Positions 1 to 64,000 of a stretch of DNA of 64,000 nt are shown here, one piece after another. The position numbers and the translations under genes are program-made. The notes under the pieces are model-generated. The model worked only from the letters and a program-made list of their open reading frames with translations. It was not told the DNA's origin and searched no databases. Source of the DNA: Pseudanabaena yagii GIHE-NHR1 (lineage in GTDB: Bacteria; Cyanobacteriota; Cyanobacteriia; Pseudanabaenales; Pseudanabaenaceae); NCBI RefSeq assembly GCF_012863495.1, contig NZ_JAAVJL010000001.1:3033501-3097500 (forward strand), in the 5' to 3' direction. The first letter of the stretch is position 1. Each line of letters starts with the position of its first letter.

Positions 1-2605
1 TATTATGGTTTTTGAATTTCGATTCAATGGCTTGGCGACTAAATTGTTCTTCGATCAGGGTGACTGAGTTTTGGAAAGAGTTGGCGATCGCTTGGACTTC
101 TCTGACGGTTGCAGGTAAGGCTGTTTGTCCAAACTTGCGATCGCCTGCTTTTCCGCCAAAGGCTCCTGCGAGGATGTTGGGTGCGTTTTTGGGTTGGGAT
201 GAGAAGTCAAAAAGGGTATAGGCAATGAGGTTGCTAATCTGGTATTTCTCAACTAGCCATTGTTTACCGTCATAGAGTGCGGCGATGGGGATGTAGCGCA
301 GTTGTCCATCGGGGGCATAGAGGATTGTTTTGGCTTTGAATTGAACAAGTTCGGCTTCGATGGGTTTAATCAGGAGGTTATAGAGTTGGATTGATGGCTC
401 TTTGAAGTCCTCAGAACCAGCATCAAGGAGTCCTGACCTAAAGTCATTAATTAAGGTTTCTAATTGGTCTTTGGAGATTTTAGTGGTGCGGCGGATGGGG
501 AGGTTGTTGGGGGCAAAGAGGATAATTTCGAGGCGATCGCCTAAGATGAATGGATAGAGTAATACGGTTCCTTGTGGGATTTGGTTGAGATAGTCGGGAA
601 CTTTGTTGATTTCGGTTTTGGGAAGTTGTTGAATTTGATTGGCAAGTTGATTGTTGATGTCTTGGCTATTGTCTGGGTTAATGGTTAACAGCTTATCGCT
701 AATAGCTAATTCTGGCGCTAATAGTCTGACTCCCTGTGCGGATCTGTCGCTGCCTTTGATGTTTTTGAGGTAGTCTTCGAGTTCTTGGACTTTGAGGAGG
801 TCGAGGACTTGCAGGGCTTCGATGATGCGGTTTTGTTGGAGAAGGATGTCTGCGAGGGCGCGATAGGTAGATTCGACGGTGGCTAAATAGGATTGTTGGA
901 GGTCTTTATCGAGTTTTTTGATGTCTTTGCGAATCGCTTCGCGGACGTTGATCGATTGCTTGTAAAAGAGAATCGCTAGTTCGGGGCGTTTGGCTCTGGA
1001 TAATACAATTCCTAGATTTGCGAGAGCATAACCTTCGACATTCCTATCACCGATTTCTCTAGCAATGGTCAATGCTTGCTGAAGAGAAATCATCACTTCT
1101 TGATCTCGATTCAGGTTATCGTAGGCAATAGCTAAGTTATTTAGTTCACTGATTTCACCACGGCGGTATTTAATTTCCCGTGCGATTGCTAAGCTTTGCA
1201 GATGGAAATTGATTGCCCTGTCATATTTGCCGATGGAACTGTGTACAAGTCCCAAATTCCCCAGCGCTTCCCCTTCTCCCTGACGATTTTTGACTTCCTG
1301 CGAGATTGCTAAACTTTGCAGATAGTATTCAATCGCTTTGTCATATTTACCGAGGTTTCGGTAAGCTTGACCCAGATTTCCCAGCGCCCTTCCCTCTCCG
1401 AGACGGTCTTTGATTTCCCGTTTGATTTCTAAGCTTTGCAGATTGAACTCAATCGCTTTATCATATTTGCCGAGTTCTTGGTAAGCACCACCCAGATTTC
1501 CCAGCGTATTCCCCTCGCCGAGACGATCTTTGATTTCCCTTGCGATCGCTAATACTTGCTGTAGGTTCTCGATCGCTTTGTCATATTTGCCGAGGGAATA
1601 GTAAGCATTTCCTAGATTTCCCAGAGCATTTCCCTCACCGAGACGGTTTTTAATTTCCCGCGCGATCGCTAAACTTTGTAGTTGGTATTCGATCGCTTTT
1701 TCATATTTTCCGAGGTTTGTGTAAGCGAGTCCTAGATTTCCCAGCGCATTCCCCTCGCCGAGACGGTCTTTGATTTCCCGCGCGATCGCTAAACTTTGTA
1801 GTTGGTATTCGATCGCTTTTTCATATTTTCCGAGGTTTGTGTAAGCGAGTCCTAGATTTCCCAGCGACTGTCCCTCGCCTCTACGGTCTTTGATTTCCCT
1901 CGCGATTTCTAAGCTTTGCAGTTGGAACTCGAACTCTTTGTCATATTTGCCGAGTTTTCGGTAAGCGAGTCCCAGATTTCCCAGCGAGGCTCCCTCACCG
2001 AGACGGTCTTTGATTTCCCGCGCGATCGCTAAGCTTTGCAGTTGGTATTCGATCGCTTTGTCATATTTGCCGAGGGCATCGTAAGCAAGTCCAATACTTA
2101 TCAGCACTCTGCCCTCACCCAGACGATCTTTGATTTCCCGTAAGATTACTAAAGTTTGTAGAAAAACCTCGATCGCTTTGTCATATTTGTTGAGGGAAAC
2201 GTAAGCTCTTCCCAGATTCCCTAGAGAGATTGCCTCAATTCGCCGATCTTTGACTTCCCTTACGATCTTTAAAGCTTGTTGCAAATTATCAATCGCTTTT
2301 TGATATTGATTGAGAGAGGCATAGGCAAAACCGATATTAGTAATTGCAATCCCCTGTCCCCTCAAGTTATCAGTTTTCTTGAAATCCTCTAACGCTCCCT
2401 GACAAGCCAATAATCCCTCTTGAAACTTTTGAGCATTCAAATTATCGCGACATGACTTTAAGATTCGATCTTCTTCCGCCTTGCGCTCCTCTGCTGTTTT
2501 CGCCAGCACCACCTCACTCACCGCCACTCCACCAACAAGGCAAAGAGAAAAAGGCAAAAGGAAAAAGTGAGCGAGTTTCGATGATTTCTTGCGATGGGGC
2601 ATCAT
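1..2605 (-). CDS. Secreted TPR-repeat protein with C-terminal CHAT protease-like domain (3' end outside window)
   Basis: The reading frame opens at two adjacent ATG codons (2605 and 2602) and runs off the left edge, so about 868 residues are visible and the C-terminus is missing. Residues 1-36 look like a signal peptide: MMPHRKKSSK, then a hydrophobic run ending in VVLA. Residues about 60-480 are tetratricopeptide repeats with a 40-residue period (GNLGxAYxxLGxYDKAI type). The part near the edge, residues about 755-868, reads as a CHAT domain (LRYIPIAALYDGKQWLVEKY, then an FSSQP..APNILAGAFG stretch); CHAT is a caspase-like peptidase fold. The catalytic His/Cys lie at or beyond the edge and cannot be checked. 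Such TPR-CHAT proteins are common in filamentous cyanobacteria and often lie near DUF928 genes, as here (6649-7533). Substrate unknown. Confidence 0.88.
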   Translation of the reverse strand, partial: MMPHRKKSSKLAHFFLLPFSLCLVGGVAVSEVVLAKTAEERKAEEDRILKSCRDNLNAQKFQEGLLACQGALEDFKKTDNLRGQGIAITNIGFAYASLNQYQKAIDNLQQALKIVREVKDRRIEAISLGNLGRAYVSLNKYDKAIEVFLQTLVILREIKDRLGEGRVLISIGLAYDALGKYDKAIEYQLQSLAIAREIKDRLGEGASLGNLGLAYRKLGKYDKEFEFQLQSLEIAREIKDRRGEGQSLGNLGLAYTNLGKYEKAIEYQLQSLAIAREIKDRLGEGNALGNLGLAYTNLGKYEKAIEYQLQSLAIAREIKNRLGEGNALGNLGNAYYSLGKYDKAIENLQQVLAIAREIKDRLGEGNTLGNLGGAYQELGKYDKAIEFNLQSLEIKREIKDRLGEGRALGNLGQAYRNLGKYDKAIEYYLQSLAISQEVKNRQGEGEALGNLGLVHSSIGKYDRAINFHLQSLAIAREIKYRRGEISELNNLAIAYDNLNRDQEVMISLQQALTIAREIGDRNVEGYALANLGIVLSRAKRPELAILFYKQSINVREAIRKDIKKLDKDLQQSYLATVESTYRALADILLQQNRIIEALQVLDLLKVQELEDYLKNIKGSDRSAQGVRLLAPELAISDKLLTINPDNSQDINNQLANQIQQLPKTEINKVPDYLNQIPQGTVLLYPFILGDRLEIILFAPNNLPIRRTTKISKDQLETLINDFRSGLLDAGSEDFKEPSIQLYNLLIKPIEAELVQFKAKTILYAPDGQLRYIPIAALYDGKQWLVEKYQISNLIAYTLFDFSSQPKNAPNILAGAFGGKAGDRKFGQTALPATVREVQAIANSFQNSVTLIEEQFSRQAIESKFKNHN
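1132..2211 (-). repeat. 120-bp tandem repeats encoding TPR units
   Basis: About nine units with an exact 120-bp period (40 codons) lie inside the TPR-CHAT gene. The anchor CCCAGATTTCCCAGCG recurs near 1372, 1492, 1612, 1732, 1852 and 1972. Bases 1681-1740 and 1801-1860 are identical, which points to recent unit duplication or gene conversion. Confidence 0.85.
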
Positions 2606-2996
2606 AATTTGGCAAGGAAAAAGTAGAAAGGCAAAAGGAAAAAGTGCGCGAGTTTTGGGGCTTTTGGGCGCGATTACATCCCAAACCCTACGATCCGCAA
2701 AGTCAATATATCACTAAATTTTCTTGTCTCTCCATCTCCCCGAATTTTTTAAACATTCACCCAAGCAAGGAAAAAGGAAAAAGTAGAAAGTAAAAATTAT
2801 CGTAGGGGCGAAGCATTACCGCCACCATTTAGGCATTTCACCACAACCTCCAAACGGTAATGCTACGCCCAAACCTCACAACGCAGCCACAAGCGATCGG
2901 CGAGAGCAAAGAGGGTTAAGCATTTTTCGCGATCGAGATTTTTTGTGAGGAGTTTGAATATTGTGGCGCAAATGCTTAACCCCTACTTTCTACTTT
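2606..2996. other. Intergenic region with A/G-rich short repeats and a MITE-like element
   Basis: No plausible gene is seen. Bases 2610-2650 and 2768-2790 hold repeated AAGGAAAAAGTAGAAAGG-type purine tracts, which occur in opposite orientation at the end of the next gene near 2990-3005. The rest is the palindromic element described separately (2802-2986). Confidence 0.6.
2802..2986. mobile_element. MITE-like palindromic repeat, copy A
   Basis: A 185-bp element whose ends are inverted relatives: GTAGGGGCGAAGCATT at the left and, read on the minus strand, GTAGGGGTTAAGCATT at the right. Internal inverted pairs form two hairpins (AAGCATTACCG with CGGTAATGCT, and GGGTTAAGCATTT with AAATGCTTAACCC). 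A diverged second copy lies at 3911-4083, so the two bracket the Rpn-like gene. There is no coding capacity; it would move in trans, if at all. Confidence 0.7.
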
Positions 2997-3884
2997 TTAC
3001 TTTCTACTTGACAACCATGCTTCCAAATCCGCCACCTTCTCAAAATCCAACACCGCCTCCGCCAAATCCTCCAACTGCTCCGCCGATAGCTTATCCAACC
3101 GCTTAAGCGTCTTCAGTGTCACCTTACCAAACTTCCGAGTTAATAGTCTTACTACAGCTTGCTTCAGTCCTAGTATTTGACCACGCTGTGTCCCAATCTT
3201 TTCACCCTCAAGTTTACCCTCAAGTTTGCCCTCAAGTTTGCCCTCAAGTTTGCCTTCAAGTTTTGCCTCCCGATAAACCCTTGTTTTCTTGAGATCACCT
3301 AATGTAAACATCGCTTCAACCTCCTCTCGACTCATTTGGGGAAACTTGTACAGCAAAACTGTCTCAATAAATTCTATCATCCTCTCGCGCTCTACTTGCC
3401 CCACCTGACCAGCCAACCGCTTTGCTAAAGCTACTGTTTCTTTCTTCGGCGCAACGATCAGCCTCACTAGTTCTAAATGCAACGACTGATTTGCTGGTAA
3501 CTCATCCAGATATATCCGTCCAATATGTCCATCAGTAAATAGTGTTCTAAATTGTTTTGGTACTTCAGGCTCAATATTGCGCTTTGCAAATATCGCGACA
3601 GCTTGCCAATCTTGCTCAGGCTTGTATTGGCTCAAATACAGAAATATCTCGCCAACAAACTCCCAATAAAATTCTGCTCGTTTTTGAAATTGCACCTCCA
3701 CAAACCAAATATTTTTATCCAATGCTTCTGGGATGAAAATGCCATCGAAGCGAAAGGCTTTTTCCTTAATTTCCACAGAAGTAAAGCGATATCCTGCTGC
3801 TGTTTCGGGTGGTAATCCCACCAACTCAAATAGCAAGCCATCAAAGGTTTGAAATAACTGAAAAAAGATCGTGTCAGTTCGCAT
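2997..3884 (-). CDS. Rpn/DUF2887-type PD-(D/E)XK nuclease family protein
   Basis: 295 aa, from the ATG at 3884. The N-terminal 130 residues match the Rpn (recombination-promoting nuclease)/DUF2887 'putative transposase' group: RFDGIFIPE supplies the motif Asp (D47) and WFVEVQFQ the E-x-Q (E63, Q65) of the PD-(D/E)XK fold, followed by FVGEIFLYLSQY. The C-terminal third is charged and probably helical, with five tandem EGKL units near residues 206-228 encoded by a 12-bp repeat. Rpn proteins are RecA-independent, recombination-associated endonucleases in E. coli, and very numerous in cyanobacteria. The gene sits alone between two MITE-like copies. Its activity here is inferred from family only. 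Confidence 0.8.
   Translation of the reverse strand: MRTDTIFFQLFQTFDGLLFELVGLPPETAAGYRFTSVEIKEKAFRFDGIFIPEALDKNIWFVEVQFQKRAEFYWEFVGEIFLYLSQYKPEQDWQAVAIFAKRNIEPEVPKQFRTLFTDGHIGRIYLDELPANQSLHLELVRLIVAPKKETVALAKRLAGQVGQVERERMIEFIETVLLYKFPQMSREEVEAMFTLGDLKKTRVYREAKLEGKLEGKLEGKLEGKLEGEKIGTQRGQILGLKQAVVRLLTRKFGKVTLKTLKRLDKLSAEQLEDLAEAVLDFEKVADLEAWLSSRK
3205..3264 (-). repeat. 12-bp tandem repeat inside the Rpn-like gene
   Basis: Five units of CCCTCAAGTTTG (variants at the edges) encode EGKL on the minus strand. A multiple of 3, so change in unit number alters length without breaking the frame. Confidence 0.85.
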
Positions 3885-3910
3885 CGGATTATTTTAGCGA
3901 ATTTTACACG

Positions 3911-4083
3911 CAAGAATATCGTCACCATTTACGCAGATCATTGCGATCATCAAACGGTAATGTTACGCCTAAACCTCATAACGCAGTCATAATTTATCGG
4001 TGAGAGCAACGAGGTTTAAGCATTTGCGGATCGATATTGTGGTGAGGAGTTTGAATATTGTGGTGCAAATGCTTAAACCCTAC
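3911..4083. mobile_element. MITE-like palindromic repeat, copy B
   Basis: Diverged copy of the element at 2802-2986. Shared blocks include CACCATTTA, AAACGGTAATG.TACGCC, AAACCTCA.AACGCAG and GAGGAGTTTGAATATTGTGG, and it ends in AAATGCTTAAACCCTAC. The right end abuts coding sequence that begins at once without a start codon (next entry). Confidence 0.65.
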
Positions 4084-5255
4084 AAGAAAATAGTTATATC
4101 CTCAACGACGACCTCCAGCCCCACAGTCAAACCCTAGAAACATTTCTAAACCTGTGGATCCAAGCCGCGATCGCCCAAGACCCAGAACTACTAGAAACCG
4201 CAATAGCCAAAGCCCCAAAACCAAAAAACTATCAAACTCAACCACAGGGCAAAGGCACAGAATGGAGAACCAACATCGAAGCAAGGATTGCGATCGGCTG
4301 GACAGGCAAAGGACAAACCAACGAAATGCTATTTCAGATCGCGATCAAGCATCGCGTATTTGACGGAATTGACGACACCAACGAACTAGCCCAAGCGATC
4401 GCCACCACCGCCAAAAACTGCCAAGGATTCTACCAATACTCCAATCACACTAGAGAAATCGAAAGCAGAGCAATATATACCGCCCAAAGCGTAATGATGA
4501 CCCATTATCCCTACGGCAGCCAACCAAACAACCAAAACAACTTCACAACCAATGCCACAACTAAAAAAAAGCAAAAGCAACAAGAAAACAAACCAACTGC
4601 CATCGAGCGAATTACCCAAGCCATCGCCCAATTAAGCACTCAAGCCTTCAGCAAAGTACGCGAAGCGATCGCCGCAATTAGAGCGATCGCCAAATGCAGC
4701 CCCACCACCCTATACAAACCCGAAATCAAAAAACTATGGCAACCCCTAATCAAAAGCTGTAACACAAACACCAGCAATGATTTCAACGCACCAGAATCAG
4801 AAAAAACAGAAAAACAGCCAACTTTCCAAAATCCTAAAATCATTACAGAAAGCCTTGTTACAGTTAAAGATCCTAATGAAGTGTTTTTTCCTGAATCCAA
4901 AAAAGAAAAACCTAATCAAATCAATCCCGTCTCCTTGCCCGAAGTCTCCAAATTTCCTGATGAAACCTTAAAGCCTATACAGGAAGAGGGATACAAGCAT
5001 ATTATGACTTTTGAGCAGCAAGTAGCGATCGCCTCAACTTGCCCCAGTCCAATGATGCTCGAAATCTCAAAATGGCACAAACTTAAAGAACCACCACGAC
5101 AAAATTCATCAACCCTTGAAAAGATTCAAGTAATCGTCAATGCTGATCCGAGCAAGGCGCGATCGCAATTAGCAATGCTCAGGGCTAAATTACTAATGCC
5201 TTGGCTCAAATCTGAGGAGAGATCTCAAACTGAAGAAGCGATCGCTTGGCTATAA
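4077..5255 (+). pseudogene. 5'-truncated cyanobacterial gene of unknown function, beheaded at a MITE-like repeat
   Basis: The frame is open from just after a TAA at 4074-4076, but the first ATG is at 4326. The 80 residues before it look like real protein (LWIQAAIAQDPELLETAIAK, then EWRTNIEARIAIGWTGKGQT), so the original 5' end is missing and the repeat copy B occupies its place. The remaining 390 codons include a helical N-terminal part, a low-complexity Asn/Gln/Lys-rich linker (residues about 145-170 of the open frame) and a C-terminal charged region. I do not recognise the family with confidence. The IEARIA.GWTGKGQTNE motif is one I associate loosely with plasmid or replication-type cyanobacterial proteins. 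It may be expressed from 4326 as a 309-aa protein, but is more likely a remnant. Confidence 0.6.
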
Positions 5256-5347
5256 GAACTCAATAACTGTTGACATTTTTTGTGGTTGAAAAGCGCAACT
5301 TATTTGTGATAATCTTATGAAATAGCTAGCCAGTTATTGATGAATCT

Positions 5348-6646
5348 ATGTCAGAGGTTAAATCAGTATCCCAAGTTCTCTTAGGTTATAAATCAGCGCT
5401 TGAGAAACTGGAAGCCAAAGATCCAGAGCCATCATCTACTGATGTTTTAGTTGTCCTAATGAAGCGAGAGGATTTGCAAGCTTTACTCTCAGAACATTCT
5501 GAATTGTTAACTGCTGACCTGATCGCGATCGCTGATTTAGATAAGCGGCTAAAAAAGCAAAAAAATGTAATTGCCAAATTAATAAAGCTTTCCGAATGGC
5601 GATCAATTCTCGCACCACCTGAAAATCATTGGTGGTGGTTTTTCTCTTCTAAATGGGAGAGATTTGATTGGTTATGGAATGCTGGTTCTATTCTGTTTTT
5701 GGCTGTTTCCTTAGGTTTACTTCTCAATACATCGACAAGGCTGCTAAGTGGTGGCGCAACCTCTGGAAATACAGTATTTGTCGTGTTGCAAAGCGTATTA
5801 CCTTTAGTGGCAGGCGGTGGGGCATTTACAAAAGTAGGAAAAGAAGCCTATGAGAAAATTCTGATTAGCTTACAGATTGATAAACAGTTTTGGCAAGAGA
5901 TTAGTTGCGGTTTATCTTTTTTAGTATTGTGCGTTTTATTCGGAGTGAATTCTACCTTACCCAACTGGGCGATCGCCGTTAATCGTAGTGGTATTGAAAA
6001 TTACAACAATAAGCGCATAGAAAGTGCAAAAGCTGATTTTGAAAGGGCGATCGCCATGCGTCCTGACTATGGGGAAGCTCGCTACAATCTTGGCTGGCTT
6101 TACGAAGAACTCAATGATCTTGATAATGCGAAAGTACAGTATGAGTTGGCAGTCCAAGGCGATCCGCAAAAATTTGATCATGTGATTACCTATCTCAAGG
6201 CATTAAATAATTTAGGGCGTTTATACATTCTCAAAAAGGAATATGGAACGGCTGTACGTTTTCTCAGTCAAGGTATCCAAGAGAGCGAAAGCACTAAATC
6301 TATGACTTCAAGAGAAAATTCTAGTGAGGCAGGAGTTTATTACAATTTACGCAAAAATATGGGCTGGGTGAGGCTCATGCAGGAGCGCTATGTTGAGGCA
6401 GAAGTTCATCTGCGTTCAGCGATCTTGTTAGATTCTAAACGCAGTTCCGCTTACTGCTTGCTAGCTCAGGTTTTAGAGGCTAAAGAGCCGAAAAATCAAG
6501 CGATCGGCTTAGAGCTTTGGACAAAATGTATCAGTTCCGCAACTCCGAGGGATTTTTCTCAGCCAGAGGGTGATGACTGGTACGGACTGGCAAATAAGCG
6601 TTTGGATAAGACGTTTTCTAATAAAGATACAAGTAAGGATAAGTAA
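5348..6646 (+). CDS. Membrane-anchored TPR protein
   Basis: 432 aa from an ATG without a strong ribosome binding site. Residues 1-85 are charged and probably coiled coil (DLDKRLKKQKNVIAKLIKL). Three hydrophobic segments follow (about 109-127, 142-160 and 185-200). Residues from about 212 to the end hold three or four TPR units, e.g. AKADFERAIAMRPDYGEARY and a later YVEAEVHLRSAILLD unit. Only 2 nt separate its stop from the DUF928 gene, so the two are almost certainly one operon. A protein-interaction scaffold at the membrane is the safest inference. Catalytic motifs are not visible. Confidence 0.75.
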   Translation: MSEVKSVSQVLLGYKSALEKLEAKDPEPSSTDVLVVLMKREDLQALLSEHSELLTADLIAIADLDKRLKKQKNVIAKLIKLSEWRSILAPPENHWWWFFSSKWERFDWLWNAGSILFLAVSLGLLLNTSTRLLSGGATSGNTVFVVLQSVLPLVAGGGAFTKVGKEAYEKILISLQIDKQFWQEISCGLSFLVLCVLFGVNSTLPNWAIAVNRSGIENYNNKRIESAKADFERAIAMRPDYGEARYNLGWLYEELNDLDNAKVQYELAVQGDPQKFDHVITYLKALNNLGRLYILKKEYGTAVRFLSQGIQESESTKSMTSRENSSEAGVYYNLRKNMGWVRLMQERYVEAEVHLRSAILLDSKRSSAYCLLAQVLEAKEPKNQAIGLELWTKCISSATPRDFSQPEGDDWYGLANKRLDKTFSNKDTSKDK

Positions 6647-6648
6647 CT

Positions 6649-7533
6649 ATGCAAAAGCGATCGCGAGTTTGGCAAGCCGTTATATTTGGTTGTGGTTTAG
6701 GTGTGTTAGGGATGATGTCATTGCCTGAGATGGCTGCTGCTAATCCTGTCAGGATTTGGTCGTTTAGTCCTAAGGCGAGTATTCTCCGTGATGGAGTGAG
6801 TAAACCAGCTAGATATCAGATGGTGCTAGAGGCTCAGGATCTCGTGAAACCAGAGATTGGTGAGGTATTAGAGGTTATTTGTCCTGACAAACAAATCCGT
6901 ATAGTACAATCTGGGATCTATTCAGGATTAAGCACAATTTGCCCTTCCTCTTCTGCAAATCGTATAAATACCAATACTTTTGAGTCACGCGGTAATAACT
7001 GTTCTTCGCTCCCTCCTAAGGTGTTGGCTCCTACCTCGGATAAACTCATCACAACAACGACTGATTATCCTACGTTTCTGTTTTTTGTGCCGACCACAAC
7101 AGCGCGTCAGTTACAGTTCTCAATTCGCGAGCGCGATGGAGATCGCAAGTCGATTTATCGACAGACTTTTAGTTTGTCAGGTCAGTCGGGGATTTTGCGG
7201 ATAGTTTTACCTAATGAAACTAACAGCCAAAAGCTTGCTGTAGGGCAAAGCTATAGATGGGAATTTAATATCGTTTGTGATCCAGAAAATCGTGGCATTG
7301 ATGATTTTCTGGTAGGTGAATTGCAAAGGGTGGCTTTGGTTGATGCTAATGTTCCTTCTCAGTTGACTTTATGGGAACGCTATCGAGCGTTTGAGTATGA
7401 TGCTTTGATGGTCTTAGATTTGTTGCGCCGAAATAATCCTAGCAATCAGCGAATTCAGGCTGAGTGGGAGTCGTGGTTGGTGCGACATCAGTTTGAAGAT
7501 TTGAAAGGATTACCAGCGATCGCGTTGAAATAA
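6649..7533 (+). CDS. DUF928 family secreted protein
   Basis: 294 aa. The N-terminus is a signal peptide (basic MQKRSR, a hydrophobic run, cleavage near PEMAAA). The core carries DUF928 signatures: YPTFLFFVP near residue 140, and a GQSYRWEFNIVCDPENR segment near residue 200, followed by helices ending in LPAIALK. DUF928 is cyanobacteria-specific, of unknown function, and typically found beside TPR/CHAT or FecR-domain genes. Here it follows the TPR membrane gene by 2 nt and is about 4 kb from the TPR-CHAT gene. The product probably acts in the periplasm. Confidence 0.85.
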   Translation: MQKRSRVWQAVIFGCGLGVLGMMSLPEMAAANPVRIWSFSPKASILRDGVSKPARYQMVLEAQDLVKPEIGEVLEVICPDKQIRIVQSGIYSGLSTICPSSSANRINTNTFESRGNNCSSLPPKVLAPTSDKLITTTTDYPTFLFFVPTTTARQLQFSIRERDGDRKSIYRQTFSLSGQSGILRIVLPNETNSQKLAVGQSYRWEFNIVCDPENRGIDDFLVGELQRVALVDANVPSQLTLWERYRAFEYDALMVLDLLRRNNPSNQRIQAEWESWLVRHQFEDLKGLPAIALK

Positions 7534-7576
7534 ACTCCTTGATTAGCTATAGTTGTTTTAAATAATTTGCAGAGGG

Positions 7577-7627
7577 GCTTCGACTCCGCTCAGCCATCGG
7601 TGTAAGCTAGCTGAGCGAAGTCGAAGC
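7577..7627. repeat. Inverted repeat of the CTTCGACTCCGCTCAGC family
   Basis: Arms 7577-7594 and 7610-7627 pair over 18 bp with one mismatch. The same family occurs at 42903-42946. This 'cttcgactccgctcagc' palindrome is a dispersed repeat; here it can also act as terminator of the DUF928 operon. Confidence 0.7.
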
Positions 7628-7750
7628 TGTAGTTCTTATTTGAATTATCTATACCTTTCATTCTGGGGGACTTCAATGATGGTTCTCTTCCTGTACCAAC
7701 TTTTTCGGTCATGTTATTATTGCTGATAATTTAGAGAAAAAGTAAAGGTT

Positions 7751-8188
7751 ATGGCAGATCCTTTAACGGCTGGGGCATTGGTGGCATTAGCGGCACAAAA
7801 ATTCGTTGAGTCGAGTGCGGGTGAGCTAGCCAAGAAATTTACGACTGAGGCGATCGCGAAGATTCCTGAGCTATAGCAAAAAATTAAGAACAAGTTGTCA
7901 GGGAAACATCCAACGGTCGATGAGACTTTGGTAAAGGTAGAATCGGGCGATCTCGCTGCTATTGAAACGGTTAGCACGGTGCTTGGTACAGAGTTGATTA
8001 CAGATCCAGAATTTGCGAATGAACTAAAACTTTTGGCGCAAACGATTCAAGCTGGCAAGATTCAAGATAACAGTACGATGATGCAGAATAATTCTGATAA
8101 TGCGAGAGGTTGGCAGACTAAGGTTGAGGGTGGTACGGCTTATATTGGCGAGATTCACATTCAGCATGGTCAAACTCCAAATTCTTAG
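7751..8188 (+). pseudogene. Small effector-like gene (Bell/HeLo-like N-terminus, amyloid-type C-terminal motif) broken by in-frame TAG
   Basis: ATG at 7751 opens a 145-codon frame that is coding-like throughout, but codon 42 is TAG (7874-7876), between IAKIPEL and KIKNKLSGKH. The N-terminus MADPLTAGALVALAAQKFVE and the following amphipathic helices resemble the short helical domain described in bacteria as Bell (a HeLo-like membrane-attacking domain); this is inference from pattern. The last 30 codons (117-140) hold GWQTKVEGGTAYIGEIHI, which matches GYQTWVAGGVANIGNTYL at residues 61-78 of the STAND protein at 9967. The usual STAND-effector arrangement is motif at the effector C-terminus and the STAND N-terminus, as here. 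Re-initiation downstream of the TAG, at TTG 7895, is possible but would lose the toxic domain. Confidence 0.6.
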
Positions 8189-8273
8189 TTAAAACGCTTA
8201 GTTAAAACGCAAACCTTGGTTACGGATGGATTGTTACAATTTTAATGACACTTTTCCACTATTACCCAATGCC

Positions 8274-8531
8274 ATGTCAACCATAACTATTCATCAACTA
8301 GAGCCAGACATTGCCCAACAGCTAGAACAACGCGCCGCCCAACATGGGCGTACCATCGAGCTTGAAATTAAGGCAATTCTCAAAAGCGTATTAGCACCCA
8401 AAAAGTTAAGCAATATTGACCTCGCTACAGCCATTAATAGACGCTTTGCAGACTTTGGAGACTTTGAAATTCCCGAAATTCCTAGAGAACCCATGCGTTC
8501 CTTACCGACCTTTGACATGGGCGATCTATGA
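8274..8531 (+). CDS. FitA-like ribbon-helix-helix antitoxin
   Basis: 85 aa. ATG 8274 (MSTITIHQLEP) is preferred over the ATG at 8226, because the family begins with the beta-strand TITIHQL. The N-terminal 45 residues are the RHH DNA-binding unit (LEQRAAQHGRTIELEIKAIL). The C-terminal tail with FGDFEIPEIPRE is the kind that wraps the PIN toxin. Its stop overlaps the toxin start by 4 nt (ATGA), the usual coupled arrangement. Expected to bind its own promoter with the toxin. Since the toxin partner is interrupted, it may now be an orphan. Confidence 0.85.
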   Translation: MSTITIHQLEPDIAQQLEQRAAQHGRTIELEIKAILKSVLAPKKLSNIDLATAINRRFADFGDFEIPEIPREPMRSLPTFDMGDL

Positions 8532-8950
8532 AAATTGTTCTTGATACCAACGTCTTGTCAGAACTGATGAAGCCCCAAGGTTCACAGACTGTCAAATCTT
8601 GGGTTGCAGCCCAGCCTAGAGAAAACCTATTTACCACCAGTATTAACCAAGCCGAGATCCTTGGCGGTATCGCTATTATGCCAGAAGGTAAACGCAGCAA
8701 AGCTTTACAAGAACTTGCACAGGCTATGTTTACTGAAGACTTCGCGGGACAGATTTTAGTTTTTGACTCAGACTCAGCAAACTGTTTTGCTCAAATTACA
8801 AGCGATCGCCGCAAAAAAGGTAAACCAATAGCTTAAGCAGACGCTCTGATCGCCTCTATATGTCTGGCTAATAATGCAGCGATCAGCACTCGCAATGTTG
8901 ACGACTTCCTAGATTGCCAAATCACAATTATTAATCCTTGGGATTATTGA
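8528..8950 (+). pseudogene. FitB/VapC PIN-domain toxin interrupted by in-frame TAA
   Basis: The first 102 codons give a clear PIN nuclease: MKIVLDTNVLSELMKP (first metal Asp, D6), INQAEILGG (Glu) and FDSDSANCFA (third acid). A TAA then falls at 8834-8836, after KKGKPIA. Translation continues in the same frame with ADALIASICLANNAAISTRN and ends at TGA 8948-8950, giving the normal FitB length of about 140 residues. The stop removes the Asp of ADALIA and the last helix and strand. One substitution (TAT or TAC to TAA) explains it. A functional RNase is unlikely unless the stop is read through or is a sequencing error. Confidence 0.85.
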
Positions 8951-8981
8951 GCGATCGCTGCGGCAAAATTGATAAGAAAAA

Positions 8982-9314
8982 ATGACAACTACACCCCTAA
9001 CACGCGACTTTAAAGAAACAGTCAATGCAAGAGTCCAAAGAGATTCCGCATTTGCCGCCGCTTTACTTGATGAAGCTATTTCCCTTTTCTTCAATGGCGA
9101 ACCAGAAACCGCGAGACTCATACTGAGAGATCTGGTCAATGCAACCATCGGATTTGAAGAACTAGCGATCGCCACATCTAAACCTAGTAAAAGCCTTCAT
9201 AGAATGCTCTCTGCAAAAGGGAATCCCACAATGGATAATCTCACCGCTATTCTCAAAGTCCTGCGTAAAACCCTTCAAGTCGATATCAAAGTACAGACCG
9301 TTACTTGTGCTTAA
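8982..9314 (+). CDS. HTH protein of the addiction-module antidote type
   Basis: 110 aa. The C-terminal half is an XRE-like helix-turn-helix (FEELAIATSKPSKSLHRMLS, GNPTMDNLTAILKVLRKTL), as in the HI1420/HigA-like antidote group. The N-terminal half (SAFAAALLDEAISLFFNGEP) is the dimerising helical part seen in the longer members. No HigB/RelE-type partner lies directly next to it: the gene upstream is the FitB remnant and the next gene is 140 bp away. It may be a solitary regulator or the survivor of a third toxin-antitoxin pair in this island. Confidence 0.75.
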   Translation: MTTTPLTRDFKETVNARVQRDSAFAAALLDEAISLFFNGEPETARLILRDLVNATIGFEELAIATSKPSKSLHRMLSAKGNPTMDNLTAILKVLRKTLQVDIKVQTVTCA

Positions 9315-9454
9315 AATATCTCTGCTGATCGCGAGTGTATTTTGATATTGATTTAGGCGATCGCGCTTAAGTTAATCATTCAGTTGATTACATTCACTTC
9401 AAAAGGCACTGTAAAATCAAATCAGCCCAAATTAATTGATCAACAAACTCGACT

Positions 9455-9664
9455 ATGACCATCAAAGAACAACTCATTCAAGAAGTAGAAACATTTCCTG
9501 ATGCGCTCCTAGCCGAAGCACTTGACTTTGTGCTATTTCTCAAAACTCGTTACCTTGATACCGAAATCACCACCGAAGAACAAGACACAATCCTTTTATC
9601 TCAAGCTGCCTATGAATTAGGAGACTATCTCACCCTCGAACAATACGAAGTAAATCAGGTATGA
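9455..9664 (+). CDS. Small antitoxin (DUF2281-like) of a RelE-type pair
   Basis: 69 aa. The N-terminus TIKEQLIQEVETFPDALLAE and DFVLFLKTRY are typical of short cyanobacterial antitoxins of the DUF2281 type, which have a helical toxin-binding tail. The stop overlaps the ATG of the RelE-like toxin by 4 nt (GTATGA), showing translational coupling. Expected to neutralise and co-repress with the toxin. Confidence 0.75.
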   Translation: MTIKEQLIQEVETFPDALLAEALDFVLFLKTRYLDTEITTEEQDTILLSQAAYELGDYLTLEQYEVNQV

Positions 9665-9915
9665 GCTATCAAATTATTATCCCCAAACCAGTTCAAAAAC
9701 AACTAGATAGCTTGCCAAAAACTCAACGCGATCGGGCAATTGCAGCAGTGCGATCGCTGACTGATGAGCCGCGCCCAACTGGAGTCAAAAAGCTCAAGGG
9801 CTATGAGGAAACTTATCGGATTAGATTTGGTGATTATCAAGTCATTTATAAAGTTCAAGACAAAGAACTCATCATTCTGTTGCTAAGCGTTAGTCATCGC
9901 AAAGATGCTTACTAA
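9661..9915 (+). CDS. RelE/ParE-superfamily toxin
   Basis: 84 aa. The RelE fold is evident: MSYQIIIPKPVQKQLDSLPK, then an RAIAAVRSL helix, KLKGYEETYRIRFGDYQVIY (central strands with basic residues) and a C-terminal LLSVSHRKDAY. RelE toxins cut mRNA at the ribosome, ParE-like relatives poison gyrase; the VSHRKDAY ending with Arg/Lys/Tyr favours RelE. The frame is intact, unlike the FitB toxin upstream. It sits directly before the STAND gene (51 nt gap), all on the plus strand. Confidence 0.88.
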   Translation: MSYQIIIPKPVQKQLDSLPKTQRDRAIAAVRSLTDEPRPTGVKKLKGYEETYRIRFGDYQVIYKVQDKELIILLLSVSHRKDAY

Positions 9916-9966
9916 CTGTACATAGATTTTCCGCACATCTGTGATTTTAAAAGCAGGCGATCGCTC

Positions 9967-12900
9967 ATGTCAGATTTAATTACGCAACTATGTCAGCTAA
10001 CGGCAGAGACACTGAAAGCTAATCCTCAAGGGGATTTGGCTGAGTTGGTGGAGTTGGTGAAAAAAAGCATCGATGCTGATTCCCAGTTAGGTGAGGCAAT
10101 CCAAAGCGATCGCCAGTTAACGCAGATTAATCGAGATGGGAGCAACGGTTATCAAACTTGGGTTGCGGGAGGTGTAGCTAATATTGGCAATACTTACCTC
10201 AATGATGTGCAGCCAGAGATGTTGCAGGAAATCTTGCAACGGGTTTTAGCAGATGTGCTGAAGTTACAGCCACAGGTCAAGCAAACCGCCCTAGAAAACG
10301 TGAATGCTGGCGGCGATATCAATGCCACAATCACGCAGGAAATACATCACGAACCGAATAAAATTGCGGAAACCATTGGGGTATTGGCACAACCTGACAG
10401 TACTGTGAATATTGGGACAATAAATGTCAACTATCCTCAGAATCGCGATCGCTCGGCAAAATTCCTCCACCAAAATAGCTTTTATCATAATCTAGGCGAT
10501 CGCGAAATTGATCGGGCTGGAAACTTTGTTGGGCGGGAGCAGGATTTAGAGGAATTGCATAATTTATTGCAGACGCAAAGCGAAAGCTCGCCTTTGCCAA
10601 TGGTGTTAATTTCTGGCATGGCAGGGATGGGGAAAAGCGAAATGGCGCGACAGTATGGCAAATTGCACTTAGATGAGTATGCGGGTGGGGTGGGAATATT
10701 CGAGGCGGCGCAGTTTGGTGAATCCCTGAGAGACTTTATGCAGTTGAGATTTTGTGAAGATGGGGATTTACGGCATTTCACCAAATTAGAAACACAGGTA
10801 GAGGAAGGCTGGCAGCAGTGGCAAAAATTTTGCGGCGAGGAGAAAATAGCGCTGATCCTGATCGATGACGTGACCGAATATCAAACACAGGTTTTGCCAT
10901 ATTTGCCGAAGAATTTAGGAGATGTCCAGCCGTTTCGATTTGTGCTGACCTCGCGATCGCGATTGCAGGGTAAATTAGCAGTGCTGGAAATTGAGGAATT
11001 GCAGACCGAGGCAGCATTACAGTTATTGACCAAATGGGCAGAACCAAATCAGCAAACCTTGCTAGACCATCCTGCGATCGCCACCAGTCTTTGCAATCGT
11101 TTAGGTTGTTTGCCCTTAGCCCTAACTTTGGTAGGTAGTTGGCTCAAGAATTCCCAAGCAACTTTACCGAAAGCGATCGCGGAATTAGAACAAAATGGGC
11201 TAGAAAGCGAAGTATTGGAACCCTATGAAGTAGCTCCCGAAAATATCGATTCTGGCAAGAACATTAAGCAGGGTTTGAAAGCAGTACTGATGGTGATTTG
11301 GCAACAGTTGTCACCTGATGCCCAGCAACTTGGAAGAGTTTTGAGTTTATTTGAAGCGATAAATTTGCCTTGGGAATTGGTGGTGTTTGTGGTGCAAGCC
11401 TATCCCAACCAGTCAGAAGCACCACCCGTTCGCAAAAGTTGGTGGCAAAGGTTTAGGGATTCGTTAGGGCAATTGCTGAGGCAGCTATTACCATTCTTAG
11501 CAAAACCCGTGATGCAGACTCAATCAGTCTTTGTCCACATTCGCAATCTGAAGAAAGCGGAAATAGAGCTACGGACAAAAAATCTGCTTCAAAGTGTGGA
11601 AGATGGTAAAACCTATCGCTTACATCGGTTGACCCATGAGTTCTTGGGAAGGCAATGGGCAGATGCCGATCGCGAAGGTTGGGTAAATGCGTGGGTGCGT
11701 GGATTGAGCGATCGCGCCCAAGAGATTCCTGCCTCTGCGGATTGGGAGCAAGTGACGACTTGGCAACCCTTGCGCCCTCATTTGGAATCAGCGAAGAAAA
11801 TTGCCGAAAATTTGCGCCATACAGCTAAGAGTCCTGCGGCGATCGCTGTCTATAAAAGCCAAGCCAACAATCTCATGGCTGGCTGTTTTCGGTTAAATCA
11901 AGCACCAATTTTTGAGGCAACCTATCGCCAAGCGATCGGTAAGCATGACAGTGCAAAGGCGGCTTTGGCTAAGGGGCAAAATGCAATTGCTCAAAATTAT
12001 TTTGATGAGGCGATAAAAGGTTACCAGAGAGCGATTGAGCAAGCGCGAGTGGCATTGCCTAAAAATAGTATGATCTTGGCAGGTTATCTCTATCAGATAT
12101 CTCAATTATTTTATAAATTAGGGAACTATAGCGTAGGTATTTCTCCCGCCGAAGAAGCCGTCAAAATTGCTGAAACAAAAGCAAAAACTCTCAATTTGTC
12201 ACTCTACCTCAATAACCTCGCAAGGTTTTACGAATCACAAGGGAGATATGAGGAAGCAGAACCACTGTATAAACAAGCCCTTACACTGATGCAGGAACTG
12301 TTAGCTGATCGCCATCCTTCTATCGCGAGTATTCTTAACAACCTCGCAGGGCTGTACGAGTCGCAAGGGAGATATGAGGAAGCAGAACCACTGTATAAAC
12401 AAGCTCTATCACTTAAGCAAGAACTATTAGGAGAGCGCCATCCCTCTATCGCGATCGGTATCCACAACCTTGCATTTCTGTACAAATCGAAAGGAAGATA
12501 TGAGGAAGCAGAACTACTGTTGAAACAAGCTCTATCCCAGCAACAAGAAATGTTAGGAGAGCGCCATCCCTCTGTCGCGACCAGTATTCACAACCTCGCG
12601 TTTCTATACTGTTTGCAAGGGAGATATGAGGAATCAGAACCAATGTTGAAACAAGCCCTTGCACTGAGGCAAGAACTGTTAGGCGATCTCCATCCCTCTG
12701 TCGCGACCAGTATCAACGACATCGCATTTCTGTACAAATCGCAAGGAAGATATGAAGAAGCAGAATCACTGTATAAACAAGCCCTTACACTGATGAAAGA
12801 AGTTCTGGGAGAGCGCCATCCCGATGTCGCCACCAGTCTCAATAACATTGCCTCGCTGTACGATTCGCAAAGAAGATATGAAGAAGCAGAACCACTGTAT

Positions 12901-13140
12901 AAACAAGCCCTTGCACTGAGGCAAGAACTGTTAGGAGAGCGCCATCCCGATATCGCATCCAGTTTTAACAACCTTGCAGGGCTGTACGAGTCGCAAGGAA
13001 GATATGAGGAAGCAAAACCTCTATATGTGAAAGCATTAGAAATTATGGAAGTGTCGCTAGGTATGGAACATCCAAATACAAAAACTGTTCGCAATAATCT
13101 CCAGTATCTACGCGATCGCCAAACTCCCCCGTCAAATTAA
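9967..13140 (+). CDS. NB-ARC/TPR STAND protein (bacterial NLR-like), N-terminal amyloid-type motif
   Basis: 1057 aa. Residues 1-55 are helical. Residues 59-80 hold GYQTWVAGGVANIGNTYL, the motif shared with the small broken gene at 7751. A second glycine/asparagine-rich stretch (NVNAGGDINATITQEI, about 111-126, and STVNIGTINVNY) follows. The NB-ARC ATPase covers about 185-480: P-loop GMAGMGKS at 217-224, Walker B IALILIDD at 294-301, sensor FVLTSRSR at 325-332 and a GLPL-like GCLPLALTL. Residues about 640-1050 are TPRs of the kinesin-light-chain type (GRYEEAEPLYKQAL), with a 42-residue period. STAND proteins oligomerise after sensing a ligand and trigger an effector. No enzymatic effector domain is fused, so an effector acting in trans is expected. 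Conflict or programmed cell death is the likely role. Confidence 0.88.
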   Translation: MSDLITQLCQLTAETLKANPQGDLAELVELVKKSIDADSQLGEAIQSDRQLTQINRDGSNGYQTWVAGGVANIGNTYLNDVQPEMLQEILQRVLADVLKLQPQVKQTALENVNAGGDINATITQEIHHEPNKIAETIGVLAQPDSTVNIGTINVNYPQNRDRSAKFLHQNSFYHNLGDREIDRAGNFVGREQDLEELHNLLQTQSESSPLPMVLISGMAGMGKSEMARQYGKLHLDEYAGGVGIFEAAQFGESLRDFMQLRFCEDGDLRHFTKLETQVEEGWQQWQKFCGEEKIALILIDDVTEYQTQVLPYLPKNLGDVQPFRFVLTSRSRLQGKLAVLEIEELQTEAALQLLTKWAEPNQQTLLDHPAIATSLCNRLGCLPLALTLVGSWLKNSQATLPKAIAELEQNGLESEVLEPYEVAPENIDSGKNIKQGLKAVLMVIWQQLSPDAQQLGRVLSLFEAINLPWELVVFVVQAYPNQSEAPPVRKSWWQRFRDSLGQLLRQLLPFLAKPVMQTQSVFVHIRNLKKAEIELRTKNLLQSVEDGKTYRLHRLTHEFLGRQWADADREGWVNAWVRGLSDRAQEIPASADWEQVTTWQPLRPHLESAKKIAENLRHTAKSPAAIAVYKSQANNLMAGCFRLNQAPIFEATYRQAIGKHDSAKAALAKGQNAIAQNYFDEAIKGYQRAIEQARVALPKNSMILAGYLYQISQLFYKLGNYSVGISPAEEAVKIAETKAKTLNLSLYLNNLARFYESQGRYEEAEPLYKQALTLMQELLADRHPSIASILNNLAGLYESQGRYEEAEPLYKQALSLKQELLGERHPSIAIGIHNLAFLYKSKGRYEEAELLLKQALSQQQEMLGERHPSVATSIHNLAFLYCLQGRYEESEPMLKQALALRQELLGDLHPSVATSINDIAFLYKSQGRYEEAESLYKQALTLMKEVLGERHPDVATSLNNIASLYDSQRRYEEAEPLYKQALALRQELLGERHPDIASSFNNLAGLYESQGRYEEAKPLYVKALEIMEVSLGMEHPNTKTVRNNLQYLRDRQTPPSN
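12230..13020 (+). repeat. 126-bp tandem repeats encoding TPRs of the STAND protein
   Basis: Six to seven units with a 126-bp period (42 codons). Blocks such as GGGAGATATGAGGAAGCAGA and CTGTATAAACAAGCCCTT recur nearly unchanged, so units are highly similar at DNA level. Such arrays change ligand specificity by unit shuffling. Confidence 0.8.
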
Positions 13141-13526
13141 AATTGCATCAAAATATTTTGAACCTTGAATTGCTGCTCATCATGAAGAGATAGGTGGGTA
13201 ATGCTTTCCCATTCAGAAATAACAAAGCCGTCATCCCTCGCAGCGATGTTGCTAACTTCTGCCATGCGATCGCCTGAAATTAGAGACTTTTGTAGACAGG
13301 CGATCGTTATCCCTAAAGCTGCAAATCTTTGTAGATCGCCTTGAATATCCGAACTTGTAATAACAGCAAGCAAATTGATTCGCTGATCGAAATCATCAAG
13401 ACTTGATGCGATCGTTGATAGCAGTATCGATCAAGCTTTGCACAGTAATCTGCAATTTACTTTGTACAGCACTTTGCAAGGTAAAGCACTTGATAAAACC
13501 TTTTACACTTTCTAATAATTGTTGAT
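13137..13526 (-). pseudogene. Frameshifted, IS-split gene of unknown function (3' part)
   Basis: The minus strand encodes QQLLESVKGFIKCFTLQSAV..DTAINDRIKS in one frame, and then, near 13405, SSLDDFDQRINLLAVITSSD..SLISGDRMAE, ending at a stop that overlaps the STAND stop by 4 nt. The two parts read as one protein if a single base is restored. The upstream part ends at the IS element (13527), and its frame continues on the far side (14581-14655: YNILYACLIESSNQQLLE). I do not recognise the product. Convergent with the STAND gene. Confidence 0.65.
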
Positions 13527-14580
13527 GGCGTTGTTGCATAAAAAGGGGAAGAGAAGGTAAATTAGATAAAAATCAGGAGATGGAGTCCCAGCAAATGACA
13601 CAGAAACATGAGATCCGCACTGGACAGAGTATAACGCAGGGCTAAAACAAAGAGGAAGCCTGACTTTTTGGATGAGCGAAGAAGTAATTGAAGGATGGTT
13701 AAATCAAACATTAAGTGGCAAACGGGGAGCTTCCAAAGATTACAGTGATATAGCAATAGCGACATTTATCACGGTCAAAGCGGTATATCAGCAAGCAGGA
13801 AGACAAACGCAAGGACTGTTAGAGTCAATATTTGCCTTGATGGGAATAGATTTACCAGTACCAGACCACAGCACCGTGTCAAGACGGACAGCAAGTTTAA
13901 GTGTGACCTTACCAGTAATCCCGAAACAGGGAGCAGTGCATGTAGTAGTTGATTCGACAGGGATCAAAGTATACGGCGAAGGGGAATGGAAAACACGGCA
14001 GCATGGAATTAGTAAGAGACGGACATGGCGCAAATTACACCTAGGAGCCGATGAATCAACAGGAGAAATACTGGCTGCGGTCGTCACCACGAATGATTGC
14101 CACGATGGAGAAGTACTCGCCGATATTCTCGATGCGATTGATGCTGAAATTGCTCAAGTTTCCGCAGATGGAGCTTATGACCATCGTCATTGTTATGACG
14201 AGATTGCCCAACATGGTGCTAAAGCCGTGATTCCTCCGCGCAAAGATGCCAAAATCTGGCAGCATGGCAATACCAATGCTCCACCACATCCGCGTGACCA
14301 AAATCTCCGTTATATCCGTAAACATGGGCGTAAAAAATGGAAACGTGACTCAGGTTATCATCGGCGCTCTTTGGCAGAAACTACGATGTTTCGTTTCAAA
14401 AAAATCTTTGGTGCTACTTTATGTTCTCGTAAATTTGACAATCAGGCGGTTGAGTTGTTCATCAAATGTGCTGCTCTTAATCGCATGATTCAACTGGCTA
14501 AACCTCTCTCCTCTCCTGTTGTTCGTTAATTTTCTAAGATCCTCCATCTTTTGGCTTCTTTTTATTCATGCAACAAAGCC
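13527..14580 (+). mobile_element. IS5-family (IS903-group) insertion sequence with 9-bp target duplication
   Basis: 1054 bp. The ends are inverted: GGCGTTGTTGCAT at the left, and on the other strand GGCTTTGTTGCAT at the right, matching the IS903 type (GGCTTTGTTG). The 9-bp sequence ATTGTTGAT is repeated exactly on both sides (13518-13526 and 14581-14589); 9 bp is the IS903-group duplication length. Insertion was into the gene remnant on the minus strand. Confidence 0.93.
13672..14529 (+). CDS. IS5-family (IS903-group) DDE transposase, N-terminal frameshift
   Basis: 285 aa from ATG 13672. Catalytic segments: VVVDSTGIKVYGEGEW (first Asp), SADGAYDHRHCYDEI (second Asp) and YHRRSLAETTMFRFKKIFG (Glu, with the Y..R..E signature). 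The frame upstream reads WTEYNAGLKQRGSLTFW, which is the true family N-terminus. The likely start ATG at 13595 (MTQKHEIR) is in another frame, so a single-base frameshift near 13617-13625 separates the first about 10 residues. Internal start at 13672 loses about 25 residues. Activity is doubtful unless frameshifting is programmed. Confidence 0.85.
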   Translation: MSEEVIEGWLNQTLSGKRGASKDYSDIAIATFITVKAVYQQAGRQTQGLLESIFALMGIDLPVPDHSTVSRRTASLSVTLPVIPKQGAVHVVVDSTGIKVYGEGEWKTRQHGISKRRTWRKLHLGADESTGEILAAVVTTNDCHDGEVLADILDAIDAEIAQVSADGAYDHRHCYDEIAQHGAKAVIPPRKDAKIWQHGNTNAPPHPRDQNLRYIRKHGRKKWKRDSGYHRRSLAETTMFRFKKIFGATLCSRKFDNQAVELFIKCAALNRMIQLAKPLSSPVVR

Positions 14581-14655
14581 ATTGTTGATTAGAGCTTTCA
14601 ATCAAGCAAGCGTACAAAATATTGTAATAATCTGTACGCTTGATCGTATCCTATG
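14581..14655 (-). pseudogene. 5' part of the IS-split unknown gene
   Basis: Minus-strand frame DTIKRTDYYNILYACLIESSNQQ joins that of 13526 downwards exactly when the IS and one copy of its 9-bp duplication are removed. An in-frame TAG lies just upstream, and only TTG codons could start it. It lies divergent from the serine recombinase stub. Confidence 0.5.
14607..14642. promoter_or_regulatory. Perfect 10-bp inverted repeat between divergent remnants
   Basis: Arms CAAGCGTACA (14607-14616) and TGTACGCTTG (14633-14642) with 16 A/T-rich bases between. It lies 36 bp before the serine recombinase start, where a recombinase binding site or operator would be expected. Function inferred from position. 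Confidence 0.45.
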
Positions 14656-14678
14656 ACATACAGAGAAAGGAAATAACG

Positions 14679-14768
14679 ATGAAACTGGTAGGTTATCTAA
14701 GAGTTAGCAGTGAGTCACAGGCAGATAACACCAGTTTGGTAGAACAAAGGAAGAAAATAGAAGCTTAA
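14679..14768 (+). pseudogene. Serine recombinase (resolvase family) N-terminal stub, truncated by an IS
   Basis: 29 codons: MKLVGYLRVSSESQADNTSL, then VEQRKKIEA. This is the start of the resolvase/invertase catalytic domain, with the nucleophile Ser at position 10 in GYLRVSS. An AAAGGA ribosome binding site lies upstream. The stop TAA is formed by the first bases of the next IS (14767). The rest of the gene is not found on the far side, so insertion was accompanied or followed by deletion. Confidence 0.85.
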
Positions 14769-16027
14769 CTCAGATCTTGCACCATTCCTGAATATTCTAA
14801 ATGGGAATAGGTTTAAGAACAATTTCAAAGTCATGACGAGCAGCAATATCGGCATTAATTCGGATGTATCGGAGAAGCTTCAACCAAAGGACAGAAGGGA
14901 ATAAAACTGAAAGAGTTAAATCAGATGTAGCTTTCCAATCCAAGATAGGAGGACTCGACCATTGATCAATCCAATGAGCCAAAAGATAAGCAAGGAGAGA
15001 GAGGATAAGCCAACGGTAAACACCAAGTTTTGTCGATTGTCCAAAACAATGCAAACCAAAACGATGTTTGATGGTTTTGAAGAAACCCTCAATTGCCCAA
15101 CGCTTACGCCCCAATATAACCAGATAAGCACCAGAATAAGGATGAGAAGAGACAACAAAGCGTAACTCACGTTTATTATCGGCTCTTTTGAGCCAGAACC
15201 AAGAGATGCTCAAAGGCGTAGTTAGCCCTTCGAGCATCTCTTGTTGTCCACGTTTGCCATGGCGATAAAGTTGTTTGACAGTACGTCCATCTTGAAGTTT
15301 ACGATTGTTGCGTACACCGACAACAATGCGCCAAGACTTGACTCGGACAGAGTTGAAAAACTTGATGGTACTAAACTCAGTATCAGCAAGGACAATCACA
15401 GTTCTGTTTTGGGTTAGTTGCTTCGGGACTGTCCCCAATAATTTACAGGCTAAGTCAGAGGGACTGGGGTATCCTTTACCTCGCCATACTCTAAAACTCC
15501 ACGGTACGCGCCACTCTCCATAGACCAGATACAGTACAACCAAATGTAGTCCTCGCTTGCCGTTGAGTATTCTCACCCATGGGTCAGGTTCGTCTTTAGG
15601 GGGATTACTCAAATGTAAAAACTTGCCGCTTTTTTCTAGGGTGGTCAAGTCTATCAGTATCTTTAATGGCACTTGTTTCGATGGACGATACTTGGCGATT
15701 TGTCCCAAAACTGCCTGCCTTGTTTCTCGAATCAACCCTTTCGTTGACCAGTTATAGTGATTGAGAAATCGACTTAACGAACTGGCTGATTTTATCTGTG
15801 TATGTTCTGGATATGGATGCCCTTGTGCTTCGAGGAATAGTCCCAATATTGCATTCAGACTTGCTTTTTGATACACACTTGGCATCAGACAAATTAGGCT
15901 ATACACTAGCCCTTGGGCGTACTTAACGATGCTTTCCATAATCGTTATTGAATTTTCTACTACGCCCTTTTTTTCACATCTCTACTTTTTTTGCAACCTT
16001 TTTTTAGATTGGTGCAAGATCTCAGTT
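14767..16027 (-). mobile_element. IS4/IS701-type insertion sequence
   Basis: 1261 bp bounded by an 18-bp inverted repeat with one mismatch (AACTCAGATCTTGCACCA at the left; AACTGAGATCTTGCACCA on the minus strand at the right). One intact transposase inside. No target duplication is visible, consistent with deletion next to the element. HIP1 sites are absent. Confidence 0.85.
14797..15939 (-). CDS. IS4/IS701-type DDE transposase
   Basis: 380 aa, intact. Motifs: ILIDLTTLEKSGKF (first Asp), VLADTEFSTIKFF (second Asp) and RWAIEGFFKTIKHRFGL (Glu, YREK-like region). The N-terminus SSLSRFLNHYNWSTKGLIRE is typical of the small IS4-superfamily transposases common in filamentous cyanobacteria. Element ends lie 30 bp beyond the stop and about 90 bp before the start. 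Family placement between IS4 and IS701 is not resolved by eye. Confidence 0.85.
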   Translation of the reverse strand: MESIVKYAQGLVYSLICLMPSVYQKASLNAILGLFLEAQGHPYPEHTQIKSASSLSRFLNHYNWSTKGLIRETRQAVLGQIAKYRPSKQVPLKILIDLTTLEKSGKFLHLSNPPKDEPDPWVRILNGKRGLHLVVLYLVYGEWRVPWSFRVWRGKGYPSPSDLACKLLGTVPKQLTQNRTVIVLADTEFSTIKFFNSVRVKSWRIVVGVRNNRKLQDGRTVKQLYRHGKRGQQEMLEGLTTPLSISWFWLKRADNKRELRFVVSSHPYSGAYLVILGRKRWAIEGFFKTIKHRFGLHCFGQSTKLGVYRWLILSLLAYLLAHWIDQWSSPPILDWKATSDLTLSVLFPSVLWLKLLRYIRINADIAARHDFEIVLKPIPI

Positions 16028-16137
16028 TCCCTACCTTACCTTGGACTTGTCCTGAATGTAGAGAAACTATTGAAGACTATGACGAGATGTCTTTTGATGT
16101 AATTGCTATAGCCAAAGAACCTATTGAATTTATTTAA
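16028..16137 (+). pseudogene. C-terminal remnant of an unidentified gene with a CPEC zinc-type motif
   Basis: After the IS end the plus frame reads PTLPWTCPECRETIEDYDEM, then SFDVIAIAKEPIEFI and a stop at 16135-16137. It lies 3 nt before the next ORF. The codon pattern is protein-like but the 5' part is gone. Confidence 0.4.
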
Positions 16138-16140
16138 TAT

Positions 16141-16326
16141 ATGTCAGATTCTTTAGACCAAGGAGCCTTGATTGTAAATTTACTTAAGGCTATAAAGATT
16201 TTAAATCCAAAAGATGAAATTTCAAGAAATTCTATAGCATCTTATTTATATGTACCAGACACTAGGATCTCAGGACATTTACAAGAACTTAAAGATATAT
16301 TAATTAAATCTCCAACAGCTGATTGA
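16141..16326 (+). pseudogene. Small helical protein gene truncated by an IS
   Basis: 61 codons, MSDSLDQGALIVNLLKAIKI.., predicted helical and possibly a winged-helix start (EISRNSIASYLYVPDTRISG). The last three residues and the stop come from the terminal inverted repeat of the next IS (begins at 16319), so the natural C-terminus is lost. Not recognised. Confidence 0.5.
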
Positions 16327-17627
16327 CTGACAAAAGTCTATGAAGCATAGTCGAGAGTAGAAGCATAGAACTCAATGCGGAATAATTTCTGAAGATGTTT
16401 TCGACGAGAAGCAATAGCAGGGTGAGAGTCAAGATAAAGTAAAAGAGTAGAAAGGCAAGAAAGCCCAGTTTTTAGTGATAGCGGTGTGAATCCAGTTCCA
16501 GCCAATCTTGAGATAACTAAGCCCACGAAACCAATGAGGATCAACCAAACGACGATAGCCAGAATCAGCAACCGCCAGTCCTTGAGCCGTTAAAAACAAA
16601 GGTGGTCAGTGCTATCACAAAACAAAGGCGAGAAATGGCAGGAGCCGAACGTAAACGCGAAGATTCTAAATCAAAGCCATTAGATTTATCATCCAAGAAA
16701 TTCTCCTCAATATCGAATCTCAGACCATACTCCCAAAAAGTTTGGAGTGTGGTAGGTTCAGTACTGAGAATATACCAATACTCTCGGCTCCCAGATTCCC
16801 AAGCCGCCGCAATATGCACATCGGTAAGACGCTTGGACTCAGTTTTGTGAACTTTAACATTGTGGATCAACTTAGCTTCACCAAGACGAAGATGTAATTG
16901 TTTGACTGTTTGCCAGCCATGCTTGGGGGCATATATCCAGAAATTACCCTTGATCCGATCCGACATTGCCATTTTAATTCCCACACATAGCGCACCAGTT
17001 CTGGATTAGCAAATGCTCGGTCTGCTAATAAAACTACTTTGACATTCACGGCAACAGTTTCGATGCGCGTTTGAGCATGTCTTGATAGCTACTCATCTCC
17101 ACACTACTACTGCGATGTTTGATTACACGCCAACATAACGGTAAAGCTCTTCCCTGATGAACTACACACAATCGGATCATGCTGTATTCTTCCCACAGTT
17201 GACTGGTATCAAAACTCAGATATATTTCTGGCTCTTTCCATTTAGCGATTAACTCTTTGATTACTGGACTGTATAGCTTAGCTGGATTTATGCGCGGATT
17301 GTTCAGCCATCTTGATAGTTGTCTTTGCGTGCTTTGGGCGATCAATGCTTTTGTGTTGATATGGCTTAACCACTTCGTTAAATTCACACTCCCTGTGGCG
17401 ATCATTCCCACCATCATCCACGCCATTACTCCCAAATGGCGCACATCTGACCACTGGCTGTATTGACTCCCGAATTTTATTAGTTTCATTATAGATACGT
17501 GAGGCGTTTTGGTCATTTGTCCTATGCTCCTTTTTCTTCAAAAAACAGCATACGCCTCTTTTTTACTCAAATTCAATCTCTGTATACTTTCTCGCAACTT
17601 CTCTTACCACTTTTGTCAGTCAATCAG
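16319..17627 (-). mobile_element. Decayed IS4-family insertion sequence
   Basis: 1309 bp with a perfect 19-bp terminal inverted repeat, CTGATTGACTGACAAAAGT. The transposase is broken into at least four frames. No target duplication: the left flank is the truncated gene at 16141, the right flank is the interior of another IS (17628 onward). Confidence 0.88.
16338..17516 (-). pseudogene. IS4-family transposase, multiple frameshifts
   Basis: Pieces in order: 17516-17046 (LSFDTSQLWEEYSMIRLCVV, first Asp region, and WRVIKHRSSSVE), 17049-16867 (VVLLADRAFANPELVRYV, second Asp), 16984-16565 (FDIEENFLDDKSNGFDLESS, Glu region) and 16571-16338. Together they cover a normal IS4-type transposase of about 390 residues, but at least three frame changes make it dead. 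Confidence 0.88.
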
Positions 17628-19031
17628 GAGAAAAAGAGAATATTGAAAGTTAGGAATTAAGGTAGTCTTGATTGACCTTTTTCGAGCGAGAAGCTCGTTT
17701 TTTGACGACAGGAAAGCGAGAAAAAGGAGAACGCTTGCGTCCAGATTTCCAACCGAGAGACTTACCACGAGGTTGGGGAGAACAAGCAGGAGAGCCAATC
17801 CTGACCAAAAGTGCGGCAAAGCCCTGAGCGACTCGACCAAAATTAAGATTGGTTTGAGGTTTCTGCCAAGGCAAAGGAGTATCAATAACCAGTTGACGAG
17901 CCAACCACAATTGCCAAGAGAGTAAAGGCATAAGGTCACTCCAACGCAAAGCTTGCTGAGGAGTCAACAAATGGGGAAGAGTCCAATGTAATCTTTGTTT
18001 GGCAAAACGATACAATGGTCGATGGCAAAACGACGTAAGTACAAGCGCCAAAGGGAGTCTAAAGTCGGCATCTGTTCACCCACCCAAGCTAACCACAAAC
18101 CAGAGCAATGAGAATGTGTAACTCGAATAACTTGAATATGTCGTTGGGCTGCTTGCCGAAAGTGTAAGTTAGACCATTGCTGGATTTGCACCTGTCCAAC
18201 CGTCTCATCTTCTAAGCTAAAAGTTGCCGATGGCTCTCCCCAACTATCAGCATTGGCAAGTTGGAATTTATCCCCATGCTTACGAGGACGACCATAACCA
18301 CTGTAGGGCGCAGGGGCTTTGTATAAGCATCGGTTAGGACGTAGACGTATTAGTAAATCGGCAGGGATATCCTCAGTCAAATTCATAAAGACGGCACTGC
18401 CATATTCACTGTCGTAAGTAGCGATTGGTCTTACCGTTAAATCTCGACATACTTGACTCAGTTGGAATGCGGCTCTTTGCCCTGCTGTCTCAAAACTACT
18501 GATCCGCTCGTGACATAACGGGATTGCCCAACTCCCTGTCATCTCTGGTATCCATGCCAAGGTGCTGTAGTCATGCCCTAACACGATCGGTTTGTTCCCT
18601 TCTACCAAATTCGGTTGATGCACAAAACTCCTGTCTTTTAGCGTTTTGGCATGGGGTCTTCCCCATCCTGTATGGTCTCCTGCTAGCAAAGGGCGGATGT
18701 CTTTGGGTATTTGTTCCACACATAACCGTCTTATCCTGCCTCGGTTGGGGCGACTGTCTTTTAATGATTCATACAGACTTGACCATTTCTTCGATACACT
18801 GCGGATAACGATAATTCTACAAATGATTTCACTCTCGGACTGGTCAATACTGCATCCATCAAGTCAAATATTGCATCCCGTCCGTTCCCTAAAAATCTAT
18901 ATACCTGTTGACGAAAGTCTTGTAGTTTATCAATAATCATGGCTGTAGATGTCTCTTTACTTTTCATCTACTTTAGGCAGTTTGTATCTCTTTTACTCTG
19001 CCTTTTTTACCTTTTTTAGTCTAAACTCCAG
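17628..19031 (-). mobile_element. Left-truncated copy of the 1495-bp IS found intact at 58280-59774
   Basis: Nearly identical to bases about 58369-59774, but the first about 90 bp (with the left terminal repeat) are missing, replaced by the right end of the IS4 element. The right end TTTAGTCTAAACTCCAG is kept. Only a few differences are seen, two of which are 1-nt deletions. Confidence 0.92.
17650..18967 (-). pseudogene. Transposase broken by two 1-nt deletions (copy 1)
   Basis: Same protein as the intact 439-aa transposase at 58391. Compared with it, one C is lost near 18013 (GATACAATGG versus GATACCAATGG) and one T near 18787 (CCATTTCTT versus CCATTTTCTT), giving three fragments. Everything else looks the same, so decay is recent. 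Confidence 0.9.
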
Positions 19032-19223
19032 TGTGTAAGAGAGTTAGCCCATACGGTAAAGATATAGCGAAGCTGCGCTTGTAAGTTCGTGCCTGTGATT
19101 GCGATCGCATTTAAAGATACTTTATTACCGATGGGGGAAAAATCTCAAAGCTGATAGTCTTAAAGAATATGCTGCTTTTTTTCTTTACATTACGAGTAAC
19201 TAGCGAGAATAGGAATTATAAAT
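19032..19223. other. Upstream region of the Nif11-like gene
   Basis: No gene seen. An A/T-rich stretch 19160-19220 directly before the Nif11-like start probably holds its promoter. The first HIP1 site since 13262 appears here (19100), marking the end of the IS block. Confidence 0.4.
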
Positions 19224-19439
19224 ATGGCTTTTGAGCAAATTGAAGCATTTTTAAAGAAAATGCAGTCTGAACCTGAACTTAAAAACGAGGTACTCGGAGC
19301 ATCAACCGCCGATGATGTTGCGCGAATAGCACTAAAGTTTGGTTTTGAATTTTCAGGTGATGAGTTATTGAGAATGTCAGGGAAGAAGGTTGATAGGGTT
19401 ACGGTTAGAAAAGCTGATATTCCGGGAGAGTACAACTAA
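19224..19439 (+). CDS. Nif11-like leader-type small protein
   Basis: 71 aa. MAFEQIEAFLKKMQSEPELK and ADDVARIALKFGFEFSGDEL fit the Nif11 (TIGR03798-type) leader domain, which occurs as leader of cyanobacterial RiPP precursors and as stand-alone small proteins. After the domain comes GKKVDRVTVRKADIPGEYN, with no Gly-Gly cleavage motif and no Cys/Ser/Thr-rich core. Therefore a stand-alone Nif11 protein is more likely than a precursor. No LanM, cyclodehydratase or peptidase-transporter lies nearby. It sits between two IS elements. Confidence 0.8.
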   Translation: MAFEQIEAFLKKMQSEPELKNEVLGASTADDVARIALKFGFEFSGDELLRMSGKKVDRVTVRKADIPGEYN

Positions 19440-19539
19440 CGGATGCCAATTGGAATCCCTCGCATGAGATGCTAATTGGCAACATCGACAATTTATAAAA
19501 GTATCCTGTAGCTATCCCGCGATCGCCTAAAGTTGAGAG

Positions 19540-19764
19540 TTATGGTAGCAACCGATCTCTTTTTAAACTTTTCCATAGAGAAATTCCTTTTTGGCAGCAG
19601 ATAAACCCTAGAAGTACCAAAACAATGCTAGTGGCGATTATAAAAAGGTCGGATTTTACAGAAGGTTCTCGAATTACATGCACGATGATGACAACGCTAC
19701 AGGTCGCGAAAGCTATTCCTGAACCGATAAAAAATACTGACAAGAGCCTAAGTGCTAGTTTCAT
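19540..19764 (-). CDS. Small two-TM membrane protein
   Basis: 74 aa with two hydrophobic helices (about 8-30 and 40-60: IIATSIVLVLLGFICCQKGI) and a basic tail KSLKRDRLLP. No family recognised. Convergent with the Nif11-like gene. A shadow frame on the other strand is less plausible, since the two-helix pattern with positive ends is coherent. Confidence 0.5.
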   Translation of the reverse strand: MKLALRLLSVFFIGSGIAFATCSVVIIVHVIREPSVKSDLFIIATSIVLVLLGFICCQKGISLWKSLKRDRLLP

Positions 19765-19847
19765 TTTTTCTGCAATAGGATGTAGAGGCGATTTGATCTC
19801 GAATAGTATTTCGACTTATATAAATCTCATTTTTACTAATATCGCTT

Positions 19848-20979
19848 AGTACAGGACAAAAAGTTGCAAAAGTAGGCAGGGAGGGGTTTTATAAAAGATA
19901 ACCACATCGTAAATAAAACCCCTATGAAAGAGATTAACCTATTCCGAGAAAAGTTGCAGCAACATCTGCAATGGAATAGAGCAAGACTAGCCTTTGTGTC
20001 CATGTTCTTGATCGCGCTAATGCGAGTAAAGACAGTAAACCTAGCTGAAATTGCCACAGGATTTAGTGGTTATGCCAAAGTCGAATCACACTATAAGAGG
20101 TTACAGAGATTTTTTCGAGACTTTGAAGTGGACTATGAAAAGATCGCACTCATGGTCGTCAAAGTCATGCAAATCCCCGAACCTTGGGTAATTTCTATCG
20201 ACCGCACCGATTGGGAATTCGGTAAAACCGTGTTTAATGTGCTGACATTGGGAATAGTGCATTACGGTATTGCATTCCCGTTGGTATGGATGATGCTGGA
20301 CAAAAAAGGTAACTCAAACACCCGTGAGCGCTGTGAATTGTGTAATCGATTTCTGGAAATATTTGGAGACCGCAAAATCGACTTTTTGAGTGCAGACCGA
20401 GAGTTTGTCGGGGAGGATTGGTTAGATTACTTGTTGTGTGAACCATGTAACCGTTTTCGTATCCGCCGTAAAAATACTTTGCTCAATGACGGGCAGAAAA
20501 AACTGCGTGCCGACATTTGTTTTCAAGACCTCCAAGTTGGTCAGTCCAAAGTATTGTCCAAGCCCAGAAAGGTTTGGAACCATTGGCTTCGTATAGCCGC
20601 TATGCGTCTTGATGATGGCGATTTATTAATTGTCGCGACGACTCATGACCCTGATACGGCTATTGCTGACTATGCTAAGCGTTGGGCTATTGAGACTTTA
20701 TTCGGGTGCTTTAAAACCCGTGGCTTTTGTTTGGAGTCCACTCATCTTCAAGATCCTGAACGTCTTTCCAAACTAATTGCTTTGCTTACTCTGGCTTTAT
20801 GTTGGGCTTTTTCTTCTGGGCTTTGGTTGGCTCAACTAAATCCCCTCAAGCCTAAAAAACACGGTCGTCTTCCTAAAAGCATTTTTCGCCTTGGTTTTGA
20901 TTTCCTTCGTCACATCATCTTTGACTTACATCTCAATTCTCAAGCCTTCTTTAACTCCATTAAATTTTTGTCCTGTACT
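19848..20979 (+). mobile_element. IS4-family insertion sequence (IS4Sa-like)
   Basis: About 1132 bp. Terminal inverted repeat AGTACAGGACAAAAA at the left (19848-19862), with its exact complement at 20965-20979. One intact transposase. No target duplication is apparent, and the right flank is the interior of a truncated hsdS, so a deletion probably occurred on insertion. Confidence 0.85.
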
Positions 20980-20982
20980 TAG
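19924..20982 (+). CDS. IS4-family DDE transposase
   Basis: 352 aa, intact. WVISIDRTDWEFGKTVFNVL (first Asp), FLSADREFVGEDWLDYL (second Asp) and YAKRWAIETLFGCFKTRGF (Y..R..E, catalytic Glu) are the three DDE segments. The last codons encode SIKFLSCT through the right inverted repeat, and the TAG stop lies at the element's outer edge. Confidence 0.92.
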   Translation: MKEINLFREKLQQHLQWNRARLAFVSMFLIALMRVKTVNLAEIATGFSGYAKVESHYKRLQRFFRDFEVDYEKIALMVVKVMQIPEPWVISIDRTDWEFGKTVFNVLTLGIVHYGIAFPLVWMMLDKKGNSNTRERCELCNRFLEIFGDRKIDFLSADREFVGEDWLDYLLCEPCNRFRIRRKNTLLNDGQKKLRADICFQDLQVGQSKVLSKPRKVWNHWLRIAAMRLDDGDLLIVATTHDPDTAIADYAKRWAIETLFGCFKTRGFCLESTHLQDPERLSKLIALLTLALCWAFSSGLWLAQLNPLKPKKHGRLPKSIFRLGFDFLRHIIFDLHLNSQAFFNSIKFLSCT

Positions 20983-21390
20983 GAATTAGCTACAAACGAT
21001 ATTTTGATTACTCGTGTCAATGGAAGTACTGATTTAATCGGTAATTTTACACTTATTAAAAGTAAAAATGGATTGACTTATTGTGACCACTTTATTCGAT
21101 TGCGTATTTCTCAAAACTTTAGCTCAAGTGTTTATTTATGTAAGGTAGCTAAAAGCAAAATTTTGCGAGAGCAAATAATTTCTAAATTTATTACAACTGC
21201 TGGTCAGAAAACAGTTAATCAAAATCATATATCGTCACTACTTTTTCCACTTCCTCCCCTCGCCGAACAACATCGCATCGTTGCCAAAATCGATCAACTC
21301 ATGACCCTTTGCGACGAGCTAGAAAAACAAATTGACGCAGCAGAAAGCAAACAGACCAACCTGCTTAACTCATTGATGGCAAAGGTTTAA
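20983..21390 (+). pseudogene. hsdS: Type I restriction specificity subunit HsdS, C-terminal fragment
   Basis: The frame is open from the IS end (NDILITRVNGSTDLIGNF) and ends in LPPLAEQHRIVAKIDQLMTL..CDELEKQIDAAESKQTN, the second target-recognition domain and conserved coiled-coil spacer of HsdS. About two-thirds of the usual length is missing, cut by the IS. No hsdM or hsdR in the window. Inactive. Confidence 0.9.
21281..21390 (+). repeat. hsdS 3'-end direct repeat, copy 1
   Basis: 110 bp, repeated at 21962-22071 with the same length and about 10 differences, most at the ends. The copies flank the BrnT/BrnA genes. Confidence 0.92.
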
Positions 21391-21434
21391 GACTATAGTG
21401 TGATATTGTATATACAATTTGTATCTTAAATCTC

Positions 21435-21719
21435 ATGCAATTTGAATGGGACGAAACCAAAAACCAGCAAAATCAACAAAAACACCACATTAGCTTTGAA
21501 GAAGCAACAGAAATTTTTCAGGGAGTTACATTTACCTCTGTAAGCAACAAGATCGACTATGGCGAAATCCGAGAACTTAGTATCGGTGCGATCCAAAACC
21601 TTGTAGTTGTTGCCGTAGTTCACACAGATCGACAGGGAAAAATTCGCATTATTTCAGCCCGAAAAGCAACTCCAAAAGAAAGGAGAAAATACTATGAATA
21701 TCTCACGCAAACGTCTTGA
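21435..21719 (+). CDS. brnT: BrnT family toxin
   Basis: 94 aa. MQFEWDETKNQQNQQKHHIS is the BrnT start (F.WD..K...N..KH.I.F..A), and RIISARKATPKERRKYYEYL is the conserved basic end. BrnT has a RelE-like fold and cuts RNA. The antitoxin gene overlaps it by 26 nt, with toxin first as is normal for brnTA. Confidence 0.93.
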   Translation: MQFEWDETKNQQNQQKHHISFEEATEIFQGVTFTSVSNKIDYGEIRELSIGAIQNLVVVAVVHTDRQGKIRIISARKATPKERRKYYEYLTQTS

Positions 21720-21951
21720 AGAAATTCAAAATATCCCTGATGAAGAAATTGATACATCAGATATCCCAGAACTAGATGATCAATTTTGGGCAAACGCCAA
21801 AATGGTAACGCCAATTACCAAACAAGCCGTATCTATTCGCTTAGACAGCGACATCCTTGAATGGTTTAAAAGCCAAGGTAAAGGCTATCAATCAACTATT
21901 AATAATGTCCTACGCACCTACGTCAACCATCAACAGAAAACAAGTAAGTAA
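21694..21951 (+). CDS. brnA: BrnA family antitoxin
   Basis: 85 aa. DIPELDDQFWANAKMVTPIT (toxin-binding) and KQAVSIRLDSDILEWFKSQG with STINNVLRTYVNHQQ (ribbon-helix-helix) are BrnA hallmarks. Overlaps brnT by 26 nt. Expected to dimerise, bind its promoter with BrnT, and neutralise it. Confidence 0.93.
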   Translation: MNISRKRLEEIQNIPDEEIDTSDIPELDDQFWANAKMVTPITKQAVSIRLDSDILEWFKSQGKGYQSTINNVLRTYVNHQQKTSK

Positions 21952-21961
21952 AAGTAAGTCA

Positions 21962-22071
21962 TTGCCAAAATCGATCGCCTGATGCCCCTTCGCGACGAGC
22001 TAGAAAAACAAATTGACGCAGCAGAAAGCAAACAGACCAACCTGCTTAACTCCGTGATGAGCAAAATTTAA
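21962..22071 (+). repeat. hsdS 3'-end direct repeat, copy 2 (non-coding remnant)
   Basis: Reads IAKIDRLMPLRDELEKQIDA.. to a TAA, homologous to the end of the hsdS fragment at 21281-21390. It has no start and no upstream hsdS body. Its reading is intact to the stop. Confidence 0.92.
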
Positions 22072-22080
22072 AAGGAAAAA

Positions 22081-22740
22081 CTATGGAAAACTTGGAAAAT
22101 CGTAAAAACGCGCCAGTAAGTTTATAAGGGAAAGCTGATCTTCAGCATGTCTTGTCCACTGGAAATTCCCCTGAGCAGTCCGTGAACCGCTAGAAGCATG
22201 ACAAACCACCGTACCCACAATCTTATTGCCATCAGCACTGATTGTTCCAGTGTAATTCAACACGCTAGATAATATATTTTGTTCAACTGCATATTTATCA
22301 AAAACAATTTGATTCCCGTTTATACTACCTGACGAATAATTAGCAAAAACAGGATTGTTAGGTGTAGAGAATATTATTCCAGACGATATTATCGGCTTAC
22401 CAATATCTTGAGTATAGAGTAAAGGAGAAAATACAAGTATTGGAGGCGATATCAGTTTGTTAGCCTTTTGAACCAAGGTTATTTTATTCCCTAAATCTCT
22501 CCCATTTATGTATGTACGTTTTATCTGAGAAAATTTAGCAATAGTATTAATAGAACATCCCTCGTTAGATGTAAACAAAGGTGTGTAGTCAATTGTCCAA
22601 ACTCCTGTTAAATCTCTTTGTTTGGCAACTTGTTTGTTATCATAATTTTCACCACAAACCCGTTCACCAAACATAATCAGTGCGCTAAATAATGTCACAC
22701 CAAAAGTCTTCAAAAAATTGGAAAAAGAGAATGATTTCAT
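22081..22740 (-). CDS. Secreted protein of unknown function
   Basis: 219 aa. The start at 22740 gives a signal peptide (MKSFSFSNFLKTFGVTLFSA, then LIMFGERVCGEN; the Cys could be a lipobox but the context is weak). DLTGVWTIDYTP, then alternating beta-type segments with IVFDKYAVEQ, LNYTGTISADGNKIVGTVVC and GNFQWTRH, suggests a lipocalin-like beta barrel of the 'G-W ... G.I..G..I.G' type. No named family recognised. No operon partner. Confidence 0.7.
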   Translation of the reverse strand: MKSFSFSNFLKTFGVTLFSALIMFGERVCGENYDNKQVAKQRDLTGVWTIDYTPLFTSNEGCSINTIAKFSQIKRTYINGRDLGNKITLVQKANKLISPPILVFSPLLYTQDIGKPIISSGIIFSTPNNPVFANYSSGSINGNQIVFDKYAVEQNILSSVLNYTGTISADGNKIVGTVVCHASSGSRTAQGNFQWTRHAEDQLSLINLLARFYDFPSFP

Positions 22741-22998
22741 ATTTCACTCCTGCATAAATATAAGCATTCTCATACTTATATTTCTTAGAAGAAATCAACT
22801 ATGCATAGATATTTCTTGTATAAAAAAATACATATAGTTGCCAACTGAGTGGAGCAAACATGATCACTAACTTGCGGAAAACTCCAAAGCATCATCCACA
22901 CCACGAACACCCCCATAACTCGGTGGCTAAACCATACTGAGAAACTCTTGGGGATTAATATCCAAGCATATTTTAGAGACTGTGAAGTGGTGAAATAA

Positions 22999-23307
22999 TT
23001 ATTTAAGTAAAGCTTGGTAATCCAGTAAAACTTTGAGATAGTCCTTGCCATCTTCTACTATTTGCCGCGCTATTTTAAGCTCATTCTCTACAAATACTAT
23101 TTCAGCTTCCATTTCCACCCTAATCGCACCAGTTACTCCTGACAGCCTAGACTTAAGCTGATCAATCTCATGTAGCAATTGCTCTACATTATCCTGACTG
23201 GCTTCAATATATGCAGATATTACCTTTATCTCTTTATCCAATCTGGGTAGATAAAGGATACGTAAAAAAAAGGGCAAGATAGTCATCAAAGTCAATCTAG
23301 CTAGCAA
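22999..23307 (-). CDS. Small coiled-coil protein with N-terminal hydrophobic segment
   Basis: 102 aa from TTG 23307, with GGAGG 9 nt upstream on the coding strand, so this start is preferred to ATG 23286. A short hydrophobic N-terminus (MTILPFFLRILYLPRL) is followed by a long heptad-like helix (EASQDNVEQLLHEIDQLKSR) and another. Not recognised; phage or plasmid accessory protein possible. Confidence 0.5.
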   Translation of the reverse strand: MLARLTLMTILPFFLRILYLPRLDKEIKVISAYIEASQDNVEQLLHEIDQLKSRLSGVTGAIRVEMEAEIVFVENELKIARQIVEDGKDYLKVLLDYQALLK

Positions 23308-23382
23308 TCTTCGCTACCTCCAACCTTTGCAGAGCCGCCTTAACTTTCTGATTGGTAGATCGGCGGTTAAACCATACATTAA

Positions 23383-23546
23383 CTGATGTTACGTGGAACG
23401 CAGATGATAAATCTCTTGCTGCTAGCGAAGCAGGGCAACCACGGGGGGATTGCCCCTACCTGTAAATTTTATATCTTGTAGGGGCTGCGCCCCTGTGCCA
23501 GCCCCATACTTCAACCATTGTAGGAATTCCTTCCACGTAACATCAG
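23383..23546. mobile_element. MITE-like element with perfect 16-bp inverted ends
   Basis: 164 bp bounded by CTGATGTTACGTGGAA and its exact complement. The interior carries CTTGCTGCTAGC.AAGCAGGG and CAACCACGGGGGGATTGCCC, a block repeated at 33984-34056 in a partial copy. No protein. Confidence 0.8.
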
Positions 23547-23631
23547 CATTAAGTCATATAGCTCTCTATAAGTTTCTTGAGTCATATAGATCATCTCTAC
23601 AGCTTAGGCGATCGCACCGCAGCCAAAAAAC

Positions 23632-24219
23632 ATGAGTGAGTCAATCAAAGCAACCCGCGCTAATGTGGCGATCGGTTCTTTAACTATCGATGGCTTCATG
23701 CTGCCCGATGGCAGTTATCGGATGTCACAAACTCAGGCGGCTGAAACTGTTGGCAAAGACGAAATTAACGCCCGACGGTTTTTGTCTTCTAAGAACATCA
23801 ACGCCATACGAGGAGAGGGTTATACGCCCGACAGTATTGAAATTGAGTCACTCTCCGACAAGAGAGGTCAAACTCGCTTTAATGCACTCCCCTTGGACGT
23901 TGTAACCGCTTATTGGCTGTATCAAAGCAGTCAGGGCAATCAAAAAGCTCTAGCTCTAGTTTGGGCATTACTGTCTGAATCCCTAGAACGTAGATTTGAC
24001 AATGCTTTTGGTGTGATTCGCACCGAACAAGAGCGCAATGAGGTAACTACAGCAAGAATCAAGGCTCTCGAAAGTGACCTTGCTAATTTGAGTGAAGGGT
24101 TTGCTCTAGATGATGAGATCCGTAGAGAGCGTGATTATTTTGAGTCATTGCTTAAACAAAACGGTATCGAGCCTTATGGTTTGCCAAATAGCGATCGCGC
24201 TGAAGGCGATAAACCATGA
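23632..24219 (+). CDS. Cyanobacterial conserved hypothetical (BRO/antirepressor-like pattern)
   Basis: 195 aa. The N-terminus has a conserved IGSLTIDGFMLPDGSYRMSQ block followed by TQAAETVGKDEINARRFLSS, similar in layout to phage antirepressor/KilA-N-type domains (MSQTQAA helix, then FLSSK). ALPLDVVTAYWLYQSSQGNQ and a C-terminal coiled coil (RIKALESDLANL..RRERDYFESLLKQNGIE) follow. I have the impression that it is frequent and multi-copy in filamentous cyanobacteria, but no function is known to me. A truncated second copy of its start overlaps its stop (24216). Confidence 0.7.
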   Translation: MSESIKATRANVAIGSLTIDGFMLPDGSYRMSQTQAAETVGKDEINARRFLSSKNINAIRGEGYTPDSIEIESLSDKRGQTRFNALPLDVVTAYWLYQSSQGNQKALALVWALLSESLERRFDNAFGVIRTEQERNEVTTARIKALESDLANLSEGFALDDEIRRERDYFESLLKQNGIEPYGLPNSDRAEGDKP

Positions 24220-24395
24220 GCGACTCGATCAAAGTAGCTTGCAATAATGAGGCGATCGGGACATCAATCAAAAAAATCGAGATCGTTTTAACAAATCGGA
24301 GAGATCGATATTCTCTACTCAATAAATCGGATGAACTTGACTTTTGGGTTTTCCAGATTTTGATACTCAGATGCCCTTGCCTCAATATCCTGTAA
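24216..24395 (+). pseudogene. Truncated tandem duplicate of the preceding gene's 5' end
   Basis: ATG 24216 overlaps the previous stop (ATGA). MSDSIKVACNNEAIG is homologous to MSESIKATRANVAIG at the start of 23632, then the similarity ends and a 59-codon frame runs to TAA 24393-24395, antisense to the MSMEG_0570 gene. Best read as a duplication remnant. Confidence 0.55.
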
Positions 24396-24602
24396 CTGCC
24401 CGATCGCTAATCCGCATGGTCTACCATATTTTGCTTTAACGCGATCGCTAGCAATATTAAGAGCAATTCGTGCAGATTCTACAAACTCATCTAATTTGTA
24501 TTCAACATCAGGAGCAAAATATTCTTTGACGATCAACGATGGAGAATAGCAAGTTTGTTCGGAACCATCGGGCCAGCTAATTTGGAAATTGATTTGAGGC
24601 AT
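24315..24602 (-). CDS. MSMEG_0570 family nitrogen-starvation response protein (Nit1C)
   Basis: 95 aa. INFQISWPDGSEQTCYSPSL, then VVKEYF-type text (here IVKEYFAPDVEYKLDEFVES) and RIALNIASDRVKAKYGRPCG match the MSMEG_0570 family, a small protein found only in Nit1C clusters. Function unknown. It lies 87 nt downstream of the glycosyltransferase on the same strand, separated by a heptamer array. Last gene of the cluster in transcription order. Confidence 0.88.
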   Translation of the reverse strand: MPQINFQISWPDGSEQTCYSPSLIVKEYFAPDVEYKLDEFVESARIALNIASDRVKAKYGRPCGLAIGQLQDIEARASEYQNLENPKVKFIRFIE

Positions 24603-24627
24603 AGGTGATTGGTGATTAGTTGTTGAT

Positions 24628-24659
24628 AATTCGTAATTCGTAATTCGTAATTCGTAATT
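24628..24659. repeat. Heptamer tandem repeat (AATTCGT)
   Basis: Four and a half units of AATTCGT between the glycosyltransferase and MSMEG_0570 genes. A short tandemly repeated heptamer, of the type frequent in cyanobacterial intergenic DNA. Confidence 0.9.
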
Positions 24660-24689
24660 AAATTATAGCTTTCTCTCCTCAAACAGTTT

Positions 24690-25853
24690 CTATAAAAGAA
24701 GTTTTTGATATTCGTGAAGATGTGTTTTTGCCGATCGCTCCCAAAGATAATCAGCCAAAATACACCGACTGGCTTGGATTAAGGAATTAGCAAGATCGGG
24801 ATTATTGAGCGATCGCATGGCTTGGGCGATCGCTTCCACTGCATTAGGATCGACTAATAAGGCTTGTGTAGATGTTAAGAACTCAGTAAACGGCAACATA
24901 TTGGAGGTGATCATCGGTAAACCCGAAGCGATCGCTTCAAAGATTACCAGTCCCCAACCTTCCTTGATTGAGGGAAATACAAATATATCCGCACAACGAT
25001 AAATCGTACATATTTCTGCATCGGATAGTACACCCGTAATCACAACAGATTTACCGATGGCAATCCCTAATTGCTGAGCCGTAGTCAAAAAACGATCGCG
25101 ATAATCTTGGTAATCAAAGAGTGTAGAACCACCCGCGATCGCTAACTGAGCATTAGGGAAATCTGTCAATACCTGTGAAAATGCTTTTAAGAGATTAATA
25201 GAATTTTTCCTTGGTTCGATGCCGCCCACCGTCAGATAAATTGGCGATCCAGTTAGCCCAAAATGTTCTTTGAGTGAATCCTCAGAACCATCTTTGCGAT
25301 CGGAAAATCTGCTTACATTAATACCATTTATGACTCGCGGCGCATGAATTTGATAATCTTTTTGAATCTGCTTTTGCCAACTATCACTCACACATAGACA
25401 TAACGAAGCTTCGCGAATAGAACGATCCTGACATGCTCGTAAATAGGGGCTATTGTAATCTTCGATATGGTGAATCGTGCGGATAAAGTGGGGGATGATT
25501 TGTTGCGATCGCACGATAGCTAGAGCATTGGCACTGATGCAGTCTTGAGCATGGTAAATGTCATAATCCAGTTGCGAATTTTGCGAATCATCGATTAGAT
25601 AATTCACAAATTCTTGAATGCGTTGCTTAATCAATAAATCAATTTCTTTTGGCGCATCCCTAGCAGGAATCAGGCGAAATTCACAGGATAAATTGCGATC
25701 GAATCCCGTTCCATCTTTATCTAAAGCAAAAATACAAACCTGATGTCCTAAAGCCTGTAATGCTTCGGCTAGTTCTAAAGTATGGATGACACTGCCTCTC
25801 GGCTTGGTGGAGTAAGTAAATAGAGCGATACGCAATCTAGAAGTCTGAAGCAT
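24690..25853 (-). CDS. MSMEG_0565 family glycosyltransferase (Nit1C)
   Basis: 387 aa, GT4/GT-B fold. N-terminal IALFTYSTKPRGSVIHTLEL (Rossmann half), YLTVGGIEPRKNSINLLKAF (linker to the C-terminal domain) and PSIKEGWGLVIFEAIASGLP, containing the E-x7-E nucleotide-sugar motif. The 'TYSTKPRGSVVHT' start and 'GGIEPRKNSI' are characteristic of the MSMEG_0565 subfamily found in Nit1C clusters. Sugar donor and acceptor unknown. No NtcA-type box is seen directly upstream. Confidence 0.9.
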   Translation of the reverse strand: MLQTSRLRIALFTYSTKPRGSVIHTLELAEALQALGHQVCIFALDKDGTGFDRNLSCEFRLIPARDAPKEIDLLIKQRIQEFVNYLIDDSQNSQLDYDIYHAQDCISANALAIVRSQQIIPHFIRTIHHIEDYNSPYLRACQDRSIREASLCLCVSDSWQKQIQKDYQIHAPRVINGINVSRFSDRKDGSEDSLKEHFGLTGSPIYLTVGGIEPRKNSINLLKAFSQVLTDFPNAQLAIAGGSTLFDYQDYRDRFLTTAQQLGIAIGKSVVITGVLSDAEICTIYRCADIFVFPSIKEGWGLVIFEAIASGLPMITSNMLPFTEFLTSTQALLVDPNAVEAIAQAMRSLNNPDLANSLIQASRCILADYLWERSAKTHLHEYQKLLL

Positions 25854-26020
25854 CGTTTATATTTTGTGGGCAACATGAAAAGCCGAAAAGACAAATGCAG
25901 GCGATCGCCTCGGTTACGATGTAGTACTTCTCGCAAATTTGAAAAAAGATTAAATCTAATTCATTAAAATTTTCTGGGGTTGGTGGTGTAATACTGCAAA
26001 ACTGGAAATGCGATCGCTAA

Positions 26021-26115
26021 TATATAGCAATCCTAAATGGTTTGTGGAAGCGCACCCCAAAGGGGTGCGCTTCCACAAATCCAAAAATCTACAAATGATT
26101 TAGGAATGCTATATA
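26021..26115. mobile_element. 95-bp palindromic MITE-like repeat
   Basis: Outer inverted ends TATATAGCAATCCTAAAT and ATTTAGGAATGCTATATA (one mismatch), inner perfect hairpin of TTTGTGGAAGCGCACCCC with GGGGTGCGCTTCCACAAA. Non-coding. Confidence 0.8.
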
Positions 26116-26130
26116 GAGAACTGCAATATC

Positions 26131-26192
26131 AAAAAAGAAGGCTTTTATTGAAACTGCTACTTTGCAATAGTTTCAATAAAAACCTTTTTCTT
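26131..26192 (-). terminator. Long stem-loop downstream of amiE
   Basis: AAGGCTTTTATTGAAACT pairs with AGTTTCAATAAAAACCTT around a 13-nt loop, flanked by A and T runs. Position fits the end of the amidase transcript. Confidence 0.6.
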
Positions 26193-26227
26193 CACTAATT
26201 TGCACTGTAATTAAAAATAATCTAGTT

Positions 26228-26321
26228 ATAGCGTTTACCAACCTAGTGAAGTTCAGGTTTGGTTCCCTGCCTTTGGCGGGGAACCAAACCTATGTATCTC
26301 GCTTGCTTGAAAAGCGCTATA
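26228..26321. repeat. Palindromic repeat of the TATAGCGTTT...AAAAGCGCTATA family
   Basis: Inner arms AGGTTTGGTTCCC and GGGGAACCAAACCT, outer ends TATAGCG and CGCTATA, with CTAGTGAAG near the left. The same framework occurs at 47990-48087, and the AAGCAAGCGAGATACATA half at 58232-58259. Confidence 0.75.
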
Positions 26322-26324
26322 AAA

Positions 26325-27410
26325 CTAGCCCTTAACTGAAACTGGAACGGTTTCGGGTTTGGCTTTTTCTACCGAGGGGATAGCCTGCTGGTTCGGAATA
26401 CCAACAATTGGACATTCTGCTGTACCAACAGTTGAACGAGTAATTGCCTCGGAACTTTCTTTTGCCTTCTTTGGATCAAGAACCCAATCTCGATAGAATT
26501 CAAAGGGACATTCTCCCTTACCTTGATTGCCATCACCTGAATTGAGCATTCCAGTATAGCCACGATGCATCAGCTTGAAGATGTGATTCTGCGATTGGGC
26601 ATTCTTACGGAAGTCGCGGATCGCAAACTTAGACAAAGCAGCATATTGAATACCATTTTCTTCTTCTCCGCATTCACCAAGGGTGCGCCCATCAAATCCA
26701 ACGATCGCCGAATGACCAAAGTAACTATAAACCCCATCAAATCCAGAGGCATTTGCCACCGCCACATAGGTATTATTCATCCATGCCATCGCCTTAGAAA
26801 CAATGATTTGCTGCTCCTTAGCGGGATACATATAACCCTGACAGCGCACAACCAACTCTGCGCCACGCATGACACAATCGCGCCAAATTTCAGGATAGTT
26901 ACCATCATCACAAATAATCAAGCTGATCTTCAAGCCCTTAGGACCCTCTGAGACGTAGGTGCAGTCGCCAGGATACCAACCTTCTATTGGAGTCCAAGGC
27001 ATGATCTTGCGATATTTCTGAACAATTTCACCGCGATCATTCATTAAAATCAAGGTGTTATAAGGCACTTTATTTGGATGAGCCTCATGTTTTTCACCTG
27101 TTAAAGAAAATACTCCCCAGACTTTATTCCTAATACAAGCTTGTGAAAAGATTGCAGTTTCTTCACCAGGAACTGTTGCGGCAGTTTCCATCATTTCCTT
27201 AGGATCGTACATGATGCCGTGGGTAGAATATTCTGGAAAGATCACCAGATCCATACCAGGTAAGCCAACCTTCATTCCATCAATCATTGAAGCAATTTTC
27301 TTGCAATTTTCAATGACTTCTTCCTTGGTATGCAGGCGCGGCATTTTGTAATTAACAACCGCAACTCCAACGGCATCTTCGCTCGAAGATATATCGCCAT
27401 GATAAGACAT
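26325..27410 (-). CDS. amiE: Aliphatic amidase
   Basis: 361 aa, nitrilase superfamily, hydrolysing short aliphatic amides to acid and ammonia in the cytoplasm. The N-terminus [20 protein letters not shown] and residues [12 protein letters not shown] (Glu60), [10 protein letters not shown] (Lys135) and [16 protein letters not shown] (Cys167) correspond one for one with AmiE of Pseudomonas (Glu59, Lys134, Cys166). Length is also that of AmiE, longer than formamidase AmiF. It is embedded in the Nit1C cluster on the same strand, 832 bp after the AIR-synthase-like gene and before the glycosyltransferase. Together with the nitrilase it would release ammonium from nitriles and amides. Confidence 0.94.
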
Positions 27411-28242
27411 AAAATCCTCTACTTATTATAAATAAATTTAGATTTTGTTTAGCTGCAAAAGACGTGCTGAGAAATAATAATAATTACTCTTGCTTCTTAA
27501 TTTGATTGCTAAACATTTTATAATTAATAAATACAACTCAAATCCATAGCTAATTTAATAAAAGAATCAACAACAATATTTGTTCTTGATTTACGAAGTC
27601 TTAGCAAGGATATTAACAGTTAAGTATCTAGGTATAATTAAAACCAATATCCAAAAACTATAGTGCAGGCTGCGCGTGCGTCAAAAGTTTTAGGATTATA
27701 TGTTTAATTTCACTTAGCTACGTGATAACTATTATAGAACTCACAAAAATGGAGATTGTATCGTTTACAACCTATTGATTCACCAATTCTAAAGATGTAG
27801 TGAGGATGAAATACAATAGATCATTCGATAAATTGTCTCATAGCTACGTGAGGATTTCCTGATGTTTGATTTGTTTGGTTTATTCAATATTTCAGCGAAA
27901 AATATAGCAAATTTTAGCTTGGCGAGTACAGTAGCAAGAGAGAGTAAACCAAGGTTGAAAATCTGAACTAGAAAGACTATTGAATATACTCTCATGCTGA
28001 TTTATATCTAAAAAACTTTTATCCTTTCTCCTATGCTGTACCTCACCAAGCTGCAATTTGCTATATTTTCATTGATTTTTATGTTGTTATATGTATGTTA
28101 TCGATGATAACATTTCTAAGAAATTAATCCCTAATAATTAATGGTTAAAAAGCTAGACAAACGAAAATCATTTACTATTGAAAACTTAACAAACCGTAGG
28201 TGATTTACTATTTTACAATCTCTTGTTTCTCAAAACTGCAAC
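27411..28242. other. 832-bp A/T-rich gap inside the Nit1C cluster
   Basis: No convincing gene. It contains a perfect inverted repeat ATGTTATC-GAT-GATAACAT at 28095-28113 and the sequence TAGCTACGTGA twice (27716 and 27841 regions). The 27411-27640 part should hold the amidase promoter. A near match to an NtcA box (GTATCTAGGTATAA, 27624) lacks the final C and is far from the start. Confidence 0.5.
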
Positions 28243-29205
28243 TCAAAATCCAGTTAAAGCTTCATGCTTGAAATCCCAAAACAAACATGATTCACCTTGC
28301 GATCGCAATATCAATTGAGTGTTTGCTTGTACTTCCCCAATCACCGCGCAGACTAAATCCTGTTGCTCAAATTCCGCTTGTACATTAGCTAAATGTTCGG
28401 GTCGGATGCTCAAGAGAAATCCATAGCTAGGAAATGAAGTTAACCATTTTTCGAGCGAAAGTGAATCAGGGCAAGGAACGCGATCGAGATCGAGAATTGC
28501 GCCACATTTAGAGGTTTCTAAGAGCATCAGCAATGTGCCAACAATTCCACCCATGCTGATATCCTTACCTGCGTCACACCAACCATTCGCCGCTAGTCTT
28601 GGTAAGATGGCTAGATTTTGGCGCAATCGCTCAGGCTCGGCGGTGGTGGCAGCATTCCAAAAGGCATAATCGGAATGACATTGCCCGCGAAAATCCGTTG
28701 CGATTAATAACAAATCGTTGGGCTGAGCCTTGAAACTAGAGATCAGATGGTGAGCGCGTCCTAAAATAGCCACAGATAGAGCATTGTAAATACTATGACA
28801 ATTAGTATGACCGCCAACAATGGGAACTTGATAGGCAAGAGATGCAGCGCACATTCCTTCCCATATTGGTGCGGTCTGTTCGCGGGTTTGACTCCAAATG
28901 CTATCGACAACGGCGATCGGCACGCCTCCCATCGCGTAGATATCGCTCACATTGACCATCACCGCACACCAACCCGCAAACCAAGGGTCAGTTTCAATTA
29001 GTTGGGGTAACATTCCCTCAGAAGCTAATAGTAAATAGCCATCGCTATCGGGAATCGCTGCACAGTCATCACCGATTAAAACCCGATCGCTTTGCCATAT
29101 GTCAGCTTGCCTCGCCCGATATAACGCCTTTGCCGCCGTTTGAATATCTTGCTTTTGTGGCAAACTAAGCGATCGCTGCAATCTTTTTACCAGTTCTGAA
29201 AGCAT
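28243..29205 (-). CDS. AIR synthase-like protein of Nit1C (Sll0787/MSMEG_0567 C-terminal type)
   Basis: 320 aa, PurM/SelD/ThiL-like ATP-binding fold. LIGDDCAAIPDSDGYLLLAS (GDD motif near residue 41), MVNVSDIYAMGGVPIAVVDS (metal/ATP Asp) and GGHTNCHSIYNALSVAILGR are the AIRS signatures, and MGGIVGTLLMLLETSKCGA the second domain. In Nit1C it is predicted to phosphorylate or activate a substrate with ATP. In actinobacteria the acetyltransferase and this domain are fused; here they are separate, as in Synechocystis. It is the last gene of the tight operon starting at 32337. Confidence 0.9.
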   Translation of the reverse strand: MLSELVKRLQRSLSLPQKQDIQTAAKALYRARQADIWQSDRVLIGDDCAAIPDSDGYLLLASEGMLPQLIETDPWFAGWCAVMVNVSDIYAMGGVPIAVVDSIWSQTREQTAPIWEGMCAASLAYQVPIVGGHTNCHSIYNALSVAILGRAHHLISSFKAQPNDLLLIATDFRGQCHSDYAFWNAATTAEPERLRQNLAILPRLAANGWCDAGKDISMGGIVGTLLMLLETSKCGAILDLDRVPCPDSLSLEKWLTSFPSYGFLLSIRPEHLANVQAEFEQQDLVCAVIGEVQANTQLILRSQGESCLFWDFKHEALTGF

Positions 29206-29262
29206 TGTAGTCCTAATAAAATATGGATAAGAATAGGCGACGCTTCGCGCTGCCCATTCTTA

Positions 29263-29769
29263 CTAAGATACCTTGTGACTTTGCCAAAGGAGACTAGGAC
29301 ATAGCTCGATCGCCGCAGGATAGAAATTGAGATCGGCTTCCATTAAGTGATGAGGGCGATCGCAAATCGTGATCTCTTTTAGAGATTCCCAATGGAGACG
29401 CTGGAAAAAGCGCACGTTCTGTAATTGGACTGTTGCCAAAAAGCGATCGCAGCCCCAAGTATTTGCCGTGGTGACAGCCTTATGGATCAATCCTTTGCCA
29501 ATCTGCCAACCACGACGAAATTCTGGATGAGTCCCCAATCTCCCCCCATACCAAAGTCTGGGCTGGGTTTCGTATATTCTGACCACACCGACAACGCGAT
29601 CGCTGGCGGTTTCTATGGCAACAATGGGATAAGCGGTTTTATCGATATCATCAAGATCGTCTTCTTCAAATACATCCTGCTCTTCCACAAAGATCGCCCT
29701 TCTTAAATCGAAGTAATCTTTTATTTCTTTAGGAGAGGTGGCAAGTTTAAAAATATAAGGTTGTGTCAT
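29263..29769 (-). CDS. GNAT acetyltransferase-like protein of Nit1C (Sll0786/MSMEG_0567 N-terminal type)
   Basis: 168 aa. ATG 29769 (MTQPYIFKLATSP) with an upstream AAGAAG is preferred over the TTG at 29793. ERRAIFVEEQ-like text (DYFDLRRAIFVEEQDVFEED) and GGRLGTHPEFRRGWQIGKGL (acetyl-CoA loop region) place it in the GNAT fold. It lies 10 nt after the radical SAM stop and 57 nt before the AIRS gene. Acceptor substrate unknown. Confidence 0.9.
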   Translation of the reverse strand: MTQPYIFKLATSPKEIKDYFDLRRAIFVEEQDVFEEDDLDDIDKTAYPIVAIETASDRVVGVVRIYETQPRLWYGGRLGTHPEFRRGWQIGKGLIHKAVTTANTWGCDRFLATVQLQNVRFFQRLHWESLKEITICDRPHHLMEADLNFYPAAIELCPSLLWQSHKVS

Positions 29770-29779
29770 ATTCTTCTTT

Positions 29780-30871
29780 CTATAATTTTTCAAAAGTAGA
29801 AAGCGCCGAGCAAGCGCCGCACTTACCGCAACCCGCTTTCATATCTGCCGAAGACATTCCTGCTTGCTTGAGCATTTGCCCAATCTTTTCATAGAGCGCA
29901 AACATAAACTCACTCTTGGGAGCAGGATGATTGGCTAAAGGTGTTCCAGAGATCGGCACAAAGGGAACCACAAAGGGATAAACACCACACTTAATCAGGC
30001 GATCGCTAATTTCCACTAGCGTCTCAAAACTATCACCCAAGCCAGCTAGTAAATAGGTACTCACCTGTCCCCAACCAAATACTTTCACCGCCGCCGCAAA
30101 CGCTTCAAAATAATATTCGATTGGTACTGATGCTTTACCTGCCATAATCCACGATCGCACCTTTGGATCGGCTGCTTCCAAATGCATCCCTAAAGTATCA
30201 ATTCCAGCCGCCTTCATCCTCTCAAACCAGATAAAATCATCGGGCGGTTCGCATTGCGCCTGAATTGGAATATCCACTTTTGCCTTAATTGCCTTAGCGC
30301 ATTCAGTTAAATAAGCTGCACCGCGATCGCTAGTATTTGGTGTACCTGTAGTCATCACCAGATGTTTAACCCCGTCAAGACGTACAGCAGCTTCGGCAAC
30401 TTCCGCAAGTTGTGATGGAGTCTTTTTGGCGATCGTCCGCCCTGCTTCTAGGGATGCACCGATCGCGCAAAATTGACAGGATGTTTCAGTGTTGTTGTAA
30501 CGCATACAGGTTTGTAAAACCGTTGTGGCTAGCACATCACGGCTATGTAACAAAGCAATTTTGCGATAGGGAATTCCATCCGCAGTTGTCAGGCTGTAAA
30601 ATTTAGGTTCCTGCGGAAAGGCGATCGGCATGATTTCCTGCCCATCCATTCGCAGTACTAGCTGATCGGTCTCTGGATCGATCGCTGCCGTATAGGGCGA
30701 TCGCGACGATGAGTCAGTATAAATGGGAACCATTACCGTAGTGCCATCAATGGCGATCGCCTTGTGATCGGAAGGACCTGCACCACCTTTACGACCCGCC
30801 ACCCCAATATTCGGCTCTACCCAACTCAAACCCTGCGTTTGAATGTCTGTAATTAATTGTTGCTTATTCAT
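29780..30871 (-). CDS. Radical SAM protein of Nit1C (MSMEG_0568 family)
   Basis: 363 aa. Cluster ligands lie in [20 protein letters not shown], a C-x8-C-x2-C spacing typical of this family instead of CX3CX2C. The TIM-barrel part continues through [39 protein letters not shown], and [22 protein letters not shown]-terminal [14 protein letters not shown] adds further Cys, perhaps an auxiliary Fe-S site. It overlaps the nitrilase by 8 nt (translational coupling). Chemistry unknown; the cluster is required for cyanide use in some bacteria. Confidence 0.93.
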
Positions 30872-31841
30872 CGGCTACATTAGTTAATTGATCGGGGAAT
30901 TGGCTAGAAAATCGGTTATCCATCGCCGACCAAGGCTGGGAGTTGAGATGCAATTGCAGAAGATCGGGGCGGGAATAGTGACCAACTGAATCCATCATCC
31001 GCTTACGTTTCGTGATCAGCGAAAAATCAAGATCAGCGATCGCCATACCTTCCCCTTCCGTAATTGGCGGACAGAGATGATTGCCCTCTGGTCCAATAAT
31101 GGCAGTGTTACAACCACCACTGAGTACTTTTTGTAACTTTTCGTCAGTAGTAATCTGCGCGACCTGTTCTGGTGACAGCCAACCTGTGGAATTTACTACA
31201 AAGCAACCCGACTCCAAAGCATGATGACGAATTGTCACTTCAATCTGATCCGTAAAAATCTGTCCAACCATCGAACCAGGGAACTGAGCGCAATGGATTT
31301 GCTCATGTTGGGACATCAGCGCATATCTTGCTAAAGGATTGTAATGCTCCCAACATGCCAAAGCTCCAAGTTTTCCCACAGCACTATCCACCACAATTAG
31401 CCCCGCGCCATCACCTTGTCCCCAAACCATACGTTCGTGATAGGTTGGCGTAATTTTGCGCCGCTTTAACAACAAAGTGCCATCGGCATCAAAAATTAGC
31501 TGCGTATTGTACAGCGAACCGCGATCACGTTCATTTATCCCTAGCACCACCGCGATCTCATAGGCTTTAGCAGCATCACCGACCGCCTCAGTCACAGGAC
31601 TGGGTACAGTCACCGCCTCTTCGTAAAGACGCATATGTTCTTTACCCATTAATACGGGCGGCTGCACAAAGGAGAAATAGGGATAGTAAGGAATAAATGT
31701 TTCTGGAAAAACAACCAGTTGAGCGCCTTCTTTTGCGGCTTTAGCGATCGCATCGAGAACCTTCTCAGTTGTACCATCGCGACTAAACAGAACAGGGCTA
31801 ATTTGAACGGCGGCGGCTCTAACTGTGCGCGAATAATCCAT
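30864..31841 (-). CDS. nit1: Nitrilase of the Nit1C cluster
   Basis: 325 aa. ATG 31841 ([20 protein letters not shown]) is preferred over the upstream ATG-like start at 31889, which would overlap the preceding gene. Catalytic triad visible: Glu47 ([12 protein letters not shown]), Lys129 ([20 protein letters not shown]) and Cys163 ([20 protein letters not shown]). The extended Glu region [11 protein letters not shown] is typical of true nitrilases (nitrile to acid plus ammonia). The gene follows MSMEG_0572 by 13 nt. Homologue of Synechocystis sll0784. Confidence 0.94.
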
Positions 31842-31854
31842 GGGAAATAGTAAC

Positions 31855-32337
31855 CTACAGAGTCCAAGTATCGAGAATAAAAGCACCATCCTTGCGATGC
31901 ATCAGGATAATATCCAACACATCAAGGGGGCTAATTGGACGAATTCCAGGGAGGAGAGATGGTTCTCCATGACCATAGAGAGCTTGGAGCGCAAACCGAC
32001 AAGCGTAGACCTTGCCACCTTCAGATATAAATTTGGTGATTTGATCGCCAAAATTCTGATGTCCTGGGAAGGCGCTATCACCTAATTTAGGAAAACCGCG
32101 CTGAATTCCTAAAGTTACCCCAGGTCCATAGAGCAGAATAGAAGTCTCAAATCCTTTTCTCTGTAGGCGGGTTGCTTGCAGCAAGTTTACAAACCCAATC
32201 GAACCTTCAAAAGCAACTGTATGAAAAGTCACCAGTGCTTTCTCTCCCGGATCCGCTTTGACATCTGGAAATACTTTCTCTTCGTAATCAACAAAGCAGT
32301 CACCACTTTGATGAGCAGGGGTCGTAACCTGAGGCAT
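31855..32337 (-). CDS. MSMEG_0572/Sll0783 family nitrogen-starvation response protein
   Basis: 160 aa. ATG 32337 ([20 protein letters not shown]) is chosen; the longer frame to 32400 starts with TTG and runs into the promoter's start site. [20 protein letters not shown], with [20 protein letters not shown] and [17 protein letters not shown], resembles the DsrE/peroxiredoxin-like small Rossmann fold. In Synechocystis, sll0783 is strongly induced by nitrogen starvation and its mutant loses normal polyhydroxybutyrate accumulation (established knowledge). First gene of the operon to 28243, behind an NtcA-type promoter at 32409-32451. Confidence 0.92.
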
Positions 32338-32408
32338 AATTTTTATCTTTAATAAGATGATGGATATTGATTGATGAAATGCTTGATCAAATGCAATCAA
32401 TCACGTTT

Positions 32409-32451
32409 AGATTAAGCGCTCTTTTGTATGAACTTTTGTAACACTGAATAC
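32409..32451 (-). promoter_or_regulatory. NtcA-activated promoter of the Nit1C operon
   Basis: On the minus strand GTATTCAGTGTTAC (32451-32438) is a perfect GTA-N8-TAC NtcA box, followed after exactly 23 nt by TAATCT (32414-32409), matching the -10 form TAN3T. This is the class II NtcA promoter layout. Transcription would start near 32402, about 65 nt before ATG 32337. Confidence 0.85.
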
Positions 32452-32526
32452 GGAAGAGGCAAAGCTGTAACCAATGTTACGAATTTCAAAAAATATTTCG
32501 CACGCTTAGCATGTAAAACATTCCAC

Positions 32527-33810
32527 TTACGAACCTAATAAAAACTCATTGACAACATTCCAAGCACTAGACTGAGTGACTTTTTTACTAGAAATAATAT
32601 GGTCAGCTAAATAATTAGCATCCCTCGCCACTCCCGAAAATCTTCCTGAACCCCAAGTGTATAGCCAAGGAAGTCCCAAGAAGTAAAAGCCACTCGCATC
32701 AGTGACACCACGCTTATGTCCTGGATAACCCTTGCCATCAAACACAGGAATCTCAATCCAACTAAAATCACTATGGTAGCCCGTACACCAGATCACAGTG
32801 CTAATATTCGCTACGACCCAATCGATCTCTAAGATTGATTCCTGAGGTTGCCATACAGGTTGATAGGGCGGATCGACAGGTGCTTGAATCTGATTCTTCT
32901 CTATAAATTCATCAATAGTTTTCTTGATGCTCTCCGCCACCGCATCAGCAGCATCAAGATTTTGAGCTAAGTCATCAAAAAACTCTAATTTTTCGTGATT
33001 AACCGACTTCAATCGCCCATGCAATTGCATCCCTTCGATCGCAAATTGACGTAAATTAATTTCCCGACCACCATCTCGCCCTGTCACATAATGGTTTGCC
33101 TTCGCTCTGACCTTATCTTTTTGAGGATGCTCATCGATCGTCAAATCATAATAGCCCATGCGATCTAGCCAATCCACCACATCTTGTCCACGATAACGCC
33201 GAGGCGATCGCGGTGCACTGCCAACACATAGATGCACCTGCTTACCTGCTAGGTGCAAATCTTCGGCAATCTGACAGCCCGATTGCCCTGTCCCGACCAC
33301 CAAGATTGCGCCATCAGGTAGTGACTCTGGATTTTGGTATTGAGACGAATGGATCTGCGCGATATTTTCTGGGAATCTTTCTGCAATTTTAGGTATTTTG
33401 GGATTGTGATAGCCGCCCACCGCAACCACGACCTGATCGGCTGTAAAATCACCAATCGAAGTAATGATTTCATATGCATTCAAGGTGTGATTCTTACTTA
33501 CTTTTAAGACCTCTACGCTTTCCTTAATCGGTGGCGAGAATGACGCGGCATATTCCTCAATATATTTAACAATGTCATCCTTTTGCATAAACCCATGAGG
33601 ATCGTTGCCATTGTAGTGATAACCAGGAAGTTGACATTGCCAATTAGGCGTAACTAAACAAAAAGAATCCCATCGGCGATCGCGCCATGAATGTCCAATT
33701 CTATTTTTTTCAAAAATAATATGATCGATACCTCTTTCCTTTAAGCAATAGCTCATAGACAGCCCAGCCTGACCGCCACCAACTATGATTACGGAATAAT
33801 GATTTTGCAT
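32527..33810 (-). CDS. FAD-dependent oxidoreductase of the MSMEG_0569 family (Nit1C)
   Basis: 427 aa. FAD-binding GGGQAGLSMSYCLKERGIDH at the N-terminus, then the flavin-monooxygenase-like RDRRWDSFCLVTPNWQCQLP and a second dinucleotide site VVGTGQSGCQIAEDLHLAGK. WCTGYHSDFSWIE and GLPWLYTWGSGRFSGVARDA are near the C-terminus. The family is the flavoprotein partner of Nit1C clusters, related to YUCCA/FMO-type monooxygenases. Own NtcA-type promoter at 33842-33884; 189 nt separate it from the MSMEG_0572 start and its promoter. Confidence 0.93.
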   Translation of the reverse strand: MQNHYSVIIVGGGQAGLSMSYCLKERGIDHIIFEKNRIGHSWRDRRWDSFCLVTPNWQCQLPGYHYNGNDPHGFMQKDDIVKYIEEYAASFSPPIKESVEVLKVSKNHTLNAYEIITSIGDFTADQVVVAVGGYHNPKIPKIAERFPENIAQIHSSQYQNPESLPDGAILVVGTGQSGCQIAEDLHLAGKQVHLCVGSAPRSPRRYRGQDVVDWLDRMGYYDLTIDEHPQKDKVRAKANHYVTGRDGGREINLRQFAIEGMQLHGRLKSVNHEKLEFFDDLAQNLDAADAVAESIKKTIDEFIEKNQIQAPVDPPYQPVWQPQESILEIDWVVANISTVIWCTGYHSDFSWIEIPVFDGKGYPGHKRGVTDASGFYFLGLPWLYTWGSGRFSGVARDANYLADHIISSKKVTQSSAWNVVNEFLLGS

Positions 33811-33841
33811 TTACGAACTTCCCTTTTGATAGCTTGTCCTG

Positions 33842-33884
33842 AGAGTAAGCGCTGCATTGAAGGATGTTTTGTAACTTCTAATAC
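33842..33884 (-). promoter_or_regulatory. NtcA-activated promoter of the MSMEG_0569 flavoprotein gene
   Basis: On the minus strand GTATTAGAAGTTAC (33884-33871) is a perfect GTA-N8-TAC box, followed after exactly 23 nt by TACTCT (TAN3T form, 33847-33842). Both this promoter and the one at 32409 keep AAAA just after the box and GCGCT just before the -10. ATG lies at 33810, about 25 nt beyond the expected start site. Confidence 0.85.
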
Positions 33885-33983
33885 GAAAGCGTAAACTCTA
33901 GGATAAAAGTCTATTCCCTGCCAAGTTATACCTTGGGTTTTAGAAACTATTAGCGAAGTCTGGGCGAGACAACTTTCTTAGGA

Positions 33984-34056
33984 AGTTACGTGGAACTCAG
34001 GGTATGAACTTCTTGCTGCTAGCACAGCAGGGCAACCACGAGGGGATTGCCCCTAC
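33984..34056. repeat. Partial copy of the 23383-23546 MITE-like element
   Basis: GAAGTTACGTGGAAC, then CTTCTTGCTGCTAGCACAGC and AGGGCAACCACGAGGGGATT align with the left half of the element at 23383. The right inverted end is not found. Confidence 0.7.
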
Positions 34057-34459
34057 AGATTGGTATTATTTTTGGCGATCGCTTACAAGCGATCGTGCTC
34101 ATCAGGTTCCCCATGAGGTACTTTCGCCAACACCTTCTCAAACGCATCCCAACTTACCCGCCTTGACTTCTCTACTAAATATCCATAGTTGACCACACCG
34201 CAAGCTGAGACGACAATGCGATCGCTCTTAGCAGTCTCTTAGCAGTCTCTTAGCAGTTAAATATGCAGCAAAGATAAAAGCTCTAGATGTCACATCAATG
34301 ATATTAAAACGAGAAAATTGGCTTGCTGACACTAGAGGCGATCGCTCTCAAAATCGAGACTTAGGCGGCTAACCCTACATCAATCTTGGCTCAGATCGGC
34401 AATTGCAGTGGGATCGCTGTGATAAGCTAACAGTGTTAGTGTCATTAACACGAATAAAC
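34057..34459. other. Intergenic region before clpR
   Basis: No gene is supported. It contains three units of an 11-bp repeat CTTAGCAGTCT at 34222-34256 and HIP1-rich sequence. The clpR promoter must lie in its right part. Confidence 0.4.
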
Positions 34460-35161
34460 ATGGATCGACCTTCTCGCTCTGTTCCCCAAGCCGCACAAGC
34501 CGCCTATTACGGGGATTCGTCATACGGACGCACACCGCCGCCTGACTTACCTTCGCTATTGCTAAAAGAGCGGATTATTTACTTTGGGTTGCCTCTTGTA
34601 TCACCCGACGAATACAAACAGCAGCTTGGTGTCGATGTTACAGAATTGCTCATCGCCCAACTCCTCTATTTGCAATACGAAGATCCTGAAAAACCGATTT
34701 TCCTATATATCAACTCCACGGGGACATCTTGGTACACAGGTGATGCGATCGGCTTTGAAACCGAAGCCTTTGCCATCTGTGACACACTCAACTATATCAA
34801 GCCTCCCGTCCATACCATTTGCCTCGGACAAGCAATGGGAACAGCAGCGATGATCCTCGCCAGTGGCACTAAAGGTTTCCGCGCCAGTTTACCCAATGCC
34901 AGCATTGTCCTGCACCAAGCACGTCGCCAAACTAGAGGACAAGCCTCTGACCTTCAAATTCAGGCAAAGGAAGTCTTAACTAACCGCGAAGCGATGTTAC
35001 GCATCCTATCGCGCACTACTGGTAAAACGCCCGAAGTACTGACTAAAGATATGGATCGGATGTTCTACATGACTCCTGAGCAAGCCAAGGAATATGGCAT
35101 CATCGATCGCGTTCTCGAAAGTACTAAGGACTTACCGAAAGCTGTTCCTGCCCTTGTTTAG
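34460..35161 (+). CDS. clpR: ClpR, inactive ClpP-like subunit
   Basis: 233 aa. ATG 34460 (MDRPSRSVPQAAQAAYYGDS) is preferred over the internal alternative at 34403. The ClpP fold is clear (PIFLYINSTGTSWYTGDAIG, TAAMILASGTKGFRASLPNA, SIVLHQ), but the nucleophile segment reads CLGQAMGTAA in place of GLAASMGS of ClpP3, so Ser is lost. ClpR pairs with ClpP3 in one heptameric ring of the cyanobacterial ClpP3/R protease that works with ClpC and is essential. The clpP3 gene follows after 273 nt. Confidence 0.95.
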   Translation: MDRPSRSVPQAAQAAYYGDSSYGRTPPPDLPSLLLKERIIYFGLPLVSPDEYKQQLGVDVTELLIAQLLYLQYEDPEKPIFLYINSTGTSWYTGDAIGFETEAFAICDTLNYIKPPVHTICLGQAMGTAAMILASGTKGFRASLPNASIVLHQARRQTRGQASDLQIQAKEVLTNREAMLRILSRTTGKTPEVLTKDMDRMFYMTPEQAKEYGIIDRVLESTKDLPKAVPALV

Positions 35162-35400
35162 CTGTTAGCCATTAGCTGTTAGCTGTTAGCTATTAGCCGT
35201 TAGCTCAGTTAATTTCAAATTCCATAGCCAACATCAAGATAGCTATCAAAAGCTAAAAGCTAAAAGCTAAAAGCTAAAAGCTAAAAGCTAAAAGCTAAAA
35301 GCTAAAAGCTAAAAGCTAAAAGCTAAAAGCTAAAAGCTAAAAGCTAAAAGCTAAAAGCTAAAAGCTAAAAGCTAAAAGCTAAAAGCTAAAAGCTAAAAGC
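35162..35400. repeat. Heptamer array (AGCTAAA)n between clpR and clpP3
   Basis: From 35251 to about 35400 run 21 units of AGCTAAA, almost without error. Just after the clpR stop (35162-35208) is a shorter array of the complementary type, GTTAGCT with variants. Thus transcripts could form a large stem between the two parts. Non-coding; a hallmark cyanobacterial short tandem repeat. Confidence 0.95.
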
Positions 35401-35434
35401 CAAAGCCAATCACTTAATTACCAATTCTAAAACT

Positions 35435-36028
35435 ATGCCTATCGGTGTTCCTAGAGTTCCCTATCGCTATCCCGGTGACTCCTTTACGCAGTGGATCAGC
35501 ATCTACGAGCGTCTATCGATGGAGCGCATCATCTTTTTGAGTGGAGAAGTTACAGATGGCATGGCAAACTCGATCATTGCCCGTCTGCTCTACTTTGATT
35601 CTGAAGATCAAAACAAAGATATCTACATGTATATCAACTCCCCCGGTGGATCGGTTTCCGCAGGGTTGGCGATCTTTGACACCATGCAGCATATCAAGTC
35701 AGATGTCACCACTATTTGCGTTGGTCTTGCTGCCTCGATGGGTTCCTACCTGCTGATGGCTGGCTCTAAGGGCAAGCGCTATGCTCTGCCCAATGCGCGG
35801 ATCATGATCCACCAGCCTTCAGGCGGTACAAGAGGTCAAGCCTCTGATATTGAGATTGAGGCAAAGGAAATTATTCGCATCCGCCATAAGTTGAATGAGG
35901 AATATGCTAAGCGCACTGGTAAGCCCCTCGAAAAAATTGAGCGGGACATGAACCGTGACTACTACATGTCTTCACAGGAAGCTCTGGAATATGGTCTGAT
36001 CGATCGCGTTCTTGAATCAACCCCATAA
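35435..36028 (+). CDS. clpP3: ClpP3, ATP-dependent Clp protease proteolytic subunit
   Basis: 197 aa. [34 protein letters not shown] (nucleophile Ser), [20 protein letters not shown] (catalytic His) and [20 protein letters not shown] (Asp region) give the full Ser-His-Asp triad. The [20 protein letters not shown] start is characteristic of the cyanobacterial ClpP3 lineage. Partner of ClpR, encoded upstream. A terminator follows at once. Confidence 0.95.
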
Positions 36029-36033
36029 ACTTA

Positions 36034-36112
36034 AAAAAGGTGCTAAACCACCTTTTTTTCTTTTTTGTAATATCTTGATATTTCAAGTATCCTTGCGAGA
36101 GGATACTTTTTT
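36034..36112 (+). terminator. Two successive rho-independent terminators after clpP3
   Basis: AAAAAAGGTG-CTAAAC-CACCTTTTTT directly after the stop, then AAGTATCC-TTGCGAGA-GGATACTTTTTTT at 36082-36112. Both have U-tracts on the plus strand. Confidence 0.85.
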
Positions 36113-36145
36113 TATTGCGATCGCCCTATTAAAGCACCAGAATTT

Positions 36146-37417
36146 ATGACAAATTCAGAACTACTGCTTGAGCTATTGTTGCAATTGACCGTGATTTTGT
36201 CTGCTTGCAAATTAGTGTCTTACTTTGGAAAACGCTATTTAGGACAAACTGAGGTCGTAGGGGAAATGTTGGCTGGGATTATGCTGGGACCTTCATTATT
36301 TGGCATGATTGCACCAGATCTCCAGCAATGGCTATTTCCCAAAAGCCCAATTATTGCCGATGCAACACATCTCTTACCGAACCCTTCGATGTCGATTTTG
36401 TATGCGCTCAGCCAAATTGGGCTAATGATTTATATGTTTTTGGTGGGCTTAGATCTAAACATGGATCTATTACGCAATCGGGCGAAAAGTGCAGGCATTG
36501 TCTCGATCGCAGGAATTCTCGTACCGTTTAGCTTGGGAGCGATCGCCGCTTTTGGTTTGCATGGCAAGGACTTATTCAGTCCCAACATTACGCCTTGGGC
36601 AGCCGCTTTGTATATGGGCGCTTCCATGTCGATTACTGCCTTTCCGATGTTGGCAAGAATTTTGCATGAACGGGGGTTGATCAAAACTAAACTCGGTACG
36701 CTGGTGTTAGCCGCAGGTTCACTTGATGACGCGATCGCATGGTGTTTACTAGCATTGGTTCTTGCCAGTATTAAAAGCTCTATTAATGTGGCGTTTATTG
36801 CGATCGGTGGCACATTAGCCTACGTGATCTTCATGTGGTTTTTCGGGCAACGCCTTCTTCGAGTCTTTAGTTATTGGACTAGACGCGATGGTGAGGTGAC
36901 GATTCAAACCTTAACCTTTGTGTTTATCATCATGATGGTTTGTGCTTATTACACTGATTTTGTGGGTGTTCATGCTATTTTTGGCGCATTTGTTTTAGGT
37001 ATCGTCATGCCACGTGGTCATTTCGCCGAATCAGTCCATAAGCATCTGGAATATCTGACCACCTCATTACTCGTACCGATTTTCTTTGTATTTTCAGGAT
37101 TGAATACGCAACTGGGGCTACTGAATGCACCGCATTTATGGGCGATCGCCTTGCTAATTATCCTGATTGCGGTACTGGGCAAAGGGCTAGCCTGTACACT
37201 TGCCGCTAAATATTCAGGCGAGAATTGGCGCAATTCGATGACCGTAGGGGCTTTGATGAATACGCGGGGGATGATGGAATTAATTATTTTAAATATTGGT
37301 TTAGAGCAGGGGTTAATCACACCCACTTTATTTACGATCATGGTGATTATGGCGATCGTAACCACGGTTATGTGTTCACCACTAGTGACATTTTTAGTAG
37401 ATTCTTCTCAACAATAA
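36146..37417 (+). CDS. CPA2-family cation:proton antiporter
   Basis: 423 aa with about 12 hydrophobic segments. LGQTEVVGEMLAGIMLGPSL is the signature first helix pair of KefB/NhaS-type CPA2 exchangers, and LVLAAGSLDDAIAWCLLALV has the paired Asp in the ion-binding helix. IFGAFVLGIVMPRG and GKGLACTLAAKYSGENWRNS, then LMNTRGMMELIILNIG complete the pattern. No C-terminal TrkA-N domain. Substrate (Na+ or K+) is not decidable from the sequence. Located in the plasma or thylakoid membrane. Confidence 0.9.
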   Translation: MTNSELLLELLLQLTVILSACKLVSYFGKRYLGQTEVVGEMLAGIMLGPSLFGMIAPDLQQWLFPKSPIIADATHLLPNPSMSILYALSQIGLMIYMFLVGLDLNMDLLRNRAKSAGIVSIAGILVPFSLGAIAAFGLHGKDLFSPNITPWAAALYMGASMSITAFPMLARILHERGLIKTKLGTLVLAAGSLDDAIAWCLLALVLASIKSSINVAFIAIGGTLAYVIFMWFFGQRLLRVFSYWTRRDGEVTIQTLTFVFIIMMVCAYYTDFVGVHAIFGAFVLGIVMPRGHFAESVHKHLEYLTTSLLVPIFFVFSGLNTQLGLLNAPHLWAIALLIILIAVLGKGLACTLAAKYSGENWRNSMTVGALMNTRGMMELIILNIGLEQGLITPTLFTIMVIMAIVTTVMCSPLVTFLVDSSQQ

Positions 37418-37582
37418 AGAAAAAAATAGTTTTGAAAGTGTGTCTTCGTCTTGCTTTCAAACTGAATAGTAATAATAGTTATCAAAAAAACAAAAATGAA
37501 TAGATAAATAGTAATTATAATGATGGGTAGCGGGGGGATATTTGACTGGTTTGACAGCAATATCTTGACAACTTGAATAGTT

Positions 37583-37665
37583 GGTAGTTCTAAAAGAGTA
37601 AGGATAGATGGTGATTTGTACGGTCTATCCTTAGCTATATACATCCTTTACTTTTTAGGACTACC
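37583..37665. repeat. Imperfect inverted repeat before the hybrid kinase gene
   Basis: GGTAGTTCTAAAAGAGTAAG pairs imperfectly with CTTTACTTTTTAGGACTACC. An inner AAGGATAGA/TCTATCCTT hairpin lies within. Could be a MITE remnant or a structured 5' leader of the kinase mRNA, which begins 38 nt later. Confidence 0.5.
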
Positions 37666-37702
37666 GAATAGTTAATTAGTCAACTAAAAAGAGATTGAGA
37701 AT

Positions 37703-40000
37703 ATGAAAATTAAAGAGAAAATAGTTTATGGCTATGTACTAGCATTAGGCATAGCACTCATGGGAACTGGTGGAGGATTAATAGCAGGTAACTACTATCA
37801 ACAACAAGCCTTGCAAACACTGCAAAATGCCTTTCGAGAAAGGAAACTACTGAGTACATTGCAAGTTGATATTTTATATAATCGCCCTGCTAAACAACTG
37901 ACACCTTTAATCAAAAATCCACAGGCTTTTCGAGAAGAAAGCTTGAAACTAGTGGAAAGAGTTAATAAAATCAAGTCCCTTGTAATCAAACATAATCAAT
38001 CTGGGAAACCGTCTTCTCTTGAGGGATTACAGCCAATTTTGCAAGATTATGAAGTCACTGTTACCACCTTTACTCAAAAAGCTCAAGATTTTGTAGAAGA
38101 GAGTAATGCAATTTTTAACAATGAACCAGTGGACAGTCAAAAATTGCAAACAATGGTGGTCAATCTTGTCCAAAGCAAAGAATTTGTTAAATTTATTGAA
38201 TTTCCCGATCGCTTAAGAGCCTTTTATGAAAAAGCTGAAGATCTAGAAAACTCAGCAAATATTAGTCTGCTTAATGCAGAAACTATCCGCACCCAAATTA
38301 TTATCTCTAGTCTATTAATCTCGATAATCATTGCTATTGTTATCGCCTTATATGTAAGTCAAACGATCGCTAAACCAATTCAGACAGTTAACAAGATTGC
38401 TTTACAAGTTACGAACGAATCTAACTTCAATCTGCAAGTTCCTATAGAAACTGAAGACGAAGTTGGGATTTTAGCTTCTTCCATCAATCGTATGATTCAT
38501 TATGTGCAGGAGCTACTGCAAACACAACAGGACTATACCGATAAGATTCGTGAAGCCAAGGATATTGCTGATGCTGCTAATCAAGCCAAGAGTGAGTTTC
38601 TTGCCAACATGAGCCATGAGTTACGCACTCCCCTCAATGGCATTCTTGGCTATACTCAGATTCTCAGTCGCTCAACAACCTTATCCGAAAAAGAACGGCA
38701 TGGTATCCAAATCATTCATCAATGCGGAACCCATTTACTCACTCTCATTAATGATGTTCTCGATCTATCCAAAATTGAAGCAAGGAAACTGGACTTAGAT
38801 CTTCAACCCGTTCATTTAACCTCATTTTTGCAGGGTATAGCAGAAATTTGTCGAGTCAGGGCAGACAAAAAAAATATTCAGTTTATTTACCAAGTAGATT
38901 CTCATCTCCCATCGGCAATTGTTTTTGATGAAAAGCGTCTGCGCCAAGTCTTGCTGAATCTGATCAATAATGCCATTAAGTTTACCGATCAAGGTCATGT
39001 GAACTTTAGCGTTCACAATGTTACTCCTGAAGCTGTAGAATCACAGTCTCAAACTCGCATTCTGTTTCAAGTTGCTGATACAGGTGTGGGTATTGATGCG
39101 GCAAATCTAGAGAGCATCTTCCATGCCTTTGAACAGGTTGGCGACAAAAAACGCTATAGCGAAGGTACAGGCTTAGGCTTAGCAATTAGTCAAAGAATTG
39201 TCCAAATCATGGGCAGTAGTATTCAAGTCAAGAGCGAACTCGGTGTAGGTAGTACCTTCAGCTTTGAGATTAACTGTGACACCTCTCATGACTGGGTGAA
39301 ATATCTGTTGAGCGATCGCGAGCAGCAAATAACGGGCTATGAAGGCGCACCAAGACGAATTTTAGTCGTTGATGATCGTTGGGAAAATCGCTCAGTGCTG
39401 GTCAGTTTATTGGAAGCAGTTGGCTTTCAATTAATCGAGGCAGAACATGGGGAACAAGCATTAGCAAAGTTACAACAACAGCCTGTAGATTTAGTCATCA
39501 CAGATATCGTGATGCCTGTGATGAATGGCTTTGAATTTTTAAAACTAGTACGAAGTGAAGAACCCATTAAATCAGTGCCTGTGATCGTGTCCTCGGCATC
39601 CGTATCGGATATTGATCGTCAGAAAAGCCTACAAATGGGTGGCAATGATTTCTTGCCCAAGCCTGTTAATGTTGAGGAGTTATTTAGCCTCATTGCCAAC
39701 CATCTCCAGTTGAAGTGGCAATATACTCAAGTCCAGCCATTCTCCTCACCAATAGAAGATACTAGTCAAGATTATCAGGTTGTTGACATGGTTATTCCGC
39801 CTTCAGAGTATTTGCGGCAACTCTTAGAATTAGCCCAAAATGGTCTATTACTCAAATTAGTCCAGATTGCAGAACAGATTGGTCAGCAGAGCAATCGCTA
39901 TCTTCCTTTCACAAAGAAGATCACGCAAATGGCAAAACAGTTCCAAATTGAAGAGATTGAGTCTCTAATGTTGCAATATCTGCAACTTGAGCAGCATTAA
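37703..40000 (+). CDS. Hybrid sensor histidine kinase (membrane sensor, HAMP, HisKA, HATPase, REC)
   Basis: 765 aa. Two TM helices (about 11-28 and 197-217) enclose a helical periplasmic sensor of about 165 residues. HAMP follows (QTIAKPIQTVNKIA). The dimerisation helix FLANMSHELRTPLNGILGYT has phospho-acceptor His305. The ATPase has N (LLNLINNAIKFTDQG), DTGVGID and GTGLGLAIS boxes. The receiver ILVVDDRWENRSVL has Asp601 (LVITDIVMPVMNG). A 90-residue helical tail follows, as in many cyanobacterial hybrid kinases. No REC-only regulator follows; the next gene, 31 nt downstream, is a second hybrid kinase, so a phosphorelay between them is plausible. Confidence 0.93.
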   Translation: MKIKEKIVYGYVLALGIALMGTGGGLIAGNYYQQQALQTLQNAFRERKLLSTLQVDILYNRPAKQLTPLIKNPQAFREESLKLVERVNKIKSLVIKHNQSGKPSSLEGLQPILQDYEVTVTTFTQKAQDFVEESNAIFNNEPVDSQKLQTMVVNLVQSKEFVKFIEFPDRLRAFYEKAEDLENSANISLLNAETIRTQIIISSLLISIIIAIVIALYVSQTIAKPIQTVNKIALQVTNESNFNLQVPIETEDEVGILASSINRMIHYVQELLQTQQDYTDKIREAKDIADAANQAKSEFLANMSHELRTPLNGILGYTQILSRSTTLSEKERHGIQIIHQCGTHLLTLINDVLDLSKIEARKLDLDLQPVHLTSFLQGIAEICRVRADKKNIQFIYQVDSHLPSAIVFDEKRLRQVLLNLINNAIKFTDQGHVNFSVHNVTPEAVESQSQTRILFQVADTGVGIDAANLESIFHAFEQVGDKKRYSEGTGLGLAISQRIVQIMGSSIQVKSELGVGSTFSFEINCDTSHDWVKYLLSDREQQITGYEGAPRRILVVDDRWENRSVLVSLLEAVGFQLIEAEHGEQALAKLQQQPVDLVITDIVMPVMNGFEFLKLVRSEEPIKSVPVIVSSASVSDIDRQKSLQMGGNDFLPKPVNVEELFSLIANHLQLKWQYTQVQPFSSPIEDTSQDYQVVDMVIPPSEYLRQLLELAQNGLLLKLVQIAEQIGQQSNRYLPFTKKITQMAKQFQIEEIESLMLQYLQLEQH

Positions 40001-40031
40001 AGCGAAATTATAAAAAATAAAAAGTAAACAT

Positions 40032-41663
40032 ATGACTGCCCAACCACCAAAATCTCCCAGCCTAATCCTCATTGTTGATGATGTCCCAGCCAATCTAGAT
40101 GTTCTATCAGAAACTTTGAGTCATGAAGGCTATGATGTGTCGATCGCGACGAGCGGGGAACGTGCCTTACTCCAAATATCGCGGATATTACCTGATCTCA
40201 TTTTGCTGGATATTCAAATGCCTGAGATGGATGGCTTTAGTGTCTGTCAAAAGCTCAAATCATCTCCTGAAACTGCTCAAATCCCTGTCATTTTTATGAC
40301 TGCCTTAACGGATTTAGACAGTAAAATGAAGGGCTTTGATCTAGGCGCTTTAGACTACATTACTAAACCCTTTCAAGATCGAGAAGTTTTAGCTCGCATT
40401 AAAACCCACTTACAATTAAGCAAACTTACTAAACATTTAGAAAAGGAAGTTGCAGAGCAGGTCATTTCCCTCAAGCAAGCTAAAGAAGCTGCGGAGAAAG
40501 CCAATATTGCCAAAAGTCAATTTCTGGCAAATATGAGTCATGAACTGCGGACTCCCCTCAATGCAATTTTAGGAATTACTGAAGGATTACAGGACGAAGT
40601 TTTTGGAGAAATCAACGAGAAACAAGTTAAAGCCTGTCAAATTGTGGAAAGCAGTGCTTACCATTTACTATCCCTAATTAATGACATTCTCGATGTTGCC
40701 AAAATTGAATCAGGACAAATCAATCTTGATTATAGTATTGTCAGCGTTGACCAACTTTGCCAAGCTAGTCTAACTTTTATTAAGCAACAGGCTCAAAAGA
40801 AAGGAATTCAAATACTCATTAAGTTACCAATTAATTTACCTAACTTAAGAGTCGATGAACGGCGGATCTGCCAAGCTTTAATCAATCTGCTTACCAATGC
40901 GGTCAAATTCACGCCTGAGGGTGGAACTATTACCTTAGAAGTGACATTCCCATTAGTTAAGCAAGAATTGCCATCATCAAAAACTTATTTACGTTTCGGT
41001 ATTATTGATACTGGTGTAGGCATAGCTCCCGAAGATATTGATCGCCTCTTCCAGCCCTTTGTCCAAGTCGATAGCGATCTTAATCGTCAATATGAGGGTA
41101 CAGGTTTAGGACTGACCTTGGTGAAACGGCTAGTGGAACTACATGGTGGTGTTGTAACGATTAGCAGTCAGCTTGGTGTAGGCAGTTGCTTTACGATTGA
41201 TTTACCCTATGAAGAGATAGAAGTGCCTCTTCCAGATGTAGCGAAAAAGCTTTCTCCCAGTGAGCAGTTGATGCCATCGATACAATCAGATAAATTGACA
41301 TCACCGCTAGTTTTATTAGCAGAAGATAATGAAGCGAATATCATTTCCATTTCTGCTTACCTTCATGCAAAGGAATATCGTCTTGTCGTCGCAAAAAATG
41401 GGGAAGAAGCGATCGCTTTAGCAAAATCGCAGAGACCAAATCTGATCTTGATGGATATTCAAATGCCCAGACTCGATGGATTAGAAGCGATCAGACAAAT
41501 TCGTCTTGATCCAAGTTTGGAGAAAGTGCCAATTGTGGCGCTTACTGCATTAGCCATGAGTGGCGATCGTGAACGTTGTTTGGAGGCAGGAGCCGATGAA
41601 TATCTCTCAAAACCTGTGAAATTAAAAGAATTATCTCTAGCTATCCAGAAACTACTGACATAA
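40032..41663 (+). CDS. Cytoplasmic REC-HisKA-HATPase-REC hybrid kinase
   Basis: 543 aa, no TM helix. Receiver 1 has Asp60 (LILLDIQMPEMDGFS) and lies before the kinase; the coiled-coil linker VAEQVISLKQAKEAAEKANI leads to FLANMSHELRTPLNAILGIT with His170. ATPase boxes LINLLTNAVKFTPEG, DTGVGIAPED and GTGLGLTLVKRL are intact. Receiver 2 has Asp475 (LILMDIQMPRLDGLE) and a conserved Lys in LSKPVK. 31 nt after the membrane hybrid kinase, so one operon. It probably receives phosphate from the upstream kinase through receiver 1 and passes it to an unknown output. Confidence 0.93.
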   Translation: MTAQPPKSPSLILIVDDVPANLDVLSETLSHEGYDVSIATSGERALLQISRILPDLILLDIQMPEMDGFSVCQKLKSSPETAQIPVIFMTALTDLDSKMKGFDLGALDYITKPFQDREVLARIKTHLQLSKLTKHLEKEVAEQVISLKQAKEAAEKANIAKSQFLANMSHELRTPLNAILGITEGLQDEVFGEINEKQVKACQIVESSAYHLLSLINDILDVAKIESGQINLDYSIVSVDQLCQASLTFIKQQAQKKGIQILIKLPINLPNLRVDERRICQALINLLTNAVKFTPEGGTITLEVTFPLVKQELPSSKTYLRFGIIDTGVGIAPEDIDRLFQPFVQVDSDLNRQYEGTGLGLTLVKRLVELHGGVVTISSQLGVGSCFTIDLPYEEIEVPLPDVAKKLSPSEQLMPSIQSDKLTSPLVLLAEDNEANIISISAYLHAKEYRLVVAKNGEEAIALAKSQRPNLILMDIQMPRLDGLEAIRQIRLDPSLEKVPIVALTALAMSGDRERCLEAGADEYLSKPVKLKELSLAIQKLLT

Positions 41664-41719
41664 TTTTCATCTAACAATTTCTGCATAGAATTACAGCACT
41701 TTGCGCTCAAACCCAAACC

Positions 41720-41768
41720 AAGAAATTTTTTAAAAGCGTTGCAAAGCAACGCTTTTAAAAAATTTCTT
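41720..41768. repeat. Long hairpin (22-bp arms)
   Basis: AAGAAATTTTTTAAAAGCGTTGC around AAAG with its complement. One of several very long perfect palindromes in the window (compare 43553, 54398, 59786 and 60622). Can end the kinase transcript. Confidence 0.7.
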
Positions 41769-41851
41769 GTGGTTCTTTTGATCGAAAACTGCTGTAGGAT
41801 GGGCAGATCGAAGCGCCGCCTATCCTATCCCTAAAACACCAATTTTATCCT

Positions 41852-42856
41852 GTGTCTTTCACTATTCAATCCATTCTCTTTAAGCCCTATCGCCTAGCCT
41901 TCTATGAACCTTTTCGGACTGCTTTAGGCATACTTTCCCATCGGGAAGGATTTGTGATTGAAATTCGCGATCGCCAAAATCGCATTGGCTTAGGAGAAAC
42001 TGCGCCATTAGATGGCTTTGGTATGGAATCACTTGTGGAGTCCGAAGCGATTTTAAGACAGTTCTCAAAATCATTAATTAATGCCGAAATCGAGAATCTG
42101 TGTGATATTGAGGAATTACTGAGAGAATGCGATCGCACACCTGCGGCAAAACATGGACTTGAGTTAGCCTTAATCAATTTATTGGCCCAATCTCAAAACC
42201 TATCATTGGCGCAATTATTAGCAAATTCTGTGAATGGAATAGTCCGCGATCAAGTCTCCATGAATGCGGTGATTGGGGCGATCGCGCCAGAACTCGCTGC
42301 CGCCAAAGCTCAAGAATATATTACTCAAGGCTATCGTTGCCTCAAAATTAAAGTTGGTACTCAGGATTTTAGCTCAGATTTGCGAAGAGTCGAAGCAGTG
42401 CGATCGCAAGTTGGTCATGATATTCAAATTCGCATCGATGCTAATCAGGCATGGTCTGTGGCTGAGGCGATCGCGAATTTAACAAAATTAGCATTTCTGC
42501 AAATCGAATATGTCGAGCAGCCTGTTGCGGCTTTAGATTTAACAGGTATGGCAGCAGTAAGGCGATCTCAATCAATTCCTGTCGCCGCCGATGAGTCTGT
42601 CAATAATCTCACCCAATTACAGCAGGTGATTACATCTCAAGCCGCCGATATTATTATTCTCAAACCAATGGCATTAGGGGGTATCCTAACTGCCCATCAT
42701 GCGGCATTCATGGCTTTGCAAGCGGGCTTAGATGTAGTGGTGACGACAACTATTGATGGTGCGATCGCTCGACAAGCCGCTTTTGAGCTAGCCGCCGCTT
42801 TACCAATTAAGAGAGCTTGCGGTTTAGCCACAGGTCATTTACTGATTGAAAAATAA
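41852..42856 (+). CDS. menC: o-Succinylbenzoate synthase-like enolase-superfamily enzyme
   Basis: 334 aa from GTG 41852. MLE/enolase superfamily: K-x-K of LKIKVG (Lys165, Lys167), metal ligands Asp196 (RIDANQAW), Glu222 (YVEQP) and Asp247 (VAADES), and Lys271 (LKPMALGG). The ALGG motif and N-terminal IQSILFKPYRLAFYEPFRTA fit OSBS of phylloquinone biosynthesis, the reaction from SHCHC to o-succinylbenzoate. Dipeptide epimerases have similar residues, so the assignment rests on overall pattern. A dispersed palindrome follows at 42903. Confidence 0.75.
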   Translation: MSFTIQSILFKPYRLAFYEPFRTALGILSHREGFVIEIRDRQNRIGLGETAPLDGFGMESLVESEAILRQFSKSLINAEIENLCDIEELLRECDRTPAAKHGLELALINLLAQSQNLSLAQLLANSVNGIVRDQVSMNAVIGAIAPELAAAKAQEYITQGYRCLKIKVGTQDFSSDLRRVEAVRSQVGHDIQIRIDANQAWSVAEAIANLTKLAFLQIEYVEQPVAALDLTGMAAVRRSQSIPVAADESVNNLTQLQQVITSQAADIIILKPMALGGILTAHHAAFMALQAGLDVVVTTTIDGAIARQAAFELAAALPIKRACGLATGHLLIEK

Positions 42857-42902
42857 GTAGCTTAGGCTCTTACGAATAAAAATGTCCCACCAAAGTTATC
42901 TA

Positions 42903-42946
42903 GCTTCGACTTCGCTCAGCTAACGTTGGCTGAGCGGAGTCGAAGC
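42903..42946. repeat. Inverted repeat of the CTTCGACTCCGCTCAGC family (second copy)
   Basis: GCTTCGACTTCGCTCAGC and GCTGAGCGGAGTCGAAGC, 18-bp arms with one mismatch. Same family as 7577-7627. Confidence 0.8.
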
Positions 42947-43020
42947 CAGAGGTACTTTAATTAATAGCAAGTCCCTTAGCATTACTAGATTTTGATGTCG
43001 TCCGCTATGCAGGCGACATC

Positions 43021-43064
43021 AAAATAATTAGCAACAGGGCTTTGCCCTGTTGCTAATTATTTTT
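43021..43064 (-). terminator. Stem-loop overlapping the end of the small secreted protein gene
   Basis: AAATAATTAGCAACAGGGC with GCCCTGTTGCTAATTATTT, loop TTT. The gene's stop (43057-43059) lies in the right arm. Confidence 0.75.
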
Positions 43065-43434
43065 CGCGACGCGATGTGCCTGACTCTTGGAAAATCTGCA
43101 CAGCATTGAGAGGATCGCTACTGAAAGTGCCAGAGCGATTAACTTTTTGAGGCGACGCATTGTAATTACCGGGGATGACTGGCTGAATAGCCTCAACCTC
43201 AAGATTGATATTCTGAATCTTGAGATTGGAATTTGGTAAATCGCGTTCTAGGGAAAATTGGTCGGTATTAGTCGGCACAATCGGTTGACCTTGGGCAGGT
43301 CGTAACCGCTCCGCATCGCCTTTATGGGGCTGGAGCGAATCTTGTTGTTGTGCCCATACTGGACTTGCAGCACCAGCGATCGCCAAAATTGCGACCATAG
43401 AAACTTGAGAAATGTATTGATAATATTTGTTCAT
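43057..43434 (-). CDS. Small secreted protein of unknown function
   Basis: 125 aa. ATG 43434 (MNKYYQYISQVSMVAILAIA) with GAGGAA 5 nt before it is clearly the start. The frame continues upstream to 43590 only by chance. Signal peptide with cleavage at GAASPVWAQQ. The mature part (about 95 residues) is Gln/Pro/Asn-rich and probably unstructured. Family not recognised. Confidence 0.7.
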   Translation of the reverse strand: MNKYYQYISQVSMVAILAIAGAASPVWAQQQDSLQPHKGDAERLRPAQGQPIVPTNTDQFSLERDLPNSNLKIQNINLEVEAIQPVIPGNYNASPQKVNRSGTFSSDPLNAVQIFQESGTSRREK

Positions 43435-43552
43435 AAATTCCTCGTCTCGGCGGTTAGCAACATGATCCGCATAATTGCTCATTATAGCCATCACAACCCC
43501 AAAAAAGGAGGTGCGCCACATATAGCAACGAAAGAGATAGCTAGAACAAATC

Positions 43553-43607
43553 AAAACCCAAGAAACGAGTTGCGGCGCGGAGCGCCGCAACTCGTTTCTT
43601 GGGTTTT
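43553..43607. repeat. Perfect palindrome with 26-bp arms
   Basis: AAAACCCAAGAAACGAGTTG, with CGGCGC, is mirrored exactly after a 3-nt loop (GGA). Lies between the DUF3593 gene and the secreted-protein gene, both on the minus strand, so it may be a bidirectional terminator. Confidence 0.85.
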
Positions 43608-43615
43608 AAATAGAG

Positions 43616-43897
43616 TTATTTCTTGGCTTTGAGGGCATTTTTAAATCCCAAGACCAACAAAATATTGGTCATTGTCAAAAAAGATTCGGCACTACCATGT
43701 AGCCAATCGACATTCGCTAAGACATCGTGATATTTAGTTTGAGCATAAATCCCTGCAGGGATGGTAATTGCCACAAACACTAATGTGCCATAAAAACCCC
43801 AGAGTCCTAATTTAGGAAATTGCTTGGATTTGGTCGCAAACCAGAGAAAGGCAAGATAGGGAAATAGAGATAATCCGAATAGGGTTTCTTTTGACAT
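43616..43897 (-). CDS. DUF3593 membrane protein
   Basis: 93 aa with three hydrophobic segments. LFGLSLFPYLAFLWFATKSK, and DWLHGSAESFLTMTNILLVL are typical of DUF3593, conserved in cyanobacteria and plastids and usually next to DUF2499 (Ycf49-like), as here (7 nt apart). Probably a thylakoid membrane protein; function unknown. Confidence 0.88.
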   Translation of the reverse strand: MSKETLFGLSLFPYLAFLWFATKSKQFPKLGLWGFYGTLVFVAITIPAGIYAQTKYHDVLANVDWLHGSAESFLTMTNILLVLGFKNALKAKK

Positions 43898-43904
43898 AGA
43901 TTTA

Positions 43905-44210
43905 TCAAGTTTCGACCGATCGCGAAATTTTCCAAATGAAATAGGTAGCGATCGCTAAAGTGCAATTACCCACTAAGGTCATGGCAGCTTGAACGGTTAC
44001 TAACCATTCTAAAGAGTCAGCATTATCAAAAAAATGCCAAGTCACAGCACACATGGCACTCACCAAAGCGGGAAACATCGCCCATGCTAAACCGCGCCAT
44101 CCGCGATCGGGATTTTGCTTGTCATATTGCCAAATGAGCCAAATCGCTAAAACCCATTCGATCACGCTAGAGACATGAATTATCCAAGTTGGCAAAGAGA
44201 GAGCGTGCAT
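43905..44210 (-). CDS. DUF2499 (Ycf49-like) membrane protein
   Basis: 101 aa with three TM helices. LSLPTWIIHVSSVIEWVLAI and MSCAVTWHFFDN-type text (here MCAVTWHFFDNADSLEWLV) are the DUF2499 motif. First gene of a pair with DUF3593. Plastid homologues exist (Ycf49). Function unknown. Confidence 0.9.
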   Translation of the reverse strand: MHALSLPTWIIHVSSVIEWVLAIWLIWQYDKQNPDRGWRGLAWAMFPALVSAMCAVTWHFFDNADSLEWLVTVQAAMTLVGNCTLAIATYFIWKISRSVET

Positions 44211-44229
44211 AGTAGTTTCTGTTCTTGTT

Positions 44230-44256
44230 TATAGGTGGTGCGAAGCGCCACCTATA
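44230..44256 (-). terminator. Stem-loop after the sugar kinase gene
   Basis: TATAGGTGG and CCACCTATA arms around TGCGAAGCG, directly downstream of the kinase stop and before DUF2499. Confidence 0.6.
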
Positions 44257-44260
44257 AAAC

Positions 44261-45238
44261 TTAGTGTTTTGCTTCGCGCATAGCTAAAAATTCACGAATT
44301 TGGCGATCGTTTGGTTGTCCTGCGATCGCTCCCATATCCAGAGTGGATAATGCACCTGCGGCACTGGCATAGGCAATTACCTCATCGGCAAATTGCGGAT
44401 CTTGCAGGTGGGTCAGTGGTCGATGATAGATCTTATGAATGAAGGCAGCTAAAAATGCATCCCCCGCACCTGTTGTATCAATCGAATAGACAGGAAAAGC
44501 AGGATGTTTGCTCTGTTTTTCGCCTAAATAATAGCGACAGTCCTTATCGCCATTGGTAATGATAATGCCTTCAAGATGGCTATAGGCTTGAGCGATCGCC
44601 GCAGGACTAGTTAACCGAAAGAGCAGCTTGGCTTCATCTTCAGTTAGTTTCAGGAAATCAGTGTATCGCAGCAATACTGGTAACAACTTAGCCACCTGTT
44701 CAGGATGCTTCCAAAACATGGCTCGCCAGTTCACATCAACGATGACCTTTACAAAATTCTCTTCGGCAAGCTTGAGTGCTCGACCGATTGCCCTTGAAGT
44801 TTGAGGATTAGCTAGCCCCAGAGTACCTAATACAAGGAACTTGGCATCGACAAATAAATGCGCTGGCAAATGCTCTGCCGATAGTAAAGTATCAGCAAAT
44901 ACGGTCTGAGCATCACCATTAAAACGATTGAAATGGCGATCGCCCTTAGCATCACGGGTGACATATACTTCACGGGTGACAGCTTCAGGATGCACCTGTA
45001 CCCCCGAAGTTTCTACACCTGCGACCCCCAATTGCTTAAGTAAGTCGGCTCCTGTGGCATCTTGTCCCACAGCACTAATTAAACTAACTGGTGTTCCCAG
45101 CTTGGCTAAGCCACAGGCAACATTAGCAGGTGCTCCACCTAAATAGGGTTTCCAAGTATTCACTTGGTCATAGGGAACACCCGCATCTTCAGCAATTTGA
45201 TCGATTAAGACTTCGCCAAGGCAAATTACACGCGGCAT
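44261..45238 (-). CDS. PfkB-family carbohydrate kinase (fructokinase-like)
   Basis: 325 aa. GEVLIDQIAEDAGVPYDQVN, YLGGAPANVACGLAKLGTPV (substrate GG motif) and the C-terminal SIDTTGAGDAFLAAF with the catalytic Asp are PfkB signatures. VIVDVNWRAMFWKHPEQVAK and KLTEDEAKLLF match fructokinases/ribokinase-like sugar kinases. It probably phosphorylates fructose from sucrose breakdown. 21 nt after the cphA stop on the same strand, so perhaps co-transcribed. Confidence 0.88.
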   Translation of the reverse strand: MPRVICLGEVLIDQIAEDAGVPYDQVNTWKPYLGGAPANVACGLAKLGTPVSLISAVGQDATGADLLKQLGVAGVETSGVQVHPEAVTREVYVTRDAKGDRHFNRFNGDAQTVFADTLLSAEHLPAHLFVDAKFLVLGTLGLANPQTSRAIGRALKLAEENFVKVIVDVNWRAMFWKHPEQVAKLLPVLLRYTDFLKLTEDEAKLLFRLTSPAAIAQAYSHLEGIIITNGDKDCRYYLGEKQSKHPAFPVYSIDTTGAGDAFLAAFIHKIYHRPLTHLQDPQFADEVIAYASAAGALSTLDMGAIAGQPNDRQIREFLAMREAKH

Positions 45239-45259
45239 AGGCGGATTTTATCGCAGTTA

Positions 45260-47848
45260 TTATTGCAATTTAGACTTTCGCGCTTCAATGATAGCAATAG
45301 CTGCATCCACTTTATCGGGGAATACAACAACGAGACTGCTCTGAGGGGCGCTATCCAAAGCTGCTGTGAGGGCTTCCGCTTCATCAAGAATTGTAATACA
45401 GGGAATATTGCTATTTACTTCCTCCACACCTTGACGCAGGAGATCCGCTACCACACGAGGCTTACGTCCCCGTAAGTCTTTGTCTTCTTTAATAAAAATG
45501 CGACTAAACATACCTGCCGCTAGTTGCCCCAGTTCAATGATGTCCTCATCACGGCGATCGCCTGGTGCACCAATGACACCGATCGCTTCACCTTCCCACT
45601 TTTGGATAAAATCGGCGATCGCTTTAAATCCCGCAGGGTTGTGAGCATAGTCAACTAAGGCGTGATATTTACCCAAGTCAAACAAGTTCATCCGTCCGGG
45701 GGTTTGGGCGCTGGAGGCAACAAAGGTGGCTAAGCCCTGACGAATTTGTTCGATCTGGACATCTTGTGTAAAGGCGGCTAAGCTCGCGGCGAGAGAATTT
45801 TGAATATTAAATGCAGCACGACCACCGAGGGTTAAAGGTACATTTACCGCTTCTTCGATCCGTAGTTTCCAGTCACCCTTGAGAATGGTGAGATATCCTT
45901 CTTCATAAATGGCTGCAAGTCCACCTTGGGCAATGTGGGAGGTAATCAAAGGATTGTCAGTATTCATGCTGAAGTAAGCAACCTTGGCTTGTACTTCTTT
46001 TGCCATCGCCACAACTAATGGATCATCGGCATTGAGCACCGCATAGCCACTGGGTAAAGCAGTTCTGACAACGACACTCTTCAACCTTGCGAGATCGTCA
46101 ATGGTATCAATGTCACCAATACCAAGGTGATCCGCTTCCACATTCATCACTACCCCGACATCACAACCATCAAAGCCTAAGCCCGATCGCAAAATGCCCC
46201 CCCTCGCAGTTTCGAGTACAGCGACTTCGACGGTAGGATCGCGCAGAATCACTTGAGCGCTATAGGGACCAGTCGTATCGCCTTTTTCGACTAAGCATTC
46301 GCCAATGTAAATACCGTCGGTAGTGGTATAGCCAATCCGCTTACCTGTTTGTTTGAAAATATGAGCAATCAAGCGTGTGGTCGTAGTTTTACCATTTGTA
46401 CCCGTAATTGCCACAATGGGAACTCTCGTCGGCGAACTCGGGGGGAATAACATCTCAATTACAGGCGCAGCAACATTACGCGGTGTACCGATGCTCGGCG
46501 CTGTATGCATCCTAAATCCGGGGGCAGCATTGACCTCGACGATCGCGCCATCTGTTTCGCGTACTGGTAAGGAAATATCTTCAGTAACGACATCAATCCC
46601 TGCGATATCGAGTCCGATAATGCGAGCAACTCGTTCCGCCAACCAAACATTTTCTGGGTGAATCTCATCGGTGCGATCTACAGATACGCCTCCTGTACTG
46701 AGGTTGGCAGTTGCCTTGAGATAACAAACCTGTCCTTTAGGAGGTACGGATTCGAGGGTAAAGCCTTGTCTGGCAAGAATATCTAAACTCGTGCGATCAA
46801 TTTCAATACGGGTAAGCACATTATCATGACCATCTCCACGACGAGGATCTTGATTGGTAATTTCAATTAATTGCGAAATCGTGGATACGCCATCACCAGT
46901 AACATTTGCTGGCACACGCTCAGCCACAGCTACAAATTTGCCATTAATTACCAAGACGCGATGATCCCGACCTGTATGGAAGCGCTCAATAATTACTTCC
47001 TCTGAGACTTCCTGCGCCATGTCAAAAGCATCGATCGCTTCTTTAATCGTTCGTACATCAATAGTGATTCCGCGTCCATGATTACCATTGAGCGGTTTAA
47101 TCACGATCGGAAAACCGCCAACTTCGGCGATCGCATCTTCTAAATATTTAGGCGATCGGATTGTCGTTCCCCTCGGCACAGGCACGCCCGAATCCCGCAA
47201 AATTTGTTTAGTTCCCTCTTTATCGCAGGCTAGTTCAACCGCTAAAATTCCTGTTTTATTAGACAAGGTTGCTTGAATACGGCTTTGATGCACACCATAG
47301 CCCAATTGAATCATGGCTCGGCTACCTAGCTCTAACCAAGGGATATTTCTTGCCTTCGCCTCAGCAACTATCGACTCGGTACTTGGACCTAATTGACCGT
47401 CAAGACGAATATCCCTTAAATCCTTGAGATCCTCTTGTAGCTCACTGGTGGCATAGGTTCCCGTTTCCAGAATACTCGTGCAAATCCTGACTGCTGCCCG
47501 CGCTGCATAACGTCCCGCTTGTTCGGTTTGATATTCAAAGACCACTTGATAAACATTTGGCTCAACCGTTGCTCGGATTGCACCAAACTCGACCTTCATG
47601 CCGACATAGCCCTGCAAAGCGATCGCAATGTCTTTCACGACTTCTGCTAAAAAGTCAGCATCACTTAGATTTTGATGTTGAGCAATATCTTTCCCCGCTA
47701 GACTTGGCAAAACCTTAGTTAGGTTTTGATAAAAACTAGCCCGTTGTACTTGAAAACCCTCTAAATCTAGGCGTGCAACTACAAGCTGATGCCGTTGAAT
47801 ACTCCAATAGTTTGGACCCCGTAATGTTTGGATTTTGAGAATTTTCAT
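45260..47848 (-). CDS. cphA: Cyanophycin synthetase
   Basis: 862 aa; ATG 47848 (MKILKIQTLRGPNYWSIQRH) replaces the TTG two codons upstream. The N-terminus and LVVARLDLEG are diagnostic of CphA1. The first half contains an ATP-grasp domain (VIKPLNGNHGRGITIDVRTI; IVEVNAAPGFRMH) that adds Asp; the second half is a Mur-ligase-like domain (VAITGTNGKTTTTRLIAHIF, about residue 485; ALVDYAHNPAGFKAIADFIQ) that adds Arg. It makes the nitrogen and carbon store multi-L-arginyl-poly-L-aspartate. No cphB (cyanophycinase) is adjacent, although it often is. Confidence 0.97.
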   Translation of the reverse strand: MKILKIQTLRGPNYWSIQRHQLVVARLDLEGFQVQRASFYQNLTKVLPSLAGKDIAQHQNLSDADFLAEVVKDIAIALQGYVGMKVEFGAIRATVEPNVYQVVFEYQTEQAGRYAARAAVRICTSILETGTYATSELQEDLKDLRDIRLDGQLGPSTESIVAEAKARNIPWLELGSRAMIQLGYGVHQSRIQATLSNKTGILAVELACDKEGTKQILRDSGVPVPRGTTIRSPKYLEDAIAEVGGFPIVIKPLNGNHGRGITIDVRTIKEAIDAFDMAQEVSEEVIIERFHTGRDHRVLVINGKFVAVAERVPANVTGDGVSTISQLIEITNQDPRRGDGHDNVLTRIEIDRTSLDILARQGFTLESVPPKGQVCYLKATANLSTGGVSVDRTDEIHPENVWLAERVARIIGLDIAGIDVVTEDISLPVRETDGAIVEVNAAPGFRMHTAPSIGTPRNVAAPVIEMLFPPSSPTRVPIVAITGTNGKTTTTRLIAHIFKQTGKRIGYTTTDGIYIGECLVEKGDTTGPYSAQVILRDPTVEVAVLETARGGILRSGLGFDGCDVGVVMNVEADHLGIGDIDTIDDLARLKSVVVRTALPSGYAVLNADDPLVVAMAKEVQAKVAYFSMNTDNPLITSHIAQGGLAAIYEEGYLTILKGDWKLRIEEAVNVPLTLGGRAAFNIQNSLAASLAAFTQDVQIEQIRQGLATFVASSAQTPGRMNLFDLGKYHALVDYAHNPAGFKAIADFIQKWEGEAIGVIGAPGDRRDEDIIELGQLAAGMFSRIFIKEDKDLRGRKPRVVADLLRQGVEEVNSNIPCITILDEAEALTAALDSAPQSSLVVVFPDKVDAAIAIIEARKSKLQ

Positions 47849-47989
47849 AGTCAAGCGTCTTTAAGGTGCATCCAATGCCTAAGTTTCGAGTATCTAATCC
47901 TAGCGATCTTATGGATCATCATTTTGTATAAATTGAACCAAATTATTATTTTCAGCATCGTAGACACTGAAAATATCCTAATTAAATAT

Positions 47990-48087
47990 AGGTAGCGTTT
48001 CCTAGTCTAGTGAAGTAGTGGTTTGTTTCCTTGCTTTCAACAGGGAAACAAACCACTGCACCTCGCCTCCTAGAAAAGCGCCATATA
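47990..48087. repeat. Palindromic repeat, second copy of the 26228-26321 family
   Basis: GGTAGCGTTTCCTAG, CTAGTGAAG, inner arms AGTGGTTTGTTTCC and GGAAACAAACCACT (with a few loops), and CTAGAAAAGCGC at the right. Framework equals that at 26228 but the inner hairpin sequence differs, suggesting compensating change. Confidence 0.75.
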
Positions 48088-48116
48088 TTCAGACAGTGGC
48101 TTTACCTATCTGAATA

Positions 48117-49280
48117 CTAGAGAGGCTCATCAGTATGCTGATGCTGTTGAGGCAATGTCTCAATGCGTCCGGGAATTGGCTTTTGGTTTGGCTGTAAACC
48201 TGACAACATTCGCGATAGTTGTAAGCCATCGAGCACAGGCTTAGTCTCACGGATTTTATGCCATACCGATCGCGCCATTAGTAAAGAATGACCTTGACGT
48301 TGAGCCTGAATTCTTTCTAAATAATCTTCGCGCTCAGGCTGATAGTCTGCCGAGGACAGTTGCAAGCTTGATCCTTCAGGAGATTGCTTGGTAACTATTT
48401 GGGCAATTTGCGAAGTTAGTTCAGGATAAAGCCATGTATAGGCAGGATGTACCGTAAGCTGGCAATGGTGGACAAGCTTTTCGCTGGATTGATTTGCGGC
48501 AGGACGTTGTAATAGTAAGTAAAAGTAACCGATCGCTGCTTTACGTTGAGGCTCATAGACATAGCCAGAGACATCTTGCAACTGGTTAATCAGCAAGGAA
48601 CCATGATTAATCAGTTTGTCGATCACCTTAGCTCGGAAATCATCAACATTGAGATCGTAAACCTGACGAATCTGTGGTGGCATCGCCGCCGTATCTAGTT
48701 GATAGAGTAAACTCGCATCAGCATTACTAACGGGCATCAAATTGGGCAAATCAGGAGAATGCTGTGCTAGCTCCTTTAGGCTCTCAGCACTGATCTCCCA
48801 ATCTGTAAATTGAGCGAGCGGTTGAAATCCATTTTGACGATAGAGGGCAATCATGTCTTTTTGGTTGATATCAACCTGCAAGACCCATGTCCTCGCCTCT
48901 AAGCAAGACTCTAGGCAATAGCGGATTAGTTGTGTACCGACATTGGTCTGACCGTTATGGGCTTCAGGTAAAACCACCACGCGATCGATCTTCCAAGTAC
49001 TGCTGTTGTTATTAAAAGGTGAAACCCGAATAAAGCCTTGAATAACCCCATTGCATTCTGAGACATAGGCTCTTACATAGGGCTTAAGGAGGACTTGTAC
49101 AGGTGCAGGCAACCAGCTAGCGAGCTGATGCAAATTAATTTTCTGACGACTGCGACATCCACTAAGATCGCTGACAGCAATCTGTTCGAGATCTTGGGGC
49201 GAAGCAAATCGCTGGATAAACTCTAGATCTCGATGTTGAAGCGGACGGATCGTGTTACCAAGCACTGGGAAAGATTGCAT
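48117..49280 (-). CDS. GNAT-family acetyltransferase, two-domain
   Basis: 387 aa. The first half is a GNAT domain: IDRVVVLPEAHNGQTNVGTQ (acetyl-CoA loop) and WVLQVDINQKDMIALYRQNG followed by FQPLAQFTDW. The second half (KAAIGYFYLLLQRPAANQSS) has a weaker GNAT-like pattern ending in a proline/glutamine-rich tail. Conserved cyanobacterial protein with unknown substrate. Confidence 0.75.
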   Translation of the reverse strand: MQSFPVLGNTIRPLQHRDLEFIQRFASPQDLEQIAVSDLSGCRSRQKINLHQLASWLPAPVQVLLKPYVRAYVSECNGVIQGFIRVSPFNNNSSTWKIDRVVVLPEAHNGQTNVGTQLIRYCLESCLEARTWVLQVDINQKDMIALYRQNGFQPLAQFTDWEISAESLKELAQHSPDLPNLMPVSNADASLLYQLDTAAMPPQIRQVYDLNVDDFRAKVIDKLINHGSLLINQLQDVSGYVYEPQRKAAIGYFYLLLQRPAANQSSEKLVHHCQLTVHPAYTWLYPELTSQIAQIVTKQSPEGSSLQLSSADYQPEREDYLERIQAQRQGHSLLMARSVWHKIRETKPVLDGLQLSRMLSGLQPNQKPIPGRIETLPQQHQHTDEPL

Positions 49281-49450
49281 AACTGCTCGTGCTAGAAAGA
49301 AATTTGGTGAAGCTTAGGGATTGTTAGCTCGACATCTAATGAAATGATCTTAATACATATCCACTAGAACCAGTCCGAAAAGCTATAAGTCTTCAGAAAG
49401 AAGATTATGCTTCTTGTTCAGCAACATAATCTTGATGAATAGCTGAGTTG

Positions 49451-49487
49451 AAGCCTATGGCTCACGCGCAGCGTGAGTCATAGGCTT
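49451..49487 (-). terminator. Stem-loop at the end of the Nit2-like gene
   Basis: AAGCCTATGGCTCACGC and GCGTGAGTCATAGGCTT pair over 17 bp with one mismatch. The stop of the hydrolase gene is at its edge. Confidence 0.75.
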
Positions 49488-50317
49488 TATAAAACAGTGC
49501 GATGTTGCAAGGATGGCATCTGGCGGCGGATTTGATCGATGCGCGATGGTTGAATTTCCGCGATCGCTACACCTGTGCGATCGCCAGCATCAGCTAGGAC
49601 AATGCCCCAAGGATCAATGATCATTGCATGTCCATGAGACTGACGACGTGGGGTATGCATTCCCACCTGAGCAGGAGCAATGACATAGCTGGTATTTTCG
49701 ATCGCCCTTGCCTGCAATAAGACCTGCCAATGATCTTTACCTGTAAAGGCTGTAAAGGCAGCAGGCACAAACAGGACATTTGCGCCATTCTTAGACAAGT
49801 GGCGATATAGTTCAGGAAATCTCACGTCGTAGCAGACCGATAGCCCTAGATTGCCATATTGCTCAGAGTAGTAAACAGGTGGTGCTTCTTCACCAGCGAG
49901 AATTGTGGCTGATTCTTGATAGGTATTACCATCAGGTAAATTGACATCAAATAGATGCATTTTGCGATAGCGGGCGAGTTCTTCACCCTCACGACCAACT
50001 AACAGAGCCGTGTTGTACATCTTGCCTGCATGACCATTACTAGCATTAGATACTGGTACTGGAAAACCACCACCAAGTAGCAGGATTTGATAGCGTTGAG
50101 CGATCGTAATCAGAAACTTTTCGCTTTTTTCCGCAATTTCTGTAGCAAGCCTGATCTTTTCACTTTCATCGCCCAAAAACGGAAAGTTTTCAGGTAAACA
50201 GACTAATTCTGCTCCTCGATTTACTGCCAGTTGGATCAAATCTTCTGCCTGAGCAAGATTTTTGTCTACATCCGAGACACTGGTCATTTGTACGGCGGCC
50301 GCCAAATATGACTTCAT
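49487..50317 (-). CDS. Carbon-nitrogen hydrolase, Nit1/Nit2 type (deaminated-glutathione amidase-like)
   Basis: 276 aa. The nitrilase-superfamily triad is visible: Glu in VCLPENFPFLGD, Lys in YRKMHLFDVNLPDG and Cys in LGLSVCYDVRFPELYRHL. The HLFDVNLPDG...YQES segment marks the Nit1/Nit2 branch (omega-amidase or deaminated glutathione amidase), a metabolite-repair function, distinct from the Nit1C nitrilase at 30864. Monocistronic. Confidence 0.9.
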   Translation of the reverse strand: MKSYLAAAVQMTSVSDVDKNLAQAEDLIQLAVNRGAELVCLPENFPFLGDESEKIRLATEIAEKSEKFLITIAQRYQILLLGGGFPVPVSNASNGHAGKMYNTALLVGREGEELARYRKMHLFDVNLPDGNTYQESATILAGEEAPPVYYSEQYGNLGLSVCYDVRFPELYRHLSKNGANVLFVPAAFTAFTGKDHWQVLLQARAIENTSYVIAPAQVGMHTPRRQSHGHAMIIDPWGIVLADAGDRTGVAIAEIQPSRIDQIRRQMPSLQHRTVL

Positions 50318-50462
50318 TGCAATCCTTAAAACTTTCCCACGTAATCTAGATTAAGTGCTGTATAACACCTAATCTAGATTACCGCGCTATAGCGCTTTAC
50401 GCTCTAACAAAAAACAATTGGGGAAAATTGATTAAGAGCATGTGTCAAAACTATCCGTCAAT

Positions 50463-50499
50463 CAAAAAAGGCTATGGCTTAAGCCACAGCCTTTTTTGA
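50463..50499 (-). terminator. Rho-independent terminator of phoU
   Basis: AAAAAAGGCT.TGGCTTAAGC and its complement CCACAGCCTTTTTT. Symmetric A/T runs allow bidirectional use, 12 nt after the phoU stop. Confidence 0.85.
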
Positions 50500-50510
50500 T
50501 TTTTAGCTAA

Positions 50511-51182
50511 TTAGCCAAGTTTTCCCGTCACAATATAAGCAACCCTCAGCCCCACATTAGTTGCATGATCCGCCATTCTTTCCAAATGGTGAATTGCTAA
50601 GACCATCAGCATTACAGGTTCCATGGGTTCACCAAATACTCTTTGGGAAGCGAGGAGGTTATAGATGTTTTGATAGTCATAGTCAACGGCATCATCTTTA
50701 GCCTTGATCTCCAGCCCAATATTTTCATCAAGGTTAGCTAACGCTTCTAAGCTCATGGCAAGCATAGCTCGGCAGCGATTAGACATGGTTTGTAATTCAC
50801 CTAAATAAGGAGATGGTGCATAAGGGAAAAGCTTAATCGCGATATCACCAAGGTTTTCGGCATAGTCACCAATGCGTTCAATATCACGGATTAGTTGCAT
50901 CAAAGCACTCAATAATCTGAGATCGCGAGCGACTGGTGACTGTAAAGCAATTAAATTGATGCAATCCATTTCAATTTGGCGATAGATCTGATCAATCTGC
51001 TTGTCTTGAGGATCGATGCGAGTAGCAGCTTCTAGATCGCGTTCAAATAGGGCGGAATGAGCCAAAAGAAAGGAATTTTCGACAAGTGCGCCCATTCGCA
51101 AAGTATCTTGCTCGAGGCGATGTAATTGGCGCTCAAATTCACTTCTTGTACGTTTTTGTTCTCGATACGATGTTTCGACCAT
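50511..51182 (-). CDS. phoU: PhoU-type phosphate signalling regulator
   Basis: 223 aa, all helical, two PhoU repeats. FERQLHRLEQDTLRMGALVE starts repeat 1; RLLSALMQLIRDIERIGDYA carries the E/D-x3-D metal cluster; the second repeat has MVLAIHHLERMADHATNVGL. PhoU links the Pst transporter to the phosphate-sensing kinase (SphS in cyanobacteria). No pst genes are adjacent. Confidence 0.93.
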   Translation of the reverse strand: MVETSYREQKRTRSEFERQLHRLEQDTLRMGALVENSFLLAHSALFERDLEAATRIDPQDKQIDQIYRQIEMDCINLIALQSPVARDLRLLSALMQLIRDIERIGDYAENLGDIAIKLFPYAPSPYLGELQTMSNRCRAMLAMSLEALANLDENIGLEIKAKDDAVDYDYQNIYNLLASQRVFGEPMEPVMLMVLAIHHLERMADHATNVGLRVAYIVTGKLG

Positions 51183-51325
51183 GGACTCCCACCAAAATTA
51201 AATGGGATAATAAAAGAAATAAAGTAATGTATATTTCACATACTTATATTACATCGTTACATAGGTTGTAATACTTAGCAGTATTTGCAAATACTAATCA
51301 ATCAATTAAAAGATGCTTTTAAATA

Positions 51326-51358
51326 AAAAATATGTGGTGTGAAGCACCACATATTTTT
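51326..51358 (-). terminator. Terminator of the small GNAT gene
   Basis: AAAAATATGTGGTG-TGAAG-CACCACATATTTTT, adjacent to the stop at 51357. Confidence 0.85.
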
Positions 51359-51845
51359 AGTAGGCATTAGCTTGAGTTAGTTCCGTAGCCATTAATTGCC
51401 GATCGCTATCTAAATCCTTGTTAAATAAAACTAAGGTCGTTGAAGAATTTTGCTCAAACCCAATATGCTCGTAAAACTTTTGCTGATGGGTGGTCATTAA
51501 ATATACCCGTTCCACATTGCAAACATGGGGATGGGCTAATACTGTTTGGACTAATTTGCGACCTAGCCCTGCACCGCGATAATCAGGATTGATCACCACA
51601 TCCCAGATGTTGGCTCGGTAAACACCATCACTAGTGGCACGGGCATGTCCGATCAGGCGATCGCCATCCCATACCGTTACAACCGGTTTGGAGTTGGCGA
51701 TCGCGATCGCTAAACCTGCCACAGTGCGATCTTTTGCCCAAAATGCCCCCATTTTGAATAATTCTTGTAATTGCTCTAAATCGACATCTTCGTGGCGATC
51801 GCTAAAGCGAATGTGGCGATGATCCATATGCTTGATTTCCCGCAT
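51357..51845 (-). CDS. GNAT acetyltransferase (plastid NSI/GNAT2-like)
   Basis: 162 aa. The start at 51845 is kept; ATG 51827 (MDHRHIRFSDRHEDVDLEQL) is an alternative. VVTVWDGDRLIGHARATSDG, then WDVVINPDYRGAGLGRKLVQ (R/Q-x-x-G-x-G/A acetyl-CoA motif) and VYLMTTHQQKFYEHIGFEQN form the single GNAT domain. The VWDGDRLIGFARATSDG pattern is close to the cyanobacterial relatives of plastid GNATs (NSI/SNAT). Substrate not determined. Confidence 0.82.
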   Translation of the reverse strand: MREIKHMDHRHIRFSDRHEDVDLEQLQELFKMGAFWAKDRTVAGLAIAIANSKPVVTVWDGDRLIGHARATSDGVYRANIWDVVINPDYRGAGLGRKLVQTVLAHPHVCNVERVYLMTTHQQKFYEHIGFEQNSSTTLVLFNKDLDSDRQLMATELTQANAY

Positions 51846-52037
51846 GTATTAATATTAATCCCCAAAATAGAGCCATCTATTTTGAGGATTTTAAAATCTG
51901 AATGGGTATTACTTTTAAGCCGATGCAGTATGGCTACACTTTACGGACTTGGTATCACCCATTGAAATAAGGGTGACATATTAGCGATCGCATCAATGTA
52001 TCTGTTTTTGCTACTTGCATCAATTTACCCTTAAAAA

Positions 52038-52070
52038 CAGATAAAGGGCGCTCTTAGCGCCCTTTATCTG
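52038..52070 (-). terminator. Terminator of desC
   Basis: Perfect hairpin CAGATAAAGGGCGCT-CTT-AGCGCCCTTTATCTG, directly after the desC stop. Confidence 0.88.
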
Positions 52071-52934
52071 TTACTTAGCCTGCCAAGGCTCAGCTATGTA
52101 AACTTTCTGTGCTAAGCCCAATGTTTGCAGCAAACTAATCACACCCCAAGTTGGATCAATTTCCCACCATTTCAAACCAGAGCGAGCAGACTTAGGATAA
52201 GCATGGTGGTTGTTGTGCCAGCCTTCGCCGTAGGTCAAAATTGCTGCCCACCAGAGATTGGTGGAATGGTCAGGGGTTTCTGCAAAGTTCTTGTAGCCCC
52301 ACTTATGACAAGCAGAGTTAATCAACCAAGTGCTATGCCATAGAAAGACTGAACGCACAGCCATGCCGTAAACCAAGAAGGACATGCCGAGTCCAGAGAA
52401 TAACTTCTCGCCAATTACATAGAGCAATGCAGCGAAGGGTACTTGCAAAAGCAAGAAGTATTTATCGAGGAATCTATAGTAAGGATCGCTAGCGAGATCG
52501 GGGGCAAACTTGTTGTAGTAAGTACTCTTGAAATGCTCAGGCTTAGAGTACATGATCCACATGATGTGGCTCCACCAAAAACCTTTATTTGCCGAATAGG
52601 GATCTTTTTGATTATCTTCTGTAAAACCGTGATGCTGGCGATGTCCACCCACCCAGAATACAGGACCACCCTGCATGGCTAATGCGCCGATGGTAGCAAT
52701 GATATATTCCAACCACTGAGGGACTTGGAAACTGCGATGACTCAGTAATCGGTGATAACCTAGGGTAATCCCAATGCTACCAAGGAACCAATGCAAGAAG
52801 ATCGTGAGGATCACAGCTTGCCATGAAAAATAAAAAGGAGCGGCGAGGGCAGCAATATGAAAAGCACTGAAAAAGGCAACATTTGTCCAGTTCAGTTTTG
52901 GGGTAGTTGAGATGGCTTCAGTAGTGGCGGTCAT
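52071..52934 (-). CDS. desC: Delta-9 acyl-lipid fatty acid desaturase
   Basis: 287 aa; ATG 52934 (MTATTEAISTTPKLNWTNVA) is preferred over the longer frame to 52976. The three His boxes are present: HRLLSH (LGYHRLLSHRSF), HRQHH (GGHRQHHGFTED) and HNNHH (GWHNNHHAYPKS). Four TM segments surround them. DesC puts the first double bond at C9 of membrane-lipid stearoyl chains. It is divergent from the TetR-type gene at 53043, with a pair of palindromes in the 108-bp gap, so that regulator very probably controls it. Confidence 0.93.
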   Translation of the reverse strand: MTATTEAISTTPKLNWTNVAFFSAFHIAALAAPFYFSWQAVILTIFLHWFLGSIGITLGYHRLLSHRSFQVPQWLEYIIATIGALAMQGGPVFWVGGHRQHHGFTEDNQKDPYSANKGFWWSHIMWIMYSKPEHFKSTYYNKFAPDLASDPYYRFLDKYFLLLQVPFAALLYVIGEKLFSGLGMSFLVYGMAVRSVFLWHSTWLINSACHKWGYKNFAETPDHSTNLWWAAILTYGEGWHNNHHAYPKSARSGLKWWEIDPTWGVISLLQTLGLAQKVYIAEPWQAK

Positions 52935-52964
52935 GAAATAACAACTTAAGGGGTGGTGAGGAGA

Positions 52965-53032
52965 TGCAAGTATCACTTACAGTTATATCAAGTCTAACTG
53001 TTTTTTAAGTAATAATGCAAGTATCACTTGCA
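52965..53032. promoter_or_regulatory. Two TetR-type operator palindromes between desC and its divergent regulator
   Basis: TGCAAGTATCACTTGCA (53016-53032) is a perfect inverted repeat with a 3-nt centre, and TGCAAGTATCACTTACA (52965-52981) is a copy with one mismatch. They are 51 bp apart, close to five helical turns, and each lies just upstream of one gene. A classic layout for auto- and cross-regulation. Confidence 0.8.
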
Positions 53033-53042
53033 AATCATCTCA

Positions 53043-54314
53043 ATGGTACATGCTCCCATGTCTGTATCTCGAATTCCCACTCGCCAACGCATTGTTAACA
53101 CAGCACTGGAGCTGTTTGCTAGCAAGGGAATTACCGAGACCACTACTCGCCAAATCGCTGATTTCGCTCAAGTTAATGAAGTAACTCTATTTCGCCATTT
53201 TGGGAATAAACATGGTTTATTGTTAGCGGTATTGCAAGAATGTTTGCAAAAATATTTGGTACTGGCTCAAGTAGGGGAGTCCTTGATGGTGTCTGATATT
53301 TCTAGTCAGAGCGACTTGCGTCGCTTTCTCAAATACTACATCCAGAGTTCTTTGCGGGCGCTCGAAAGTGTGCCTGAGTTAGTGCGATCGCTCGTTGGCG
53401 AAGCAGGACAATATCCCGCCGAGAGTCGTCAAGCCCTTGCCCAAGGTATTAATCAGGTCAATCAAACGATCGCCACGGCAATTAATGATGTCTTGGCAAA
53501 TTCGCGACTGCAATATACTTTGCCACCGATTAAACTGGCTAACCTATTAAATACTTGCATCTTGGGCTATGCCGTCATTACTTTGACTAGTGATGTGCAT
53601 ACCATCTGGCGCGATCGCGATGATTTTGTCAATACTCTAGTTGATATGTTTGTCCAAGAGGTCAGCCAGTTAACACCCGCCCATCCCATAATCGATATTC
53701 CTGCGGAGACGGTACGCGAAATTCTCCTGCAAGCCAAGAAATGTGGTGCAAAAGATTATGCGATCGCCTATTTATTGTTTGGGGCAGGACTGACGGCAAT
53801 TGATATTACGCGATTAAGAGTTAAGGATTATCAAATTCAAGCCAATCACGGAATTTTACGCACCAAAGATGTGGCTGATCAGGTGCGCTCAGTGCCTGTG
53901 AATCAAAAAATATTGGGGCATCGCTACGGATCGGCAACTAATAATCCCCTCAGTGCCTATTTGAAGAGCCGTAGACAGGAGATTAAGGAGAGATATAAAG
54001 GTGATCAAAAGGAAGATGCTCAGACTCTTGATCATAGAGAGGCAATGTTTTTGAGTGGCGACCTTCAACCCTTATCTTTAGAAGAAATCGAGCAAATGTG
54101 GACAAGCTGGACGCAAACCTATTGCAATCTAGATGGCTCATCCTTAGCGATCGCCCAAGCCAGATATACTTGGTGCATCGAAATGCTAGCGCGAGGCATG
54201 GATGCGGATAGTTTTTGCATCATTAGTGGCATTAAACCCAAAGAACTCAAAGCCTATCAAACCCGTTTGAACGAGAAATTAGCAATCGATAAAGCGATCG
54301 CCCTTGACTCTTAA
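53043..54314 (+). CDS. TetR-family regulator with C-terminal tyrosine-recombinase-like domain
   Basis: 423 aa from ATG 53043 (ATG 53058 also possible; neither has a strong ribosome binding site, and the TTG 53028 overlaps the operator). Residues about 10-60 are a TetR HTH (RIVNTALELFASKGITETTT, RQIADFAQVNEVTLFRHFGN), and the ligand domain runs to about 205. The C-terminal 200 residues resemble a phage-integrase catalytic domain: AKDYAIAYLLFGAGLTAIDI, TRLRVKDYQ, VRSVPVNQKI, and YTWCIEMLARGMDADSFCII with KPKELKAYQTRL. The first catalytic Arg (GLR) is Thr, and the H-x-x-R box reads A-x-A-R-Y-T, so it is probably inactive and used for DNA binding or oligomerisation. Likely a regulator of desC. 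Confidence 0.8.
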   Translation: MVHAPMSVSRIPTRQRIVNTALELFASKGITETTTRQIADFAQVNEVTLFRHFGNKHGLLLAVLQECLQKYLVLAQVGESLMVSDISSQSDLRRFLKYYIQSSLRALESVPELVRSLVGEAGQYPAESRQALAQGINQVNQTIATAINDVLANSRLQYTLPPIKLANLLNTCILGYAVITLTSDVHTIWRDRDDFVNTLVDMFVQEVSQLTPAHPIIDIPAETVREILLQAKKCGAKDYAIAYLLFGAGLTAIDITRLRVKDYQIQANHGILRTKDVADQVRSVPVNQKILGHRYGSATNNPLSAYLKSRRQEIKERYKGDQKEDAQTLDHREAMFLSGDLQPLSLEEIEQMWTSWTQTYCNLDGSSLAIAQARYTWCIEMLARGMDADSFCIISGIKPKELKAYQTRLNEKLAIDKAIALDS

Positions 54315-54397
54315 TTTTTTTGTAATGCGGCTTTGACGCACCACAAAAAATTGATTCCTTATTTTCTGTTAACGCGAGTTCTAGATAATTTGAAACA

Positions 54398-54440
54398 GGC
54401 TTTGAGAGAGGGTTTACGTAGCAAACCCTCTCTCAAAGCC
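54398..54440. repeat. Perfect 18-bp-arm hairpin after the TetR-type gene
   Basis: GGCTTTGAGAGAGGGTTT mirrored after ACGTAGC. Located in the 400-bp region between 54314 and 54715, otherwise without features except an A/T-rich stretch 54540-54620 (TTAATGCG repeats) that may hold the ftn2 promoter. Confidence 0.75.
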
Positions 54441-54714
54441 CAAAATTTGCCAGCTTAACCCGAACTAACGTTTTGTTATGGGCTTTTTACTTTTTTAGCT
54501 ACTTTCGCCAAGATAATCAACTTAGTGTATAATTCGGGCGTTCTATGTACTCCATTTTTGGAGTATTCAGAATTGCATATGCATACTTTATTAATGCGCT
54601 ATTAATGCATTTTAATGCGTTAGTTACGGAGCATCTTTTTTGAGAGGCAAACAGGTTGGTATTATCGGCGCTTAGATCGACATTTCCAATTGAAGTTTTG
54701 GGTAGAAAAGCAAA

Positions 54715-56877
54715 GTGAGAGTTCCCCTAGACTGTTACCGCATTCTTGGTTTAACACACCTATCAGGGCTAGACAAAATCCAGCAAGCCCACAGAGATCG
54801 CCTGCTTTCTATGCCAAGGCGGGAATATTCTGATGCGGCGATCGCCTCTCGCAAACGCATCATCGATAAAGCTTACGAACTTTTAATCGAGCATATTAGT
54901 GCCCCTAAAGATAGCATTTCTGATGAAATCAGCGATCGCCCTAATGATCGTCCAGTCACAACCCTACCGCCACAAGTCGAAGCTGACGAAAAAGACTTTG
55001 CAGGACTATTACTAATTTTGTACGAACTCGGCGAATCCGAGAAAGTCCTTTCCCTTGCTAAACCCTATTACGATCCCGAAGAAGCCGAATACCAGTCGGC
55101 AAGGATCTCGCCCCATGACCCCGACCTATTGCTTTCGGTATCTCTGTCTTTTCTTGATCTCGGTCGGGAATATTGGAAACAAGGTCAATATGAAGCTGCT
55201 GCGTCGTCCCTAGAATCTGCCCAAGACCTGCTATTGCGAGAAGGACTATTTCTCAGCATTCGTAGTGAGATCCAAGCTGATCTCTTCCGCTTACGTCCCT
55301 ATCGGATTCTTGAATTGTTAGCATCCCCTGACAATCATACCAATGAACATCGCAAAGGGATGTCACTATTGCAGGAAATGCTTGAGGCGCGTCGCGGTAT
55401 TGATGGCTCAGGCAATGACTACTCTAGCCTCGGTATTGATGACTTTTTGCGCTTTATTCAGCAATTACGCAGCTATATGACCGCCATCGAGCAGCAAACT
55501 CTGTTTGAAGAAGAAGCACGTCGCCCCTCTTCGGTAGCAACCTATTTAGCGGTCTATGCCTTAATTGCGCGGGGATTCTCGCAACGACAACCTGCCTTGA
55601 TTCGGCGAGCAAAGGGCTTGCTGGTCAAACTTAGCGCCAAGCAGGATATTTATCTCGAAAAAGCGGTATGTGCTTTGCTCCTCGGACAAACTGAAGAGGC
55701 AAGCGCGGCGATCGAAAATAGTTCTGAAGACGATCAAATTGCCTATATTCGCCAAAATTCTGAGGGTGCGCCCGATCTCCTACCTGGGCTATGTCTCTAT
55801 AGCGAACGTTGGCTTCAAGAAGAGGTCTATCCGCATTTCCGTGATTTGATGAGTCAAATCGTGTCACTCAAGGATTACTTTGCCGATGAGCAGGTGCAAG
55901 CCTATCTCGAAGAATTGCCAAATACAGGTGCGCCCTCGTCGGACTGGACATCTCCTGTCGGTGGCGATCGCTTAGGTTGGTCTACACCTACACCTGTAGA
56001 GGAGTCACCCCCAAGACGCGATCTGGAAACCACTACTAGCAACGAGCCAAGACTCTCGACCTATTCCCCTGAAGCACCTAATCGCTTTCAGCGATCGAGT
56101 ACGCCTGTCCTTGAGAGACCAAACTATAGCAATACTAGCAACACTAATGGCAGAGGCAATGCCGTGCGCGATCTACCTAGATCGCGTCGTCCTAGTAACG
56201 TTCCCTCTGTTCGCAACAATCGAAATATCAATGATGCTGCTAAGGAAATCAATCGTTCTAGCCATAACTCAGGACATTCAGCATCAAAACGCAAGTTTAA
56301 TTTTGGTCGTTTAGTTACTGTTATTGTCGTAGCGATCGCCTTGCTAGCAGGTTCGATTTGGCTAATGGTTTGGGCTTTACGCGCCTTGACTGGAGCCTCT
56401 CGCTCCGAGGCAACCATCCCCCTAGAGAAAAACCTCGCGCCCATAGTACAAGCCATCAAAGAGAATAACTCCGTAGCGATCGCGCAACCTGGCCCCCTAG
56501 ATAAGGAGACGGCAACCAAGGTCATCGAAACATGGCAGCTTACTAAAACAAAAGCGTTAGGCAAAACCTATGAAGATAACTTATTAGAAGAAATCCTGAC
56601 TGATCCTGCTCTTAGTGATTGGAAAAGTCGATCTAAGGATTTAAAAGCAAGTAACTCATATTTGCAATATGAGGTCAAATCCAGTGAAGTGGATAAGGTG
56701 ACGACCGACGGAGATACCAAAGCGAAGGTAGTTGCAAAAATATCGGAATCCCGTAATTACTTTAATAATGGGGAACTAGATCGCAGTGGCTCAAAGGACA
56801 ACGCAAACTATACAGTTGAATATGATCTTGTGAAAAAAGATAATAAATGGCTGATTCGGGATATGTTGGTCTTCTAA
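54715..56877 (+). CDS. ftn2: Cell division protein Ftn2/ZipN (ARC6 homologue)
   Basis: 720 aa from GTG 54715. MRVPLDCYRILGLTHLSGLD and QQAHRDRLLSMPRREYSDAA form the J-like N-terminal domain typical of Ftn2/ARC6. A TM helix covers about 533-556 (VTVIVVAIALLAGSIWLMVW), and the C-terminal 130 residues are the periplasmic IMS/DUF4101 domain (VIETWQLTKTKALGKTYEDN; DNKWLIRDMLVF). Ftn2 anchors the FtsZ ring in cyanobacteria and is the ancestor of plastid ARC6. The Ser/Asn/Arg-rich linker (about 420-525) is disordered. Convergent with recA across a shared terminator. Confidence 0.95.
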   Translation: MRVPLDCYRILGLTHLSGLDKIQQAHRDRLLSMPRREYSDAAIASRKRIIDKAYELLIEHISAPKDSISDEISDRPNDRPVTTLPPQVEADEKDFAGLLLILYELGESEKVLSLAKPYYDPEEAEYQSARISPHDPDLLLSVSLSFLDLGREYWKQGQYEAAASSLESAQDLLLREGLFLSIRSEIQADLFRLRPYRILELLASPDNHTNEHRKGMSLLQEMLEARRGIDGSGNDYSSLGIDDFLRFIQQLRSYMTAIEQQTLFEEEARRPSSVATYLAVYALIARGFSQRQPALIRRAKGLLVKLSAKQDIYLEKAVCALLLGQTEEASAAIENSSEDDQIAYIRQNSEGAPDLLPGLCLYSERWLQEEVYPHFRDLMSQIVSLKDYFADEQVQAYLEELPNTGAPSSDWTSPVGGDRLGWSTPTPVEESPPRRDLETTTSNEPRLSTYSPEAPNRFQRSSTPVLERPNYSNTSNTNGRGNAVRDLPRSRRPSNVPSVRNNRNINDAAKEINRSSHNSGHSASKRKFNFGRLVTVIVVAIALLAGSIWLMVWALRALTGASRSEATIPLEKNLAPIVQAIKENNSVAIAQPGPLDKETATKVIETWQLTKTKALGKTYEDNLLEEILTDPALSDWKSRSKDLKASNSYLQYEVKSSEVDKVTTDGDTKAKVVAKISESRNYFNNGELDRSGSKDNANYTVEYDLVKKDNKWLIRDMLVF

Positions 56878-56878
56878 A

Positions 56879-56912
56879 TAAAAAAGCAGCGCCTAGCGCT
56901 GCTTTTTTATTT
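56879..56912. terminator. Bidirectional terminator between ftn2 and recA
   Basis: AAAAAAGCAGCGC-CTA-GCGCTGCTTTTTT, with T- and A-runs on both sides. Confidence 0.9.
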
Positions 56913-56917
56913 TTGAT

Positions 56918-58072
56918 TTAGAAATCATCTGGTGGAATATCGTCATCTTCAGGCTCAATTTCTTCAGGGACAACCTTTGTCGCTGAAACCGCTACACCTG
57001 CGGAGAGTTTTTCGCGCACTTGTCGCTCAACCTCCTGAGCAAATTCTGGCTTATCTTCCATATACTTGATCGTATTGTCGCGACCTTGACCAATGTTGTC
57101 ACCTTGGTAGCTATACCATGCACCCTTACGGACAATGATACTCATTTCCTCGGCTAGGTCAACGAGACAGCCGAGAGTGGAAATGCCTTTACCAAAGATG
57201 ATGTCGAATTCAGCAATACGGAAGGGTGGAGCGACTTTATTCTTAGCCACCTTAACCTTGGCACGAATCCCATATTCTTCTGTGCCTTTTTTGAGGGTTT
57301 GGATACGACGAATATCGAGACGCACCGAAGCATAGAACTTGAGAGCAGTACCGCCTGTAGTTGTTTCAGGGCTGCCATAGGATACGCCGATCTTTTGACG
57401 TAACTGGTTTAGAAAAATGACAATACAGTTTGATCGCCCCACATTTGCTGTGATTTTACGCAGTGCTTGGCTCATCAATCGAGCTTGCAAACCAACATGG
57501 GAAGCACCCATTTCCCCTTCGATTTCGGCACGGGGTACAAGCGCGGCAACGGAGTCGATCGCAATAATATCGACAGCCATCGATCGCACAAGATTATCAA
57601 CAATTTCTAATGCCATTTCCCCTGAGTCGGGCTGGGAAATTAACAGGTTATTAATATCGACACCAACACTTGCCGCATAGGTAGGGTCGAGGGCATGTTC
57701 AGCATCCACGAAGGCAGCCACACCACCACGTTTTTGGACTTCGGCGATCGCGTGGAGTACTAATGTCGTTTTCCCAGAGCTTTCAGGTCCGTATACTTCG
57801 ATCACCCGCCCTTTGGGTAAGCCACCACCAAGGGCAAGATCGAGGGGCAATGCGCCACTAGGAATGGTCTCAACGCGCATGTTCGTCGCATCACCCAAGC
57901 GCATGATCGAGCCTTTGCCATGATCCTTCTCGATCTTTTGCATGATCGCATCGAGCGCCTTCTTTTTCTCAGGGCTGATGCTCGCCTTTGCTAATTGAGC
58001 ATTTGCTGCTTGGGCGATCGGGGTAGCCTTATCAACTTGACTATTTGCCGTTGCAGAAGAATTTTTCGCCAT
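56918..58072 (-). CDS. recA: RecA recombinase
   Basis: 384 aa. Walker A GPESSGKT (about 94-101), Walker [24 protein letters not shown]-binding loops around [13 protein letters not shown] and [20 protein letters not shown]. The N-terminus is longer than in E. coli by about 30 Ala/Gln-rich residues, and the acidic tail [15 protein letters not shown] is kept. Catalyses strand exchange. A LexA-type box is not evident upstream. Confidence 0.98.
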
Positions 58073-58231
58073 TGCCTTTCGAGGTTGATTTCGTTTAGTA
58101 AGTCTGCATCATTATGACACTAATACTCCTTAGTTGGCGTTGTTTAATTCATACTGAATTTTAAGTGATTACCTTGCTATTACTCAAATTTAGATATTTG
58201 TACTAAAAATTTGCAACATTTATTTAAGGTT

Positions 58232-58259
58232 GATCGCACTTTTCAAGCAAGCGAGATAC
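58232..58259. repeat. Half of the 26228-type palindromic repeat
   Basis: CGCACTTTTCAAGCAAGCG followed by AGATACATA equals the right part of the repeat at 26228-26321 in reverse orientation. The other half is absent, possibly because of the nearby IS insertion. Confidence 0.6.
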
Positions 58260-58279
58260 ATACAGCGCGTTGCACTGAA

Positions 58280-59774
58280 CTGGAATTTAGACTAAGTTGA
58301 TTAAGAGAATCAGAAAAAGAGCAGGAAAAAGTGACCCAGAAAACGGAGAACTGAGAAAAAGCAAGAGAGAGAAAAAGAGAATATTGAAAGTTAGGAATTA
58401 AGGTAGTCTTGATTGACCTTTTTCGAGCGAGAAGCTCGTTTTTTGACGACAGGAAAGCGAGAAAAAGGAGAACGCTTGCGTCCAGATTTCCAACCGAGAG
58501 ACTTACCACGAGGTTGGGGAGAACAAGCAGGAGAGCCAATCCTGACCAAAAGTGCGGCAAAGCCCTGAGCGACTCGACCAAAATTAAGATTGGTTTGAGG
58601 TTTCTGCCAAGGCAAAGGAGTATCAATAACCAGTTGACGAGCCAACCACAATTGCCAAGAGAGTAAAGGCATAAGGTCACTCCAACGCAAAGCTTGCTGA
58701 GGAGTCAACAAATGGGGAAGAGTCCAATGTAATCTTTGTTTGGCAAAACGATACCAATGGTCGATGGCAAAACGACGTAAGTACAAGCGCCAAAGGGAGT
58801 CTAAAGTCGGCATCTGTTCACCCACCCAAGCTAACCACAAACCAGAGCAATGAGAATGTGTAACTCGAATAACTTGAATATGTCGTTGGGCTGCTTGCCG
58901 AAAGTGTAAGTTAGACCATTGCTGGATTTGCACCTGTCCAACCGTCTCATCTTCTAAGCTAAAAGTTGCCGATGGCTCTCCCCAACTATCAGCATTGGCA
59001 AGTTGGAATTTATCCCCATGCTTACGAGGACGACCATAACCACTGTAGGGCGCAGGGGCTTTGTATAAGCATCGGTTAGGACGTAGACGTATTAGTAAAT
59101 CGGCAGGGATATCCTCAGTCAAATTCATAAAGACGGCACTGCCATATTCACTGTCGTAAGTAGCGATTGGTCTTACCGTTAAATCTCGACATACTTGACT
59201 CAGTTGGAATGCGGCTCTTTGCCCTGCTGTCTCAAAACTACTGATCCGCTCGTGACATAACGGGATTGCCCAACTCCCTGTCATCTCTGGTATCCATGCC
59301 AAGGTGCTGTAGTCATGCCCTAACACGATCGGTTTGTTCCCTTCTACCAAATTCGGTTGATGCACAAAACTCCTGTCTTTTAGCGTTTTGGCATGGGGTC
59401 TTCCCCATCCTGTATGGTCTCCTGCTAGCAAAGGGCGGATGTCTTTGGGTATTTGTTCCACACATAACCGTCTTATCCTGCCTCGGTTGGGGCGACTGTC
59501 TTTTAATGATTCATACAGACTTGACCATTTTCTTCGATACACTGCGGATAACGATAATTCTACAAATGATTTCACTCTCGGACTGGTCAATACTGCATCC
59601 ATCAAGTCAAATATTGCATCCCGTCCGTTCCCTAAAAATCTATATACCTGTTGACGAAAGTCTTGTAGTTTATCAATAATCATGGCTGTAGATGTCTCTT
59701 TACTTTTCATCTACTTTAGGCAGTTTGTATCTCTTTTACTCTGCCTTTTTTACCTTTTTTAGTCTAAACTCCAG
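58280..59774 (-). mobile_element. Intact 1495-bp insertion sequence (copy 2)
   Basis: Terminal inverted repeats CTGGAATTTAGACTAA at the left and, on the minus strand, CTGGAGTTTAGACTAA at the right. A 6-bp direct repeat ACTGAA flanks the element on both sides (58274-58279, 59775-59780), a target duplication. Nearly identical to 17628-19031, so recently mobile. Confidence 0.93.
58391..59710 (-). CDS. IS701/DDE_5-like transposase
   Basis: 439 aa, intact. PLLAGDHTGWGRPHAKTLKD (first Asp, 'DHT.W.RP' motif), RPIATYDSEYGSAVFMNLTE (second Asp) and the C-terminal YLRRFAIDHWYRFAKQRLHW (acidic residue with helix; family-type third position) give the DDE layout. The basic tail GKSLGWKSGRKRSPFSRFPV may bind DNA. 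Only genes in IS copies at 17.6 and 58.3 kb in this window. Assignment to IS701 rather than an unnamed group is uncertain. Confidence 0.88.
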   Translation of the reverse strand: MKSKETSTAMIIDKLQDFRQQVYRFLGNGRDAIFDLMDAVLTSPRVKSFVELSLSAVYRRKWSSLYESLKDSRPNRGRIRRLCVEQIPKDIRPLLAGDHTGWGRPHAKTLKDRSFVHQPNLVEGNKPIVLGHDYSTLAWIPEMTGSWAIPLCHERISSFETAGQRAAFQLSQVCRDLTVRPIATYDSEYGSAVFMNLTEDIPADLLIRLRPNRCLYKAPAPYSGYGRPRKHGDKFQLANADSWGEPSATFSLEDETVGQVQIQQWSNLHFRQAAQRHIQVIRVTHSHCSGLWLAWVGEQMPTLDSLWRLYLRRFAIDHWYRFAKQRLHWTLPHLLTPQQALRWSDLMPLLSWQLWLARQLVIDTPLPWQKPQTNLNFGRVAQGFAALLVRIGSPACSPQPRGKSLGWKSGRKRSPFSRFPVVKKRASRSKKVNQDYLNS

Positions 59775-59785
59775 ACTGAATTAAA

Positions 59786-59842
59786 ACCCAGAGAAATTTT
59801 TCAAAGCACGACGAAGTCGTGCTTTGAAAAATTTCTCTGGGT
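59786..59842. repeat. Perfect palindrome with 27-bp arms
   Basis: ACCCAGAGAAATTTTTCAAA followed by GCACGAC is mirrored exactly after GAA. It lies 5 bp beyond the target duplication of the IS. Confidence 0.85.
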
Positions 59843-59911
59843 CTAACCAGCATGAGCCTTAGGAGAGACGGTAGGACTCATGCGATCGCGTATTCATAAA
59901 ACAAAAGCCAC

Positions 59912-59939
59912 CGAAATCAAGCGATCGCGGTAGCTTTTG
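59912..59939 (-). terminator. psaD terminator-like stem-loop
   Basis: AAAAGC.ACCG and CGGTAGCTTTT arms with a loop containing a HIP1 site, about 50 nt after the psaD stop. Confidence 0.55.
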
Positions 59940-59987
59940 CAAAAAATAAAAATGAATGAGAGCAATAGTAATAGCCAAGGCTATTAA

Positions 59988-60437
59988 TTAGGCATCGTAA
60001 GTAGCCTTACCTGTAAACTTAACGCTTATAGGATTAGGATTGTCACCAATCTTGCGTCCGACGCTATTAGCAGCAACGCGACCAGCATTCACCTTCTCAG
60101 GGAATACACCATCTTGAGGATGGAGATACACTTGGTCACCATTGGGAAATTCGCGCCAAATTTTATAATTGGTGATCTTAAATTTACGCAACTGTGTACC
60201 TAAAGCAAGTGCTTGCTCTTTCTTTGCTAAGTAGAGTAAGTTATCGCCCTTGACCATAGTTGCAGCGCCGCCAGTAGGAAGTTCAAATACTTGCTCTTTA
60301 GGGCTGTCCCAAGAGATCAGATACTTTTCTTCGGTAAAGGCTGAGTTGAGCAAACCACCTGTGCTACCGCCCCAGATAGGGGTTTTGCCAGTAGGTTTAG
60401 GAGCGGTAAAGCTCGCTGTTGCTTGTTCTTCTGACAT
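59988..60437 (-). CDS. psaD: Photosystem I reaction centre subunit II
   Basis: 149 aa; ATG 60437 with GAGAA upstream, giving [60 protein letters not shown] and the basic [20 protein letters not shown] are PsaD signatures. PsaD sits on the stromal (cytoplasmic) face of photosystem I and docks ferredoxin. Monocistronic. The frame continues upstream to 60596 but is not coding. Confidence 0.98.
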
Positions 60438-60621
60438 TGAGATGTTCTCCCAAATTGCGTATACGCTTTTGATATCAAGTGCAAAGATATCATTTCTACA
60501 TACCCCTGCTTCAAGCTTACTTAATGTTACTTTACGAAGCTTGACAAAACTTTTCTCAAAAAGCTCACGCTTCGCCTGAGCTTTTTGATATAGCAAAGCA
60601 AGTTTTGCTTAGGGCATAAAG

Positions 60622-60666
60622 CCAGAAGATTAGTTGCGGCGCGAAGCCCCGCAACTAATCTTCTGG
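60622..60666. repeat. Perfect 18-bp-arm hairpin
   Basis: CCAGAAGATTAGTTGCGG and CCGCAACTAATCTTCTGG around 9 nt. GC-rich core TTGCGGCGCG is shared with the palindrome at 43553. Confidence 0.8.
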
Positions 60667-60689
60667 GGCTTTCTGTACGACAGCTATAG

Positions 60690-61091
60690 TTAGGAGCTAA
60701 TTAGTCTACTTAAATATCTTTCGATGAGGATCGCTGCCACAATGTCATCGATGGGACGGTCAGGCGATCGCATTCCACGGGGGACTAATTTCATTAAACC
60801 TGTTGCAGGATAAATGTCCCAAAATCTTTGTCGCGCCTCTTCACTACTATAACGCTCGTCTACGGTGATGATCCGCAAATCGGGGAATGATGCTTGCAAC
60901 TTCGCTTTCCATTGCTTAGATGCGGTTTGATCGCCCATCACCATCAATGATATAGGGTAACTATCTAATAAGTTACCAACTTTAGCGATCGCCTCAGCGC
61001 TGGGGATAACTGCCTGAAAATGCAGCTTCCGATCTAAGCCCATGACAGCAACACCACATTTTTGTTTTCCGGGATCGAAACCTAGCAGCAC
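60690..61091 (-). CDS. YqgF/RuvX-like RNase H-fold protein
   Basis: 133 aa. MLLGFDPGKQKCGVAVMGLD has the first Asp of the RNase H-like YqgF domain, RIITVDERYSSEEARQRFWD the Glu, and RPIDDIVAAILIERYLSRLI the last Asp. The family includes the pre-16S rRNA processing nuclease YqgF/RuvX; this form is the cyanobacterial resolvase-like branch and may be a second paralogue. Confidence 0.8.
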   Translation of the reverse strand: MLLGFDPGKQKCGVAVMGLDRKLHFQAVIPSAEAIAKVGNLLDSYPISLMVMGDQTASKQWKAKLQASFPDLRIITVDERYSSEEARQRFWDIYPATGLMKLVPRGMRSPDRPIDDIVAAILIERYLSRLISS

Positions 61092-61240
61092 AGATAATTT
61101 TGGTGATTATTGACTTAGTTAGAGATTAGGTCAAGATTTAAATATTCTTGCTCTCTAACCAATATAGCCTCTTGTTATATTGTTAATGGCTATATTGCTT
61201 TCCTAGCGACGATGGCACTAATAGCAAAGGAGAAAAATAA

Positions 61241-61711
61241 ATGACCCAAGCAATCGCAACTAAACAATCTCTATACGAGCAAGATCTGAATCTTTGGCTA
61301 GAAAATGCGATCGCGCAATTGCAAGAAGGGAAATTACAGGATCTTGATGTTGAAAATTTAATTGAGGAGTTAGCAGGTTTGGCTGGTCGAGACAGGCGCG
61401 AATTGAAGCAAAGATTAACAACACTAATCGAACATCTGCTAAAGCGTTGCTATGTCAAGAGTGAGTATGACTATGCGGGATGGGTAGAGACTATCGATAG
61501 AACTCGCAACATAATTAGAGATATCCTCAAGCAATCTCCTAGTCTCAAAAATTATGTAAACGATCCTGAATTATTTCAAAATGCGTTTCATGATGCGTTG
61601 CGTATAGTGAGGCGTAATCAAGGTTACAAATCTGTCAATTTTCCTGATTCGTGGCAATTTAGCCGCGATATTGAAGCAATCTTAGCGATCGATTTTTGGG
61701 AAGAAATTTAA
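61241..61711 (+). CDS. DUF29 family protein
   Basis: 156 aa, preceded by AAAGGAGAAAAATAA, a strong ribosome binding site. SLYEQDLNLWLENAIAQLQE and DVENLIEELAGLAGRDRREL, then KRLTTLIEHLLKR-type helices define DUF29, a helical family with many copies in cyanobacteria, function unknown. The stop overlaps the end of the convergent hydrolase gene by 4 nt. Confidence 0.93.
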   Translation: MTQAIATKQSLYEQDLNLWLENAIAQLQEGKLQDLDVENLIEELAGLAGRDRRELKQRLTTLIEHLLKRCYVKSEYDYAGWVETIDRTRNIIRDILKQSPSLKNYVNDPELFQNAFHDALRIVRRNQGYKSVNFPDSWQFSRDIEAILAIDFWEEI

Positions 61712-62586
61712 ATCTTTTGAACAAATTCGTTGATGCCATTGCGGTAAGTTTCGAGGGAGTCTAGAAAGCCACCATTATGATCACCGCGCAATTTAACTAG
61801 TTTTTTAGGTGCATTGGCTACTTGAAAGTTTTTCTCGCCATGATGAAACGGGATAATCTCATCCTCATTGCTGTGAATGATTAATACAGGAATTTTGATA
61901 TTCGGTAGGCGCTCAATGGAGTTGTAGGAAAATTTTGATAATAGGCGAATTGGCAGGAATGGGTAAAGCTCGGCGGCGCGATCGCTAATTGAGGTAAATG
62001 TCGAGGCAAGGATCAGCCCTGCTGCAGGATTTTGAGGATTTTGTTGAGCAGTAGTCTGGGCAATGTAGGAAGCGATCGCCCCACCGAGAGATTCGCCATA
62101 GATAATAATTTTCTGGGGCGGGATTTTGCGTTCTTGGGTGAGGTATTGCCATGCTGCCTCAACATCTTTATAGGTTCCCTCTTCACTCGGCTGCCCTTCA
62201 CTCTTGCCATAGCCGCGATAGTCAAATAAAAATGTGGCAAGCCCCAAGTCTTTAAATATTGGTAAATAGCTAACACGATTACCAATATTGCCACCATTGC
62301 CATGACAAAACAAAATCACTGCTTTACCAATAGGGTTGTTATCTTTTGCAGGTACAAACCAAGCAGATAAATTGACGTTATCTTTAGTAGTTAGTTGAAT
62401 ATCTTCAAATTTTAAGCCAATAGATTTTGGTGTTTCTAGGACATCTTTGCTTGGCATAAATACCATGTTTGCCTGTCCGAAATATAAGGCGATCGCTAAG
62501 CCAATATAAGCAAGAACAAGAACCCGAATCACTGGTAGTAAAAACTTCTGAAATATTTGAAATAATGGTTGCAAATTCTGGCTCAT
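61708..62586 (-). CDS. Membrane-anchored alpha/beta hydrolase
   Basis: 292 aa. An N-terminal TM helix (about 15-36) is followed by the hydrolase core: oxyanion LFCHGNGGNIGNR, nucleophile elbow IIYGESLGGAIASYIAQ (Ser in GESLGG), Asp in IIHSNEDEIIPFHHGEKN and His in LRGDHNGGFLDS. Resembles the YfhR/ABHD12-13-like group. Substrate unknown. Confidence 0.9.
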   Translation of the reverse strand: MSQNLQPLFQIFQKFLLPVIRVLVLAYIGLAIALYFGQANMVFMPSKDVLETPKSIGLKFEDIQLTTKDNVNLSAWFVPAKDNNPIGKAVILFCHGNGGNIGNRVSYLPIFKDLGLATFLFDYRGYGKSEGQPSEEGTYKDVEAAWQYLTQERKIPPQKIIIYGESLGGAIASYIAQTTAQQNPQNPAAGLILASTFTSISDRAAELYPFLPIRLLSKFSYNSIERLPNIKIPVLIIHSNEDEIIPFHHGEKNFQVANAPKKLVKLRGDHNGGFLDSLETYRNGINEFVQKI

Positions 62587-62613
62587 ACTTCCTCTGTTAT
62601 TAGCGATCGGCGA

Positions 62614-63249
62614 TCAAGTTTGTTGAAACAATTTAGAGATTTTCTTAAGAATCATAAGTACAGAGCAGAGTTCATTAGTCTTGCGGTTATATAATGAGAA
62701 ATCATTGGAAAACTGATATTGAGTGATCTCCCCTTTCAGCACTTTCAGGAATATTGAAAATCCACCATTGCTAATAAATCCATAGGTTGGTTGTGATTGA
62801 TTAGGGCTATCCAGCATATAGGTAAGTGCTTGAGCCATGCCTGATTCGATACTAAATGCTTGTCCTTTTGATTCAATTACTAGTACCCATAGTTTTTTGT
62901 GAATCACGAGTGTATCAATCTGACCTTGATAGATGGTTTCTTCATTGTCATCAACATCTACTGATTCAATCTGAACGGGGTATTCTGCTCTGATATCGAA
63001 AGGTGGATCGTAAAAACTTGCCATTTCAAGCAAAGGTGCGATCGCGATTTGATTAACTAGCCCTTCGCTAATATGTCCGTGATGGCGATGGTAAAGATAG
63101 CGTTCTTTTAATAGATCACAACGTTCTTTCTCAGCTTCGGTCAACTCTGGTAAATCTTCGTACCATTCATTAAAAAAGCGATCGCTAATAGCTTTCTGTG
63201 CCAAAAAATTAGTTTTTGTATTCAAGCTATATGGCACGGTTAATGACAT
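62614..63249 (-). CDS. HsdR N-terminal-like PD-(D/E)XK protein
   Basis: 211 aa. TIYQGQIDTLVIHKKLWVLV, with IESKGQAFSIESGMAQALTY, contains the D...E-x-K catalytic core of PD-(D/E)XK nucleases as in the type I restriction HsdR N-terminal domain. No helicase part and no hsdM/hsdS next to it. This short stand-alone form is frequent in cyanobacteria. Divergent from 63332. Confidence 0.82.
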   Translation of the reverse strand: MSLTVPYSLNTKTNFLAQKAISDRFFNEWYEDLPELTEAEKERCDLLKERYLYHRHHGHISEGLVNQIAIAPLLEMASFYDPPFDIRAEYPVQIESVDVDDNEETIYQGQIDTLVIHKKLWVLVIESKGQAFSIESGMAQALTYMLDSPNQSQPTYGFISNGGFSIFLKVLKGEITQYQFSNDFSLYNRKTNELCSVLMILKKISKLFQQT

Positions 63250-63331
63250 AATTTCTTGTTTTTTATCATAAATTAAAGATTAAATTTGTTTGAATACTAT
63301 CTAAAGTCCAGTATAGTTACTAACTAAAAAA

Positions 63332-63979
63332 ATGACTAATAAGAGAGAACAATCCCTCGAACCATTAATTGCAGCAGCTAATGAGTTAATTAGTTCTGTC
63401 CCTATTATTGGAGCCTTTATCAGCGCTCCGATAGCTGCTGGTATGGTTGCTTGGCAAAATAAAAACTTGAATAACTTTATTCTATCTGTTAAGCAGAAAT
63501 TTGCTTCTCTTGAGGAATCAAAAATTGATTATGCTTTTTTAGAAACTGATCAATTTAAGGACATTATTTTACAAACACTGGATGCAGCAGTAAGAACCTC
63601 TTCAGAAATAAAATGCAATGCTTTAGCAAATGCTCTAATGTTTTCAGCTACTTTGCCAACAAGTAAACATATTGGTAAACAGTCTTGCATACGAGTGATC
63701 TCACAAATATCCGATGAGGAAATACTGGTTCTACAAGTTTTATATGAGGTAGAACATCAAAAAGATCCAAAAATCCAGTTGCATGAAATTGCAGATAGAT
63801 TAGGTTGGGAAGACTTAGATGTAAAAGTTACTGTTTATGGATTGATACAACTTGGTCTTGCCTATGATCCTTTGGTTGGTTCTTGGGATCATCTCGGTGG
63901 AAGTGTTGATGGACCACAAGCATGTCGTATTTCATCTCTAGGATTAAAATGTGTACAATATGCTCTTACTAATTACTAA
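63332..63979 (+). CDS. Protein of unknown function with hydrophobic N-terminus and winged-helix-like C-terminus
   Basis: 215 aa. Residues about 12-42 (ANELISSVPIIGAFISAPIA, AGMVAW) are hydrophobic and Gly/Pro-rich, possibly membrane inserting. The middle is helical (KIDYAFLETDQFKDIILQTL). The C-terminal part QLHEIADRLGWEDLDVKVTV with YGLIQLGLAYDP looks like a winged helix. No family recognised. An 82-bp divergent promoter region is shared with the PD-(D/E)XK gene. Confidence 0.65.
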   Translation: MTNKREQSLEPLIAAANELISSVPIIGAFISAPIAAGMVAWQNKNLNNFILSVKQKFASLEESKIDYAFLETDQFKDIILQTLDAAVRTSSEIKCNALANALMFSATLPTSKHIGKQSCIRVISQISDEEILVLQVLYEVEHQKDPKIQLHEIADRLGWEDLDVKVTVYGLIQLGLAYDPLVGSWDHLGGSVDGPQACRISSLGLKCVQYALTNY

Positions 63980-64000
63980 GGGTTTGGGGATATTTAATTT

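Follow-up and report, generated by a model that had tools for sequence, protein, structure and literature searches.

The window, by which we mean the whole stretch of DNA analysed (64,000 nucleotides), exhibits a gene for a TetR regulator fused to a tyrosine-recombinase-like domain. The overall best explanation, which we favour with slightly better than even confidence, is that it encodes a repressor dedicated to desC, in which the dead recombinase tail would serve to couple two TetR dimers. What the computation shows is the domain make-up, the loss of the active site, purifying selection, operators in pairs, a promoter-like geometry and a constant linkage to desC. The genes and domains are:

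53058-54314, plus strand: regulator gene, a fusion of TetR and a tyrosine-recombinase-like domain, 418 aa from its ATG.
53058-53675, plus strand: TetR half (HTH and helical regulatory/dimer domain), from Pfam TetR_N and VIA-align.
53688-54311, plus strand: degenerate tyrosine-recombinase catalytic domain, residues 211-418, from the model, Foldseek and VIA-align.
52071-52937, minus strand: desC-like fatty-acid desaturase, probable regulatory target (Pfam FA_desaturase, E = 1.9e-18).

The regulator ORF has alternative starts at GTG (53046) and TTG (53028). Because the ATG at 53058 is the position where most of the relatives also begin, the protein is probably 418 aa long; an earlier note on this DNA had numbered it to 423 residues, which fits the GTG start and not the ATG. 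The N-terminal half matches Pfam TetR_N (E = 3e-13, 49.7 bits, above the curated cut-off of 24). Residues from about 4 to 205 of the model exhibit VIA-align Z scores of about 16-18 against many TetR structures, and the all-helical TetR-fold regulatory domain of the predicted model aligns with NemR (4yze) over 187 residues (Z = 17.7), this half being modelled at lower confidence (block pLDDT 49-88).

The earlier note had also proposed the tyrosine-recombinase-like C-terminal domain and suggested structure prediction as a check. The prediction was run and confirms the proposal, the last ~208 residues being predicted as the catalytic fold. A structure search with the full-length model was dominated by TetR rows, and the tail was therefore folded alone (mean pLDDT 94.8, pTM 0.91). 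Among the Foldseek matches listed for this model, all 50 are recombinases or integrases, the best being XerA (5hxy_D; E = 2.3e-7, TMq 0.69, rmsd 4.1). Within the full-length model, the tail aligns with XerA over 176 residues (VIA-align Z 19.6, rmsd 3.6). At the sequence level, the C-terminal 213 residues alone match Phage_integrase with E = 1.6e-5 and 25.2 bits, under the Pfam cut-off of 27.1; the PF00589 scores of the tail (22.3, 25.2 and 23.1 bits) all lie below this curated cut-off, and the regulator ORF is the weakest of 14 PF00589 matches in its own genome. A phmmer search with the single tail sequence reaches XerA (4a8e) with E = 6.4e-4, and a profile of 63 tails with E = 6.3e-12. By its predicted structure, the tail is a degenerate tyrosine-recombinase domain.

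Several other integrase-like or tail-like sequences were encountered. Four equal 198-aa frames of G000 (C1:1417406, C1:1816302, C1:2269819 and C2:499284) match Phage_integrase with 74.6-75.5 bits and may belong to a mobile element present in several copies and carrying a tyrosine recombinase; equal-scoring integrase matches with one internal stop each are located at C5:65302-65805 and C8:34995-35498 of G000. In genome G006, a 107-aa frame (L222:1835-2158) is ~48% identical to the tail end and, from its sequence, looks like what is left of a second copy; its neighbour resembles, by eye, a prolipoprotein diacylglyceryl transferase gene. With regard to a possible phage origin of the tail, a scan of one collection of viral contigs with the tail profile, at one sensitivity, gave 20 pattern matches and no confirmed relatives.

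Most of the catalytic residues expected of this fold are lost in the tails, the Tyr excepted; two of the positions are:

53793-53795, plus strand: Thr replacing the catalytic Arg I (0 Arg, 78 Ser and 22 Thr in 110 distinct tails).
54255-54257, plus strand: Tyr in the nucleophile column (Tyr in 108 of 110 distinct tails).

We aligned the tails with XerA and, as a yardstick, four recombinases of the own genome. The alignment bears out how the earlier note had read the active site: Thr replaces Arg I, the HxxR box is altered (to A..R), and the Tyr of KAYQTRL, residue 400 counted from the ATG, falls in the nucleophile column. The window tail exhibits Thr, Val, Ala, Arg, Ile and Tyr at the six catalytic columns. 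The alignment is imperfect: three of the four own-genome recombinases match all six columns, and the fourth (L154) misses Lys and His II in it. A first census of 135 rows contained same-genome repeats and was repeated on the 110 distinct tails; one locus (L135) failed the motif filter and is absent from both censuses, and is counted as fused in the locus comparison. Arg I, His II and His III are kept in none of the distinct tails (His III being Trp in 22), Arg II in 29, Lys in 6 and Tyr in 108. Since the catalytic residues are mostly lost in these 110 tails, we read the tail as a recombinase fold without an intact active site. To judge from the alignment, it is almost certainly catalytically dead, and the kept Tyr is probably structural.

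In the order Pseudanabaenales, a match is present in 31 of 38 genomes; 30 of them have the fused form, and in the remaining one, G036, the TetR half stands alone. The fusion occurs in 41 of 386 genomes of a sample of the cyanobacterial phylum. Tail matches in this sample number 44, three of which (G289, G356 and G401) were set aside as ordinary integrases on their weak partial match and frame length; the TetR half at E up to 1e-25 is found in 44 genomes, the 41 fused and 3 tail-less. A set of named genomes comprises the best 80 of 559 confirmed matches (Pseudanabaena, Nostoc, Leptolyngbya, Calothrix and others) and, being the best matches to a fused query, is biased to fused forms. The locus survey covers 150 distinct loci, left after the removal of 26 duplicates on identical sequence around the start; near-identical species remain among them. 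Of these loci, 137 are fused and 9 tail-less, 3 have a broken tail, and 1 is truncated by the end of its contig. The tail has a median dN/dS of 0.110 (at most 0.208) over 68 usable pairs from 26 near relatives, compared with 0.034 in the TetR half; thus the tail evolves faster than the TetR half yet under purifying selection. Read from these sequences, the fusion is an old, conserved cyanobacterial gene.

The desaturase gene, which we take to be desC, its family assignment being FA_desaturase, could also start at a GTG (52976). From ATG to ATG, 120 bp separate it from the regulator gene, a distance that is above 200 bp in 56 of the 137 fused loci. A divergent, adjoining desaturase gene (58-95% identity) is present in all of the best 80 of 559 named-genome matches, and each of the 150 distinct loci has a desaturase match (46-100%) in divergent orientation, which supports the suggestion of the earlier note that desC is the likely regulatory target; on this linkage we regard desC as the likely target. 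No other gene is linked to the regulator in 80 of these 80 loci, some of them incomplete: ARC6 is found in 17, recA in 15 and PhoU in 19. In Pseudanabaena relatives, the surroundings (48117-58072 in the window) comprise acetyltransferase-like and PhoU-like genes ahead of the regulator, and an ARC6-like division gene and recA behind it (names provisional except for ARC6). At 58391-59710 on the minus strand, a 439-aa ORF looks transposase-like by eye. A search for RNA elements between 50000 and 58000 of the window gave no Rfam match at the gathering threshold. A second desaturase gene of the genome (G000 C1:2610574-2611353) is 65% identical to that of the window and lacks an operator match at up to one mismatch, so that probably just one of these desaturase genes is under the control of the regulator.

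The intergenic region contains the two 17-bp palindromes, 51 bp apart from start to start, that the earlier note had reported and offered as ready operators:

52965-52981, no strand assigned: operator 1 (left), TGCAAGTATCACTTACA, conserved in fused loci, beginning about 9 nt past the putative desC -10, on or slightly beyond the expected start of transcription.
53016-53032, no strand assigned: operator 2 (right), TGCAAGTATCACTTGCA, conserved in relatives, overlapping the putative desC -35.

The arms of the right palindrome are perfect; the left one departs at a single position from a perfect palindrome with the conserved arms. The 64 kb of the window contain 4 strand hits at up to 2 mismatches against a mean of 0.28 in shuffled sequence, and none of 100 shuffles reaches 4. 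Elsewhere in the 5.57-Mb genome there is no occurrence at up to 1 mismatch, and a wider regulon was accordingly dismissed at that threshold. Outside the own genome, exact matches only were searched for in the phylum sample. The exact motif is found in 32 of 386 genomes, namely 30 of the 41 with the fusion and 2 of the 345 without it; the reversed pattern, used as a control, is found in 0 of 386. One of the two non-fusion genomes, G048, has the motif beside desC at a tail-less locus, and the hit in the other (G166), inside a long ORF resembling a polyketide synthase, is probably due to chance. The other 11 fusion genomes have no exact motif, and those inspected have inexact pairs (e.g. L223, L224 and L225). 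In the best 80 of 559 named-genome matches, the intergenic region always contains exactly two sites at up to 3 mismatches, a single such site being expected by chance in less than 1% of 200-position stretches (uniform-base estimate). At least two operators are present in 136 of the 137 fused loci, the sole fused locus with one recognisable site being L031 of G006. The palindromes are thus supported as conserved, locus-specific candidate operators.

The spacing of the operators is 43-58 bp in 135 of these 136 loci and 85 bp in L061; this last value is real, and a value of 327 is an artefact of L223, where a near pair lies 47 bp apart. By clade it is mostly 46-48 bp, 51-53 bp in Pseudanabaena and 58 bp in two loci, so that helical phase is not conserved. 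The DNA looping that the earlier note had suggested is not borne out: with so variable a spacing, looping in the strict sense is neither needed nor supported, and co-operative binding of two dimers coupled through their tails fits better than a DNA loop.

A promoter-like pair of hexamers, the first of which overlaps the right operator, is directed towards desC:

53015-53020, minus strand: putative desC -35, TTGCAT, overlapping operator 2 (conserved geometry).
52991-52996, minus strand: putative desC -10, TAGACT, 18 bp from the -35 (conserved geometry).

As -10-like we counted a hexamer whose second letter is A and whose sixth is T, in most cases TAnnnT. Such a hexamer stands 16-18 bp from TTGCAN towards desC in all of the best 80 of 559 named loci, against 24.7 with shuffled spacers, and likewise in every two-site fused locus (129 of 129), where shuffles would give about 41. 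As this element lies 16-18 bp desC-ward of the TTGCAN of the right operator, the operators flank a putative desC promoter. In the best 80 of 559 named loci the left operator starts 2-11 nt past the -10, and would therefore abut or cover the expected desC start point. The window hexamers are weak with respect to the consensus (TTGCAT 3/6, TAGACT 4/6), and a consensus sigma-70 scanner called no promoter in the intergenic region of the window; since TTGCA is conserved as part of the operator anyway, the evidence for the promoter is the conserved distance to the -10. The mirror arrangement towards tetR occurs in 10 of the best 80 of 559 loci against 25 in shuffles, and a tetR-directed promoter with its -35 in the left operator is thus unsupported. 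A terminator-like hit on the minus strand at operator 2 is the operator palindrome itself, probably by chance.

Tail-less loci provide a natural comparison. For it we left out L228, L251 and L253, in which the frame of the tail is broken, and L245 of G450, which runs off its contig. At least two operators are present in 136 of 137 fused loci and in 2 of 9 tail-less ones (Fisher p about 1e-9, on related rows and not phylogenetic). The other seven tail-less loci have one operator each, the left one not being recognisable, and retain the site with a -10-like hexamer 17 bp away. The two exceptions are G048, with operators 47 bp apart, and G457; thus paired sites do not strictly require the tail. 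The tail-less loci belong to about three lineages, a single genus accounting for six of the nine, and a number of them stand on long branches, so that the association of tail and operators does not represent nine independent events. In a tree of 83 TetR halves (midpoint root, long branches; L245 labelled tail-less, with some doubt, and L251 and L253 fused), the tail-less labels need at least three changes. The tails of G036 and G048 were probably lost, since both nest among fused rows; the third tail-less group, on a long branch, may be ancestral or represent a loss. Some tail-less TetR halves stand on very long branches (L221 of G036, 1.59 changes per column; the stem of the G214 group, 1.81), as if constraint had been relaxed after the loss of the tail or before its gain.

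We propose the following mechanism. The TetR half would bind the two copies of TGCAAGTRNYACTTRCA, a dimer on the right operator blocking the desC -35 and a dimer on the left operator the desC start point. With the operators on the putative -35 and at the expected start point, the bound regulator would keep RNA polymerase off desC; given the overlap of the right operator with the putative -35, a single bound dimer could already suffice. Release of the repressor would presumably come through the TetR pocket, on a signal related to lipids such as acyl-ACP or free fatty acid. We consider it probable that the regulator represses desC, and nearly as probable that it regulates its own gene. According to the available part of PMC3511530, TetR regulators less than 200 bp from a divergent neighbour repressed this neighbour in Streptomyces tests, the rule being weaker at gaps above 200 bp.

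The dead tail would have been kept as a means of contact between proteins. With a TetR dimer on each of the two operators, four tails would come together, clasp one another and hold both sites co-operatively. Tyrosine recombinases likewise assemble from four subunits, the number of tails that one operator pair would gather. The persistence of the tail, together with the weaker hold on the second operator where the tail is missing, suggests that the tail couples the two dimers, a role to which we give a little less than an even chance. A more specific version, in which a tyrosine recombinase was domesticated for assembly and not for chemistry, its synapse-like tetramer locking the desC promoter and the second operator tending to decay after tail loss, is offered tentatively.

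The same desC repressor might carry the tail as a sensor or partner-binding module, responding to a ligand, a protein or a membrane signal. The conserved stretch of the tail (consensus RQVPVNQWILGKRYGSYTNNPL..WLKSRK) is longer in the alignment than the matching part of XerA and of two recombinases of the own genome (L146 and L147), invariant residues extend up to the last helix, and the loss of the tail in G048 with both operators kept would also fit. However, a sensor leaves unexplained why a second operator accompanies nearly every fused locus (136 of 137) and few tail-less ones (2 of 9), and we hold this reading to be rather doubtful. It is unlikely, in our estimation, that the tail still binds DNA in the manner of a recombinase, clamping the ~30 bp of promoter DNA between the operators. 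Its fold is that of a DNA-binding domain, several Arg/Lys residues are nearly invariant among the tails, and the available part of PMC6077249 provides a precedent in the DNA-binding domain of yeast Ndc10, related to tyrosine recombinases. The median net charge of the tails (+2, range -4 to +7) resembles that of two of the four own-genome recombinases (+1, +2, +6 and +13), but net charge does not discriminate, and the inter-operator spacer is variable in length and, the putative -10 excepted, little conserved between clades.

The bound regulator could also activate desC, for instance by recruiting polymerase under cold or saturated-lipid conditions, as AtrA, a divergent TetR regulator with a longer gap, activates its neighbour (PMC3511530, available part); a gap above 200 bp likewise occurs in the 56 fused loci counted above. 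Operators on the putative -35 and at the expected start are nevertheless expected to block polymerase, which renders activation quite improbable. A tail still working as a recombinase on the palindromes, e.g. in promoter rearrangement, is rejected on the active-site census (Arg I, His II and His III in 0 of 110 tails, Arg II in 29). It would be extremely improbable in spite of two near-identical sites in the same orientation and the Tyr kept in 108 of 110 distinct tails, as the divergent arrangement of the two genes is the same in all 150 distinct loci and the sites persist beside tail-less orthologues.

An HTH with a helical regulatory domain, a divergent neighbour and palindromes in the shared gap are features of the TetR family (TetR, QacR, FadR), and the two operators between tetR and tetA parallel the paired candidate sites described here. 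The present regulator differs from this family in carrying an extra recombinase-fold domain of ~208 residues. We know of no recombinase tail in DesT of Pseudomonas aeruginosa, and among the matches listed for the TetR half against the PDB (60 of 134) no DesT entry was recognised by name. DesT is a TetR repressor of desCB, divergent from it across a 158-bp gap and responsive to saturated and unsaturated acyl-CoA (PMC3511530 and PMC10634369, in their available parts). The window resembles that system in having a TetR regulator divergent to a desaturase gene, and the linkage and candidate operators found here would fit it. The part of PMC3511530 available to us, like that of a second TetR paper, makes no mention of a recombinase-like tail on TetR regulators.

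In the open-access literature searched we found no description of a TetR-recombinase fusion or of TetR control of cyanobacterial desC, and the available part of PMC3264485 describes neither. In 2018, the transcriptional control of cyanobacterial fatty-acid synthesis was reported to be scarcely known, with the suggestion of a global regulator yet to be found (PMC6123915, available part). The present locus is a specific and conserved candidate for direct desaturase control, with a defined operator pair, and its tail-less variants form a natural series for testing the role of the tail. In many cyanobacteria, the gene of a membrane-fluidity enzyme is accompanied by a divergent, putative gene switch bearing a dead recombinase tail.

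With Xer and other tyrosine recombinases (XerA, XerH, XerD, Cre, lambda Int) the tail has in common the fold, the order of its elements and the Tyr at the nucleophile position; in contrast to Xer proteins, its other catalytic residues are mostly lost and the TetR half takes the place of the N-terminal DNA-binding domain. Domesticated dead tyrosine recombinases are known in eukaryotes, namely the Crypton-derived DUF3504 genes, Gcr1 and Ndc10 (PMC3212892 and PMC6077249, available parts). These likewise appear to reuse a recombinase-like domain without an active site in DNA-bound or regulatory proteins, but they are eukaryotic and lack a TetR fusion, and the DUF3504 genes have lost the Tyr that the TetR-fused tails keep (PMC3212892, available part). 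TetR regulators and dead recombinase domains are therefore both known, and what appears new is their fusion, in which a dead tyrosine recombinase would have found a new use within a bacterial transcription factor, the precedents in these sources (PMC3212892, PMC6077249, as far as available) being eukaryotic.
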